From Eunapius fragilis (Eukaryota > Porifera > Demospongiae > Spongillida > Spongillidae): 64,000 nucleotides of DNA. Under the pieces are notes generated by a model that worked only from the letters and a program-made list of their open reading frames with translations, ran no database searches and was not told the origin of the DNA. A program made the position numbers and the translations under genes. Positions within the stretch are counted from its first letter, which is position 1, and every line of letters starts with the position of its first letter. The DNA lies in contig OY811972.1 in assembly GCA_963681505.1 (NCBI GenBank), positions 8,512,775 to 8,576,774 of the forward strand. The letters are read 5' to 3'. This document shows positions 1 to 64,000 of this stretch, in pieces.

Positions 1-60
1 GGCAAAAGGTGGGCAGTGATTGAGTAAATCAGGAAGGGGGGGGTGGGGATTGCCCAGCCT
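1..60 (+). pseudogene. tyrosine recombinase relic, cut by the satellite
   Basis: This short stretch is nearly identical to the start of the recombinase relic at 4036-4330 (ggcaaaaggtgggcagtgat). The homology stops where the 40-bp satellite begins and resumes after the array with the non-coding tail ctattgtgtcctattaagat, also seen near 6223. The whole C-terminal part of the recombinase has therefore been replaced by satellite in this copy. Confidence 0.6.
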
Positions 61-1020
61 ATTGGAGTATTGGTCTGTGTGCTGTGTACCATTCCAGCCT
101 ATTGGAGTATTGGTCTGTGTGCTGTGTACCATTCCAGCCTATTGGAGTATTGGTCTGTGTGCTGTGTACCATTCCAGCCTATTGGAGTATTGGTCTGTGT
201 GCTGTGTACCATTCCAGCCTATTGGAGTATTGGTCTGTGTGCTGTGTACCATTCCAGCCTATTGGAGTATTGGTCTGTGTGCTGTGTACCATTCCAGCCT
301 ATTGGAGTATTGGTCTGTGTGCTGTGTACCATTCCAGCCTATTGGAGTATTGGTCTGTGTGCTGTGTACCATTCCAGCCTATTGGAGTATTGGTCTGTGT
401 GCTGTGTACCATTCCAGCCTATTGGAGTATTGGTCTGTGTGCTGTGTACCATTCCAGCCTATTGGAGTATTGGTCTGTGTGCTGTGTACCATTCCAGCCT
501 ATTGGAGTATTGGTCTGTGTGCTGTGTACCATTCCAGTCTATTGGAGTATTGGTCTGTGTGCTGTGTACCATTCCAGCCTATTGGAGTATTGGTCTGTGT
601 GCTGTGTACCATTCCAGCCTATTGGAGTATTGGTCTGTGTGCTGTGAACCATTCCAACCTATTGGAGTATTGTTCTGTGTGCTGTGTACCATTCCAACGT
701 ATTGGAGTATTGGTCTGTGTGCTGTGTACCATTCCAGCCTATTGGAGTATTGGTCTGTGTGCTGTGTACCATTCCAGCCTATTGGAGTAGTGGTCTGTGT
801 GCTGTGTACCATTCCAGCCTATTGGAGTATTGGTCTGTGTGCTGTATACCATTCCAGCCTATTGGAGTATTGGTCTGTGTGCTGTGTACCATTCCAGCCT
901 ATTGGAGTATTGGTCTGTGTGCTGTGTACCATTCCAGCCTATTGGAGTATTAGTCTGTGTGCTGTGTACCATTCCAGTCTATTGGAGTATTGGTCTGTGT
1001 GCTGTGTACCATTCCAGCCT
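61..1020. repeat. 40-bp tandem satellite, 24 copies
   Basis: A unit of 40 bp (attggagtattggtctgtgt followed by gctgtgtaccattccagcct) is repeated exactly 24 times without length change. Most copies are identical; scattered single substitutions occur mainly in copies 12-24. Because 40 is not a multiple of 3 and the unit has no stop in these frames, all three forward frames are open, giving long fake Cys/Trp/Tyr-rich reading frames. I do not call a protein here. The array interrupts a relic of the tyrosine-recombinase element: bases 1-50 match 4039-4090, and bases 1021-1050 match the stretch starting near 6223. Confidence 0.97.
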
Positions 1021-1074
1021 ATTGTGTCCTATTAAGATGGTGTGCACAGGTGAGGCTACACCAATGGTGATGTG

Positions 1075-1661
1075 ATAAGGAACTGTGAGGATACCATGTA
1101 AGGCATGTGGAGGGAGTATACAGCTTCTATGCTGCATGATCATTTCACCATGTCACTTTATTCATATGGTCAAGCAATATCCTAATCCCAGCGGTCATGG
1201 AAGCTAATAAAAAGTGATGCAGCCAACGGATAATAAACGATGCAGCCACAGTTAGTTAGGAGGGGGGAGGGGGAGGGGGATGTTCCCACATTGGGGTATG
1301 TGATTTAGCGCCAGAACAATCTATTTCACTATACAGATGGGTTTTGGTCATTGTCCCACCACTCAACAACATCATTCATCACCTCCATATGCTCATCTGA
1401 CTTTGGACATTTCATTGGTATAGAAATTACATCTTGAACACATGTACATGTGGCATAAAGTATAAAATAAGAGACCACTGATGTGCAATGTGGGATAAAA
1501 ATATCAGCCACTAAGAAGGCACATGGTTATGTAACTGTAAATGCTATTTTATGATTTTTACATGTTGTAATTTCCCCGAAACGTTTTATTCTAAATCATG
1601 TTAAAGTACCAGTACATGCTGACCACTACATTGTAAATGGAGCAGATCATTTCATACCAAC
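1075..1661. other. intron of ankyrin gene, no own gene seen
   Basis: Non-coding DNA with G-rich tracts near 1260. The stretch 1425-1500 resembles 4330-4410 (shared string gcataaagtataaaataag), which suggests that intron pieces around the ankyrin exons were duplicated. An open minus-strand frame at 1329-1511 has no recognisable similarity. Confidence 0.5.
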
Positions 1662-1760
1662 CTTATTAGCCTGATTGATATCAGCTCCTGCAACAATGAG
1701 TTTCTTTACTACTTCAAGGTGTCCATTGAAACTTGCTGTCCACAATGGACTCCGACCGTC
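1662..1760 (-). CDS. ankyrin repeat exon (99 bp)
   Basis: On the minus strand this exon lies between a ..TTAG acceptor and an AAG/GTTGGT donor, is exactly 99 bp and has phase 0 at both ends. It encodes one 33-residue ankyrin repeat: it opens with DGRSPLW, has the NGHLEVVKKLI helix and ends GADINQANK. It is the last exon I can place for this gene; the next downstream exon would lie at or beyond the left edge. It closely resembles the exon at 7800-7898, so exon duplication is likely. Confidence 0.85.
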
Positions 1761-4700
1761 CTAATACAAGAGTGATCAATGTAAATTACTTATTAATGAC
1801 CAGTCCTTTGCATTTTACAAGTAATCGTTGTGTAAGTACATGTACGCACACTTCAATTTAAGTCCAAACAACAAATGATTGTATATGCTACAGTTCATAA
1901 TGTGTGCAGATAGTGGACCGTCTCCTCTGATGACTGACCTGGTCAGTCAGCTGAAGTAAATTTGCCAAACAATGTCTGGCTAACACAACTAAATGCATAA
2001 ATTCGTTAACTAAGTCAAATTGATTTGTACATGTGTATATATGTAAATTGCTGTGAATGAACAAATTGTGTTGTTAAGTGGTCTAAGTGGTTTGTGGTAT
2101 ATTAGGAAGCTCTTGCCATTGATACTACACAATGCACTAAAAGATCTTACTTGCATGTGGCATTTGTGGCTGGCATAAACTATCAAAGAAACACTTGAGG
2201 CATAAATAAACCTCAGTGTTGATAGCTGTTGTATGATAGTTATGTAACACACTTACCACCACTTAGTAATATAAGCCAAGTTAAAAAATAAATATGGCTG
2301 CCACATCATCAAACGAATGTGGTTCTCAGGGGTTATCTACATGTATACACTGAAATTTTATTTTTATTAACACAAACGCGAGATATTAGTCTTCCCATGA
2401 TGTTTAAAACTTCCATATGAATCCGAATTTTGAAATCAGCACTTTAGTATTTAACCCTTTCACCACCCACAAAAATGATCATTAATGATGGGCTCCAATT
2501 AAGTTAGATGTCAATAATATATGTATCAGACAAAAAAGGTATCAAGTTGTACTTTATTAATTATTCAGGACAGCATATTTCGTACTAAATGGTAAAAGCA
2601 ACATTCATCTAAAGACAAACAAATATGAGTAAATGCATCATAAACTGAAGATGTGAAGCACGCTCCCATACAAAGTCATAGTGGGAAATGGGAAGGGTAT
2701 GTGATACCGTTCTACTCCAAACCTACGGTGTATACAAGGACAAATCAGCAGTCGGCGTGGGTGAACACATGATTTGTGGACCTTGCTGTTGCTGAGCTGC
2801 TCAATGGGGGTTACGTCCAGACAGTAAGTGCTAGACCGTATATTAGCAGCCTGCTGTCAGAAGAAGCGCTTGGTGCTTAACCTGCGTCATGTGAACGAGT
2901 TAGTATCTGGGTTTTGATGGACCTTTGGTGTTCTCTAAACTTATGCGACCCTTGGTTAAGCTATGGCGATCTAAGGGGTTAAAAGTAGTGATGTACATGT
3001 ACCTGGACAATAGCATATGTGCAGCTAAAGGTAAGATAGAGGCCAAAAAAGCCAGTGCATGGGTGAGGGATGCTCTTGAATGTGCGGGTTTGGTTTTGCA
3101 TGAGGGTAAGTCAGTTTGGTTCCCATCACTTAGCACAGAGTGGTTGGGATTCGATGCAGACCTGGAATGGGGCTGTGTTTCGGTTCCAGAAGCTAAGTTA
3201 GCAGGGTTGTGTGCCATGTTGCATATCACTGGGGTAGCCACACATCTGAATGCAGGGTTCATAATACTGCCACTTACAATCGAAGTCAGAGAAAAAGTAG
3301 AAAGAAATGACTATTTAGCTAGCGCTGTTTTGATGAAAGCCAATATCCCACAAAATATCCAATATGATGTGAAGTGAAGTTGATACGAGCAGCGTACAGT
3401 AATCCTTAATTCAGGATTTCCATACTAATTAAAGGATGGAAATAGATTAGAGATTAAGAGTCATTAATGTCAGCCCCTGGCTGGTGTGGCCCATCACTTA
3501 TTCATCACTGGTGGTAATTGCTGGTTTTATGCATTGTGATGAGTTGTTAAAGTTGCAGTGCTGTAGTGAGAGATGCTTTTGAATTGTTTTTCGGGTTTTT
3601 GGAATGACCCAGTTGGGTATGGACCCAAGTGTATTTGGCATTGATGTATCGTAGCATTTGTGACCTGTATTGGTCTAACTTCGTTTCATATGAATAGCAC
3701 CATACATGTAAATGCGTCAACAAGTTGTATGCCTTTGAAACGACACTGTACAAACGATGACATATTTGTACATGAAATACATCCATCACGTGTTACATGT
3801 ATTTGATAAAATCATCTACATGTGGTGGTATTGTTACAACTGACTGTTTACAAGTAGACTTTGAAAATTGTTCAGTGATTTGATCCACGTAGATGAATAA
3901 GATTTAACCACAAATTCTTTTGAACGCTGATAACCAAGTGTAGTTGATCGTACAAGGACACCTACATACCCGGTAGCCATGATGGAGAGATATTTCAGCA
4001 TGGGTGGTTTGTGTACACAAGAGCATGGCAAAGTGTTTTGGGCAAAAGGTGGGCAGTGATTGGGTAAATCAGAGAGGGGGGGGGGGGGGATCAGCTACAC
4101 AAGACTTAGGGAGTTGCCACTAGAGAAGACAGAACAGTTGGGTATGGACCCAAGTGTATTTGGCATGCATAGTCTGTGGGCAGGTGGTGCCACTGCTGCA
4201 GTGAGGGCTGGTGTGGCCCATCACTTATTCAAGAGGCATGGCCACTAGAGGTCACAATCTGCCAAGGATGGTTATGTAAAGGATGCACTGGAAACTCGTT
4301 TGTAACATGTACATTGCAATGACAACATTGAACATTTAGAAATTACATTCTGAACACATGAACATGAGGCATAAAGTATAAAATAAGTGGCCACTGATCT
4401 CCAAAGTGGGATAAAACTTAAGACCCTTATGTTATTACATTGTTAATACAGTCCTATTGAATCAGCCCCTGCCTATACACTATGGACTTGGGCCTGACAC
4501 ACCTGAGTAACGTGCACACTTCTTTAATCTCGATAGCACACCTTTTGTGTACATGTATGTGTTGTGGGGGGAGGGGGTGGGGAGCAATATTCTTATTAAT
4601 GGTACATGTAGCCTCTTTTACTGTATCCATAACATACCCCTCCATACCCTCACATCACTTACATCAGATGTTGCTATATTCACTCCAGCACCAGCTCCCA

Positions 4701-7197
4701 ACAAGGTCTGTACTACATCATGATGACCCTTCTTACTTGCCATAAACAGTGGAGTTGTATTGTCCTGGTAAAGATTAAAGGAACAAAAGCATCACAGATG
4801 CACACAAGAAGGGAGAACAGTTTGAAAGTGAATATGAAGAAGAGAAGTGAATGAGAGAAGTACAGAGGGAGAAGGTGCATGTTGGGAGGGTGTAGAAATG
4901 ACAACATCACCAGATCAATTTGTATATGATGTGTTGCAGCAGGTACTCTGTACAGATGTTGGTACACATGGCTTGTGGTATTAGGGTAAGGACTGAGGTC
5001 ATGGGCCTTAACCCACCATGGTCTACATGTACATGTACATGTAGACTGATAGGGTAATTCATAATATTCTTATGAATAGAGCTACATGTACATGTTGGCA
5101 TGCCTACACCCCACACCATCAATCTGCTTTGGTCATCTAGGGTTGTGATAACCTGTGCTTGGTTGGTACACTTTTATCAATCACCTGCCCCTTAACTGAG
5201 ATAAATTTGGGGTTCTTTACATTAAGGTATGCCATAAAACTTTCTATGGGCAGATGATGGGAATTCCAATTGGGTGATGGCTGACCAGCGTCCATCAAAG
5301 GGTGGTAGAGACAGCATGTACAGTTTTGGGTGGATGTGCTATGTGCCCCAGAGTGGATCGTTGATTTAATACGGGAAGGGTATGTGATACCGTTCTACTC
5401 CAAACAGAATTGTTAAAGATTGTTATATTATATGCTAATGTCAGACTGTTAGTAGTTAGCCAGTGAGTGGTGGCAAGCCTGGTAGAGTTGTGAGGATCAA
5501 TGGGTGTGGCCAGTGAGGGAGGGTGGATGAGTGTGGTATGTGAGTGTGAGGAGGTGTAGTGTATCAGGTAGGACGTTTGCAGCTGGTATATATAAACAAG
5601 ATGTCTACATGTACATGAGTTATGTTGAAGCCCTTATATGGAAGGGCCTATATTCCTGCCTGCTATGAGGGCCATGGGTCAATGGGTGTGGTCAGTGAGT
5701 TCTTAGTGTCAGTAAGACGGAACATGGCGTGCTGACATGCTATAGTCAAGTCTACTAGTGTAGTATGGTGGTCCAACTGCATATAGTAGTTCAATTTCTT
5801 GTTAGTGCTTTTACTTGGACTTGATTACTTCCCCCCAAATATACATTCGATGCGAGTACACAGATTGAATGTGAGTGTTAGCGAGTCACTTGTATGCTGT
5901 TGTTTGTAGGTGGGCAGCAATTGTGTAAATCAGGGGGTGGATCAGATACACAAGACTTATGAGTTAGGGAGTTGCTACTAGAGAAGACAGAACAGTTGGG
6001 TATGGACCCAAGTGTATTTGGCATGCATAGTCTGTGGGCAGGTGGTGCCACTGCTGCAGTGAGGGCTGGTGTGGCCCATCACTTATTCAAGAGGCATGGC
6101 CACTAGAGGTCACAATCTGCCAAGGATGGTTATGAAAAGGATGCACTGGAAACTCGTTTGTCGGTTACTAAGCAGTTGGGAATATAACTCCCAACTGGTC
6201 AGCCCGTTCTTTGTTTGTCTATTGTGTCTTATTAAGATGGTGTGCACAGGTGACACCATACATGTAGTTGTATGCCGTTTAAATGACACCATACAAAGGA
6301 TGACATATTTGTACATGAAATACATCCATCACGTCTCACGTACAGTATATGTATTTGATAAAATGATCTACATGTACATGTGGTCTAACTGACTGTTTAC
6401 ACAAGTAGACTGAAATTTTTCAGTGATTAGATCCACGTAGATGAATAAGATTTATTTTGAACGTCGATAACCTAGCACCTCGATAATCACTATACATTGC
6501 TCACATTCTTATTGTACCCTCATTTATTGCACCATCTCATCTCTTTGAGTGGGCAGGGACAATTAAAGTGACCAAGTTTTTAGTTGGGCCAGAAAATTCT
6601 GCACACAATGAATACCATGCAAGCTAACGGTTGAGCAGCTGAAATACCCACTAAACTTCAGCACACAACAAAGCGTCATCGTTCAATATGATCTAAAACA
6701 TCACAATGTTGAATATATACATGTAAATGTATGTGTTGTGGTGTGGGCAGCATTTTTATTAATGGTACATGTAGCCCTCTGCCACTGCATCCTTATAACA
6801 TCCCTCCATACCCTCATTAGTCCATATACATCTCTCCACAACTAAACATCACTTACATTAGATCTTGCTATATTCACTCCAGCACCAGCTCCCAACAAGG
6901 TCTGTACTACATCATGATGACCCTCCTGACTTGCCATATACAGTGGAGTTGCATTGTTCTGGTAAGGAGAGAAGGAACAAAGGCATCACAGATGCACATA
7001 AGAAGGGAGAACAGTTTGAAAGTGAATATGAAGAAGAGAAGTGAATGAGAGAAGTACAGAGGGAGAAGGTGCATGTTGGGAGGGTGTAGAAATGGCAACA
7101 TCACCAGATCAGCATTATATGTGGCAATGGTACATGTATTTCAATATTCGGTAACTATGCCTGTTGCTATGGGGTATTTCAATTTACTTATTACGTG

Positions 7198-7229
<32 letters not shown>

Positions 7230-9223
7230 TGCACAACAGGTCTGCATTTAGAATGTGGAGTGTTCTCTACTCTTATTAGGAAGCTAGGGCTTTTCATTTC
7301 AGTCCTTCACATGCAAACACAGTAACAGTATAGAGATGCATCCAGTATATAGGAGTCACATTTAATCTGTCATAAAGGGCTTTAATTAATTAGTTAATTA
7401 GTTATGCTTTATCAAACATGGCATATTAGACAGCTCACCCTCCATGGCAGATTTCAACCACTGGTTTACGTAATAAGTAGTCTCCCCCTAACCCTATTTT
7501 AGTCAAGGTAAAAGCTGATCTTAAAGTATGCTGGAAAACAAGACTGAAGAATATATGTACATCTACATGAAATTTGATGTAAATAGGAAACTCTACTTCT
7601 AATTAATATTGTAAACCTTCTTTTAAGATTGTCTCAACAGTCAATGGACGATCAACGAATATCTATACCACATGATATTGACAACCTGCATGCATACGTT
7701 GTACATTGCACATAACATTACATCATTTCTAAGGTGAACAAATTTAAAGTGGTCAAGGATATGCAGACCACTAAATGGAGCAGATCATTTCACACCAACC
7801 TTATCAGCCTGATTGATATCAGCTTCTGCTTCAATGAGTGTCTTTACTTCATCAAGGCGTCCATTCAAACTTGCTTTCCACAATGGACTCTGACCATCCT
7901 AATAGAAGTGATGTATTTGTACCTACAGTAATTACTGCAAGATGTCCACTGTGTGTACATGATATACACAATGCATTCATATACATATGCATAACGGAAA
8001 CTGTTGATTTTACTAGTGGTTTTTCTTTCTCACAAATCACACATGTACTATTGTCTGTCTCCAGTACTAAAAGAGTTGTGTACTGCTACTTTGGAGCTTT
8101 GTATCTTGTCAGTGGTATGTGAAAGTCTCACAACCTACATGTATGTTCATACAAATCTGTCATTTTGCACTACACAGCACTTATTAGTTGGTCCATGGCG
8201 TGCAAGATTTAAAATTTTCTCTAACAGATATAGGATTTTTACGATATTTGAGTGTAATACCTACAAACACATGTAACTCCCGATTCCTTTGCTACCGATT
8301 CATGATCAAAAGTATCCATTGAAATTAAAGGTCAAAATGTGAGCAATCACAAAGGATGAATGATCAATCAAGGTGATTTCCCATATTGAATCATATGATA
8401 ATTCTGATATTTAAATCTTTGATTAGATTTCTTCGTAATATATGTCAGTGATTTGAGTTACAAGTACATAAATGTACTATATACTAGGCACCTGATAATG
8501 TTGAGCTTGGCCATTATTTTTTATAACGGCCCAATGTCTCAATTCACTCATCATCAGGTGAAAGCTTCGACTACACTCCACAATTGTATTGTCAAATGAG
8601 CACATTAAATATCGACCATGCAGGCACTCAGCAACATAGCTATTCCCTACAGAAACAAGTTTTTGTATATGAATAAACCATGTTAATGAGGAGGTTTTGA
8701 GATTAAAAATATAACCATACAAAAGGAGAAAACTTGAAGAGGTCAATTCCACATGTTATGTATCAAATGAATGCACATACATGTAGACCAGCTCAGGTTT
8801 TTAAACTCAACCACCAATTGCTTGAACGTTGTGTGCACAAGTGATGAAAACATGTTTTAAAACGGATGAAGCTAAAAGGCGCCTTATAAAAGGACATAGA
8901 CCTCGAAAAAAATATAAATTAACAGCTTCAAAGTTCCCTGGATATTGTAATTGAGAACTGCCAAAAGGTGAGCACGTCGTGACCTGTTATCAGTCGAATA
9001 TATGACAGGCCGAGACAGCAAGTGATCCGTTTCCTACTCTGTAATCTATGATAGTGCAGAACATAACGAGCGCCTACCTCATCAGTTCTGTTCACGTCAT
9101 CACTCTTGGAGGGCACTCTTGTATCCTTTGGTTTGGCTTGCTCCTTAACAGTGGGTGCGGTAAGTGGATCGATGTGGTATTAGTAATAGATGATAAACAG
9201 CTATAGTCGCATACCTGTCCCAT
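1662..9223 (-). CDS. ankyrin-repeat protein gene, partial (exon set)
   Basis: Gene-level entry joining the minus-strand exons 9223-9215, 9143-9078, 8646-8492, 7898-7800, 6958-6857, 4764-4663 and 1760-1662. The four ankyrin exons are each one repeat long, all in phase 0, so repeats can be gained or lost without breaking frame. Ankyrin repeats are protein-binding scaffolds; in animals such arrays often sit in front of signalling domains, but no such domain is visible because the 3' end lies beyond the window. Introns of 0.6-2.9 kb hold dead tyrosine-recombinase retroelement pieces. The repeats are certain; the 5' end is tentative. Confidence 0.7.
1771..2689. other. ankyrin gene intron, nothing recognised
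   Basis: AT-rich intronic sequence between ankyrin exons. No open frame with recognisable similarity was seen. The stretch from about 2282 (gttaaaaaataaatatggct, then ggttctcaggggttat) echoes the inverted-repeat ends of the Sola-like element at 39.4 and 42.4 kb, so an old related fragment may lie here. Confidence 0.35.
2690..3380 (+). pseudogene. DIRS/Ngaro-type reverse transcriptase relic
   Basis: Degenerate reverse transcriptase. The first part (2697-2890) reads EGYVIPFYSKPTVYTR, then DLAVAELLNGGYVQ and, after a frame change, KKRLVLNLRHVNE. That is the N-terminal fingers region typical of DIRS-like reverse transcriptases. It then jumps to the late palm/thumb (2925-3230) with KLMRPLVK, a YLDN box where YLDD is expected, a KSVW box and WLGF. 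The segment carrying the first catalytic Asp is missing and the YLDD Asp is Asn, so this copy is dead. It lies inside an intron of the minus-strand ankyrin gene. The recombinase pieces nearby (4.0 and 5.9 kb) fit the same element type. Assignment to DIRS versus Ngaro is inference. Confidence 0.7.
3381..4035. other. ankyrin gene intron with retroelement debris
   Basis: No intact gene. Short strings (around 3480-3500 and 3605-3640, for example gttgggtatggacccaagtg) match the recombinase relics at 4138 and 5996, so scrambled pieces of the same element are present. The stretch 3700-3800 matches 6265-6350. Confidence 0.45.
4036..4330 (+). pseudogene. tyrosine recombinase C-terminus, copy 1
   Basis: The translation from about 4090 reads ISYTRLRELPLEK, LGMDPSVFGMHSLWAGGATA, then HHLFKRHGH, a stop, and AKDGYVKDALETR. 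This is the C-terminal catalytic part of a tyrosine recombinase of the kind carried by DIRS/Ngaro retroelements. In the family the HSLRAGGA box holds a catalytic Arg; here it is Trp. The codon after KRHGH, normally part of the RHGRW box, is TAG. The copy is inactive. The same two lesions occur in the copy at 5905-6240. Confidence 0.75.
4663..4764 (-). CDS. ankyrin repeat exon (102 bp)
   Basis: Minus-strand exon between a TACCAG acceptor and a GAT/GTAAGT donor, phase 0 at both ends, encoding a 34-residue ankyrin repeat (DNTTPLFMASKKGHHDVV, then QTLLGAGAGVN). It is a near-identical duplicate of the exon at 6857-6958, and the flanking introns are duplicated with it. Confidence 0.85.
4771..5265. 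repeat. duplicated intron segment of ankyrin gene
   Basis: The bases 4803-4900 (from agaagggagaacagtttgaa to gcatgttgggagggtgtaga) recur almost unchanged at 7001-7095. Together with the adjacent exons this shows a local duplication of about 2.2 kb spacing. The remainder holds TACATGTA palindromes (5025-5045) and no gene. Confidence 0.75.
5266..5410 (+). pseudogene. DIRS-type reverse transcriptase fragment, copy 2
   Basis: Reads FWVDVLCAPEWIVDLIREGY then VIPFYSK, the segment just upstream of the reverse transcriptase core also found at 2697. It is truncated immediately afterwards, so only a stub of a second element copy is left. Confidence 0.6.
5411..5904. other. ankyrin gene intron, nothing recognised
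   Basis: Intronic DNA between two relics of the tyrosine-recombinase retroelement. No coding signal was seen. The phrase gtcaatgggtgtggtcagtg recurs in variant form (5500 and 5677), suggesting minor internal duplication. Confidence 0.35.
5905..6240 (+). pseudogene. tyrosine recombinase C-terminus, copy 2
   Basis: Second copy of the recombinase end: LGMDPSVFGMHSLWAGGATA, HHLFKRHGH, stop, AKDGYEKDALETR. It shares the Arg-to-Trp change and the TAG with copy 1, so both come from an already dead parent or one was copied from the other. The tail tctattgtgtcttattaaga near 6219-6240 also borders the satellite near 1021. Confidence 0.75.
6241..6856. other. ankyrin gene intron, nothing recognised
   Basis: AT-rich intron. 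The stretch 6265-6400 is a diverged copy of 3690-3850. No gene, RNA or complete mobile element was seen. Confidence 0.4.
6857..6958 (-). CDS. ankyrin repeat exon (102 bp), duplicate
   Basis: Minus-strand exon between a TTACCAG acceptor and an AAT/GTAAGT donor, phase 0, encoding a 34-residue repeat that begins NNATPLYMASQEGHHDVV. It differs from the exon at 4663-4764 by a few residues only (Asp1Asn, KK to QE, TSD to RSN). Introns on both sides are also shared, so this is a recent tandem exon duplication that lengthened the repeat array by one unit while keeping frame. Confidence 0.85.
7201..7228. repeat. (CA)n microsatellite
   Basis: Uninterrupted CA dinucleotide run of about 14 units in an ankyrin-gene intron. 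Confidence 0.95.
7229..7799. other. ankyrin gene intron, nothing recognised
   Basis: Intron sequence with short AT-rich direct repeats (ttaattaattagttaattag, near 7382). No gene or mobile element could be supported. Confidence 0.4.
7800..7898 (-). CDS. ankyrin repeat exon (99 bp)
   Basis: Minus-strand exon of 99 bp between a CTATTAG acceptor and an AAG/GTTGGT donor, phase 0. It encodes DGQSPLWKASLNGRLDEVKT and ends ADINQADK, one ankyrin repeat. It matches the exon at 1662-1760 down to the splice-site sequences, so the gene seems built from two alternating exon types (99 bp and 102 bp). Confidence 0.85.
7899..8491. other. ankyrin gene intron, nothing recognised
   Basis: Non-coding stretch between the first ankyrin-repeat exon and the preceding exon. 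Several overlapping short open frames exist but none has recognisable content. Confidence 0.4.
8492..8646 (-). CDS. 5' exon of ankyrin gene
   Basis: Minus-strand exon predicted from a TTTCTGTAG acceptor and a CAG/GTGCCT donor. It is 155 bp, enters with two bases of a split codon and leaves in phase 0, matching the phase-0 ankyrin exon at 7898. It encodes about 51 residues including YVAECLHGRYLMCS and SFHLMMSELRHWAVI. I do not recognise the domain. The splice phases are the main support. The upstream exon I propose at 9078-9143 ends in phase 0, which does not fit, so at least one exon may be missing between them. Confidence 0.5.
9078..9223 (-). CDS. possible first coding exons of ankyrin gene
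   Basis: On the minus strand an ATG at 9223-9221 gives MGQ and then a donor (CAG/GTATGC at 9215). A second exon, 9143-9078, follows a CTGTTAAG acceptor and ends GAG/GTAGGC. It encodes EQAKPKDTRVPSKSDDVNRT plus DE, a charged, probably unstructured N-terminus. Frame is kept across the 71-base intron, and only this frame is open. No domain supports it, and the join to the next exon is unresolved because of a phase mismatch. Confidence 0.35.
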
Positions 9224-9364
9224 GTTGTTATATTTTCACGTTTTCTGGGATTTCAAGTTGACGTAGCGACTTGAACCAAAGCCATGTACGCCCTTCGATT
9301 GGGACGTCACGTGAGTACTGTGATAATTATTTTTTGATAATCATGAGAGCAATTGATGAAAAGC

Positions 9365-9588
9365 CATAGGCGTCCGCTCATTGGGGCAAGGGGGGGCATT
9401 TGCCCCCCCCCCCCTGGCATACCCAAACTAATTAATATTCATTGATATAACAGCATGATCGATACTTATAAAACTGAATAACACTGAAAGCTTTCGCGCT
9501 TCGCGCGGGAGGGGGCACATCCCCCTCCCGCACCTTCCCCCTGGTTTGGTTTTGCCCCCCCCTGGAAAACGCTGAGCGGACGCCTATG
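9365..9588. mobile_element. MITE with 16-bp terminal inverted repeats
   Basis: The ends are perfect inverted repeats: cataggcgtccgctca at 9365-9380 and its complement at 9573-9588. The element is 224 bp long and is flanked on both sides by aaaagc (9359-9364 and 9589-9594), part of a possible 8-9 bp target duplication (atgaaaagc) overlapping the repeat end. Just inside are a G-run/C-run pair (9386-9416) and a second C-rich stretch (9510-9565), so the whole element can fold on itself. It encodes nothing. An 8-9 bp duplication would suit hAT or Mutator, but the family is not decidable here. Confidence 0.75.
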
Positions 9589-9594
9589 AAAAGC

Positions 9595-10046
9595 TGAGAG
9601 CACTTTTGGCCAGATGTGTCTCTCCAAACATCTGCTGTGACTTTTAGTTATTTATAGTGCTTATTTTTATTCTCTTTCATGCTAAAATTGAGGGCTTAGT
9701 ATATTATGATGGGCGCGGCAACCAGTTTCATAACTAACTTAGTTAGTATCATCACGTGGTCCATTTTACTCATTAAGGAGAACACAACCACAGAATACAC
9801 ATATAGTGACAATGCAGAAACATTTAAAGAAATCATCATCATTTGATTTTATCACAGTAAAAGAAATACTACAAAGTATTACAAGTTGTTTTTTATTATC
9901 TTCAGATGTTGGTCTGCTATGTCTCTCCCTGAAGTTGTCCACTGGCTTGGTATCATCATTATGGGATGTACCACTGTGATGGAGGGAAACAATTACTGAC
10001 AGTTATAATAACAGCACAATACAAATGCTAATGGCTTGGTAGCATC
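9595..10046. other. spacer left of the gypsy nest
   Basis: No gene. At 9948-9970 the string tggcttggtatcatcattat (continuing gggatgt) closely matches the sequence that would be formed by joining the two flanks of the gypsy element (..atggcttggtagcatc and cattatgggatgt..). A roughly 80-bp tandem duplication of the insertion site therefore existed before the element inserted. Confidence 0.55.
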
Positions 10047-10256
10047 TGTAACGATGACAACGGCTGAACTCTGCTAGCGACAGCCTGACGGCAGAACTTT
10101 CGAGAACTATAGTGCCGTGTGCATTAGTGAACAATGGTTGGTTGTAAGTAGAACAGTATATAATCGTGTGTATTGTATGCGTGTGGGTGTTCTGCGCTAT
10201 TATCAAGTTTATAGTCTGTTTGAGACTGAGGTTGCGCTACGCGGGGTTGCGCTACA
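10047..10256 (+). repeat. gypsy 5' LTR
   Basis: 210 bp, TG..CA ends, near-identical to 22692-22901; the difference I see is C versus T in gcgctaYgcgggg near the 3' end. It would hold promoter and polyadenylation signals. Confidence 0.95.
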
Positions 10257-10258
10257 AT

Positions 10259-10276
10259 TGGTGTCAGGAGTGGGAT
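10259..10276 (+). promoter_or_regulatory. primer binding site (tRNA-Leu type)
   Basis: TGGTGTCAGGAGTGGGAT lies two bases after the 5' LTR. Its complement ends in CTGACACCA, like the 3' end of animal tRNA-Leu, the likely primer for minus-strand synthesis. It overlaps the Gag ATG at 10275. Confidence 0.8.
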
Positions 10277-10539
10277 GTCTGAAGAAGAGAACATGGACAC
10301 CTCTGGGGGACCGGCCTCGGGTTCTGCGGGGACAACCAATGTTGTCGTTGAAAGGGTTGTCAGAATGGCGCTTAGGCCGCCTCCACGTTTCGGCGCTAAA
10401 GGCGATTGGAAGCTGTGGTTATCAAGGTTCGAAATGTATGCTACTCAGGCGAAGATTGCGGAGGACAGCTGGACAAAGGAACTACTCTCGCTGTTAGAGG
10501 ACGAGCCTTACCGCGTGGTTACGCACCACGGGCTAGCTC
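10275..10539 (+). pseudogene. gypsy Gag, N-terminal part
   Basis: An ATG at 10275 opens a frame beginning MSEEENMDTSGGP. It includes PPPRFGAKGDWKLWLSRFEM, the usual start of metazoan gypsy capsid domains, and continues to EDEPYRVVTHHGLA, where the hAT element begins at 10540. The reading resumes at 18081 with AQTDDYDAVCDCIQRSYAP, in the same order as intact relatives, so the interruption point is exact. Downstream codons read through the transposon are not real. Confidence 0.85.
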
Positions 10540-10584
10540 CAGGGCCGCCGGAGCCGGGGCGGCTGGGGCGGCTATGGCCGCTCC

Positions 10585-11053
10585 TACGGTGGCCCTGGAG
10601 GTCGCGAGCGAACACTGTACACTTGTGCTTTTCACGTCTGCGGTTTTGTGGTTTAAACAAATAACAAAAGGCGGTTTGCGTGTCCGGACATAACGCATGC
10701 TTACACAAAACATCGGACACAGAAACATCGGACGTTTAAACAAATAACAAAAAGCGGTTTGCGTGTCCGGACATAACGCATGCTTACACAAAACATCGGA
10801 CACAGAAACATCGGACGTTTAAACAAATAACAAAAAGCGGTTTGCGTGTCCAGACATAACGCATGCTTACACAAAACATCGGACGTATAAAACATCGGAC
10901 GTAAGACGTTTAATAACAATTCGCGTAAGACGTTTCATAACATTTTAAACACAAACTTTGATCGACGAGTTACTACAGTTTACGCTAAGTGAGGGAGGAA
11001 CGTGCAAACGTGTCGGGCTGGAGGAATGCACCGAGAAGACCGTGCAGTTGAAG
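10585..11053 (+). repeat. left long terminal inverted repeat
   Basis: Matches the complement of 16902-17459 from the outer end (TACGGTGG) to ..gaccgtgcagttgaa. It contains about three 83-bp subterminal repeats (10651-10899) against about four on the right, which explains most of the length difference. There is also a 9-bp gap near 11035 relative to the right arm. Confidence 0.9.
10651..10899. repeat. 83-bp subterminal tandem repeat, left arm
   Basis: gtttaaacaaataacaaaa starts at 10651, 10734 and 10817, exactly 83 bp apart. Each unit includes cgtgtccggacataacgcat and two acatcggac copies. The third unit is shortened and diverged. Subterminal repeats are common transposase-binding sites in DNA transposons; that role is inference. 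Confidence 0.9.
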
Positions 11054-11095
11054 GTACCTACCGACACTGCGTGTTCACTATGACGCCAAGTAACC

Positions 11096-11223
11096 AATCT
11101 CCATACAGGGCTTATTTTAAAATACTGGAGACAGCACAAGAATATAGGCGTGATTTTGACGTATCTGCACACAGTCCATCATGTTGCAGTCGGGTATGAC
11201 ATAGGCCTACATTATGTGCTTGT

Positions 11224-11304
<81 letters not shown>

Positions 11305-12549
11305 TGAGTGTGTGTTGTGCAAGTGACACATACACTGAGGGAGATTTGTATGTCTGTATCAATGCATGTCTGTCTGCATTGGGAGTGGTGTTTAAAAATG
11401 TATATCTGCATGTGTATACAATGTATGTTATTTGGTGTACTTAGTGTACTTGTTGCAGGCTGACATGGTTGAAACAGAAACTTGCAACAATGGGTCTAAA
11501 ACGGCGGAATGTGTGTGAAACACAGCTGTCGGTTGTGTACGACGCAATAAGGGTAGGTTGCCTGTTAGATACATGCACCATTAGTTTATGACTATTTTAA
11601 TATTTCAGCATGAGCTAAAGACATCTAACTGTTTGTTGGGTTATCGAGCCATGTGGAGACTACTGCAAACGAAATATGGTTATAAAACGAAACGGTCTGG
11701 GGTGCATTGTTGCTGGTGTGCACATGTGACTATACTGATACCTTGTTATAGGGCTACAGTAATGATGCTCCTTGCCGTAATGGACCCTGCTGGGTCACGT
11801 CAGCGTAGGATGCGAAGGCTCCAAAGAAGACGGTATTGAGTGCTAGCTTAATGAATCTTAACTGTATAAATCACCTTTGGAACATTTTAGGGTCCAAATT
11901 GGTGCTGGCATATTGATGGCTATGATAAGCTCAAACCATATGGGTTTCCTATACATGCTTGCATTGATGGGTGCGTAAAGTTATGTAGTATTTTGTTCGT
12001 AGTTCATTGAAACTCGCTGTGTACAGATTTTCAAGAAAAATCATCTGGCTTGAGTTGACCAGCACAAATAATGATCCTCAAGTGGTTGCTTCATTTTACT
12101 TGGATGCACTGCTTAAGCTAAAAGGTTAGCAAATATTCTTTTCAGTACCTACCATTTTGCAAAATGGCCATCTTACCCGTTTCACAATGGATTCTTCAGC
12201 ACTATGACTCTTCCCACCATTTTCCACACTCTTTCCCACATGCACTCTCACCCTTTCTATGAATCTATGTCTATCTCTTCCAGGTCTCTACATCCTTCAC
12301 ATGTCTATACTGATTGCTCTCTTGCATCTCCCTTCCTCTGTCCAATTTCCATCCTCTTATATATCCCAATCATCGATTCATATTACTATACCATGTCCCA
12401 TCACTCTATAGTCCCTCTTCCCTCATGACCATCTTGACTGCAGGTTGATATAGTGTTAATCTGGCCTATAATGTGCATGGTGTTATTCAATAGGGAGGGT
12501 GATGGATTGTTATCACTGTACACATGCATACACATGCACACACACACAT

Positions 12550-12597
<48 letters not shown>

Positions 12598-13452
12598 CCC
12601 AAATGCCATCATTATAAATCAGGGTGTCCCTCACGAATGCGAAGTGACCATGGAACAGAGAACACTATTATAGCCTTGTGTCAGATGGCACTACGACATA
12701 ATCATATTGATCATCATGCTGGATGCAATAGTTTTGTGTTTGGGAGCTCTGTCAGAAATACGGTGGGTTATGTTTCCAAGTAAACAGTTTTTGCTAATAA
12801 ACATTGACACCCCACAGCGTATTGAAAGCTGGTGGTCTAGACTCAGGGCTTTCAAAACCTCATGGTGGATTGATCTTTTCAAGGTACAATGCACCTATTT
12901 AGTAATTATCTTGCCTTTATGCATAGTGGTCATTGCCAGTCACTAGTTGAGGATGGTTTCTATGACCCTACCATCACACTTCAAAGGTGAGTCTGAGTTT
13001 TTGTATGCTTGTAGCATTCTAATAACTCTAAAATCATCACAGGCACATTGCAGCATATGTATTTGAACCTTTGCTGAGAAAGGAGTTGCATGAATTTAAG
13101 ATGAGGTGGAACCAACACAGGATTCGGTACAATAGACGTGCTGTGTGTCCCGGAGGTGTTCCTGATGACCTTTACACACTTTCAGGTCAGTTGTGTTTAT
13201 GCTTCATATAAGTATAGTACTACCTTCCTTCACCTAGACGATTGCAAACAGGACATTGATCCTGTTCTTCTGGCATTCTTGCTTGTAAAGTATGGATGTG
13301 ATGCTCCAGGTTTTTATCCTGAAGAATTTGGTGCCTTGGCTAGTCACTTTCTTGCTATCATAAAACTTACACAGGATGAGATCACACCCACTAACTGTAG
13401 GGACATTTACTGCTATTTACTCGGCATGCTTTCTTCCATTCTACCTGCATAA
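11096..13452 (+). CDS. IS3EU-like DDE transposase, spliced, one lesion
   Basis: Exons on GT-AG sites: ..-11193, 11459-11552, 11609-11694, 11752-11839, 11891-11970, 12027-12124, 12623-12762, 12818-12883, 12940-12986, 13043-13185 and 13238-13452 (TAA). All joins keep frame except the one after 11839. The N-terminal part has LTWLKQKLATMGLKRRN and GYRAMWRLL, a helix-turn-helix-like region, then RRMRRLQRRRY. The catalytic core starts GPNWCWHIDGYDKLKPYGF (first Asp), continues GFSRKIIWLELTSTNNDP, RSDHGTEN (second Asp) and RIESWWSRLR (Glu), so the DDE triad is complete. Lesion: an in-frame TGA at 11837-11839, at an exon end with a poor donor. No convincing ATG is visible; an ATG at 11027 could join through a very short intron. 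It would cut and insert the element at 6-bp staggered sites. Confidence 0.8.
11225..11301. repeat. (GT)n microsatellite
   Basis: Long uninterrupted GT run inside the first intron of the transposase gene. Confidence 0.95.
12538..12591. repeat. (CA)n microsatellite
   Basis: CA run interrupted by two TG steps, inside the 498-bp intron that separates the two halves of the transposase core. Confidence 0.95.
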
Positions 13453-13544
13453 ATAATGACTCTTGATTATTGCATTGGGGGTGGGAGGGGAGTGTAATCA
13501 TTGTTCATAATTATACATTACTGAATTATTCACCGTCATCGATC

Positions 13545-13690
13545 GTGTTCACATGAGACATGGACAGTACTAGCAGGAGAGACAAAAGTCACGAAGATAA
13601 GTCGAGATCATCGTTTACACCCCAGGTCCGTGCTGCGGTGCGTCGCATTATAAATGAGGTGGATCGGCGAATGGTTGTGCACTTATTCCT
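13545..13690 (+). pseudogene. duplicate of the kinase gene 5' end
   Basis: From tcgatcgtgttcacatgaga to about gaggtggatcggcgaatgg this stretch is a diverged copy of 13863-13990. It has its own ATG (13560) and encodes MDSTSRRDKSHEDKSRSSFT then PQVRAAVRRIINEVDRR, parallel to residues 1-44 of the kinase. After EVDRR similarity ends and the frame runs into unrelated codons. It may be a decayed duplicate or an alternative first exon; no good splice donor is evident at the break. Confidence 0.65.
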
Positions 13691-13883
13691 CCCCCTGCTT
13701 AGATGGGGCATGGGAAAGATTGTAGTGTGTTTAAAAGGAGCTTTGTCAAAGGTTTGTAGGTCAAGCCTGCCTCTCTGTCTGCAACATCCCCCCTCTAAAC
13801 AACTTATTCTAATTACATTGTCTCCAGGTATTGTATAAATTGTTGAGGAATTGTTTAGTTCGTCGATCGTGTTCGCATATGTC

Positions 13884-16168
13884 ATGGAAAGTAGTAGCGA
13901 GAGAGAGAAATGTCCCAATGAGTCTTCGTCGAAATCATCATTTACACCCCAAGTCCGTGCCGCGATGCGTAGCTTTTTAAATGAGGTGGATCGGAAGGAT
14001 AGTCACGAAATGGCTGAAAGCCTCAAGAAAATCAACACCATGGACGACCTGTGTAGCAAATACAAGGAGCATGTGAAGGAGAAGAGATCTGGTGAACAAT
14101 CTGGCTCAAAAGCTGCAAAGAGGGGCAAACATGAAAAGGAGGATGCCAAAATGTTTGGAGTAAGACGTGCATGCACACCTCCCATAGAACAGTTTTAACT
14201 ACATGTAGGCCTACTTGTATTGCGTGATTGAATACGATAGCAACATAATTGAATTCATGCTTGCGCGCCAGTTATCAATACCAATGCAAATAAATACCGT
14301 TATGCCGCTCACATGTTGTGCAAGGCTTTTTGGGCCTGCCATTGCACGCCATGCATTGCCAGTTCCATGAAAACTATCAGCACCTACTGATTCTGCACTG
14401 GTTGGCTTCTCTGACAGTTTAAGGGCATTAGCGTAATTTTTTTTCATGCAGATGAATGTATGTAGAATGAAGAAAACCAAGTCAGATGGATTTAAAAGAC
14501 ATGGCCAACTGCACGGAAGAGCTCGGGAGGATTGAGAAAAGCAAGAGGCTGGTGATTGGGGTATACATACCAAATGATGAAGTAAGTACCCTGGAGTTAA
14601 ATAATTGACCTTACATAATAAACACATACTTCCCTCGTATTTAAAAGGAAACTAGTGATCATTCTAATTCTGGAAAAGACATCATTTGTGTAGCAAAATC
14701 GCCATCCTGTTCCACAGAGTCCTTCCATGAAGGAAAAAAAGGTAGTTTACTTACAGAACTCCAAGTTGAATAAGAATTATTCTCTGATTTTATTTATTGC
14801 TATTTAGGAAAGTCCCTGTTTCGTAATTCAACAGCCGACAACCACATTGACCTTTGTGTGGAGGAACAAGGTTTGTGCAACTGCAGGCTATATATTACAT
14901 GTCCATCTCGCATATTCTTCCATTAGCATCACCACAACCAATAGCAAGCAAAGCTGCATCTATGCCCAAACTAGGTAAGTTAAAAAAAGTCAGTGAGCTA
15001 TTTTATGACACTGGATGTGAATATTAATTACTTGCATGCAGTTACTGCACGTGAGATTATAAAAGAACTGGATCTCACAGAAGGTACAACGTATATGATT
15101 ATCCATACCAGTACTACTATTAATCACGGTAGATGGACTGCTGGTACCGTTAGAGAAGATAGAGATTGGGATCAGAATTGGTGGTGGGACATTTGGGTCC
15201 GTGTACAAGGGAATGTTGTTTGGGACTGATGTTGCCATCAAGATTGTCACAATTCCTGACGGTGATGTAAAAAGGGAGGCCATGAAGGAAGTTGAGATAT
15301 TAAGGTACTTGAGCCATGGTATTACATTTATTGCATAAGTATATATGCATCATCTTTTAGGAAGCTCAGGCACCCCAATATAGTCAATCTAATGGGAGTT
15401 TGCTATGAGGTGAGCCAGCTGCTTCTTGTCACTAACTACATCAACGGAAGCAATCTAGAGCAAATCATTTTCAACAAATCATTGGACGTTAGTGAAAGTC
15501 ATATGTCATGCATACCTATAAAAACAATTTTATTTCCAGCTTGATACACTTAAAAGGATGAGCATATGCAGGCAAATAACAAAGGCTCTTGCTTACATGC
15601 ATGGTCGTGATCCTATAATCATCCACCAGGATATAAAACCTGCTAATATTATGGTAAAACACAAACATTGCATGCATACATTAAAAGCCACTCATTTCAC
15701 AGGTAACAAGCAGTGATTTACATGTCTTTGTGTGTGATCTTGGTGTGGCTAAACTGCAGAATAAGATAGCCATCATCAAGACGTCAAGAGGTACTGGTGC
15801 TGGGACTATAGCTTACAAGGCTCCGGAGATGTTCATGGTCTCCAAGCGTTCCACTCCGGTGGATATCTATTCATTTGGCTGCGTTGTGATAGAAATGCTT
15901 ACAGGTTAAATGCTATTTGAGTCTGCATTTGGCTGCATGCTTGCCTTAATTCAGTTTTTTTCTATCAGGGAAAAGGGTATGGGGCGATTTGGATGCATGT
16001 CAGATCACATGTAAGATTGTTGGATCGAGAGAGGATGAGCCCCAGTCACCCTCTTGTGCAGACGTTGCTGAAGAACACAGAGAAATCTGTGTTAGCAGTA
16101 CGGCTTTAGATTCATCTAAAAGACCATCTGCACTGGAGCTGTTGGAATATTTCAATAAGCAAATATGA
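13884..16168 (+). CDS. transposon-borne protein kinase, 11 exons
   Basis: Predicted 477-residue kinase. Exons: 13884-14159, 14486-14581, 14648-14741, 14808-14870, 14927-14974, 15042-15083, 15133-15304, 15361-15487, 15540-15653, 15703-15904 and 15969-16168. All use GT-AG, all phases match, and there is no internal stop. Residues 1-206 are charged and Ser-rich (FTPQVRAAMRSFLNEVDRK, then KYKEHVKEK and KRGKHEKED), with no known domain. The kinase domain spans about 215-475: glycine loop GGGTFGSVYKG (223-233), VAIK lysine 243, catalytic loop HQDIKPAN (Asp337, Asn342), metal site DLG (Asp356), YKAPEMF, DIYSFGCVVIEMLTG and SKRPSA. HRD is HQD and DFG is DLG, but Lys, both Asp and Asn remain, so activity is plausible. 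It looks most like TKL/RIPK-type Ser/Thr kinases (inference). It lies 431 bp after the transposase, inside the inverted repeats. Confidence 0.9.
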
Positions 16169-16172
16169 GGTC

Positions 16173-16245
16173 TATGTATGTATGTTGTATGTATGTATGT
16201 ATGTATGTATGTATGTATGTATATGTATGTATGCATGTTATGCAT
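16173..16245. repeat. (ATGT)n microsatellite
   Basis: Tetranucleotide ATGT run just after the kinase stop codon, with a few interruptions. Confidence 0.95.
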
Positions 16246-16681
16246 GTATGTGAAAAGTGATAACAATGATTCTTAAACAAGGTTTACGATGCATGGGAAA
16301 TGCTGTTGCCACATACGCACACACAACATGCAGCCTACAAATATTGCGCACGTGCTAATGTGCCCATGAATATTGTGTGCATAAACACAACACATGTGCA
16401 CATACAGCTAAATAAACACATATTAAAGCAACAGAACCTTAACCCAACATGCAACATGTTGCCTAGCTTACAAAATACGCATATGCAAATATGCTCTGGT
16501 ACACACACTGTGACACGTCGTTGCGTCGTGCAGAACCGACAACTGAATTTCACACACGTTTCGCCGTTTTAGCTAGACCCATCGCTGCAACTACCTGCAT
16601 GCATCAACCATGCCAATCTGTAACAAGTACACTACATAAACACATATACATACACACACGCACGCACGCACGCACGCAAGC

Positions 16682-16717
<36 letters not shown>

Positions 16718-16901
16718 CACACACACACATACACACACACACACACACACATATTGACAACGTATGTCATACCCGACTGCAAGGTGATGGACTGTGCGCA
16801 AGTACGCCAATATAACGGCTGCATTCTTGTGCTGTCTTCAGTACTTAAGGATAAGCCTGTATTGGTGGTTGTTTAGCGCCATATAACCGGCGCAATGGAC
16901 T
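16246..16901. other. 3' non-coding part of the kinase transposon
   Basis: Between the kinase gene and the right inverted repeat I see no gene. The stretch is CA-rich and has a compound (CGCA)/(CA) microsatellite at 16655-16752. Confidence 0.7.
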
Positions 16902-17459
16902 TTCAACTGCACGGTCTTCTCCGACTTCTCGGTGCATACCTCCAGCCAGACACGTTTGCACGTTCCTCCCTCACTTAGCGTAAACTGTAGTAACTCGTCG
17001 ATGAAAGTTTGTGTTTAAAATGTTATGAAACGTCTTACGCGAATTGTTATCAAACGTCTTACGTCCGATGTTTTGTGTCCGATGTTTTGTGTAAGCATGC
17101 GTTATGTCCGGACACGCAAACCGCTTTTTGTTATTTGTTTAAACGTCCGATGTTTCTGTGTCCGATGTTTTGTGTAAGCATGCGTTATGTCCGGACACGC
17201 AAACCGCTTTTTGTTATTTGTTTAAACGTCCGATGTTTCTGTGTCCGATGTTTTGTGTAAGCATGCGTTATGTCCGGACACGCAAACCGCTTTTTGTTAT
17301 TTGTTTAAACGTCCGATGTTTCTGTGTCCGATGTTTTGTGTAAGCATGCGTTATGTCCGGACACGCAAACCGCTTTTTGTTATTTGTTTAAACCACAAAA
17401 CCGCAGACGTGAAAAGCACAAGTGTACAGTGTTCGCTCGCGACCTCCAGGGCCACCGTA
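16902..17459 (-). repeat. right long terminal inverted repeat
   Basis: 558-bp arm, complementary to the left arm, ending CCACCGTA. It contains four near-identical 83-bp units, with gtttaaac recurring at an 83-base spacing from about 17137 to 17393. Confidence 0.9.
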
Positions 17460-17599
17460 CGCTCCACTTTTTACGGGTACATTTATAAATATTATTTAAT
17501 CCTTTCGCTTAGTTACTTTAAATTGAATAACCTACCAGCTGTCTTTAACTACCCTGAGATGTCATCGAATTCTTCCAAACCAGTAGTTCTGGTCAATTG

Positions 17600-17868
17600 G
17601 AGCTTCTGTCGCGGTCACCAAATTGGACAGTCTACTACTTGTAATGCCTGCTACTAATGCTGAAAGTGAGCAATCGTTCAGTGCTGTACGACGAATCAAG
17701 AGTTACCTACGATCAACAATGTCACAGCAGCGGCTCAATCACCTTATGGTGTTACATGTGCACAGCGATCACACAGATAAACTCAATTTGGTTGACGTAG
17801 CTAACGAGTTCATTGCAGACAACGAACATAGGAGACAAGTATTTGGGAACGGGTTTAAAGAAATCTGA
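17600..17868 (+). pseudogene. hAT transposase C-terminal dimerisation domain
   Basis: The frame reads LLLVMPATNAESEQSFSAVR, RIKSYLRSTMSQQRLNHLMV, then ends FGNGFKEI and TGA. This is the hATC dimerisation region at the very end of hAT transposases (the P-AESEQSFSA-RRIKS-LRSTMSQ-RLN-L block). The catalytic part is absent, so it is a remnant in the deleted hAT element. The sequence from 17869 to 18078 is AT-rich 3' non-coding DNA up to the terminal repeat. Confidence 0.85.
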
Positions 17869-18080
17869 TTTGTAGATATATAAAAGTGTTTTTGAGTGTA
17901 TGGTGTACGTATAGCTGGTTATATATAATGTAGCTATGTCATGTATATACATGTTATTAAATGTGTAATTTGTAGAGATTATTAATGGTTTGTTATGTAA
18001 CTTTTAATAATTTTATTACGTTATTGATCATGAATATTAATGAGCCGCCCCATTTAGGTTATCCTTCCGGCGGCCCTGAG

Positions 18081-19061
18081 CTCAGACGGATGACTACGAC
18101 GCGGTATGTGATTGCATTCAGCGGTCTTATGCAGTTATGCTCCTTTAGGTAGCGAGCTGGAGTGGCAGTTGAAGGTGCGCACTAGGGTGCAGAAAGTCGG
18201 GGAGTCATTAATGGAGTTCTGTGGCGCCCTGCGGGGCATGGCAGATAAAGCGTTTCCTGGATGGCCGGCTGAACAACTGCAGGACCTGCTGCGCAATCAG
18301 TTCATTCAGGGTGTTCTTTCTTCGTCGGTGCAGCTAGCGCTGATGAAAGAAGAGCCAAAAACCTTGGACGATGCATTGAAATTAGCCAGTAAGCACTAGA
18401 TGGTTGAAATGGCACAGAAGCAGTTGCAGGCGTTGAGGCAGAAAGAAGTTGTGGCATCTACAGAAGGTGAGAGCGCTAATTCTGAATTGGTTACAGCTAC
18501 ACTGCGCCGGGATAAAGAACGAAGTGAAGTGGAGACTCTGAGACGAGAAGTACAAAGGTTATCTGATGAGCTGAAAGGTGTGCAGCGGGGAGCAGGGGAT
18601 AAGAGCGAAGAACGGGGGAAAACGGGTCCTAAGTGCTGGAATTGCAAGTCTCGCGGACATGTAAGAAAGGATTGTCCAAAGAATGCACACGGAAGAAGGC
18701 AGTTAAAGTGTTGGGGATGCGGTGAGTTTGGGCATCTTCAACGTGATTGTTTGAAGCGACGTGGTGTCGTGCAAGCGGTAAGCTCATCTATGATGATTCA
18801 GGGAGAGGTTGCAGGGAGAGTGACCAGAATGCTCATTGATACTGGTTCTGGGGTAACACTGATTAGGGAAGATGTATGGCGGGATGTATTAAAAAGTGGA
18901 GGATATGGTTACCATCTAAAAGATCTTAACCATCCTGTGGTTGCAGCAAATTGGCAGCAATTGAACTTGCTAGGTCAAGTTGAATTGCCTTTGCATATTG
19001 GAAGCATACATACTAATTTCCCATTCTTAGTGGCTAGCCAGTTGACACAAGAGTGCTTAGT
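18081..19061 (+). pseudogene. gypsy Gag C-terminus and protease
   Basis: Continuation of Gag after the hAT insertion: AQTDDYDAVC, ELEWQLKVRTRVQKVGESLM and FPGWPAEQLQDLLRNQFIQG are typical capsid sequences. A TAG at 18397-18399 interrupts LASKH and MVEMAQKQ in the same frame; a Gln codon is likely ancestral. A coiled-coil-like basic stretch follows, then two zinc knuckles (CWNCKSRGHVRKDC and CWGCGEFGHLQRDC) and an aspartic protease with the LIDTGSGVTLI motif at about 18835. Just after CLV the frame breaks at 19061-19064: the pol frame continues GAEFLSKFNCQLDLGAG, so one base is missing relative to an intact Gag-Pol. Confidence 0.88.
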
Positions 19062-22000
19062 GGAGCTGAATTTCTTTCCAAGTTTAACTGCCAACTAGAT
19101 TTAGGGGCAGGAGTACTTGTAGTAGGAACTGAGGCATTGAGCATGGAGACGGATAAAAGGCGACCATCAGTTGGAGTATGTAATGTACAACTTATGGAGC
19201 ATGTGGAGGTTCCTGGGTCATCTCAAATGCGAATTCTCACTGCATGCAAAGGTGGCCTATTTGGTATACAGGGTTCTGTATTGTTAGAGCCCAATGCTGC
19301 ATTTATGGAACGTCATGGCTTGATGGTGGCTAGATCTGTCTCATGTGTGGGTAAAGGGTCTAATGAAGTACTTGTCCAGTTGCTTAATCCTTCTCCTTTC
19401 CCTGTGGTTCTACATAAGCAGGAGGTGGTAGGCACACTGTGTCCTTTGGAGGAACACAATAGCATGGCATGCTCAGCTGGAGTGGATGCCAATAACACTG
19501 GTGTTCAGAGCATTGTCAAGCAGTTGGTCGATAAGGTGGCAGACGGTGTTACAGACAATGAGAAGGATGAGTTAAAACAGCTGCTATTGAAGTATAGGGG
19601 TATTTTGTCACAATGTGAGGGTGATCTAGGGAGAACAGATTTAGTGTACCATCACATTGATACTGGGGATCATAAAGGAATAAAGCAGTCAGGTCGTAGG
19701 TTGCCTATTCATCAGAGGGAAGAAGTGAAAGAATTGTTGGATGACATGTTAGGAAGGAAGGTGATAGAACCCAGTCAGGGGTCATGGTCAGCCCCAGTAG
19801 TGTTAGTCAAAAAGAAGGATGGGTCCACACGATTTTGTGTGGACTTCAGACGCTTGAATGCTGTGACCAAGAAGGATGCACAACCACTACCTCGTATTGA
19901 CGAAACACTGGATGTCCTGGGGTCTGCACGGTGGTTCTCCTGCCTTGATCTTACAAGTGGATACTGGCAAGTGGAGGTGGCACCAGGAGACCGTGAGAAA
20001 ACGGCATTTGTTACTCCATATGGTCTATTTCAGTTCCGTGTCATGCCTTTTGGTCTAACAAATGCTCCTGCCACTTTTCAGCTTCTAATGGAGCGAGTAC
20101 TAGCAGGACTCCACTGGACAACATGTCTTATCTACCTGGATGATATTTTGATTTTCAGTGCAACAGTCCAACAACATTTCTCAAGGTTGCGTGAGATCTT
20201 TGACCGTCTGAAGCAGGCTGGTTTGAAAATAAAACCCAGTAAGTGTTTGTTGTTGCAAAAGAACATAAAATATTTAGGGCACGTTGTGTCAGAGCATGGT
20301 ATTAAAACTGATCCAGACAAAACAAGGTGTATTGCTGATTGGCCTACTCCATCCTGTCTGCAAGAATTGAAACAATTTTTGGGGTTAGCATCATATTATA
20401 GACGATTTGTCAAAAATTTTGCTGCTATAGTAGCCCCTTTAGTAAAGCTTACTGAAAAGGGTCATACATGGCATTGGTCATCTGATTGTGATGCTGCATT
20501 TTTCCTGGTGAAGGAATGTCTGGTAACAGCACCCATATTAGGCTACCCTGTGTTCAACCAGCCATTTATTGTAGACACAGATGCTAGTGGGGAGGGGCTT
20601 GGCGCTGTTCTTTCACAGTTTATTTCAGGTGGGGAACGTGTCATTGCTTTTGCAAGCAGGTCCCTGTCAAAAGCTGAAAGGAAGTACTGTGCTACAAGGC
20701 GTGAAATGCTAGCTTTAGTATGGGCAATCAAACATTTTCGTCCATATCTATATGGCAGGCGTTTTACAGTGCGGACAGACCATGCTTCTTTGCGGTGGTT
20801 GCAGAGTTTCCATGAACCAGAGGGTCAAATTGCTAGATGGCTGGAGTGCCTTTCTGAATATGATTTTGAGGTGGTTCATCGCCCTGGTACAAAGCATACT
20901 AATGCTGATGCCCTGTCTCGTATGCCTTGCCCTCAGTGTCAGTTATTGGTTCAACAGGTTGCTACAGTACCATCGGACATCTGGCTGCCATGTTGGACTC
21001 TGAAAGAACTTGCTGAAGAACAAAGACAGGACCCCAGCATTAGGCAAGTTATTCAATGGCTGGAAAATGAATGTATCCCCCCAGTTTTTCCAAAGCATCT
21101 GTCCTCACATACTCAAGCATTGTGGGCTCAGTCTCATTATCTGGTTCTGCACAATGGGGTGTTGTATCGGCAGTGGGAAGATGTTCCTTGCAAGGGGCTT
21201 CATAGAAGGTTGCAGTTAGTTCTCCCTCCTAATTTGGTCCCAGTGTTATTAGAAGCTTTGCATAGTTCTATTAGGGGAGGTCATTTTGGAACTAATAAGA
21301 CCCTTGCAAAGGTGCGCGAACGTTTTTACTGGGTAGGGCAACGCAAAGATGTAGCTGCTTGGTGTTCTGGTTGTCTGTCCTGTGCATCTAGGAAGCCTCC
21401 ACCTGCTAAATCACGTGCACCCCTGCAGCTTGATCCTGTAGAACGACCACTGCAACGTGTGGCGATGGATATCATGGGGCCTTTACCTGAAACCCCGAGA
21501 GGCAACAAATATGTTCTTGTTATTGCTGATTATTTTACTAAATGGACGGAAGCCTACCCAATACCTAACATGGAGGCAATAACGGTAGCTAAATGTTTGG
21601 TGAACGAATTTATTTGTCGTTTTGGTGTGCCTGAACAATTGCACTCAGACCAAGGTAGAAATTTTGAAAGTAAGGTCATTAAGAACATATGTGACCTTCT
21701 TCAAATTCGAAAAACTCGCACATCTGCATATCACCCTCAATCGGATGGCTTAGTCGAACGATTTAACAGAACTCTGTTAAATTTGTTGAGCACTGCTGTT
21801 GGTGATGCGGAACGTGATTGGGATGTTCACTTGCCATTATTGATGTTCGCGTATCGTACATCTGTGCATGAGACCAATGGAGTAACACCTTTTGAGATGA
21901 TGTTTGGGAGGGAGGTGGTATTGCCGGAGCATTTAATGTTTAATCTACCAGTTAGTATTGAGCAGGTCCCACAGGAAAGTGTCGAATATGTGGACCATCT

Positions 22001-22712
22001 GAAGAAAAGGTTCCAGCTGGTGTATCAGTATGTCAGACAGCATGCACAGAAAGGCATGCAGCGTCAGAAGACTGGGTACGATCAGAAAGAGAATACACCG
22101 TGTGTCTTTCAGAGGGGGGATCATGTATGGCTCTACACCCCTGCTGTTCCAAGAGGAAAGTCTCCCAAATTTCATCGACCATGGCAAGGACCGTATGAAA
22201 TATTGCGCAAAAAGGGAGAAGTCACATACGATATCCGACGACTGGCACATCCACGAAAAAGATTAATAGTGCATTACAATCGATTGAAACCGTTTTTGCA
22301 GGCAACACCTCATGGAGAACAGGAGTCAAGAGAGGAGGATGAGATGGCAACACCACGGGATGAACAGGAATCAGACGAGGAGGAGGAGATTAAGAAAGAG
22401 CCGCAGGGTTCACAGGCTGATTCACAGGATGAGCAATATTTATACGTGGAAACTAGGAGGCCAGAGCAGAGGCCAGCAGTAGAGGAACACGTACCCCCGC
22501 CTCTACTTATAGCCCCCGCACCCCCACAGCCACCACAGCCGCCTGCTGAGCCAGAACTACCTGAACCTGGAGAACGGTTGCGTCGTTCAACTCGGAACAG
22601 ACATCCTCCAGATTGGTATGGGCAGGTAGTTGTTCATTCTGTACTCACCTATACAAACTGTGAGGACACAGTTTCATTGGATAGGGAGCTGTGTAACGAT
22701 GACAACGGCTGA
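19053..22712 (+). CDS. gypsy Pol (RT, RNase H, integrase)
   Basis: A long open frame of about 1219 codons. Domain order: reverse transcriptase (YLDDILIF at about residue 361), RNase H (DTDASGEGLGAVLSQ near 508, later RTDHASLRWL), integrase zinc finger (H..H..C..C in HFGTNKTL, WCSGCLSCASRK, about 737-780) and the DDE core (MDIMGPLPETPRGNKY, HSDQGRNFES, YHPQSDGLVERFNRTL). The GPY/F-like module FHRPWQGPYEILRK follows. A Pro/Glu-rich tail (PPQPPQPPAEPELPEPGERL) runs into the 3' LTR, where the TGA lies. The true start is not the first ATG: this frame was fused to Gag-protease before a one-base loss. All enzymatic motifs look intact. There is no chromodomain. Confidence 0.93.
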   Translation: MLSGAEFLSKFNCQLDLGAGVLVVGTEALSMETDKRRPSVGVCNVQLMEHVEVPGSSQMRILTACKGGLFGIQGSVLLEPNAAFMERHGLMVARSVSCVGKGSNEVLVQLLNPSPFPVVLHKQEVVGTLCPLEEHNSMACSAGVDANNTGVQSIVKQLVDKVADGVTDNEKDELKQLLLKYRGILSQCEGDLGRTDLVYHHIDTGDHKGIKQSGRRLPIHQREEVKELLDDMLGRKVIEPSQGSWSAPVVLVKKKDGSTRFCVDFRRLNAVTKKDAQPLPRIDETLDVLGSARWFSCLDLTSGYWQVEVAPGDREKTAFVTPYGLFQFRVMPFGLTNAPATFQLLMERVLAGLHWTTCLIYLDDILIFSATVQQHFSRLREIFDRLKQAGLKIKPSKCLLLQKNIKYLGHVVSEHGIKTDPDKTRCIADWPTPSCLQELKQFLGLASYYRRFVKNFAAIVAPLVKLTEKGHTWHWSSDCDAAFFLVKECLVTAPILGYPVFNQPFIVDTDASGEGLGAVLSQFISGGERVIAFASRSLSKAERKYCATRREMLALVWAIKHFRPYLYGRRFTVRTDHASLRWLQSFHEPEGQIARWLECLSEYDFEVVHRPGTKHTNADALSRMPCPQCQLLVQQVATVPSDIWLPCWTLKELAEEQRQDPSIRQVIQWLENECIPPVFPKHLSSHTQALWAQSHYLVLHNGVLYRQWEDVPCKGLHRRLQLVLPPNLVPVLLEALHSSIRGGHFGTNKTLAKVRERFYWVGQRKDVAAWCSGCLSCASRKPPPAKSRAPLQLDPVERPLQRVAMDIMGPLPETPRGNKYVLVIADYFTKWTEAYPIPNMEAITVAKCLVNEFICRFGVPEQLHSDQGRNFESKVIKNICDLLQIRKTRTSAYHPQSDGLVERFNRTLLNLLSTAVGDAERDWDVHLPLLMFAYRTSVHETNGVTPFEMMFGREVVLPEHLMFNLPVSIEQVPQESVEYVDHLKKRFQLVYQYVRQHAQKGMQRQKTGYDQKENTPCVFQRGDHVWLYTPAVPRGKSPKFHRPWQGPYEILRKKGEVTYDIRRLAHPRKRLIVHYNRLKPFLQATPHGEQESREEDEMATPRDEQESDEEEEIKKEPQGSQADSQDEQYLYVETRRPEQRPAVEEHVPPPLLIAPAPPQPPQPPAEPELPEPGERLRRSTRNRHPPDWYGQVVVHSVLTYTNCEDTVSLDRELCNDDNG

Positions 22713-22901
22713 ACTCTGCTAGCGACAGCCTGACGGCAGAACTTTCGAGAACTATAGTGCCGTGTGCATTAGTGAACAATGGTTGGTTGTAAGTAGAACA
22801 GTATATAATCGTGTGTATTGTATGCGTGTGGGTGTTCTGCGCTATTATCAAGTTTATAGTCTGTTTGAGACTGAGGTTGCGCTATGCGGGGTTGCGCTAC
22901 A
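22692..22901 (+). repeat. gypsy 3' LTR
   Basis: 210 bp, near-identical to the 5' LTR. A purine stretch (ggatagggagctg) directly upstream is the likely polypurine tract. The pol stop codon falls inside it. Confidence 0.95.
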
Positions 22902-22905
22902 CATC

Positions 22906-23215
22906 ATTATGGGATGTGAGATAACAGGAGAGGACCCAAAGGGCCCCCCTGCCAAACTCCTTGTTCTGTCACAAGGCAAGGGGAGATGTTGTCCATTTCA
23001 TAGAAGTCCATTGCACACTCCTCCAGAAGACCTCATTAAAGGCATTTCTAAGGTCAACATCGCAGGCAACCAAATCATCATCCTCCCAATGTTCTGAAAT
23101 ACAGCGATGCAGACCATGTACCAACTTTTCAGCCCCAGCTAGACAAGCCACACCAAGCTGGAAAGGCAGATGCTTTGACTCCAGAAATGATGCAAAGACA
23201 TTTTCCTGTTAATCT
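22906..23215 (-). pseudogene. non-LTR reverse transcriptase fragment
   Basis: On the minus strand this encodes GVACLAGAEKLVHGLHRCIS, EHWEDDDLVACDVDLRNAF and, just before the gypsy LTR, EQGVWQGGPLGPLLLS. The last matches the GVQQGDPLGPLL box of the related copy at 25.4-27.2 kb. VDLRNAF contains a catalytic Asp of the palm. The frame breaks between the blocks and the downstream half is absent. The gypsy element inserted at the end of this fragment. Confidence 0.75.
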
Positions 23216-25447
23216 TCTCAGAGAGCCTCTCCAACAGCAATCGGACATATGTCCTGGGGAGACCCCTCTTCACTTTTAATCAAGGCAGTGAGTGAGCCAC
23301 CAGCAAGAAACTTGGCTACCCCGATTGGGGCTCTGCTAAGATGTTAACAATGGCCTTGTAAGAAGAACAGATAGAGATAGGAAGATGGACTTCAGCTGCT
23401 TCAATTATAAGTGCTGTATTCGCAGACCTGAGGGGCCAACAAGGACTATCTCTATAAAATTAACAAAGGACAGACATGGTGGAAGCAGCTCGAAACAAAT
23501 GATCAACCTTAATAATTGAGGAACATTATTGCTAATTATTATTGCTAATTGCTGCATACAAATTTATGTATGATAATAGCTGATATATAATAGCTGATAA
23601 TAGCTGGTGGTGTTCAATTAATGTCATGTAATACCCTGCATGTTGAGGAGAATTACAAAAAGGAAGATAATTCCCTGCCTGTGAAATTATTAAACTGTCT
23701 TCTCCATTTTACATGTACAGGGTGGTGTGTTATGCTGTGCAGGCTGTGTTCACAAAATTGTGGGGCACGGTTTTATGTGAGGTCTAAATGTACATATGCC
23801 CACTCCAATTATCCTATGCACACCTAACATGTACCATATAATCAGCTCTGTTTGCAAATTACATCCTACAGTGTACATGTATTCAGCTGCATTCAAATAA
23901 TTAGACTGTATTCACACATTGTTTTATTGGGCTGTACTAACCAAATGGCTGTTCTAAGTAAACTTAATAATCAATCATAACTATTCAGGTCAGTGGCGAG
24001 AGTTCTGGCATTTATACCAAGCCTAGCCCGCTATAGAACATGTACATACACTTGAGCATTGTCATTGGGCCAATCAGCTCAACTATTGCATTCACCAATT
24101 GTGTACAACAGTAGAGATGAGTTCTGGTATTACATGGCTCACACATTGTGACAATTTGCATATCCTACATTATGCCCCATTCATAGTGACGTTAGGCTAG
24201 GTGTTTGTGTTCAACTATTATGTATTCACCAATTGATCATAATTTAACACATAATCATCTGGCCTGCATCAACTATGCATGAGCGCAATACGAACATTAT
24301 GTACGGGGTGGGTGGGGGGGTGGGGGAGTGGGGGGGTGGGGGGAACTCATCTCATCTACAACTCATTGAAATGAGGACATCAATTGTGAACAGTTATTAA
24401 AGTTTATATGTAGGGGAGACCAAGGCGGGGAAGTTACTAGGCATGATAATTAACCCAAATTTATATACTATACTCAATGGCACATGGGACGGTTCTGATT
24501 TTTTGTAGTTCAGTGCAGCGTATTGCTACATGTACCTACATTTCATGTATACATTATATATTTTTATCACTCTCTTTTGCTAAGATATAAAATCTGTGAC
24601 AACCAACCCATGTGATAACCAAGGCTAAGTAGGTGAAGGCACCCAGCCCCTAAGCTCCCCAGCTACATGCTTCTGTACTCGTGTCCCCCCAACGCATCTA
24701 CATGTAGTTGACTGATTGGCGATAATAGGGGGCCAGGGCGAGAGCCCCCCCTGAGCTGTGAACCCTGCAATCCCGACCTGATGACCGTGGGGAGCTCCCG
24801 TGAGTGACGCTGGTCACCAGCTGGGAGTCCCTGAGGCCAAGCCATGCATGGCTTGTTAGGTCATGTGGGGGGAGAGTCGGGAAGACAGGCACCAGATGGT
24901 GGCGCAGGACACGACTGGGTGACCTGCATACTAGTTTTTACAATAATGAGCAATACATACAGTACACAGGCTTGCTTGTAGGCACATAAACCCAAATACA
25001 TGTACCTATTCCATTCTAGCAAACAAATATCATTTTATGGAACGTGTCATGACAGGAATGGTGGTCACAACAGGGCATGGGGTTAGTTGTCACAATCTAC
25101 CAAGTGCCGGATGTCTTTTAATGAAGAAATAGAAATTATTTCACGAGGAAGAGGAAGAGGAAAGGGAACTGAGGAAACCACCGTAAAAACAAAGAAAGTT
25201 TTTATAGGGATGATCTAAGATACAAGTGTCTCAACGGTGTCAATTAACATGTAATTGTTGTGCCTACTTACATGTGTCATGATGTTTTGGAACTAATATG
25301 ATAACAGTATAAATGGGAGAGAGAAAAAAAAAAAAGTACAGGACTTTCTGCCAATTTTTAAATATTAATTTTATAGTATTATATGAACGTGTAAGTACAT
25401 ATTCAAAATAATAAAACGTAACTAATAATGGATTATTATGTAACACA
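23216..25447. other. gene-poor stretch with a G-rich tract
   Basis: No gene supported. At 24300-24350 there is a dense run of G-triplets able to form a G-quadruplex. At about 24630-24940 a GC-rich island (agggggccagggcgagagcc and similar) stands out from the AT-rich surroundings and may be 5' debris of the neighbouring non-LTR element. Short CACAATTG/CAATTGTG words begin to appear near 23900-24250. Confidence 0.5.
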
Positions 25448-27250
25448 CTAACAGGTGTCTTGAAAGGACATTGGACGGGACAGCAGAGCTCGAACATTTG
25501 CCCTCACCAGGGTCAAGTTGAGTCTCCCGTACAAACTGGAGGTAGCCTGGGACTTCGAGATATTGTAGCGTGTAGCAAGACGAGAAGCCAATCGTGCCAG
25601 GTGCTGCCTAGCTTCTGTACCCCAACACCCATAGCTCTCCACAGCTAGTGGGACACACTTCCCCCCCAAGCTCAGAGCATTTCACAGCTGTTCAGCTGCC
25701 AAGGCTGCTGACCCTGCCGTCACACTCGCTTCAGTAAAGGTACTTGGGTTAAGCGGCGATGTGACGATAATGTCAAATGCAGCTGGCTTGCCTAACATCC
25801 AGTTAGGGACCAGAACATCAGCAGGTCATGTACGACGTTGGTCATGTCCAAGACCACTCCCTGCTTCAACACGGGCACCAATGCAGGCTCGCCTGCAAGA
25901 CTCCAGAAACACATCTCAAAGCCTGTTGTGGCAGGAGACTACATCACCCCTGTACTTGCATGTTAATGCATGATGACCTAAGGGGTCCAGACAGTGTGAG
26001 GAACAGAATGGACAGTTGGCACCTTGAGAGGAATCAATACCTAACCACCACTTTATACCAGCTTGAAACTCTGATGGGTCAAGGTGGAGATTTGAGCCCT
26101 GGAGCTGGAACAACCTGGAGCCATGCAGAAGCATGGGGAGAAGAGGCAGATAGAAGTCGTGCTCAATTAGGTAGAGATAGAGATTGGAAGAGCAGCCTGA
26201 ATTGATGATCTTCAAGTCTGCTGGACAGAACTTTTTGGTGGCCTGGTGATTCCAAAACTGCTTCCATTGAAACAGCGTCAGCAACTGGAACAAAGGAGTT
26301 GTAAAGTTGTAGGGATTGTAACAAGTGGTGATTGGTTGGTGTTAGAACCACTGTCAGAGGCTGTGAGGGATGCAATATAGGCAGCTGAAGAGTGGCGTGA
26401 TAGGCCACACAGTCCAAGGCCACCTCTACTTAGGCTAAGTTGGGCCTGTTGCCAAGTGTGGTCTGGGGTGTCTACAGAGGTGCACTCTGTGAAGCACTGG
26501 CGAACAGATACAATCTCAAAGCATTAGCCACTAATGAAGAAGGAGTTGATCTTGACAAGTGCACCAATTTGCAAACACCACCACACTGACGCAACAACAG
26601 CAGGGCAACTTGAGGGTCTGCTGAGCCAACCTCACTCAGTTGAGTCAGTAACTTCATTAAAGCACTTGCACGTTTTTGTGCCACTATTTTAGCACAGAAT
26701 ATGAGGTCTCCTATTGGCGCACCAAGAATTTCAAGATGAGGAACATTGGATCTCTTCATTTCAATTGGGAAACTACTGAGATCTCCTCTGCTAAACACCT
26801 CAGATTAATTTTGTTGGGTTAACAAGGAGGCCTAGTGATGGGCCCAATTCCTGAATGATGGAGAGGGCTTTCTCTACTGCTAACCGTGGACCAGCAATAA
26901 CACCATCATCCAGGTACCATGCATGAAACAATCGCTCACAGCACACACTGTCAGCAGCGATAGCAGACACCACCTTCTGCAGCACCAGGCAAGATAGTAA
27001 TGGGCCTAGGGGGTCCCCTTGTTGCACACCAGCCTTTGAACTAACGGTTCCCATTGTGTGCCATAGTATCGGGTGCTGACCATAGCACCATGAAGCCCAG
27101 GGGTGGAAGGTGTACACTACACTCATCAAGTACAGCCTGGCGGGACACCAAGTTGAATGCGTTTCTCATATCAACTTTGAAAACTACAAAGTCCTCAGTG
27201 TTCATCCATACAGTTCCTCAAGCCGTGGACGACCTTTTCAGCCCCACCAC
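25448..27250 (-). pseudogene. non-LTR retrotransposon ORF2, degenerate
   Basis: On the minus strand, from 27250 downwards: GAEKVVHGLRNCMDEH; palm Asp in VDMRNAF; WASWCYGQHPILWHTMG; GVQQGDPLGPLLSCLVLQK; WYLDDGVIAGPRLAVEKALS (YLDD at about 26910); GLLVNPTK. Then come a thumb/linker (FSRGDLSSFPIEMKRSNVPH) and a long C-terminus with KWWLGIDSSQG, CPFCSSHCLDPLGHHALTCK and CRRACLGA-like sequences. The C/H-rich PLGHHALTC motif resembles the zinc-binding tail of this sponge/mollusc-type non-LTR family. At least four frameshifts separate the pieces. The 3' end near 25448 has no visible poly(A). Two other fragments of the family lie at 22906-23215 and 43289-44390. Confidence 0.85.
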
Positions 27251-28650
27251 ACACTGCCCCTCCCACACCACACACTGGCTACATATTGCAATGAGTTCAG
27301 TACAGCCTTGCACCACACATATCTCTCTCTGTCCTTGGGTGCGTGCCGTTTGTGGTGGTTCCAGTACTAGACTATATGAAGTGACGTTAACTTTTGCTGC
27401 AAGACTGATAATGAAGATGGAAGCTGTGAAGGTGGTAGTACGTTAGATGCAGCAGAGCTAGACAACAGTGATGATGGAAAGACAGGCTGCTGATGGGCCT
27501 CGGAAGGTGCATAAATACAGTTGGTTTAAAAAATAAACTACTATAGCCAAAGTGTGCGTAGATGATGTCCTTTTATTATGAAATAATCATCAATTTAATT
27601 GGTACTTTCAACATCACGGGATAATAAGAAATTGGGACAACCAGCCCTGGTCTCCCCTACAGTGTACTGTATGGTCACCAATTATAAATGAAAGATTATT
27701 CACTAATTGTGTACTGTGGTCATCACTTGTGTAAAGTGTGTGTTCACCAATTGTGGAATAGGCTGAGCCCACAATTAATGAGTCACTCTTGAACAATTGT
27801 GTTCACACTAAGTTGAACAATTGTGTTTATTACACAACTTAATAATTTGTGAACACAGTCTACATACATTGTATACTGCCCACAGTGTGTGAATAATTTA
27901 ATAACACAGTGTAATAATTAATAGTTGTATGCGACTAAAATATAATACATTACGTAGTTAATGTTACAAACTGCATGCATATATGTACATGATAAATTAA
28001 TGAAAGCTTTTGTGCTATGTTGTGTACAATTATTATCACACTGCGTTGAAATCACTTTATTTTTTGGCCCTATAGTAATAACAAAAGTAAAACATGTACA
28101 CAACACAAACTACATCGGCTATTAATAGAGCACATACAAATTAAATTAAAGACGAGGCCAAATGAAATTGTTCAATGGACCTTTGCCTATGCACAGGAGG
28201 CGAAAGTTATAGAATGGTGTTGTGAGTGGGAATGAAATGACCTGGTTCCTCGAAGGCAAAACACTGGATGTGTTCATGAATTGTAACGTGTGTGGGTTCA
28301 CCAAATATGGTACTGTTTACCATTTATAAATTTATAAACTGAGTATGTAATGCGATAATGTTCACTAATCACAAGGATATATACTACATGTACTAAATGT
28401 ATGAGAAAGGATGGCATTACATGTGTAGCTTGCACAAGGTGTCCATAGAGTTGAGTAGTAATGTTCACAAATTAATTATAAAATACTGTACACAACATGG
28501 ACACACAACATGGGACATGATCAGTCACAAGGTTTAATTAACTAGTCTAATAATTATACGAATTAGTGAACACAACCTGAATGTACAAATATAATAAAAT
28601 ATTATGTCTCTAGGCTGAACAAATGTGATTACATTATTAAAATAATAATA
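27251..28650. other. AT-rich spacer with degenerate CAATTGTG motif
   Basis: No gene. From about 27600 the sequence is rich in words such as caattgtg, gttcacca and attattaggctg, the same loose vocabulary that fills 31-36, 44-46, 53-55 and 60-61 kb. It looks like an old, eroded tandem or dispersed repeat. Confidence 0.5.
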
Positions 28651-28652
28651 TA

Positions 28653-28958
28653 CAGGGTGATTGAAAAGTCGTGCAAAGTCTTTGCATTGGTATAACTCCA
28701 GAACTGAACAATGATAACATTTGCTGTTTAAACCAAAATATACACTAATGACCAGCTTAAAGTTATTGGTGAGCAGTTATTAAAAATCATTGCTCAATTT
28801 ATTAAGATCTTGACAATGCTTTGATCAACATTCAACACCACCCAGCTGGGTTGTGTTGAATGTTGATCAAACAACTGAGTAATAATTTTTAATACCTAGT
28901 CATCAATAACTATATATAAACCAATTCAAAGATTTTACACGACTTTTCAATCACCCTG
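28653..28958. mobile_element. mariner-like MITE, copy 1
   Basis: Starts cagggtgattgaaaagtcgt and ends with the complement (..gacttttcaatcaccctg), flanked by TA on both sides. It is 306 bp and fold-back over much of its length. TA target duplication and CAGGG.. ends suit Tc1/mariner-type MITEs. It is uninterrupted at cagcttaaagttattgg (about 28755), the site where copy 2 carries another element. Confidence 0.85.
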
Positions 28959-29097
28959 TATAATTTGTTTTATAGCCTTAAAAAACAGAAGTACCATTTA
29001 CATATACACTGTAATTGTGTCTCATGATGTTTATAAATAGATCGGTAATTTTCATAAGCATATACTACTGTAGCTGAGTTCTACAGTGGATTACAAA

Positions 29098-29890
29098 CTC
29101 CACCCTACTATCACATTTACAGGAGAGTGCTCACCTAGTGAAATACATTTTTTGGATGTAACCATTTACAAAGGTACAAACTTCCAGAATAAACAAACTC
29201 TGGACACAAAGACGTACACAAAACCTACAAACAAACAAACGTATGTCCATAGTTCGTCCTTTCATCCCAAAGGAACGGGGAAAAGCATAGCGCTTGGTGA
29301 AGCACACAGAATCCTCCGCACCAACTCAGACGAAGGAAATTTCAGACAACAAATAATCAAACTCCAGAAAGCGCTTCTTGCTAGAGGGTACAAAGAGAAA
29401 GCCACTAAAACGCTACTTAAAAAGATATACTTCAAAGACAGAGAACGGGTTATACACAAACAAAACTTAAAAACAGACAAACAAGGAACTCCCGTTATGG
29501 CAATCACATACAAACACATGTACCTCTGGTCAGAGACGCCCTATGCAAACTTTGGGTGGATGTTAAGATAGACCCAGTCCTAAGTGGTCTGTTCCCAGCG
29601 CCACCACGCATAGCGCTTAAAAAGAACCGATCACTGAGAGATATATTGGTTAGAGCTAGACTTAAGAAAGAAACTCCACTGGGTTTCAACCCTCCATGTT
29701 GACGTCACCTAACAAATTTTGAAACCAGAACAATTTCAGACAAGAATGGACGCATTAATAAAGAACTAATCAAAAATGCGGGATTTCTCGAATTAAACTT
29801 CAGCTGCATAGACTTCACTTATTTCCATCTGCCTGAAGAAGGAGTAAAGTACTCCGAAACCGGTCGCAATACGGAAGAGATTTTTTGACT
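29098..29890 (+). pseudogene. Penelope-like RT C-terminus
   Basis: Reads HPTITFTGECSPSEIHFLDV, TIYKG, YTKPTNKQTYVHSSS, FHPKGTGKSIALGEAHRILR and KALLARGYKEKATKTLLKK. The FLDV..KPT..Y.H.SS.HP..I..GE..R..R block is typical of the last reverse transcriptase motifs and thumb of Penelope-like elements. In a second frame follows VRDALCKLWVDVKIDPVLSG then LFPAPPRIALKKNRSLRDIL. At least two frame changes and a stop after GFNPPC show it is dead. The catalytic YxDD region is missing because the copy is 5' truncated. No GIY-YIG domain was recognised. Confidence 0.75.
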
Positions 29891-30716
29891 GGAAACTGTG
29901 TATGTGATGGATACCAGGATGGAAAGCCCAAACCACATTGTATGTTGGTTATCATTTTGTGATTCATGTATTAGTGCAAGCGTATGGTACCTAACCGCAA
30001 AAGGTTGTAAACAAATATATTATCTAAACTACTCTTAGCCTACGAAGCCAAAAAAGTACATATACATGTACAAAACAAACTCACTAAACTTATATTTCAG
30101 AAAACCATATAATTTACCTCCAATGGAAGATGAAAACAAAGAGCTCTCCCCGTTTGCGCTTGTGCGCAATATTGAAACAATACAAAAACAAATGATACAC
30201 AAATGGGAAAATAGTAAACAACATGATGGACTGGGAATAGACTGTGTAACAGCTTTCGTATTTCCTCCGCTACCTAAACCAATTCCAGAACATGAGACAG
30301 TTCTGATAAGTAGAAGCAACGCTAGAAACAAAGCGTGTCAAACGTATGAAAAATATGATGCCGTTTGGCCAGAAAAACATATGGATCCCACAGACTATTT
30401 TATTGTTTCAAATATAAAACATAAGAAACATGGGAGAAACACACTGAGAGAGCTTTCTACAATTCTTAAAAATGAAAAAGAAACACAAATTTGGGTTATA
30501 TACAATAATACCTTAGTCCATTGGAGGCATATTTCAATGATCGAAGTCATATTTGACCCAGATGACATAACAATACATGCCTGCTCTTCCATACAGCTTG
30601 ACTACTCCACAGATGAGGACGGAAAACCTTCCGTCTCTCATAATGATGGAGGTGAGGGCGTCTCCTTGGAGGAGGAGAAATCAAGGATGGTCCTGTTATT
30701 GGGCTCTTTGAACAAG
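29098..30716 (+). mobile_element. Penelope-like insertion, 5' truncated
   Basis: Flanked by identical ggattacaaa (29088-29097 and 30717-30726), a 10-bp target duplication. The paralogous sequence near 62740 runs through this point without the insert, so the boundaries are clear. It contains the C-terminal part of a Penelope-like reverse transcriptase (29098-29700), then a stretch with CCTGAAGAAGGAG and a compensating tactccgaaacc (about 29832-29862) that can fold, then a separate 221-codon frame. Confidence 0.75.
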
Positions 30717-30731
30717 GGATTACAAATTTAG
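30066..30731 (+). CDS. unrecognised 221-codon frame in Penelope insertion
   Basis: Open from ATG 30066 (a second Met, MEDENKELSPF, starts at 30123) to TAG 30729-30731. It lies wholly within the Penelope-like insertion except for the last few codons, which are in the flank. Sequence features: PPLPKPIPEHETVLISRSN, YEKYDAVWPEKHMDPTDYF, VHWRHISMIEVIFDPDDI, then an acidic Ser-rich end with EEEKSRMVLLLG. There is no membrane segment or zinc motif. I do not recognise a family. It could be a captured exon, a second ORF of the element, or part of a tandemly arranged second copy. The frame is long for AT-rich DNA, which argues for real coding in the past. Confidence 0.45.
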   Translation: MYKTNSLNLYFRKPYNLPPMEDENKELSPFALVRNIETIQKQMIHKWENSKQHDGLGIDCVTAFVFPPLPKPIPEHETVLISRSNARNKACQTYEKYDAVWPEKHMDPTDYFIVSNIKHKKHGRNTLRELSTILKNEKETQIWVIYNNTLVHWRHISMIEVIFDPDDITIHACSSIQLDYSTDEDGKPSVSHNDGGEGVSLEEEKSRMVLLLGSLNKGLQI

Positions 30732-30938
30732 TATCCAATATCCAAGGTTTACAGGCTAGCTGGTTCAAATGTTACTTTATCCATGCATGTGTTGTATTAA
30801 AAGACTATCACCAATTCCCAGCAAGGAAAGATCCAACAGAAACTAATAATATAGTGGACAATACAAATGTAAGAAACTGCAATAACAGGTGAACATCAAC
30901 AATGAGTCCTTATGGCTGAACAGGATAAGAGACACTGT

Positions 30939-31450
30939 GCACACTCTATAAATACACTGATCCATGATGGAAACCAGTACACTTATCTGTTATCTTATGT
31001 GATGTCATTGTAGATTGCAAGAAGTATGAAAGTGCAAGTGACTCACAATGCTGAACACATGTTTAATGTCTTGTTGATTCATAGCTTAGTTGCCAAATTA
31101 TTATCAAACTATTGATATTAATGTGTCAAGCTGATATAAAATTGAATTGCATTTAAATAGAAATACATTTAAATAGAAATATAAAAGTGATCTAGAAGAT
31201 AAGAACATAAAATTATATTTATCTTAAAAAAACAGTGCACATGTACATGTATATACCCTGACCAGCCAATAGCATGTGATAACACTGTACACAGCCTAAA
31301 AACTGCACACACAATTTTTAAGTGTTCAGAAAAAGGTAGCTCATAATTATAGGGCCAATCTGCCATAATTGAGTGCAACTTGAACACTGTGTTTTCATAT
31401 TGTAGAATTACAGTGTGCATATACATGCATATATACAAATTTGGCTGTGT
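30939..31450. repeat. local tandem duplication, unit 1
   Basis: Matches 31700-32250 with substitutions and small indels; for example aatacactgatccatgatgg recurs about 750 bp later, as do ccctgaccagccaatagcat and gccaatctgccataattgag. Confidence 0.8.
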
Positions 31451-31699
31451 ACATAAATTGTGTAATCAGAAATTGAATTATTCAGCCAATGTGTACTGTG
31501 GTGTACCGTTGTGTAAGGAGTGTGTTCACCAGTTATGGAATAGGCTGAGGTCACAATTATTGGGCCAATCTGAGACAATTGTGTTCAATCATTACATTAA
31601 GGTGAACAACTGTGTTTGTTACACAACCTAATAATCGTACATTACTGCCCACAGTTTGTGAATAATTTACTAACACATCTATAGACATTAAAATTTTAC

Positions 31700-32250
31700 T
31701 AACACACTCTATAAATACACTGATCCATGATAGAAACTAGTACGCTTACATGTATCTGTTATCTCATGTGATGTCATTGTAGACCACAAAAAGTATGAAA
31801 GAGCAAGTGACTCACAATACTGAACACATGTCTTGTTGATTGCAAACATTCATAGCTAGTTGCCAGCAATGTTCTGTATTGTTCCACTTCTTTAGATACT
31901 GCGGGTTTAGATTAGATATATATTATTAAATAAGTAAACAAACTATCAATATTAATGTGTCAAGCTGACATTAAAATTGAAAATAAATTTTTAAAAGACA
32001 AAGAAAAGTGATCCAGAAGATAAGTACATAAAATTTGATTTACCTTTATTGAAAATAAATTGTAAAACAGTGCACATGTACATGTATATACCCTGACCAG
32101 CCAATAGCATGTGAGATAGCACTGTACACAGCCTAAAAATTGCACACACAATTTTTAAGTGTTCAGAAATAGGCTTAGCTCATAATTATAGGGCCAATCT
32201 GCCATAATTGAGTGCAACTAGAACACTGTGTTAAATGTTATCTCAAACAA
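31700..32250. repeat. local tandem duplication, unit 2
   Basis: Second copy of 30939-31450. Neither copy contains a recognisable gene. Both are rich in CAATTGTG words and TACATGTA. Confidence 0.8.
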
Positions 32251-33354
32251 TTGTGTTCAATCATTACATTAAGGTGAACAACTGTGTTTGTTACATGTAC
32301 ACAACCTAATAATCATACAAAATTAGTGAACACAGCCCCTACGTAGTACATATGTCATTACTGCCCACAGTTTGTGAGCAATCAGTTACAGACATTAATA
32401 TTTTATTTAGCCAAACTGTGTGTAGTTCATACATTTGTATACACATGATTAATGAATTAAATCTTGTGATGTTGCTGGAACAAAAATTTAGACAGAGGAT
32501 GGTACCATACCCTCAACAGTTGTGAGGGTAAGGTCATGTTCATAAATAGGGTGATGTGATGACCTTCCATGAATGCACAGGACAGCAGCACGAAGGGAAG
32601 CACATGAGAGCGGAGTACATAGCTCACTACAAGGGAATAAGGTTTGACAATTATTGTCATGTTGTGTTGATATCATTGGACGTGTTCATCAACTGTAACA
32701 ACTATATTGTGCTTGGGTTCACCAATTAGGGAGACTTCACTGATTGTGTAAAATTATTGGACCAATGTTCACAAATTGTATGTATGTAATTATTAGGCTG
32801 TGTTCACCAACAGTGAATTGTACAATCTAATACTATAATTTCCAACGTACGTCCGTACGTTCATACGTACGTACATACATGTACGTCCGGGTAACTCATT
32901 TATATACTCGGCCTAGCGCCTATTGGTTGCTAGGTATGTACGCGTACCTAGCTACCAATAGGAACGACCACCTCCCACACAAAAGGCAGTTGCAATGACT
33001 GCTGGTTTCCACTTTACATTTAAAATATCTAAATTTTTTTCAATATTTCAAAGTGGGGTGGGGTGAACTGCATAAAGTGCCGAAAGAATAAATGCAACGC
33101 TATTGTGGTTCACTCTCAAGTTTCATCGTACAGGCCGAGAACATGTAGTTACTATCTGAAATTGCGCGGGTATGTTATAGAGGTTGCATAGTAACCGTAC
33201 GTTAGAACAGGTGATAGATTATATAGGTAAAACAGCCGGTAAAAAAAGAGGAGCTAGGAGGTAGACCAATTGTTCATCTGGCAAATGAATAGTGAGAGGA
33301 ATACTCAAGTCGTGATATTTCACAAGGACACGCAAGTTATTACAATAAATTACG
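32251..33354. other. AT-rich spacer with a small palindrome
   Basis: No supported gene. Contains an ACGT-rich patch at 32846-32886 and a hairpin at 32919-32962 (cctattggttgctaggta paired with tacctagctaccaatagg around an 8-base loop). Confidence 0.5.
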
Positions 33355-34060
33355 TTCACAAATTGTGTGTATGTAATTATTAGGCTGTGTTCACCAACAG
33401 TGTATTGTACAATTATTACAATAAATTATGTGGTTCACCAATTGTGTTAATGCTAAGTTCACCAATTGATTGATTGCTTCTACATGTACATGGTGTGTTT
33501 GCTATTGGTGAACACACAGTTTACATAATTATTGACCACAAGTACAAGTTAGTTAACCGAATAGGTTTTCAACTGAATATGCTAAATGTAAAATGATGAA
33601 CCTATACATGTAATACAGTTTAGTGAATTCAGGCTCCTATACATGTACTTGGTGAACACTTACACAAATACAATTTGTGAAAGTAGTACAGTAAGTCAGT
33701 AGCATGGGAATTAACTCTACATACATGTACAACAGTACATGTGTAGAATTATGAGTACACATGTACATGTAGTACACGTACCAATGATGCAGGTACAGAG
33801 AATATCTTCAGAAACATGCATGTACATTAATCATTTGCTGAGGTTGAAGAAGTGAGCCTCATCAAATGGAGAAGTGGGCTGGGATTTGATGATGGTGCTC
33901 CCCTGGCCTCATTAATGGAATAAAATATTATGTCTCTAGGCTGAAAAAATGTGATTACGTTTTTAAAATAATATACACGGTGATTGAAAAGTCGTGCAAA
34001 ATTTTTGAATTGGTATAACTCCAGAACTGAAAAATGAAAGATGTTGCTATTCACCAATTG
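33355..34060. repeat. paralogue of block C
   Basis: Closely matches 60720-61560 in order and sequence, including gaagtgggctgggatttgat near 33870 (61378 in block C) and the left end of the mariner-like MITE. Here the MITE is cut after about 77 bp (33976-34052). Confidence 0.8.
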
Positions 34061-34096
34061 TACTAAATTATTGGTTCAATGGTTACAAATAATATA

Positions 34097-34391
34097 CAAG
34101 TAAATAAAAACATTCTCTAACGAGAAAGTTGGTGGGCATATAGGATTGACAATGTTGGTGTAAAAAGCACGGAAACAAGTGTGACAGAAATGTTACTGGA
34201 AAATTGAAATAGGCCTATATTTAGCCCGTTTTCTCAGGCGTGCGCTGCCTAAATGTGACTGGGCTAAATATAGGCCTATTTCAATTTTCCAGTAACATTT
34301 CTGTCACACTTGTTTCCGTGCTTTTTACACCAACATTGTCAATCCTATATGCCCACCAACTTTCTCGTTAGAGAATGTTTTTATTTACTTG
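34097..34391. repeat. perfect 131-bp inverted repeat
   Basis: Left arm 34097-34227 (starts caagtaaataaaaacattct) and right arm 34261-34391 are complementary over 131 bases with no mismatch in my reading, separated by 33 bases (gttttctcaggcgtgcgctg and on). No coding frame or clear target duplication was found. A transcript would form a long hairpin. Confidence 0.92.
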
Positions 34392-35189
34392 TTTCATAAG
34401 TTTTTTTTTCTTTTTTTTTATTAAGAACTTGCTAGAACTTGCTAGATGGCCATAGAACTTGCAACAAAATAGGGTATTTCTCGCTGTAGTTTCTTTCTAG
34501 ATGTGATATGTGTCCAAATGACATGCTAGGATAACGTGCCGGTAAATTCTGAAGAGATTGGTACTATTGTCGTTCTTTAAAACCGTTCGTAGCTCGAGTT
34601 ATACCTTCCTAAGGAAGACGACGACGACGACGAACATTTTTTTTGGGAATGGGCACGAGAAGCAGGTTCTTTGTTTGTCTGGAAGCGCATAGTTTAATGA
34701 CATGAAACTAGCATGAAAACGTAGATCTAGGTGTTGTCGTTCGATTGCTGCAACGAGATAAGTGATCCGTTTCTCCGTTGTCCCTCCCGACGCGATTTAA
34801 AAATTTTAATGACATTCATCATTCCTCAATCAATCCTATATTGAACCTGCTGACGCAGGTTCAGATATTGGTAACACACACTTTGCACAATTCTTAACCA
34901 CGGCAAAAATAGGTATTTAACTACTTGTTCACAGTTGTGAAATTATTTGTAAATATTGAACACACAATGGTGTCTAGACATGTATGTTCAATATCTAGAC
35001 AATTTTTAAATAAGCCTCCATACATGTACTTGGTGAACATACACAAATACAATTATTGGTGAACACAGCCTAAATATTCCATTCTGAGCGTTCACCAATT
35101 ATGGAATAGGCTGTGCTCCCAAGTTGAAGACCATGATAGTTTAATTTGACTGTGGACTATGGTTCAACCATTGTGTTAAATCATTGTGT
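34392..35189. other. spacer, nothing recognised
   Basis: Includes a T-rich tract (34400-34421) and a (GAC)n run (34614-34632). The stretch 34430-34860 is less AT-rich than its surroundings and has no counterpart elsewhere in the window. No gene was recognised. Confidence 0.4.
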
Positions 35190-36616
35190 GTGTGTGTATA
35201 TTAATGTCAGTTATGTACATTTGTACAATTATTAATTACTAGGCAGTATTCAACAATTGTGTAACATCACCACAGTCCATGTGTTCACTAATTATTAGGC
35301 TGTGGAATCCAATAATTAAATCTACAAGTCTTCTGTGTACAGCAGTTATGGACAATTATTATCAGACTGTTTTGCATGTGTTCATCAATTGTAACAACTA
35401 TAATGTGCTTGGGTTCACCAATTATGGTGACTTCACTGATTGTGTAAAATTATTGGAGCAATGTTCAAAAATTGTGTGTATGTAATTATTAGGTTGTGTT
35501 CACCAACAGTGTATTGTACAATTATTACAATAAATTATGTGGTTCACCAGTTGTGTTAATGCTAAGTTCTCCAGTTGTGGAAAATTATTGCTTCTACATG
35601 TACACGGTGTGTTTACAAATTATATGCTATTGGTGAACACATAATTGTTGACCACAAGTACAAGTTAGTTAACCCAATAGGTTTTGAACTGAATATGCTT
35701 AATGGAAAATGATGAACCTATACATGTAGTACAGTTTAGTGAATTCAGCCTCATCATTTAACATACATGTACTTGGTGAACACTCACAAATACAAATGTG
35801 AACTATGGACTTGTACATGTATACCATGGTGAACATGTCTAAAAATAAATTCTTTTGCCTATTAAAATTGCACACACAATTCACACACACACAATTTGTA
35901 AGTGTTTACCAATTGTTGAACAAATTATTAGGCTCAGGTAATCAATTGTGAGCTATAATTAAGCCTACACATAAAATATTGTATGTAGACCAGACTTGTG
36001 TACAGTTACTGTGTTCAATAATTGTCATGTGTTCTCCAAATAGTGCACATGTGTTTGACAATTTGTACAATTACAGATTCCAATTAACTTAAGAGACAGA
36101 TAGTAATTGTAGTGCCTTTTAGTTGTGAGTATGTATCTGCTGCTGTGTATCGTATAATAACTTTGGAATTTGATTATCGAACAAACTAATTATGTGGGTG
36201 TGTTCACCAATTCCAATGCATCACATGTAGAGTGCTAATCATTTCAAAACTGTTTTCCCAAATTCAGTAAAATAGCATTAACCCTTCACTACAATGTAGG
36301 GTCACCAAATCTGCATAATAAAGACACATGTACATGTATGTTTATCAATTGCACGTAATAATAGTTATTTATCCAACCATGGGATGTGTTATCACTAATA
36401 TGCTAAATGTAACGATCAAACACAAATGGATGCTAATCAAAAAACTGACATTTCGACAATTATATTAATTAGGTATATGGGGGTGAATATCTCTCTAGTG
36501 AGGTAGGGTCATCGAAAGTAGAAGAATTGTTCCAGGTTTAAACTTAATAATCAATATAAAAACAATCATCATTTGATTTTGATGAGTTATCATTTATTTC
36601 TGAATTGTACTCACCA

Positions 36617-36720
36617 AAATAGTCTCGTAGACCAGACAGACCTACATCGTAATTCAGTGATGAAGTTGGGTGTGGCCCGACTAAGCACAGCGATCGATAT
36701 ACTTTACTGGCTCAGCTCAC
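36617..36720 (-). other. possible exon, conserved in blocks A and B
   Basis: On the minus strand this stretch has coding-like text (LCLVGPHPTSSLNYDVGLSG) ending at a good donor (TTTTG/GTGAGT). The block B copy at 54975-55090 reads LCLVGPHPTSPFRSLNYDVG and has the same donor; there a small in-frame insertion distinguishes the copies. Function unknown. Confidence 0.35.
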
Positions 36721-37422
36721 CAAGTGTGTAGCTTTATTAGGCCTACAGTATGTTTACCAAATGTGTACAACTATTAGTCCCGTGTTCTCCAGTGAGTTGC
36801 GTGAAAATATCAGACACTCGACTCATGCAAACTCAATCCTTTATAGCTATTACAATACCCGGCGGATGTACCAGGAAGCATGCAGGAAGACAGGCACAAA
36901 CAACACACAATATTAGCGCCAAGAGGTCTTACCTGCAATGGAATCCCGTCCTTTAGGAAGCACACCCGCTGTTAAAGAGCTCCATCAATAGAGTAAACAG
37001 CTGCAGATCCCTGTCTATAATTAATTTTTTTCAATAATGTTATTATTAACGGCAAGACAAACATTTAGGTAGGCGTAGCATTTTGGGTCATTAGATGTAA
37101 CTGCATGCATGTACCTTATAATTCTTTGTGGCAAGCTTAAGCCATGCAGTAACTCGTGAATTCGAAGTGAGTTGTTGATGGCCTGGTTCGTTATCTTTTA
37201 CGCTAACGTAAAATTATGCGTTGAGACTTAATTCTGAGTCATCGTTGAGGGTTCTGATACACACTTCAGCATAAGTGTGTACATAGCTAGATTATAACCA
37301 ATGGAGTCACGGTCTCACTGTCTTCACTAGAGAAGTGAATCACGCCCTATAATAATTGCTGGATCAATAGAACATCAACAGAACATCTTTAATAGCCATC
37401 CTGGCCACAAAGCGTCTGCCTA

Positions 37423-37492
37423 GTTAGGCGTAGCCCGACCTTCGCGTGTTGGCGTATTTCAGCCAATACGCGAAGGTCGGGCTACGCCCAAC
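37423..37492. repeat. 70-bp hairpin, block A copy
   Basis: gttaggcgtagcccgacctt pairs with aaggtcgggctacgcccaac around a short inner stem and loop (ttggcgtatttcagccaa). The same structure is kept in block B at 55801-55870. Confidence 0.85.
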
Positions 37493-38516
37493 TATATCTA
37501 GCTCCTGCCTTCATGACCGCTTTTTTGTTTATGTGTTATTTTTACCGTCATCAACACAAAATGAATTTGGGATCACAATCTGTTTTTTTTTTTTTTCAAT
37601 TATATGATGAATCATTCTAAATTCAACACGGCATACCATTTTTGTATGGCTGCGTCACCATGCGTGCTGAGAGGATCTGGCACTATGTGGAGCCAGTTAA
37701 CTTATGTTGTGTATCTTTGTAGTTGTAGATAGTAAGGGTGTAAAATGTAAGGGAACAAGGTTGCGAGAAACATAAATGAGTATGTAGCACGTGTAAATGA
37801 TATTTTATCATCCAAATAATGCTAGTAGTCTTTAAAGTTTGGCCCCCCTGTCCTGTACTTTAAAAAGGGGTCATCCGTTTATGAGGTCAATGTTTCAGTG
37901 CAGGAAAGCATGTTCTATAACAACAAAGTGAATTTAACACTCATCTTGCCAATAGAGAAACCCACAAGTGCATCATTGTTGGCCGCAGTACCTTTACATA
38001 CAAAAGTCTTGAGAGATTGGTTGACCTCAGTCCTGGTCTTGAGAAATTGGTCATGGTTTTACGGATGTGCTATTGTATTAACTGAGCACATCCACTTCAG
38101 AAAGGTATATAATTGAGCACTAATACACATAGTGTATTACGCTCATGACAGGTAGCAGCCACATGAGGTATTATCAGATGAGGATGGGAGGCAGTGATGA
38201 GGGAAGCTGACCAACAATGTTATATGTGCAATTGTTCTGGTAGTGAAAAGGGAGTAGTGCCATGCATGTGGACGTGCACACTACACAGGACTATACGTAT
38301 TTATATATTGTTTTGTATTTATCTAAGTATTAATTATCAACCTGTATGTGGATGCATATGCATACATGAATTTTCTCCCCTAGCATGGCATTGGAGCTGT
38401 GCAAATGACTATAGAGGCAGGCACACGGCCCATATGCATCAAGGAGCAGCTAGGATAGTTTTAGTCATATATGAATGGGCAGATGAAAAAACAATGCTTA
38501 CTTGACATACCTATGC

Positions 38517-38702
38517 CTAATGATTAGCTGGAGATAATGTTGGCTCCAGTACAGAATGCTCCAGTAGGTAGTCTGGTAGCACACAGATGACATTACAAAT
38601 CCTGGTAAGTAATTCCCATATATTGGCACCATGGTTACATGCCATAGACCACACTTTTGCCCATGGTGTACAAAACATCATTATATGTAAACACATGTAC
38701 AT
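38517..38702 (-). other. conserved 61-codon frame, block A
   Basis: Minus-strand frame ending PDYLLEHSVLEPTLSPANH and a stop. The block B copy (56850-57035) differs by about six residues. It may be a terminal exon of a duplicated gene, but there is no known domain and no clear acceptor. Confidence 0.3.
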
Positions 38703-38810
38703 TGCAATACATCATCATCATACATACATGTACATACATCAGTTAAACTATTTATAGCTACAAATGACACAACACACCAGTACTACACTACTTCCATGCT
38801 ACAATCTATG

Positions 38811-38890
38811 CTATTGTCCATAGAATGTCTTTATTTGTTCAGCCAAGACCACATGGTCACAGGATGAGAAGACATCAATCAGCTTCTTGG
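38811..38890 (-). pseudogene. truncated Death-domain exon, block A
   Basis: The minus strand reads KKLIDVFSSCDHVVLAEQIK, then TFYGQ and TAG. This matches the end of the Death-domain exon at 57506-57774 (KKLIDALSSCDHVVLAEQLK). Upstream of KKLID the similarity is lost, and the Sola-like transposon begins 65 bp further on. It is the remaining tail of a paralogous gene. Confidence 0.75.
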
Positions 38891-38955
38891 TGGAGAGTGG
38901 AGCTGTGCTTATGGTGTAACAGTTGAGATTCCCAATCACAAGGAAGGGAAGGGAG

Positions 38956-39521
38956 GGGTCATTTCATATCAGTACAGGGAGGCAATTGCACCTCACCTTT
39001 CAAATTTCGTTCAAACTTTACATACATGTTGGTCTTCATATATGTTGACATTTATCCATTATTTATGTTAATAACCTTAATGGTTTACACGATACGCAAC
39101 GATGAATAATTGATTAGTTTGCTTATAATCTCAACTTTGCTATGCTATGACTTGATCCACACTATGAGCACTGTGACATGTTTGTAATCAAATCAGAGGC
39201 CATGATACCTAGAATCCATCTACAATATGCATTTTTGTGGGAAAGGAAAGGGTTAAACAAAAAATGGGCTTGTATACCAATTTGCATAGTTGCTGTGTCA
39301 AGAAGGTTGATAATCATATTTTTTATTTAATCACATGAAGTGAAAACTTAAACTTCACCTTTTTACAAAATAAAAAAGTTGATTATCAATAACCCCTGAG
39401 AACCGCAAAATGTTTTGTACCTTGCAGCCATTTTGGGTTGATATAAATAAGAGGTGTTGCTAAGTGGGTTACGTAATAGTTTAGCCACAGTTATCAAAAC
39501 ATTCATTGTAATCAAAACAAC
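38956..39521 (-). repeat. Sola-like element inverted repeat, left arm
   Basis: 566 bp, complementary to 42313-42878, with scattered substitutions (for example gtttgtaatcaaatcag against gtttggtatcaaatcag). Confidence 0.92.
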
Positions 39522-39541
39522 ACATCAAACACTAGTACAAA

Positions 39542-41953
39542 CTATTTTCTTGCTTGAAGTGCAAGGGTAGCTGCTTTGACTTCCTTGGCAGTAAGGTGGT
39601 AAGAGCGTCCAGTAGCTGTAGTGGGACTAACAAGAGTTAGAACATCCGACGGATCAATCTCCAGTATGTCCTGGTGCCGTGGGTACACATATGAATTGGC
39701 AGGAAGCTTAGGGTGTAGAAAAGAAATCTCTACACTTTGTTCCTCCATTTTCACCTTAGTGACACATCCAAGCCAACAATCCCCATCATAGGCCACAGTT
39801 ACATACCCTTTGATTGTTGACAGTGGAAGATTCTCAACATTAAGTGCTGTAGACACTTTTTCAATTCTCTTGGTTGGACTATAGGAGAACTGTCTAACTT
39901 CCACTGTACTGGTCGTTACAGGTATGACACAGTGCATTGATCGTGTTCCTGGAACCGTCCTACAGTGTGAGTACCGCTCTGCTAACAGCTTTGCCTCCTC
40001 TTCATGCTCGCTAGTTGTTGCAAAGGCGAAGTGTATTCCTTTGATATCTGATGACACGAACTGGTACAACTGCATAGGTGTCAGGATTTGATTATCTATA
40101 GGTCGCTGAAGGCTGGCCTTGGTTGCTGTTCTCTTCACTGTTCCTCCTATGCCATCTGCAGCTGACTTCCCGTGAGATGTGGCAAAAAAATGCCACTCTG
40201 CTGCAACTCCAAAATCATTTAAATGATGACAAATATTAGAAAAGTTATAGCAGTTCTTGTACTGTCCTGCACAGCCGTCTGACACATAAATAATCTTCTT
40301 CGGCTTCATTCCAAAATGGTCTGTTAGGAATGCTATCAACTTTCTTTGGAACAGGTGAACTGCTGTGGAGTCATGGTCTTTGTTTTCCGAGATGACAGTG
40401 AAAGGGATGCTGTTGAGCTTGTTGCCATTTAGCTCTCTGTAGTAGCAGAGGAATGGGTGTACGGTGGCTTGCAGGTTGTTCCAGTGGAAGCTCTGTACCT
40501 CGTCTTGGATGACAAAACTATAGTTCTCGCTAAAATCAGCAACCACAAGAAACTCTCCAGACCCCAGAGTTTCCTTTTTCTCACTGATGAATTTTGCCTG
40601 TTGTCTGGCTATGAAGTCATGCAATCGCAGCTTCAATAAGTACTCCATAAACAGGTCTAGAAAGTCTGCAACTGGAACAACATGGGTTTCAAGATTTGCA
40701 CGGTCTGTGTTCACCCACTGGCTGTATTGCACACTTTCAACTCCATTCTCCTCCATAATGGCTTCCAGCTCCACTTTCAACGGCTCTGTTCCCCGACATT
40801 CTTCACAAATACCATTTGCACAATCAGCAGTCGGAGGATCGCACTGAATAAAAGCCAAAAAATCACTGTAGTGCCTGAATTCACCCTTGGTGAGTGCCTC
40901 CAGTCTCGCTCCAGCAATCATTAACTTCACATTTTGATGTGATACACAGACGCATACAGAATGAGTACCAGTTGTACCAGCCAACACGCACTCCTTTGGT
41001 CGCAATTGAGTGAACTTCGAGAACCCCACCTTAACATTAGGATGCAGTTCTTTGAAGTGGTGATAGGCTTCTTTAAGATTGCACAATACAAGCCGCTTCT
41101 GCAGGTGCACCTTCTCTCCGTCATCATTCCTGGAGGACACAAAATCCTTCTTCCCTGGCATGACCCTGCTGACATCATCGTGGTGATAGAAGCTCTTTAC
41201 TAGCTCCAAAGTATCTTGACTAAGTGTCTTTCCTGCTTTGGAGTTTGGGCTGCTTAGCACTCCTTTATTTTCTACAAGCTTCTTTGCACTGCTAGCCATG
41301 TACTTCGTAACTCCAAACTCACTCATCATTTTGGCTACAGACCAACTCTTTGGCAGAATGGTTAAGATAGTGAGTTTTTCGCTCCTTGATGATGCCACAG
41401 CAAACTTCTCTTTCAGTTGCTTTATCATCTCCAGTCCATCGTCTTGTGTTTCCCTTTCTTCATGGCCAACTGCAAACAGCACTTTCTTCTTGAGCACATC
41501 TCCAACTCGCTGCAACTTTTCTCCAACATACGTCTGATTCCACATTCGTCGCTTTCGTCTAAAAGGAGAGATCCCTACTATACCAAGCACTTTGTTTACA
41601 TCGCAAAGCGTCGCATCAGCAGGCAGCATATCATCACCATAGGCATCGCTATCCTCCGTATCAGCAGGCGTAGGTTCACTACTAGTACTTTGAATGGCTT
41701 CATCGGCTGGTACAGAAGAACCAGGTTGGGCACTAGAGCATGCTTGCTCTTGCTCTTGTTCACTTGTAGGTGTTTCCAGCGGTAGCTTCCGTATGGCATT
41801 CAAGCAATTACAGCATGCTCTGTCTCCAATTTGCATCGAAAGAGATGGATTGGCTACGATCAAATCATCGGGAACTAAACGCAATCGAGCATAAATACGT
41901 CGCTTGTGACGGCTAAGAGGATCGCAACAGTACACCTTCCAGTTGATAGACAT
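39542..41953 (-). CDS. transposase of Sola-like element (803 aa)
   Basis: A single uninterrupted frame from ATG 41953 to TAG 39542. The N-terminus is basic with a CCNCL pair (about residues 48-52), followed by an acidic Ser/Thr-rich linker and a segment RRKRRMWNQTY. The middle has RPKECVLAG and a Cys cluster (CDPPTADCANGICEEC, about 370-385), a likely zinc site. The core has VVADFSENYSFVIQDEVQSF, KIIYVSDGCAGQYKNCYNFS and EWHFFATSHGKSAADGIGGT, with three well-placed Asp residues that I take as a candidate catalytic DDD triad. The family is widespread in invertebrate genomes as uncharacterised proteins; I infer transposase from the flanking inverted repeats and 4-bp duplication. Transcription would start in the right-hand part near the palindromes. 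The stop lies 20 bp before the left repeat. No lesion was seen. Confidence 0.75.
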   Translation of the reverse strand: MSINWKVYCCDPLSRHKRRIYARLRLVPDDLIVANPSLSMQIGDRACCNCLNAIRKLPLETPTSEQEQEQACSSAQPGSSVPADEAIQSTSSEPTPADTEDSDAYGDDMLPADATLCDVNKVLGIVGISPFRRKRRMWNQTYVGEKLQRVGDVLKKKVLFAVGHEERETQDDGLEMIKQLKEKFAVASSRSEKLTILTILPKSWSVAKMMSEFGVTKYMASSAKKLVENKGVLSSPNSKAGKTLSQDTLELVKSFYHHDDVSRVMPGKKDFVSSRNDDGEKVHLQKRLVLCNLKEAYHHFKELHPNVKVGFSKFTQLRPKECVLAGTTGTHSVCVCVSHQNVKLMIAGARLEALTKGEFRHYSDFLAFIQCDPPTADCANGICEECRGTEPLKVELEAIMEENGVESVQYSQWVNTDRANLETHVVPVADFLDLFMEYLLKLRLHDFIARQQAKFISEKKETLGSGEFLVVADFSENYSFVIQDEVQSFHWNNLQATVHPFLCYYRELNGNKLNSIPFTVISENKDHDSTAVHLFQRKLIAFLTDHFGMKPKKIIYVSDGCAGQYKNCYNFSNICHHLNDFGVAAEWHFFATSHGKSAADGIGGTVKRTATKASLQRPIDNQILTPMQLYQFVSSDIKGIHFAFATTSEHEEEAKLLAERYSHCRTVPGTRSMHCVIPVTTSTVEVRQFSYSPTKRIEKVSTALNVENLPLSTIKGYVTVAYDGDCWLGCVTKVKMEEQSVEISFLHPKLPANSYVYPRHQDILEIDPSDVLTLVSPTTATGRSYHLTAKEVKAATLALQARK

Positions 41954-42056
41954 TTTCGAACGTTAAAGCAACACTATTGAAGCGGATTCAGACTACAGCG
42001 AGTAGCGGTATTTAAAATAAAACTTTTATAGTACAACTGAAGAACAGAGGATTCTT

Positions 42057-42312
42057 TGTGTTGGGCTACGAAGAACAAATGGTCCTCTCCATGGAGCGCG
42101 CGTCCTCTCCATGGAGCGCTAGCGCTCCATGGAGAGGACGCGCTGGAGCGGACCATTTGTTCTTTGTAGCCCAATTGTAATCAAAACAACACTTTGTGTT
42201 GGTCTACAAAGAACAAATGGTCCTCTCCAGCGCGTCTAGCGCTCCATGGAGAGGACGCGCGCTCCATCTCCATGGAGAAGACCATTTGTTCTTTTGTAGC
42301 ACAACACAAAGT
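42057..42312. repeat. two GC-rich palindromes in Sola-like element
   Basis: First palindrome about 42064-42173: gggctacgaagaacaaatgg ... ccatttgttctttgtagccc, with nested ctccatggagcgctagcgct in the centre. Second about 42205-42300, with the same arms (gaacaaatggtcctctcc and its complement) and a rearranged core. They lie between the right inverted repeat and the transposase ATG, so they may form its leader or promoter. Confidence 0.85.
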
Positions 42313-42878
42313 GTTGTTTTGATTACAATGGATGTTTTGATAACTGTGGCTAAACTATTACGTAACCCACTTAGCAAGACCTCTCATTTATATCAACCCA
42401 AAATGGCTGCAAGGTACAAAACATTTTGCGGTTCTCAGGGGTTATTGATAATCAACTTTTTTATTTTGTAAAAAGGTGAAGTTTAAGTTTTCACTTCATG
42501 TGATTAAATAAAAAATATGATTATCAACCTTCTTGACACAGTAACTATGCAGATTGGTATATAAACCTATTTTTTGTTTAACCCTTTCCTTTCCGACAAA
42601 AATGCATATTATAGATGGATTCTAGGTATCATGGCCTCTGATTTGATACCAAACATGTCACTGTGCTCATAGTGTGGATCAAGTCATAGCATAGCAAAGT
42701 TGAGATTATAAGCAAACTAATCAATTATTCATCGTTGCGTATCGTGTAAACCATTAAGGTTATTAACATAAATAATGGATAAATGTCAACATATATGAAG
42801 ACCAACATGTATGTAAAGTTTGAACGAAATTTGAAAGGTGAGGTGCAATTGCCTCCCTGTACTGATATGAAATGACCC
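42313..42878 (+). repeat. Sola-like element inverted repeat, right arm
   Basis: 566 bp, complementary to the left arm, ending gatatgaaatgaccc. Confidence 0.92.
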
Positions 42879-43288
42879 GGAGATATATCCATCACACAAT
42901 ACTCTCAAGTGGGGAGGCAGTGCTAATGGAAGAAAGTGGTAGTAACAGTTGGGGTGTTGAAGATGACAGTACAACCAATTAATTACACATCCAGATTGGC
43001 AATAATGTATGGTATTAAAAGGAGGGTTGAAATAAACATTCAGAGCAACATGCACAGTGAGTCAAGTAACTAAATTAATGCCCACCACACGGCAGTGAAA
43101 CACAGTGCATCCTTTAGCTCAAGTTGTAAAAATCAGGTTGAGAAATGAAGAATGAAATGAAGTTGAGAACCATACACACATATTCGAATACACATCACAC
43201 ACATGTACCACATACACGCACGCACACACGTACACACAGGGGGAGAAATTATGAGGCAATATGTATGGCAGGGTGCAATGCGCCTAGC

Positions 43289-44390
43289 CTAGTAATCAGC
43301 AGGAGACAGGAGTGCCCATGCGTTGGCTCGCATCAAAGTCAGGCTAAGCCTGCCATACAATAGACAGGTAGCATGGGACTTGGAGCAATTTCCCCTGGTG
43401 GCTAGGCGAGAGGCAAGGGGTGTCAAAGTCTGCATGGCTTCTGCACCCCAGCACCCATAAGTCTCCACTGCTATGGGGATACATGTCCAGCCTAGCTCTG
43501 AGCACTTGGCATCATTAGCATTGTGCTTGCACACCTCAGCTGCCAGAGCTGCAGATCCACTTGTCACACCCGCTTCCAATATATTGTACTTGAATTTAGC
43601 GTAGATGTGACAGTCAGATCTAGAGCTGCTGGTTTGCCCAAATCCCGATGAGGGATAAGGATGTCTGCTGGCCATGTTCTATGTCCTTCATGCTCCAAAC
43701 CACTTCCTGCTTCAACTTGAGGACCCAAACAGGCTCGTCGACAAGATTCTAAGAGGACATCGCTGAGCCTGTTGTGCCGTGACACCACATCTCCTTCGTG
43801 CTTGCATGTTAAGGCATGGTGGCCTAAAGGGTCCAAAGTAAGATGGGCAAAAGGAGCAAACAGGAGTATCAGTAACAGCAATGCCCAACCACCACTTTAC
43901 AGCAATCTGAAACTCAGCAGGTTCAAGATAGAGATTCAGCCTGAGGGAAGGAATCACAGAGAGCCAAGCAACTGCTTGTGGTGAAGAAATGGAAAGCAGA
44001 CGTGCTTTGTCAGGCAAGGAGACCTTATCAAGTAACACACATAAATCATGATCTTCAATTTTGCCAGACAGAGATCTTTGGTGCATCACAACATCAAGAT
44101 GATCCAACACTAAGGCATCATCAGAGGAGACAAGTTCATTAAAATCCTTGATGGATTTGGCTAGGTGCTTGCAAGAAGATGAGCAGACACCAGAAGCACT
44201 TAAAGAGGATATGTAGGCAGCTGAACTGTGTTCTGAAAGACTACGGAGCCCATACCCCCTCTGCTTAGGCTGAGTTGGGCTTGTTGCCATGCAACATTGG
44301 GTGTGTCTATCGCGGTGCATTCAGAACAACAGCGACGGACATCACCATCAAAGAATTGCAATGCCTCACCAATTAAGGCTGGGGGGTAGA
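43289..44390 (-). pseudogene. non-LTR retrotransposon C-terminal fragment
   Basis: Same family as 25448-27250. On the minus strand: YGLRSLSEHSSAAYISSLSA, KARLLSISSPQAVAWLSVIP, EFQIAVKWWLGIAVTDT, DPLGHHALTCKHEGDVVSRH, CRRACLGPQVEAGSGLEHEG, CIPIAVETYGCWGAEAM and LYGRLSLTLMRANAWALLSP. The reverse transcriptase is missing and at least two frameshifts are present. The fragment ends near 43289. Confidence 0.85.
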
Positions 44391-44635
44391 TCTAGCAAGG
44401 TGCACCAACTGATAGTGTAAAATTATTGGACCAATGTTCACAAATTGTGTGTATGTAATTATTAGGCTGTGTTCACCAACAGTGTATTACAATAAATTGT
44501 GTGGTTCATTGATATTAGTAATATGTTTTATCAACCAAACACTTGCAATTATATATTGTTCTACTTTGTGATAGAGACTTTCCTAAAAAGATCAAATAAA
44601 AATGAACACATAGGAAATTAACGGGCATAGTTGTA

Positions 44636-44810
44636 GTATAAGCGGTGATGGACTTGAGCTATCATCCCTGAAGGTTAAACCTAACTAGGCCCAGCTTGTA
44701 CCAGGCATACAGCCCCAGGACTAGGTGCCTGGTTCAAGCTGGGCCTACAGGTAGTTAGGTTCAGCCTATAGAGATGGTACAATAGCTTACCTCGATTACC
44801 ACTTAAACTA
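44636..44810. repeat. imperfect fold-back repeat
   Basis: aaacctaactaggcccagct with its complement near 44738-44760, extended outward by weaker pairing to gtggtaatcgaggtaagc. It probably is a MITE relic; no target duplication was identified. Confidence 0.65.
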
Positions 44811-44910
44811 CACCTATATGTACATGTATGCCAAATTAGTGTGTCAAGCAATGAAACTTAAAAGAAAAAAGAAAGTGATCCAGAGAGAAGAGTTAGTGGG
44901 ATGGACATCA

Positions 44911-45130
44911 GGATCACCTTAGTTACCAAATCTGGGTCTGGGTGAAGTAAGGTACATTCCAGCTTGCTAAACTTGTGACTTCACCAATTCATCATAACAG
45001 AGATGGCTTTAACATATTCATAGTTGACCAGGAGTTTGGTCAACTATGAATATTATAAGAAGCCAATTCTGTTGTGATGAGATTAAGTCACAAGTTCACC
45101 CAGAACCGGATTTGGTAACTAAGGTAATCC
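44911..45130. mobile_element. fold-back MITE
   Basis: Ends ggatcaccttagttaccaaa and ..tttggtaactaaggtaatcc form inverted repeats. Pairing continues inward through cccag, acttgtgact and a central ttcatagttgaccaggagtt stem near 45018. It is 220 bp with no coding capacity. Confidence 0.7.
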
Positions 45131-46097
45131 TTGAGGGCATTTGGAAATAATTAACATAAATTTTCAAAAATGCCAACCCTATGAATAATTTTAAGTTCGT
45201 TAAACAGGTCAATGTCATACTGTAGGTATTTAGTTAATTCATTCCCACAAAGAAGTAGGCAAAGCATGAAAGGTCATGATGGAAATTAAATATTCAGTGC
45301 ACAATATTTTCATATAAAAGACGTGGGTGGTAAACATATATCCAGCAAAGTGTACATATCTATGAGGAGAATTTGAAGTTTAAATAATACTAATTTGATG
45401 TGGAATGACTCCATTTTAATCCGATGAATGCTCAAATTTTTTTAACATTAACATTATTAGGCTGTTTGAGCAATTATTAAGCCTACATATTAAATATTGC
45501 ATGTACATGAATACATGTACATCAGACTTGTGTACTTTTACTATAATTATAATTACTATATAATTATTTCACGTGTGCTCTCTAATTCTGTACCATGCGT
45601 TCTCATATAGTGTACAATTATAAGGCTGTGTTCAACAATTTGTACCATTACATACATGTCATGTAGCCAAGTTCATTACAATCATTAAGATTCAATAAAA
45701 AAAAATTGGGCCAATGTGAAGATGAAATTTTAAGACTAATTATCCACATGTACCCAATTGTGTACTGTGTTCACCAAGTATCAGACACACACATGATAGT
45801 TGTGTAATAACAATTACCAATAATGTTCCCCAATTCATCAATTGTTAAAACCTTATCTTTCTACAAGCCTCAATTATGGCAAGTGGACCTGTGTGTGTTT
45901 GTGTGTGAGCGCACATGCCTGTAGTTAACATATAGATTTTGGTGAACCCATAAATCAATAATTGTCCTTGCAAAGGTATCAAATGCATAATGGTTCTTAA
46001 AGGAATAAAGACCTCTATTACACATGCGTATTGTTTGCCCCAGATTGATTTGCATCGTATGTGGCTCAGATAATATATCAGTGATCAATCAACATTA
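45131..46097. other. AT-rich spacer with CAATTGTG-type words
   Basis: No gene. Shares vocabulary with the duplicated blocks, including attattaggctgtttgagca near 45458, which parallels 53465 and 60379. Confidence 0.5.
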
Positions 46098-46998
46098 CTA
46101 CAAATCAACGGTTTTCACATGCACACACAATGCCAAATCAAGCAGGCATTGACACAGTAACATGTACACACATTCATACCAAGTACACAATACTGATACT
46201 GACATCAGAATCAAAGATGAACAAAGGGCCTTAAGACATTTAATTTCTTTGGGCCAGACATGTTCAAAAAGAAATTCTTCGTCCAAAACAGAAATATTCT
46301 TATGCTTAAAGTATTCCAGTGCTGCAGGTGTGATGCTTCGTGTTGTGGCCAGGTATCTGAACCAGTTGGACAAGGGGATACCACTTCGCTGGTATGCTTC
46401 CAATGCCAGTTTCTCTCGGCTGAAGAATTTTGCGGCAATGTCTTCAGCACTGTCCTGCTTAACTCCTTTTTCGGCTTCTGTGAAAATAGTAGAGGTGCCA
46501 AGCTTCACTTGGACACGATAAGCAATGCTGGACTTGTGGTCGTCTGGTATAAGGACAACAGCATCAGCACCAAAGGCATCTCGGCCATGCATGAGCTCCT
46601 TGTACATCACATAATGGTCAAAGGACACAGGATGTTCATCACCCTCTTTGTTGAGATTTAGTGGGGATATCTCAGAGAACTTAACTGGATTTGGAACTTT
46701 GGCGATTTTTTCAAATGCTTTGGCCAGAAACCGACAGGTCACATTATCTGCAACTACTCCCATCTTATGGCCAGATGGTATGTAAAGAGCAGCAGCCTCA
46801 AAGGCAGTCACAATCAGTTTACCTTGCATAGCCACTGTAAAATATACCAGGGGACTGCCAAACCCAATTCTTTTCAAAGTTGGATCATCTGTGATGTACC
46901 TAATGAGGCCAGCATCAGCCATGTCATACAAAATGCTCTCTGGATGGTCAGCAAGGCTTTTTGCAAGGTGCGTTGGAATCAAATGTGTTGTAGCAGCA
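46098..46998 (-). pseudogene. PD-(D/E)XK nuclease-like frame, N-truncated by BEL
   Basis: An open minus-strand frame of nearly 300 codons that is still open where the BEL/Pao LTR begins (46999), so its N-terminal part is lost or unlinked. No ATG near its upstream end. Motifs: VTAFEAAALYIPSGHKMGVV, NPVKFSEISPLNLNKEGDEH, FGADAVVLIPDD, then YRVQVKLGTS, and ATTRSITPAALEYFKHKNIS followed by VLDEEFLFEHVWP. The D-(x)n-QVK pair followed by a GIxLID-like strand recalls restriction-endonuclease-fold nucleases (inference). The last 40 codons after WPKEIKC are hydrophobic and may be intron. It could be a host exon or part of a mobile-element effector-like gene. Confidence 0.45.
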
Positions 46999-47164
46999 TG
47001 TTAGAAAATACACACACAAATGTATTGGAACGATTACGTAACTACGTAACCGCACGTGATGTTATTATTATAATTGTTGTTGTAGAGAAGTGCTTGACAA
47101 CCGCCGCGCGCAACTGTATTGGAGTAGATTCATAGTCAATATAAACGCGAACGATTCTCTTTTA
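46999..47164 (+). repeat. BEL/Pao 5' LTR
   Basis: 166 bp; differs from the 3' LTR by an extra T in gatgttatta, C versus T in ccgcYgcgcg, and one T fewer in the terminal T-run. Confidence 0.92.
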
Positions 47165-47182
47165 TGGTCCTTCGAGCCGGGA
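47165..47182 (+). promoter_or_regulatory. BEL/Pao primer binding site
   Basis: TGGTCCTTCGAGCCGGGA directly after the LTR, with the TGG start expected for pairing to a tRNA CCA end. The tRNA was not identified. Confidence 0.7.
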
Positions 47183-47189
47183 ATTGACT

Positions 47190-48909
47190 ATGACTGATCA
47201 GGTGACTTTTTCTCAAAAGAAACGGGTCCGTTCAGGGCACCGTTCGTCGACTACTCGACTTTTGGCGCAGGCGAATGACGAACTCCAGTCGTTGGAGAGG
47301 AATTTGGCGAAATTGCAGCAATTGAAAGTGGTGCTTCTTGAAAAGCTAGACGTCCTTCGTGCACTTGACGCAGAAATTGTTGAGTTGAGTTTGATTCTGA
47401 CTGAGGACGAATTAGACGACGAGATAAGTACTCCAAGCGGACACATTCGCCGAGAAGATTCGCTTGGCGGTAATTGAAATTGATGCTGCTTTGTCAAAAT
47501 GCAGCATTTCTGCAGATTTGACGGATTATCATTCAATCCGTTCAAACATTTCACCCAGAACGAAGACCATTCAATCCCGTGTGCAGTCTCCTCCGCCTCG
47601 AGATGATGTTCTTCCAGAGTCACCTCGTAACCCTTCAGGTCTGCGTAGGCCTAGTCTGTCCATGGAATCGTTGAGAACGCAGCCAGAGTCCAGCAGTTAT
47701 TCTAGAACAAAAGTAAGGCTGCCGAAACTTTCCATCAAGAAGTTCAATGGTAATCTAACCGCATGGACTACATTTTGGGACTCTTTCGAGTCAACTATTC
47801 ATTTGAACCCTGAATTGACGAACATTGACAAGTTCAACTACCTGAACTCGCTGTTGGAGCAATCTGCAGCTGAATCTATATCTGGTCTGACACTTACAAA
47901 TGCAAATTACGAGGAAGCTGTAGCTGTGTTAAAAAAGAGGTATGGCAACAAGCAACAAATCATCAGCACACATATGGATGCTTTATTGAACTTGGAGGCT
48001 GTAACGTCTCATTCTAACTTCAAAAGTCTTCGATATCTACGTGACCAAATTGAATCCCACATTAGGAGCCTAAAATCATTAGGCATTCCTTCCGAGTCGT
48101 ATGGAAGCCTGCTGTCTTCTGTGTTAATGAGCAAGTTACCACAGGAGCTTCGGCTCATTGTAAGCAGAACGATAACTGATGGTGAGTGGAACTTTGAAGA
48201 AGTGATGGCAGTGATTGAGAAAGAAATTGATGCGAGGGAGAGAGCTGGAGCGACATTTGTCACTACTACCAGGAATCATGGCACAAAAGACCTTCCTACT
48301 GCTGCAGCCTTGTTTAGTGGTGATTCTTCTTCCGTATGCTGTTCTTACTGTGGACAGTCACACTCATCAGTCTCATGCAAGACAGTGGTTGGTTCTGATG
48401 CCAGGAAGCAAGTACTGACTAAGACTGGCAGATGTTTTCTGTGCCTAAGGAAACACCACATGAGCAGGGACTGCAAATCCACCACGAAGTGCTACAATTG
48501 CTCAGGAAGACATCACACTAGCATTTGTTCCAGGACTGCCCAAAAGAAAGAATCTTCGTCATCAAGTGCATCTGATGAAAGTGTAAATCATCAGCGTGTA
48601 CATAAAGGAAGTAAACCTCCTGTTGTGACATTGTACGTGGACGCAAAAACTCCAGTACTACTTCAGACAGCGACAACTGGTGTTCTTCGGCCCGATAGTT
48701 CATCCCCAGTCATACCAGCCAGGATGATTCTTGACTCTGGTAGTCAGAGATCTTACATAACAAATCGACTGAAGACAGCACTGTCACTACCTACTGAGCA
48801 AGTAGAAACAATGTTGATCAAAACTTTTGGTTCAGTTGAAGAGAAAAGGCAGAACTGTGATGTTGTGAGGCTTGCTATGAAGACCAAAACTGGAGAATGT
48901 TTGAGTTAG
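47190..48909 (+). pseudogene. BEL/Pao gag and protease region
   Basis: ATG 47190 opens MTDQVTFSQKKRVRSGHRSS with a coiled-coil-like stretch (LLAQANDELQSLERNLAKLQ). The frame ends at 47477 and continues from about 47464 in another frame (AVIEIDAALSKCSISADL), so one frameshift is present. The central part VRLPKLSIKKFNGNLTAWTT and FDSF-like region, LNSLLEQSAAESISGL and MSKLPQELRLIVSRTI is the DUF1759 gag. Cys-rich nucleocapsid boxes (CCSYCGQSHSSVSC, CFLCLRKHHMSRDC, CYNCSGRHHTSIC) follow, then the protease MILDSGSQRSYITNRL (Asp-Ser-Gly). A second shift occurs near 48899. Confidence 0.88.
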
Positions 48910-50754
48910 CATTTCTTGCAGTACCTCTAATTTGCGAACCTTTGTCCGGGCAGCCAATCATGTGTGTGGCTGAACGATTCCCACACATCTCTGGATTGGA
49001 TCTGGCAGATCCACACTTCAGTGGTGAAAATCTTGATGTGAATATCCTCATTGGATCTGATCACTACTGGGAGGTGGTAACTGGGAATGTCATGAGAGGG
49101 GTGTGTGAACCAACGGCGATTGAAACAAAATTTGGATGGGTCCTGTCGGGACCTGTACATAGTATCTCAAGTGAACCGTCTGTTGCAAATCTTGTTTCCT
49201 CACATGTACTGCGACTGGATGCATCCCCTGATACAACTGAATCTGAGGCAAACCTAGATATGAGACTAAAGAAGTTTTGGGATTTGGAGTCCTTGGGGAT
49301 CAACAGCAGTGAACCTTCGCTGTACGAAAAGTTTGTTGACGGTTTGACCTTCTGTAACAACAGATACAAAGTGAAACTACCATGGAAAGAATCACATTCC
49401 ACATTACCTGATAAACTATGAATTGAGTCAGAGCAGATTACGAGGTTTGATGAAACGTCTCCAGCAAAGTCCAGACATTCTCAGGCAATATGACGCTGTT
49501 ATCAGAGAGCAAATAGATAAAGGGATCGTTGAAATTGTGGCTGAACCTGACATTGGCAAGGTAGGCAAAGTACATTACATCCCACATCATCCTGTCATTA
49601 GGTTGGGCAAGGCAACCACAAAGCTGAGAGTAGTGTATGATGCTTCAGCAAGATCTAATGGGCTTTCTCTGAACGACTGTCTTTTTGCTGGTCCTACCTT
49701 TGGCCAGAACATCGTTGACATCATTCTTCGATTTCGTCTGCACAAGATTGCCCTAGTGGGAGACATAGAAAAGGCATTCCTTATGGTGTCTGTTGATGAA
49801 GAGGACAGAGATGTGTTACGATTTCTATGGCTGGATGATATTGAAAAGGAATTGCCAAAACTTGTGGTGATGCGTTTCACTCGGGTTGTGTTTGGAGTAT
49901 CATCAAGTCCATTTCTCCTCAACGCTACAATACACCATCACATGAAACAATATGAGTCCATGGATGCACCATTTGTCCAGAAGTTTACACGGTCTATATA
50001 TGTTGATGATGTTACCTTTGGTGCAGATGATGAAGAGAGTGTGTATGAATTGTTTGTGAAGGCAAAGAACAAGTTGTCTGACGGTGGGTTCAACTTAAGA
50101 AAATGTGTTTCCAGTTCATCAGTGGTGCAAGGTAGAATCAACCATCAGGAACAGCTTCAATCACGATTGACCACTTTGGACCAACACATTACTGAGGAAG
50201 ATGAGTCATATGCAAAAAATACCCTTGGTGATGAGCAGTACCTTCAGGAAGAACATAAAGTTCTAGGTGTGCATTGGAATATAATAGAAGACAGACTAGT
50301 TCTCAACATCAATCACATTGCAGAGTCAGCAAGAACATTAGAACCTTCTAAGAGAAACATAGTCAGTCTCGTATCCAGATTCTACGACCCATTGGGTATC
50401 ATCACGCCAGTCACAATTCAATTCAAGATGCTAGCACAAGACTTATGTGAGGCCAAGTTAAGCTGGGATCAGTCTATCTCTGGAGAACTTCTGTCAAAAT
50501 GGAATAGATTAGTAGATAGCCTTCAGCAAGCTCCCTCAATCTCAGTTCCAAGATGTTATTTTCTTGGAATTGAGAAAACAAACATGGTTTGCAGCCTTCA
50601 AGGCTTCTCTGATGCATCTTTAGGTGCATATGCTGCAGTTGTATACCTAAAGATTGTGACACCAATGGGATGTAGATTGCGGTTTGTTGCTTCGATTCCA
50701 AGACCAGAGTGGCACCCATTCGTGGCCAAACAATTCCAAGACTTGAGCTCTTAG
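48897..50754 (+). pseudogene. BEL/Pao protease end and reverse transcriptase
   Basis: The 48897-49421 part carries the end of the A17 peptidase domain (DVNILIGSDHYWEVVTGNV, ETKFGWVLSGPVHS). The frame shifts near 49420. The 49423-50754 part is the reverse transcriptase: YIPHHPVIRLGKATTKLRVV, DASARSNGLSLNDCLFAGP, VGDIEKAFLMVSVDEEDRD, FGVSSSPFLLNATIHHHM and SIYVDDVTFGADDEESVYEL (YVDD). RNase H starts with GFSDASLGAYAAVVYLK. It shifts again near 50740. Catalytic motifs are intact; only frame is lost. Confidence 0.9.
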
Positions 50755-52814
50755 GAGCATTGCTGCTGGCAAAGCTACTCTCCAGTGTTACGAATGCACT
50801 TAAAATGGAATTGTCACTTGGATCACCTGTATGCTTCACTGATTCCAAGGTTACACTACACTGGATCACAGGTAATAGAGAGTGGAAGCAATTTGTTCAA
50901 AACAGAGTAAATTGCATTCGTGAGCTTGTTCCTGCTGAGTGTTGGAAGTTCTGTCCTGGATCTAGCAATCCAGCAGACATACCTTCACGTGGAATGAATC
51001 TGTCAGAACTTTCTAAGACTTTACTATGGCTAAATGGTCCTCAATGGTTGTGTGGCAGCAGTTTTGAACATACTATTGATGCTGAATACATTCCTGATGA
51101 TTGGATGTCAGAGTTGAAGACTAAATCTTTAGATACAGCACACAATCTTTTAGTGGATGGATCTGCTTCGAGAGAAGCTGTAGTGAGGTGTGAAGATTTC
51201 AGCTCATATCAAAGGCTGCTGAGAGTTACTGCCTATGTGATGAAGTTTTTGAGAGTTCTGAAAAACAGAAATGACTGTCGACACAAGAGTCAGAGTTTTG
51301 ATTTCGATTTGGCAAGGGCTGAAATCTACTGGATAAAAATCTTGCAAGAGTCCCTACTTAAAGAAAACAAGTTCAGCCAGTGGAAGCGACAGTTTGGTAT
51401 GTTTGTTGACAATGAAGGCTTGTGGAGGTGCAAGGGACGGTTGAGTGAAGCAGATATTACGGAATTTGCCAAGTATCCGATTCTTCTGGATGCAAGCCAC
51501 CATATAACAGCTCTAATTGTGAAGAGTTGCCATGAGAAAGTACTGCATAGTGGGATGAAGGATACATTGACAGAATTGAGATCACGGTTTTGGATTGTTC
51601 GGGGAAGGCAAGTGGTGAAAAAGTTGCTGTTTCATTGTGTAATTTGCAGAAGATTTGATAGTCGACCGTTTCAGCCTCCACCACCTCCTTCATTGCCTGG
51701 ATTCAGAGTCCAAGAAGCTCAACCATTTGCATACACTGGAGTGGACTTTGCAGGGCCTCTTTACATAGTGAATGACCCAGACACCAAAGTGTGGATACAT
51801 GTATGTCTCTACACATGCTGTGTGACTAGAGCGGTGCATCTGGATATTGTCCCAAACCTAACAACTGAGGCATTTTTGCGAAGCTTCAGAAGATTCTCAG
51901 CAAGACGAGGTTTTCCCTGCCGAATGATTTCAGATAATGGGAAAACTTTTAAATCTGCAAGTAAAGTCATCTCAACGATGCTCAAAGACCCTGTTCTGCA
52001 AAACTTCTTTGCCGAAATTCACCTAAAGTGGGTTTTCAACTTGGAAAGAGCTCCCTGGTGGGGAGGAATATTTGAGAGGATGGTACGTTCAATGAAGAGA
52101 TGTCTCAAGAGAACTATTGGACGATCTAAACTCTCATATGATGAGCTTTTGACTGTTGTCACTGAAGTGGAGATCACACTGAACTCACGTCCTATCTCCT
52201 ATGTGTCATGTGATGACATGGAAGAACCACTTACACCTTCACATCTACTAGTTGGTCATCGGTTGTTAAGTTTGCCAGACCCATTGTGTGCTAAAGACCT
52301 TGATCCAACATATGGAGAAAAACAGCTTACATGTAGTCTGACACGAAGAATGAGATATCTTGGTGCAACACTGAGTCATTTTTGGCATAGATGGAGGAGG
52401 GAATATTTGACTGAATTAAGGGAATCCCATCGATATGCTAACAAAACTAATGGTCAAGAAGTGATTGCAATTGGTGATATAGTTGTAGTGTATGACCATG
52501 AACTTCCCAGAACCCTGTGGCGATTGGGAAAGGTAGAGCAGTTGATACGAGGTTCAGATGGAGCAGTCAGAGGTGCGTTAGTCAGAGTGAACAGTGGCAA
52601 AAAGAATACATCATTTCTTAAACGCCCAATACAACACCTCTATCCATTGGAAGTGTGTTCAGATTCAGGTAAAAATAGTGATTCAGATGAAAAAAGAGAA
52701 ACACAAATTGTGGAAGACACATGTACGACAGACAAAGTGCAACGTCCAAAACGAGCCGCATTTAAAAGAGCACAACAAGCAATATCAAGCTGTATCAAGG
52801 AGTTAGATTCATGA
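50709..52814 (+). CDS. BEL/Pao RNase H end and integrase
   Basis: An open frame of 701 codons. It begins in the RNase H domain with IRGQTIPRLELLGALLLAKL and VCFTDSKVTLHWITG. The integrase has HHCC zinc residues in CHEKVLHSGMKDTLTELRSR and HCVICRR, and a core with YTGVDFAGPLYI (Asp), MISDNGKTFKSASKV (Asp) and ERAPWWGGIFERMVRSMKRC (Glu). DUF5641-type sequence (HFWHRWRREYLTELRESH, GDIVVVYD, LWRLGKVEQLIRG) closes it, as in other BEL/Pao elements. It ends with TGA just before the polypurine tract. Confidence 0.92.
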   Translation: MAPIRGQTIPRLELLGALLLAKLLSSVTNALKMELSLGSPVCFTDSKVTLHWITGNREWKQFVQNRVNCIRELVPAECWKFCPGSSNPADIPSRGMNLSELSKTLLWLNGPQWLCGSSFEHTIDAEYIPDDWMSELKTKSLDTAHNLLVDGSASREAVVRCEDFSSYQRLLRVTAYVMKFLRVLKNRNDCRHKSQSFDFDLARAEIYWIKILQESLLKENKFSQWKRQFGMFVDNEGLWRCKGRLSEADITEFAKYPILLDASHHITALIVKSCHEKVLHSGMKDTLTELRSRFWIVRGRQVVKKLLFHCVICRRFDSRPFQPPPPPSLPGFRVQEAQPFAYTGVDFAGPLYIVNDPDTKVWIHVCLYTCCVTRAVHLDIVPNLTTEAFLRSFRRFSARRGFPCRMISDNGKTFKSASKVISTMLKDPVLQNFFAEIHLKWVFNLERAPWWGGIFERMVRSMKRCLKRTIGRSKLSYDELLTVVTEVEITLNSRPISYVSCDDMEEPLTPSHLLVGHRLLSLPDPLCAKDLDPTYGEKQLTCSLTRRMRYLGATLSHFWHRWRREYLTELRESHRYANKTNGQEVIAIGDIVVVYDHELPRTLWRLGKVEQLIRGSDGAVRGALVRVNSGKKNTSFLKRPIQHLYPLEVCSDSGKNSDSDEKRETQIVEDTCTTDKVQRPKRAAFKRAQQAISSCIKELDS

Positions 52815-52863
52815 TTTAATGACTCTCACTCTCACAGTTGACTTATAGTCAACGGGGGGAGAA

Positions 52864-53029
52864 TGTTAGAAAATACACACACAAATGTATTGGAACGATT
52901 ACGTAACTACGTAACCGCACGTGATGTATTATTATAATTGTTGTTGTAGAGAAGTGCTTGACAACCGCTGCGCGCAACTGTATTGGAGTAGATTCATAGT
53001 CAATATAAACGCGAACGATTCTCTTTTTA
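52864..53029 (+). repeat. BEL/Pao 3' LTR
   Basis: 166 bp copy of 46999-47164, preceded by the purine tract at about 52851-52863. Confidence 0.92.
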
Positions 53030-54974
53030 GATGCTCCTTCCTAGAAAATGTTTATAATATGCACTAGGTCCCTTTTCACTGCCATGACCCCATATATTGG
53101 TAACACACACTTTGCACAATTCTTAACCACGACACAAATTAACCCAATAGGTTTTTAAATACTATTTTTAACTACATGTACTTGTTCACAGTTGTGAAAT
53201 TTACCATACATCAAACACATATGGGTCTAAACACATGTATGTTCAATATCAATATCTACACAATTTACTATGCGTCCATACATGTACTTGGTGAACACAC
53301 ACAAATACAATTATTGCTGAAATATGGTGAACACAAATATTCCATTTGTGAGCGTTCACCAATTATGAAATAGGCTGTGCTCACATGTGTATATGTGCTA
53401 CATGTATGTATGTATACATGTAGCACAATTGAATTATCTGGCCAATGCTCAAAAATTGTAACATTATTAGGCTGTTTGAAGAATTATTAAGTTGGAGTAA
53501 TTATTATGCCTACAGGTGTCAAAGTCAGGTCCATCATTTGTGTTAATGTCAGTTATGTACATTTGTACAATTATTTAATTACTAGTCAGTATTCAACACT
53601 TGTGTAACATCACCACAGTCCATGTGTTCACTAATTATTAGGCTGTGGACCCCAATAATTAAATCTACAAGTCTTCTAAGTACAGCAGTTGTGGACAATT
53701 ATTATCAGGCTGTTTTGCATGTGTTCATCAATTGTAACAACTATAATGTGCTTGGGTTCACCAATTAGGGTGACTTCACTGATTGTGTAAAATTATTGGG
53801 CCAATTTTCACAAATTGTGTGTATGTCATTATTAGGCTGTGTTCACCAACAGTGTATTGTACAATTATTACAATAAATTGTGTTCACCAGTTGTGTTAAT
53901 GCTAAGTTCACCAATTGATTGATTGCTTCTACATGTACATGGTGTGGTTACAAATTATATGCTATTGGTGAACACACAGTTTACATAATTATTGACCACA
54001 AGTACAAGTTAGTTAACCCAATAGGTTTTCAACTGAATATGCTAAATGGTAAAATGATGAACCTATACATGTAGTACAGTTTAGTGAATTCAGCCTCATC
54101 ATTTAACATACATGTACTTAGTGAACACTCACACAAATACAACTTGTGAACTATGGACATGTATTGGTGAACATGGCCTAAAAATAAATTCTTTTGCCTA
54201 TTAAAATTGCACACACAATTTGTAAGTGTTAAACCAATTGTTTATGAATTGTAACAAATTATTAGGCTAAGTTAATCAATTGTGAGCTATAATTAAGCCT
54301 ACACATAAAATATTGTATGTACACCAGACTTGTGTACAGTTACTGTGTTCAATAATTGTGTATAATACATGTGTTCTCTAAATTGTGTACATGTGTTTGA
54401 CAGTTTGTACAATTACAGGTTCCAATTAACTTAAGAGACAGATAGTAATTGTAGTGCCTTTTAGTTGTGAGTATGTATCTGCTGCTGTGTATCGTATAAT
54501 AACTTTGGAACTTGATTATCGAACAAACTAATTATTTGGGTGTGTTCACCAATTCCAATGCATCACATGTAGACTGTGCTAACCATTTGAAAACTGTTTT
54601 CCCAAATTCTGTAAAATAGCATTAACCCTTCACTACAATGTAGGGTTACCAAATCTGCATAATAAAGACACATGTACATGTATGTTTATCAATTGCAGGT
54701 AATATTAGTTGGCCAATATTTATCCAACCATGGGATGTGTTATCACTAATATGCTAAATGTAACGATCAGAGCACAAAGGGATGCTTATCAAAAAACTGA
54801 CATTTCGACAATTATATTAATTAGGTATATGGGGGTGAATATCTCTCTAGTGAGGATGGTAGCTAGGGTCATCAAAAGTAGATTAATTTTTTCAGGTTTA
54901 AACATAATAATCAATATTAAAACAATCATCATTTGATTTTGATGAGTTATCATATATTTCTGAATTGCACTCAC

Positions 54975-55090
54975 CAAAATAGTCTCGTAGACCAGACAGA
55001 CCTACATCGTAATTCAGTGATCGGAACGGCGAAGTTGGGTGTGGCCCGACTAGGCACAGCGATCGATATACTTTACTGGCTCTGCTCACC
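54975..55090 (-). other. possible exon, block B copy
   Basis: Counterpart of 36617-36720: coding-like minus-strand text (YRSLCLVGPHPTSPFRSLNY) followed by a TTTTG/GTGAGT donor. Unknown function. Confidence 0.35.
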
Positions 55091-55800
55091 AAGTGTGTAG
55101 CTTTATTGGGTCTACAGTATGTTTACCAAATGTGTACAACTATTAGTCCCGTGTTCTCCAGTGAGTTGCGTGAAAATATCAGACACTCGACTCAAACTCA
55201 ATCCTTTATAGTTATAACAATACCCGGCGGATGTACCAGGAAGCATGCAGGAAGGCAGGCACAAACAACACACAAATTATATTAGCGCCAAGAGGTCTTA
55301 CCTGCAATGGAATCCCGTCCTTTAGGAAGCACTCCCGCTGTTAAAGAGCTCCATCAATACGGTAGAGTAAACAGCTGCAGATCCCTGTCGAATTAATTTT
55401 TTACAATAATGATAATATTAACTGCAAGACAAAAATTATTCAGCATTTAGGTAGGCCTAGCATTTTGGGTCATTAGATGTAACTGCATGCATGTACCTTA
55501 TAATTCTTTGTGGCAAGCTTAAGCCATGCAGTAACTCATGAATTCGAAGTGAGTTGTTGATGGCCTGGTTCGTTATTTTTTACGCTAACGTAAATGCGTT
55601 GAGACTTATTTCTGAGTCATCGTTGAGGGTTTTGATACACACTTCAGCATAAGTGTGTACATACCTAGATTATAATCAATGGAGTCATGGTCTCACTGTC
55701 TTCACTAGAGAAGTGAACCACGTCCTATAATAATTGCTGGATCAATAGACCATCAACAGAACATCTTTAATAGCCATCCTGGCCACGAAGCTCGTGCCTA

Positions 55801-55870
55801 GTTGGGTGTAGCCCGACCTTCGCGTATTGGCGTATTTCAGTCAATACGCGAAGGTCGGGCTACGCCCAAC
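55801..55870. repeat. 70-bp hairpin, block B copy
   Basis: Arms gtagcccgaccttcgcgtat and atacgcgaaggtcgggctac around the loop region. The single wobble pair in the inner stem differs from the block A copy. Confidence 0.85.
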
Positions 55871-56849
55871 TATATCTAGCTCCTGTCTCATGACCGCTTT
55901 TAATATACGTTGTTTATTAAAGTGTTAATTACCGTCATCAACACAAAATGAATTTGGGAATCACAATCTGAATCATTCTAAATTCAACACGACATACCAT
56001 TTTTGTATGGCTGCATGCTGAGAGGATCTGGCACAATGTGGAGCCAGTTAACTTATGTTGTGTATCTTAGTAGTTGTAGATAGTAAGGGTGTAAAATGGA
56101 AGGGAACATGGTTGCGAGAAACATAAATGAGTATGTAGCATGTGTAAATGATATTTTATCATCCAAATAATGCTAGTATAGTCTTTTATCTTTAAAGTTT
56201 GGCCCCCCTGTCCTGTACTTTAAAAGGGGGTCATCCATTTATGAGGTCAATGTTTCAGTTCTATAACAACAAAGTGAATTTAACGCTCATCTTGGCAATA
56301 GAGAAACCCACAAGTGCATCATTGTTGGCCGCAGTACCTTTACATACAAAAGTCTTGAGAGATTGGTTGACCTCAGTCCTGGTCTTGAGAAATTGGTCAT
56401 GGTTTTACGGATGTGCTATTGTATTAACTGAGCACATCCACTTCAGAAAGGCAATAATTGAGCACTAATACACATAGTGTATTACGCTCATGACAGGTAG
56501 CAGCCACATGAGGTATTATCAGATGAGGATGGGAGGCAGTGATGAGGGAAGCTGACCAAGGATGTTATATGTGCAATTGTTCTGGTAGGGAAAAGCATGC
56601 ATGTGGATGTGCACACTACACAGGACTATACGTATTTATATATTGTTTTGTATTTATCAAAGTATTAATTATCAACCTGTATGTGGATGCATACATGAAT
56701 TTTCTCCCCTAGCTTGGCATTGGAGCTGTGTGCTCAAATGACATAGAGGCAGGCACACGGCCCATATGCATCAAGGAGCAGCTAGGATAGTTTTAGTCAT
56801 ATTTGAATGGGCAGATGAAAAAACAATGCTTACTTGACATATCTATGCT

Positions 56850-57035
56850 CTAATGATTAGCTGGAGATAATGTTGGCTCCAGTACAGAATGCTCCAGTAG
56901 GTAGTCTGGTAGCATACAGATGACATTATAAATCCTGGTAGGTAATTCCCATATATTGGCACCATGGTTACATGCCACAGACCACACTTTTGCCCATGGT
57001 GTACAAAACATCATTATATGTAAATACATGTACAT
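56850..57035 (-). other. conserved 61-codon frame, block B
   Basis: Counterpart of 38517-38702, ending PDYLLEHSVLEPTLSPANH. Unknown function. Confidence 0.3.
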
Positions 57036-57166
57036 TGCAATACATCATCATCATACATACATGTACATTCATCAGTTGAACTATTTATAGCTACAAATGT
57101 ACTAACAGTCTAAGCTAGAACACCATATCACACAACACTCCAACACTACACTACCTTCATGCTACA

Positions 57167-57478
57167 AAATACGTAAGCTTGAATTACAGCTACCATCATC
57201 TCTAATAAAGTTATAAATACCATAATTAACATGGGGAAAAGACTTAAAATAACAAGACCGTTCGATAGCATATTAAAAGCAAACCCAGATAAAATTGCAA
57301 ATAATAAATGTCCAGCTGATATATTAGCAGCTAGCCGGAGACCTAATGAGATAACTCGAGTAATATAACTAACCGTCTCAATTAAGACAAGAAGGGGGGC
57401 TAATATTAAGGGAGCCCCACCTGGCGTAAATATACTTAAAAAATTTAATTGAAAAGTAATAAACCCTAATAGGGTACA
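57167..57478 (-). pseudogene. atp6: nuclear copy of mitochondrial atp6
   Basis: On the minus strand about 103 codons are open and read TLLGFITFQLNFLSIFTPGG, LVLIETVSYITRVISLGLRL, AANISAGHLL and MVFITLLEMMVAVIQAYVF. This is the C-terminal half of ATP synthase F0 subunit a, including the strictly conserved Arg in LGLRLAANISAGH. Codon use is strongly T/A-biased, unlike nearby exons. Block A lacks the segment (uninterrupted around 38800), so it inserted after the A/B duplication. It has no initiator and lies between a gene's 3' end and repeats, so it is a non-functional NUMT. The intact frame implies recent transfer. Confidence 0.93.
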
Positions 57479-57505
57479 AACACACCATTGCTACCTGTAA
57501 ACATG

Positions 57506-57774
57506 CTACAGTGTGTGCAATGTCTTTAATTGTTCAGCCAGGACCACGTGGTCACAGGATGAGAGGGCATCAATCAGCTTCTTCCAGGAGCATGACATGT
57601 CTGATTCCAACCAGAACTGAATAAGATGGCGTCGGCAATCCGCAACTTGTCCGCGATTATTAATATCAATTTCTTCTATCTTTGTAAGGCTAATATGTAG
57701 CTGGGTTCCCAGTGACTTCCAATCCACCATGTCTTTAAGAGCACTGAGTATATTTTTATGAGTAAAAGTATGAT
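57506..57774 (-). CDS. Death domain exon of Roc-COR gene
   Basis: Last exon. Acceptor CTTTCTTCAG at 57775-57776, phase 1, joining cleanly to the exon that ends at 57943 (a split Gly/Asp codon). It encodes HTFTHKNILSALKDMVDWKS, LGTQLHISLTKIEEIDINNR, HLIQFWLESDMSCSWKKLID and ALSSCDHVVLAEQLKTL, then a stop. W..LG..L.....I..I......D........W........W..L...L......LAE.. is a Death domain, a six-helix homotypic interaction module used in apoptosis and innate immune signalling. Confidence 0.85.
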
Positions 57775-57942
57775 CTGAAGAAAGACAGAAATAAACATGT
57801 GATACTGTATATAGGTGTTGAATACAAAAATTCATATAAACAGACAAGCGCATGTAAATGTAAAACTACTCCACTTCCTAACAACGCTGTCACTCATGGT
57901 ACAAATTGTGATGCTAATATAACATGTAAACTACAAACGTAC

Positions 57943-59716
57943 CATTTGAATATTTTCTTTCCTCTGCAATCCATACAGTGTGATTAGAGGTAAGGTCCAT
58001 GTCGGTAGAACAGCTGGTACATGATGCCAGGTTAGGGTCACTATCATATGGTGTGGCCACACCTTTGCAAGATTTATTAGAACAGGCAAAGCCATCTTTG
58101 AGGAGCTTCAAACTATGATAACGGAGAACATCACTACATTTTTTAATACCATCATATATCAGCTTTCGTATTCTGGGACAGGCTGTGGGAACGTCTCGTG
58201 CAGAATCAAGGTGCACCTCTATGAATAATGAGGAATCAATAATGGTGAATTGGGCTGGAAACTTTCTACATTTGAAAGACACGCAGTTCCTATAAAGACA
58301 AACTAGTACTTTATTCACCTCTAAAACTGAACATTCTGTCTGAATGGAAGAAACTAAGCAACTGAACAATCCAAATGGAACAAGATCATTTTGGAGGTGC
58401 AATAGGAGAGGTTGTGCTGATGCATTATGTCGTCTGATGCTCTCAGGACTAAGAGGGTCCAAAAGAGCTGGCATCAAGTAGTCACCACCTTCCAATGGAA
58501 CCATAATGAAGAGGTGGCACATGAGGGCAGTGAAATGCTCTACATTAAATACATCATCCAAAAAATGCTTCTCGAAGCGATTAACATAAAGAAAATCTGT
58601 GCTGACAATACCATGGTCCCTGAACTTAGAGCACCATGCATTCTTTACACCAGCAATGCCCAACACTTCACCTCCAGCCAACTCATGTTTACACTGGACT
58701 AGGTCTGAGATGATGTTTAGGATAACTTGGGGATCACAGAACACTATGTTGCGAAGAGAGGGTACATTATGGTACCATAGCAACAGGTTATATTTGACCA
58801 TGTGCAGGAGAGCTGCTTCTAGGGCTTGCTCATCCATACCTAAGCTCCGTGCCAGCTGAAGACATCTATGAAGGCTGATAACACCTCTTACAGCTGTGTG
58901 CTTTATCTGCATCTCTAGACCAAACCACTTTATAGGCAGGGAAGGAGTGGCTTCATCATTGCAGTGATCTACTATTGCATGCCTTAGCTCACCAGCTACC
59001 TTTTGGTCATAGGAATCAGGGTTTGCACCATTTATATCCCAGATTACGTCCACACCATTCTTGCATATCAGGTACTCTGAATTCACCATTTGCTTGATGA
59101 CATCACCTTTTCCCCCCTTCGTCTCAGAACACTTATCCTCCTCATCGCGGTGAGTTCCTACTACAAACAAATGAGGACGGAAATCTCTGGCATGTGCAGC
59201 TCTCACACACTGCTCCAACACCTGCTTGTGGGAAGATGGAGACTTGTACGGATTTCCTACTGGTTGACTGTCCTTTCCGTAGAAATAGATCATAGGGCAG
59301 TGGTTGAGACTTTCAGAAAGGTTTATAGCATAGAGAACAACAGAAACATCTTGAACAAAGACTGGTAAGAGCTCAAGAAACTGGGGCTGACCACCACTGT
59401 CAATGAACTGGACCAATCTAACGTTTAACACTTTCTTACTGCTTATATTTTTGAATGCTTCTATGAATAGACAATCTACTTCTCCAGTAGCTGGGTTATC
59501 AAACATGTCACGGTCACTAAGATGCTCTGCTTCCAATGGTTCTAGGGTAGATGGTTTAGGAGCTGTCTTAGCTGGTTGAGAACTTTTATTAGTGAGGTTC
59601 TCTGAAGCCATTGGAAGTGATAGAGGTTGGGGTATCTGGGTTTTTGTAGGTGTAAAAAGTGACCTACAGTACATGTACATGTACATGTTGCGCATATTTT
59701 TAATTAAAGTTTTCAT
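57943..59716 (-). CDS. Roc/COR-like GTPase gene, 3' part
   Basis: A large exon, open from at least 59716 to a donor at 57943 (AATG/GTACGT). The likely true acceptor is CTGTAG near 59664, so the first residues up to about SLFTPTKTQ may be intron. A Ser/Pro-rich linker is followed by VRLVQFIDSGGQPQFLELLP (the DxxGQ G3 motif), LNHCPMIYFYGKDSQPVGNP and FVVGTHRDEED (G4, THRD as in Roc domains). Then a COR-like region: KWFGLEMQIKHTAVRGVISL, LEAALLHMVKYNLLLWYHNV and NIVFCDPQVILNIISDLVQ. A C-terminal segment (CSNKSCKGV ... CTSCSTD) holds two Cys pairs, perhaps zinc-binding. The P-loop (G1) is not here and must lie in an upstream exon beyond 59716. With the Death domain this resembles Roco/DAPK-type and related Roc-COR-Death proteins. 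Confidence 0.82.
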
Positions 59717-59836
59717 ATTCTAAGAGACACTTATGGCCTCTACAACTTTTTTCTTATGCACTGGAAATTAGTCTGTCCATCATGGAGTTACAGTGGCCTG
59801 AATTACTTGGACATTTTAATTGCATGCATCAATTTA

Positions 59837-61480
59837 GACGCTCCTTCCTAGAAAATGTTTATAATATGCACTAGGTCCCTTTTCACTGCCATGACCCCAT
59901 ATATTGGTAACACACACTTTGCACAATTCTTAACCACGACACAAATTAACCCAATAGGTTTGTAACTACTTGTTCACAGTTGTGAAATTTACCATATATC
60001 AAACATACATGTGTCTAAACACATGTATGTTCAATATCAATATCTACACAATTTACTAAGTGTCCATACATGTACTTGGTGAACACACACAAATACAATT
60101 ATTGCTGAAATATGGTGAACACAAATATTCCATTTGTGAGCGTTCACCAATTATGAAATAGGCTGTGTTCACATGTGTATATGTGCTACATGCATGTGTA
60201 TACATGTACATGCAGCACAATTGAATTATTATCAGGCTGCTTTTGCATGTGTTCATCAATTGTAACAACGGGAGACTTCACTGATTATTAGGCAAATTGT
60301 GTGTATGCAATTATTAGGCTGTGTTCAGGTCCAACAGTGCATTTCAATTACAATAATTCTGTGGTTCATAATTATTAGGCTGTTTGAGGAATTATTAAAT
60401 TGGAGTAATTATCACGCCTACAGGTGTAAAAGTCAGGTGCATCATTTGTGTTAATGTCAGTTATGTACATTTGTACAATTATTAATTAATACGCAGTATT
60501 CAACAATTGTGTAACATCACCACAGTCCATGTGTTCACTAATTATTAGGCTGTGGACCCCAATAATTAAATCTACCAGTTTTCTATGTACAGCAGTTATG
60601 GACAATTATTATCAGACAGTTTTGCATGTGTTCATCAATTGTAACAACTATAATGTACTTGGGTTCACCAATTAGGGTGACTTCACTGATTGTGTAAAAT
60701 TATTGAGCCAATGTTCACAAATTGTGTGTATGTAATTATTAGGCTGTGTTCACCAACAGTGTATTGTACAATTTTATTACAATAAATTGTGTTAATGCTA
60801 AGTTCACCAATTGTTGCTTCTACATGTACATGGTATATTGTACAAATATTGTGTGGTTCGCCAATTGTGTTAATGCTAAGTTCTCCAGTTGTGGAACATT
60901 ATTGCTTCTACATGTGTACATGGTGTGAGTACCAATTATATGCTATTGTGTTTACTATACAATTGTGTAAAATTATTTCACGTGTGCTCTCCAATGTTTA
61001 CCAATTACATGCTATTGGTGAACACACAGTTTACATAATTGTTGACCACAAGTTAGTTAACCCAATAAGTTATCAACTGAATATGCTAAATGGTAAAATG
61101 ATGAACCTATACATGTAGTACAGTTTAGTGAATTCAGCCTCATCATTTAACATACATGTACTTGGTGAACACACACAAATACAATTTGTGAAAGTAGTAC
61201 AGTAACTCAGTAGCATGGGAAAAAACTCTACATACATGTACAATAGTACATGTGTAGAATTATGAGTACACATGTACATGTAGTGTACCAATGATGCAGA
61301 TACAGAAAATATCTTCAGAAACATGTATGTAAATTAATCATTTGCTGGGGTTGGAGCAGTGAGCCTCATCAAATGGAGAAGTGGGCTGGGATTTGATGAT
61401 GGTGCTCCCCTGGCCTCATTAATGGAATAAAATATTATGTCTCTAGGCTGAACAAATGTGATTACGTTTTTAAAATAATA
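59837..61480. repeat. segmental duplication block C
   Basis: 59837-61190 matches 53030-54220, and 60720-61480 matches 33355-33970. It includes many CAATTGTG, attattaggctg and gttcacca words. No gene. It starts just upstream of the Roc-COR exon, so block C copies flank the gene on both sides. Confidence 0.8.
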
Positions 61481-61482
61481 TA

Positions 61483-62600
61483 CAGGGTGATTGAAAAGTC
61501 GTGCAAAATTTTTGAATTGGTATAACTCCAGAACTGAAAAATGAAAGATGTTGCTGTGTAAACCAAAAAATATACCAATGACCAGCTTAACCTTAATTCT
61601 CCAGGTTCAAGTCCTACGTGTAGGACCAATATTTGAAAATTCATTATAAATACATGTAGATATGCAGTTTTTGGCATCCATTTCTCTACTGCTGTTTGAT
61701 GTGTCTATCGTGCTACATTTACCAATTGTCAGTCTATTTTTTTAATCACACCCTTGGTTACACGATGCTAATAATACGGTTCTTTAAAATGCATTATGTA
61801 GAGAATTTAATTGTCACAGAAAAAATTACGAATAGTATAACATTTTTTGAATATTTTTTTAAAGCATGTGTGTGCTATTGTATTGTATACATTATATGGC
61901 AGTGTTTTTACTCTAATTGGTTTTGCCATTTTTACCGAAAACACACTGTACGTTTTCAAAATTTTGCCCATTCACTTGGCTATTCCTGCGCAACATGCGT
62001 CTGACAAATATCTATCATTCATAAGCTTGTGGAGTTAGCAATTTCCAAATCGACAATGTACTTTTTTATATGCTTAGTGCAAAAGACCTGTCTTACTTTT
62101 AACATGTTGCTCTGATCTTCCCAACATTACTTCTTAGTACTTTAAGTTGCTTTGCGATTTACCGCAAATACATCTTTTAGCAATGCAGCATTGATGGTAT
62201 TTGACAATCTTTTAAGAATTGCAAGAAAGTAAAAATATTTTCTGAATTAATAACCATTTCTACAGTACAATGAGATTTTGGTTTGTTCTTTGATCATATG
62301 AGTTTGCTAAAAAATTAACTTTAACTTGCGTCCTACGCGTAGGACAATGCGTGGGATAACGTGAGATTAAAGGTTAATTGATGAGTAGTTATTATAATTA
62401 TTGCTCAGTTTATTAACACCTTGACAATAACAACATTCAACACGACACAGCTTGGTGGTGTGTTGATCAATAAACTGAGCAATAATTTCTCATCAATAAC
62501 TTTAAGCTGGTCATTGGTGGTTTAAACAGCAAAATTTTTTATTGTTCAGTTCTGGAGTTATACCAATTCAAAGATTTTGCATGACTTTTCAATCACCCTG
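61483..62600. mobile_element. mariner-like MITE, copy 2, interrupted
   Basis: Starts cagggtgattgaaaagtcgt and ends ..gacttttcaatcaccctg with TA on both sides, like copy 1 at 28653-28958. Pairing of its two arms extends for about 150 bp, so this copy is a better fold-back than copy 1. A 783-bp piggyBac-like element splits it at cagcttaa. Confidence 0.85.
61591..62373. mobile_element. piggyBac-like element, non-autonomous
   Basis: 783 bp flanked by TTAA (61587-61590 and 62374-62377). Ends are ccttaattctcc and, on the complement, CCTTTAATCTCACG. Subterminal palindromes gtcctacgtgtaggac (about 61610) and gtcctacgcgtaggac (about 62330) lie near both ends. TTAA duplication and CCTT-type ends fit piggyBac. 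No transposase frame. The uninterrupted copy 1 of the host MITE gives the empty site (cagcttaaagttattgg). Confidence 0.88.
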
Positions 62601-62679
62601 TATAATTTGTTTTATAGCATTAAAAAAAAAAAATAGAAGTACCATTTACATGTACACTGTAATTGTGTCTCATGATGTT

Positions 62680-62985
62680 TATAAATAGATCGGTAATTTT
62701 CATAAGCATATACTACTGTAGCTGAGTTCTAGAGTGGATTACAAAATTGTGAAATGAGCATCCAATATCCAAGGTTTACAGGCTAGCTGGTTCAAATGTT
62801 ACATTATCCATGCATGTATTGTATTAAAGTTTACAAAATAAAGATGAACAATTTTATTCTAAAATCTATCACCAATTCCCAACAAGGATTTATTCCTAAG
62901 ATCCAACAGAAACTAATAATATAGTGGATAATACAAATGTAAGAAACTGCAATAACAGGTGAACATCAACAATGTCTGTTCGCGC
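62680..62985. repeat. paralogue of the flanks of the Penelope insertion
   Basis: Matches 29020-29097 joined to 30727-30925 but without the 1.6-kb Penelope-like insert: taccatttacatgtacactg, gctgagttctagagtggatt, tatccaaggtttacaggcta. It also has a short AT-rich insertion near 62828-62860. Confidence 0.85.
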
Positions 62986-64000
62986 AACTGCAGGTAGGTA
63001 CAGATTTGTACGCATTTGTTCTCTTAATCAGCACCTACTAATGTAACTTATGTGAATCAGTTGGTTGTTACATTGTGATGGTGAACCCTGATTTCAAGAT
63101 GAAAAGCCATCATTGCATCACTAAAGAAAATCTGGGACTCCACAGATAATTACTACACAGGTGTGGCTCCAATATAAGTTGTCAGGGTGCAGTAAGCCAC
63201 ACTGAGGTAGTCTGTTTCAAATCATCTATGACAATGCGTAGTCTAAACCACATCCCTAATCTTAGCCGACAATGCATGGTCTAAATCAAGAAAACTAGAT
63301 AAAGGTTTGCTTTGTTCTTTCCCCACTCATCTTTGTTCCTTTCCTTTTTACACCACAACCTTGTAATCTGCGCCCTTATTTCTATAATACCCAAACTTTC
63401 ACGCTTTCATAAAGTTAATAACGGTATGCAGTACCAGCTGCAAGCTCAGAAACAGGACAAAATCTGGTCCCCGAGCACATGCAGCTGATAGTAAAGAGAT
63501 ATGTTGTATAAAACTTGGACAAACAACTAACCTTCACAATGCTTTTCCACCAAGGTAGACCCCTGATTGGTTAGTGCTGATTGTGATGGACCTTCCGAAA
63601 CAGAGAATGATAAAGAAAGTAATCAACATAATCACATTCATCATTCAAAGTGCCAATGCTAGCCAAATACAGCAACTGTCACTAAATCAATAACATGGCT
63701 AAGAAGCTGTATCTGGTGTTTTATACCAAATAACTCCTTGAAGACCACTTCAAGTTGCCAGTGAGAAGGCTCACTTTTTCTCCAACTCAAGCATTGTGGT
63801 GACATTGAAGTATGGTTTTCTGATCATGGCTATTAGCAAAGGGGTTTTAAAGACTCTGCTTGTTAAATTTATTGCAGATACATCAAGGTGAGCATCACCT
63901 GCAGAGTTAGAGGTTTATATACTTTGTCGCCATTGTACATCAACACTAATTCAATGTTCTGGTTGAAATTATAGAACCAGACCCAGACCCATGACAATAC
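62986..64000. other. right edge, nothing recognised
   Basis: No gene or complete element. Several short open frames, none with recognisable content. This is the first stretch after 59.8 kb that is not part of a visible duplication. Confidence 0.4.

Follow-up and report, generated by a model that had tools for sequence, protein, structure and literature searches.

The transposon at positions 10585-17459 of the window (the whole stretch of 64,000 nucleotides of Eunapius fragilis DNA that was analysed, from contig OY811972.1) is probably a damaged copy of an old IS3EU-like lineage that encodes its own transposase together with an accessory kinase aiding transposition or escape from control. That the kinase is a selected gene owned by the element is very likely.

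Structure of the element and its two genes

The element is delimited by long terminal inverted repeats with TACGG..CCGTA ends. Its left repeat (10585-11047, plus strand) starts with TACGGTGG and its right repeat (16916-17459, minus strand) ends with CCACCGTA, and these termini are TA..TA, of the TAYGG..CCRTA type. The outer arms (10585-10891 and 17153-17459) match at 98% and a second pair (10889-11047 and 16916-17074) shows 95% inverted identity, while a weaker inverted similarity of 78% is found beyond the left repeat, at 11091-11248. The left repeat contains units of about 83 bp in tandem, a spacing derived from alignment offsets. The flanks read CGCTCC/TACGG...CCGTA/CGCTCC, i.e. a perfect 6-bp target site duplication (left copy 10579-10584, right copy 17460-17465, without strand). 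An Rfam scan of the window gave no match. Other mobile-element-like frames, judged by eye, are present in the neighbourhood of the element.

The transposase gene (11026-13452, plus strand) comprises 12 exons by alignment and encodes an integrase-type protein matching PF24764 at 3.5e-21 (Pfam), in which D, D and E, picked by eye, are present. The stop that the original prediction had reported in this gene was found at 11837-11839, as a single in-frame codon at the end of exon 5. We class the window transposon as IS3EU-like by its ends, its 6-bp duplication and its integrase-type DDD/E protein.

Downstream of the transposase and parallel to it, between the inverted repeats, lies the kinase frame (13884-16168, plus strand); this layout, as predicted, was borne out by the coordinates and by the arms. 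The splice reading gives 11 exons (13884-14159, 14486-14581, 14648-14741, 14808-14870, 14927-14974, 15042-15083, 15133-15304, 15361-15487, 15540-15653, 15703-15904, and 15969-16165 plus stop) and ten GT-AG introns, which splice to 477 codons. Pfam identified a protein kinase domain (PF00069, 9.4e-49) and also matched PF07714, while the alpha-kinase family PF02816 gave no match in the window kinase, and an alpha-kinase was rejected. The catalytic Lys, both Asp (that of the catalytic loop and that of DLG) and the Asn are kept, as had been claimed, together with the alphaC Glu. The gene had furthermore been described as intact, and this stood in part only: the 11 exons, the GT-AG sites and the open kinase domain were found again, but about 176 bp are missing from the true exon 2 (14452-14581, plus strand) between 14514 and 14515, as measured against the sibling copy L022 in a comparison with L022, L024 and L025. 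Most of a conserved N-terminal domain (NTD) is lost in this way and the reading frame is disrupted. Exon 2 of the first annotation opens at an AG that lies within the true exon 2, downstream of its genuine acceptor. We therefore regard the window copy of the transposon as damaged and its kinase gene as not intact. An upstream duplicate of kinase exon 1 (13557-13838, plus strand), an open frame holding MDSTSRRDKS..., is also present in sibling copies and in divergent deletion copies.

Among the matches listed, a genome search with the NTD detected it in sibling copies and not in the window copy, and of 33 listed loci, 20 have a match to this domain upstream of their kinase. A protein search retrieved five proteins, all named Ephydatia or carrying Em codes. 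Three forms of the NTD gave a single match in a Pfam scan (E 0.12), and among solved structures no relative was recognised (best E 0.22); on these values, a known Pfam domain or a relative of a solved structure was rejected, and it is possible that the NTD is a novel protein domain.

Linkage of the kinase to the transposase

Copies with both genes at other sites and with different duplications had been suggested as support for the original prediction, and they were found. Several siblings carry both genes between like ends, some of them partly deleted: L022 has a perfect duplication (CATATG) and a partly deleted transposase, L023 a perfect duplication (CACCTG) and a partly deleted kinase, and L024 and L025 are longer copies with both genes and without a perfect duplication. 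Among 20 loci examined, both ends were found in 11, with a perfect 6-bp duplication in six (six different sequences) and an imperfect one in five, including L024, whose right end is doubled. The ends of the siblings agree by construction, since these copies were located by the end motif; a C1 relative, found by its genes, has a like end on the one side that is readable. Both ends were also sought in the L060 family and were not located.

An assembly chimera or a nested insertion could have put a host kinase between the element ends, and the mobile-element-like frames seen nearby by eye would fit with this. Other sites, however, hold elements with this layout too, and two of these are flanked by their own perfect target duplications. 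The probability of such an artefact is negligible; a one-copy accident or a chimeric assembly was rejected on these grounds. The outcome named at the outset as refuting, a kinase confined to one copy, did not occur, as the gene recurs in other elements.

Among the matches listed, a transposase match was present within 8 kb at 20 of the 33 kinase loci that share 40% identity or more with the window kinase, versus none of the 91 loci below 40% (Fisher 1e-14, the rows not being independent). The locus C19:2469094, which at 39% falls in the lower group, looks like a decayed element copy, and the 40% line is therefore not sharp. Six of the 33 loci have no listed transposase or end nearby: two (C5:8.80M and C4:9.47M) are copies of linked loci, 90-92% identical in DNA, in two (C16 and C9:7.21M) the NTD precedes the kinase, and the last two consist of one short match each. 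No clear host kinase with at least 40% identity was seen among the matches listed in this exon-level search. A host-type kinase array is present on C18 of the same genome, and all nine alpha-kinase matches (seven places on five contigs) lay more than 8 kb away from any listed transposase when compared by eye. Furthermore, a 3.4-kb stretch with both kinase and transposase occurs, 99.7-100% identical, at four places on three contigs, and one divergent pair of the two genes lies between two exact ends on C3. By our own grouping of these sequences, about ten subfamilies pair the kinase with this transposase. The C1 family, in turn, comprises at least eight elements with both arms visible and without a listed kinase match; related elements of this kind are common, and hence not every copy requires the kinase in cis.

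In several gene models of Ephydatia the transposase and the kinase form one fusion protein, and 9 of the 19 proteins closest to the window kinase hold PF24764 and PF00069 in a single model. We consider it very unlikely that the two are truly one protein. In the window element, the transposase ends at a stop codon of its own ahead of kinase exon 1, and in 11 of the 20 linked loci the two genes converge and cannot form one transcript, the parallel order being that of the window family. Automatic gene models often merge neighbours, and one of those retrieved, P0016, also runs into a photolyase.

Conservation and possible role of the kinase

The element kinases form one clade (support 100/99; 14 rows versus 12 others, in a tree without sponge host kinases). 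The catalytic Lys, Glu, Asp, Asn and Asp are kept in the tabulated relatives wherever the stretch is covered, with gaps for L066, which has no N-lobe, and for the model Em_P0003, which has no HxD exon; open loci outside the table were read separately. All covered rows are non-RD kinases with an HQD, HHD or HID loop and DLG or DMG, and neither RD nor DFG was seen among them. Between subfamilies, 12 of 13 kinase pairs had saturated dS, whereas dN stayed at 0.30-0.49, and transposase dN was 0.25-0.40 (six pairs). Within subfamilies, dN/dS values lay between 0.28 and 0.90, except for a single outlying value of 8.8 that rests on 0.3 silent changes. Of 19 divergent loci, 14 show an open kinase frame throughout the stretch that was matched. 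Kinase distances track transposase distances (Mantel r 0.85, p 0.0004, eight elements), though more weakly without a close pair (r 0.65, p 0.024). We read both genes as being under long-term purifying selection.

These data bear on the idea that a host kinase was captured once and has been carried as a passive passenger without benefit. It would agree with the frequent kinase lesions in the window family, where all six spliced copies (the window copy and L022-L026) have a lesion or deletion in this gene, L024 and L025 showing frameshifts beside the catalytic Lys, and with the many relatives lacking a kinase match. Still, it appears most improbable, as frames are open and catalytic residues kept at saturated silent divergence, the kinases form one clade, and none of the six unlinked listed loci is clearly a host gene. 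Capture of a host gene had been one of the options originally offered; its recent form is disfavoured by one old, constrained clade in the tree, which was built without sponge host kinases.

Since many related elements share the gene pair and both genes have been kept working, we suggest that phosphorylation helps these elements move or survive. In our reading, an old lineage in freshwater-sponge-type genomes encodes a DDE transposase and a TKL-like non-RD kinase with a lineage-specific NTD. The kinase would be an accessory transposition protein acting in trans, and its NTD may direct it to a host partner, to the ends of the element or to the transposase; it might then phosphorylate either the transposase itself or a host factor of repair, the cell cycle or silencing, and the element would move or escape control. 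A direct action on the transposition complex is conceivable, and we put it forward tentatively.

Alternatively, the kinase might damp the transposase, e.g. by phosphorylation as copy number rises, and so protect host and element. The same linkage and constraint would be expected, the plentiful kinase-less copies being escapees, and nothing here separates damping from activation; we hold this to be rather unlikely. The main substrates of the kinase could also be host proteins of silencing, stress or immune-type signalling, which would let the element or its carrier cell escape control. The TKL-like, non-RD make-up (HQD/HHD/HID, DLG) is known from RIPK- and plant-immunity-type kinases, and the solved structures nearest the Ephydatia relative P0013 are CTR1, MLK (MAP3K9), TAK1 (MAP3K7), Raf and others. 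The host-type array on C18 and the TET/JBP dioxygenase of fungal IS3EU elements, interpreted in PMC12730594 as a means of escape from methylation, point in the same direction. On the other hand, in the loci read it is the transposase that accompanies the kinase, and no other recognised cargo does; we regard such counter-defence as somewhat unlikely.

Comparison with known systems

Sponge gene models hold the same transposase, NTD and kinase families, e.g. EMCRGX_G000323 of Ephydatia muelleri and Em0007g147a and Em0007g378a, whose Em codes we take to denote this species. Among the closest proteins listed, Ephydatia models show 47-78% identity across 27-100% of the window kinase; they are named as hypothetical or by code only, and a transposon origin is absent from the listing. 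Genome annotators should note that one family of "kinase genes" in sponges belongs to transposons. Of the listed matches outside the sponge, the nearest proteins with names include plant CTR1- and MAPKKK-type kinases, and TKL kinases are about 26-38% identical to the window kinase in these matches. Plant CTR1, MLK, TAK1 and Raf are RD kinases with DFG, whereas the element kinases are non-RD, have DLG or DMG and bear the NTD.

Host kinases have a known role in regulating transposases, and a conserved kinase owned by the element makes such regulation testable by the genetics of a two-gene element. Should IS3EU elements indeed depend on phosphorylation by an enzyme that they encode, these would be the first cut-and-paste elements known to bring along a signalling enzyme as cofactor for transposition. 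A parallel is offered by Kolobok, a different superfamily, whose lineages, according to PMC9587614, keep differing accessory proteins (exonuclease, helicase or His-Me finger nuclease): there too a DDE transposon lineage retains a second, lineage-specific enzyme, although it is not a kinase.

IS3EU elements (IS3EU/GingerRoot) are described in PMC10045372 and PMC12730594 as having TA..TA ends, 6-bp target duplications and an integrase-type DDD/E transposase, with TAYGG..CCRTA termini in rust families (PMC12730594), and the window element shares the ends (TACGG..CCGTA), the duplication and the transposase type. The initial statement that no IS3EU element with a kinase cargo had been described was partly wrong, as section 4.1 of PMC12730594 reports an alpha-kinase gene in fungal IS3EU elements, the only description of a kinase gene in DNA transposons found in the literature excerpts consulted. 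The kinase found here is a conventional TKL-like one with an NTD, in IS3EU-like elements of an animal, whereas the fungal set described carries the alpha-kinase plus TET/JBP. The fungal kinase lies opposite to the transposase, as in the convergent loci here, while the window family is parallel. Two unrelated kinase types in IS3EU-type elements of two kingdoms point to a shared need, and it is an attractive if somewhat doubtful generalisation that IS3EU elements depend on phosphorylation and acquired a kinase at least twice, an alpha-kinase in fungi and a TKL-like kinase with a targeting domain in sponges, to act on the transposition machinery or host partners.

Copies of the element in the window and across the genome

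The transposon spans window positions 10585-17459 between perfect CGCTCC copies and, as the original prediction had stated, a kinase frame (13884-16168; 11 exons) lies inside its inverted repeats, parallel to the transposase gene (11026-13452; 12 exons by alignment; PF24764). In the latter D, D and E are all there, and alignment confirmed the single in-frame stop. The arms are 98% identical over 307 bp and 95% over the next 159 bp and, judging from alignment offsets, are partly made up of tandem repeats, each about 83 bp long. The element is placed among other mobile-element-like frames (10230-10560 and 17587-22712), including a hAT-type C-terminal stretch recognized by eye (17587-17868) and a retrotransposon-type open frame (18400-22712). 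Elsewhere in the window, uninterrupted frames of 806 and 601 aa lie on the minus strand at 39542-41962 and 57914-59719, respectively; a gene at 20-1035 was rejected, since its long overlapping open frames are built of minisatellite (YWSIGLCAVYHSSLLE...).

The terminal repeat gave 52 scored matches in the genome searched (219 Mb, 24 contigs). Both ends were found by motif in 11 of 20 loci (the window copy and L021-L039), six of which carried a perfect target duplication, each different (CGCTCC, CCTTTG, CATATG, CACCTG, CTCCAG and AAGAAG), and kinase-domain similarity was present in six of the 19 retrieved loci, namely the siblings L022, L023, L024, L025 and L026 and the more divergent L032. The proposed check for copies at other sites with both genes and different 6-bp duplications thus came out in favor of a family of elements rather than a single accident. 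A 21-base terminal pattern with at most three mismatches yielded 335 + 319 matches versus 6 + 5 in the control, which indicates that the superfamily is large.

Linkage of kinase and transposase genes

Kinase loci were entered once each, extra exons being dropped by hand, which left 33 at ≥40% identity and 91 below among the matches listed. When these were scored against about 100 transposase places, likewise among the matches listed, a transposase lay within the 8-kb limit for 20 of the 33 and for none of the 91 (Fisher 1e-14, the copies counted not being independent). The former count reaches 27 of 33 among the matches listed if element ends or transposase in the retrieved DNA are included, an inspection made for the ≥40% group only, without an equal control. 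One of the 91, C19:2469094 (39%), resembles a decayed element copy. A dense array at C18:40239-864753, with at least 21 kinase matches of 27-38% identity and mostly uninterrupted frames, is apparently a host kinase gene cluster.

By our own grouping there are about ten kinase-bearing subfamilies. Among the matches listed, the 20 linked pairs comprise 11 convergent, eight parallel and one divergent, and in three of the convergent ones (C9, C11 and C6) another transposase fragment lies on the opposite side. The divergent pair, on C3 (genome matches: kinase and conserved N-terminal domain [NTD], 14265312-14268223; transposase, 14272454-14274086), lies in a 12.8-kb interval bounded, among the matches listed, by exact ends at 14263691 and 14276481, and less exact ends may occur inside it. 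On C11 and C9 the pair sits between mirrored arms with exons from the early part of the transposase (each C11 arm covers residues 1-120 and each C9 arm 57-118), the mirrored coordinates giving consistent sums. At L066 (C6:760225-763599), the kinase is located between 952-bp inverted arms (96%), each with 3' exons of the transposase. A C1 relative terminates in ..GGCCACCGTA, like the window element, while its left end reads N; its transposase is open over 384 residues with no stop or frameshift, and its NTD and kinase are open too. Finally, a 3.4-kb stretch that contains the kinase domain together with a portion of the transposase, and in which no ends were seen, is ≥99.97% identical in L060, L061 and L062 and 99.7% in L064 (one place each on C2 and C14, two on C18); either the unit spread recently or it was duplicated.

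Many copies show no kinase match: for at least eight C1-family copies with both arms visible (2.9-3.6 kb), no kinase was found among the matches listed. L070 (300-1315) and its relatives form a large family with transposase matches, no kinase among the matches listed, the same end as the kinase-bearing C1 element and, in several members, arms of about 0.5 kb. Since such copies are common, not every copy requires a kinase in cis; the enzyme may work in trans or merely modulate.

The 19 proteins closest to the window kinase (47-78% identity) comprised nine from Ephydatia muelleri, nine Em-coded models, taken as the same species, and one unnamed, which suggests that the genome is that of a freshwater sponge or a near relative. 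Ephydatia models joining transposase and kinase were P0001-P0006, P0013, P0016, P0019, P0125 and P0153. At least some look merged, because P0016 extends into a photolyase and P0018, a kinase without transposase, continues into other sequence. Among the 69 P0013 transposase relatives found in a length-limited search, eight had a kinase domain, all eight being Ephydatia or Em-coded, and none of the 58 that were neither had one; the association may therefore be peculiar to sponges.

Decay and constraint of the kinase gene

The window kinase gene had been described as intact, which it is not. Compared with L022, L024 and L025, it lacks about 176 bp inside the true exon 2, the predicted start of which is an AG internal to the real exon. 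The missing piece is the core of the NTD (about 95 residues), which is present also in Ephydatia models. The NTD was a single exon without frameshift in seven of 15 loci tried (C1, L042, L043, L048, L049, L050 and L022), and no credible match was found in the retrieved DNA of the other eight (L040, L041, L054, L059, L060, L065, L066 and L069), for several of which the genome search places it farther upstream (C3, C6, C2, C18 and C14). That search listed siblings at C4, C7, C9 and C11; the window copy was not among the matches listed. Ten of 32 listed NTD matches had none of the 33 ≥40% kinases downstream, and one of these ten adjoins the 39% kinase on C19. A shorter second copy of exon 1 with its own start (window 13557-13838), upstream of exon 1 and possibly an alternative start, is also retained in sibling and divergent deletion copies.

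The siblings are damaged as well: the kinase gene is frameshifted in L024 and L025, has a frameshift upstream of the kinase domain in L022 and has lost a large part in L023 and L026. Their transposase is open across all 384 aligned residues in L025, carries stops and a frameshift in L024 and one frameshift each in L023 and L026; in L021 it is open over residues 11-384. Among 19 divergent loci spliced by alignment, 14 kinases were free of stops and frameshifts across the matched stretch (in L066 and L069 just part of the domain), and stops or frameshifts were present in L032, L040, L059, L063 and L065. Kinase rows covering the motifs kept the catalytic residues, as non-RD kinases with DLG or DMG.

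The dN/dS comparison across copies supported constraint between subfamilies, where kinase dN was 0.30-0.49 with dS saturated in 12 of 13 pairs (the remaining pair: dS 2.8, dN/dS 0.17); within them, kinase ratios of 0.28-0.90 in 10 of 13 pairs are near those expected from decay after insertion. Of the other three, L066/L069 is an outlier (8.8, resting on 0.3 silent changes) and two had no silent change; one exon border behind the L024 values is doubtful. Six between-subfamily transposase pairs gave dN 0.25-0.40 at saturated dS. In a tree of 14 element and 12 other kinases, sponge host kinases not among them, the former occupied one side of a branch (support 100/99). Kinase and transposase distances correlated over eight elements (r 0.85, p 0.0004), of which six are genomic loci and two Ephydatia models; minus the close Ephydatia row, r was 0.65 (p 0.024). 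At the level of sequence, these comparisons show a kinase gene that is element-owned, constrained and inherited with the transposase. We propose that the kinase, directed by its NTD, would act in trans and have the transposase or a host partner as its target.

Comparison with known IS3EU elements

IS3EU elements are marked by TA..TA ends and usually 6-bp duplications (PMC10045372). No description of a conventional kinase with an NTD in an animal IS3EU element was found in the open-licence literature searched. In the accessible part of its text, Styx, an IS3EU-related element with four coding sequences, has a kinase mentioned solely as a neighboring gene (PMC10853768), and a word search of PMC6431247 did not return "kinase". 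The assumption that no IS3EU kinase cargo had been described holds only in part, as two sentences in the available text of PMC12730594 report an alpha-kinase in fungal elements: in all TET-positive IS3EU families there, a TET/JBP gene is flanked by a transposase gene and an alpha-kinase gene in opposite orientations. Rusts have a highly expanded alpha-kinase family (PMC4469406). Because two kinase types thus occur in IS3EU-type elements of two kingdoms, a function of the kinase in the element's life cycle is more likely than chance capture.
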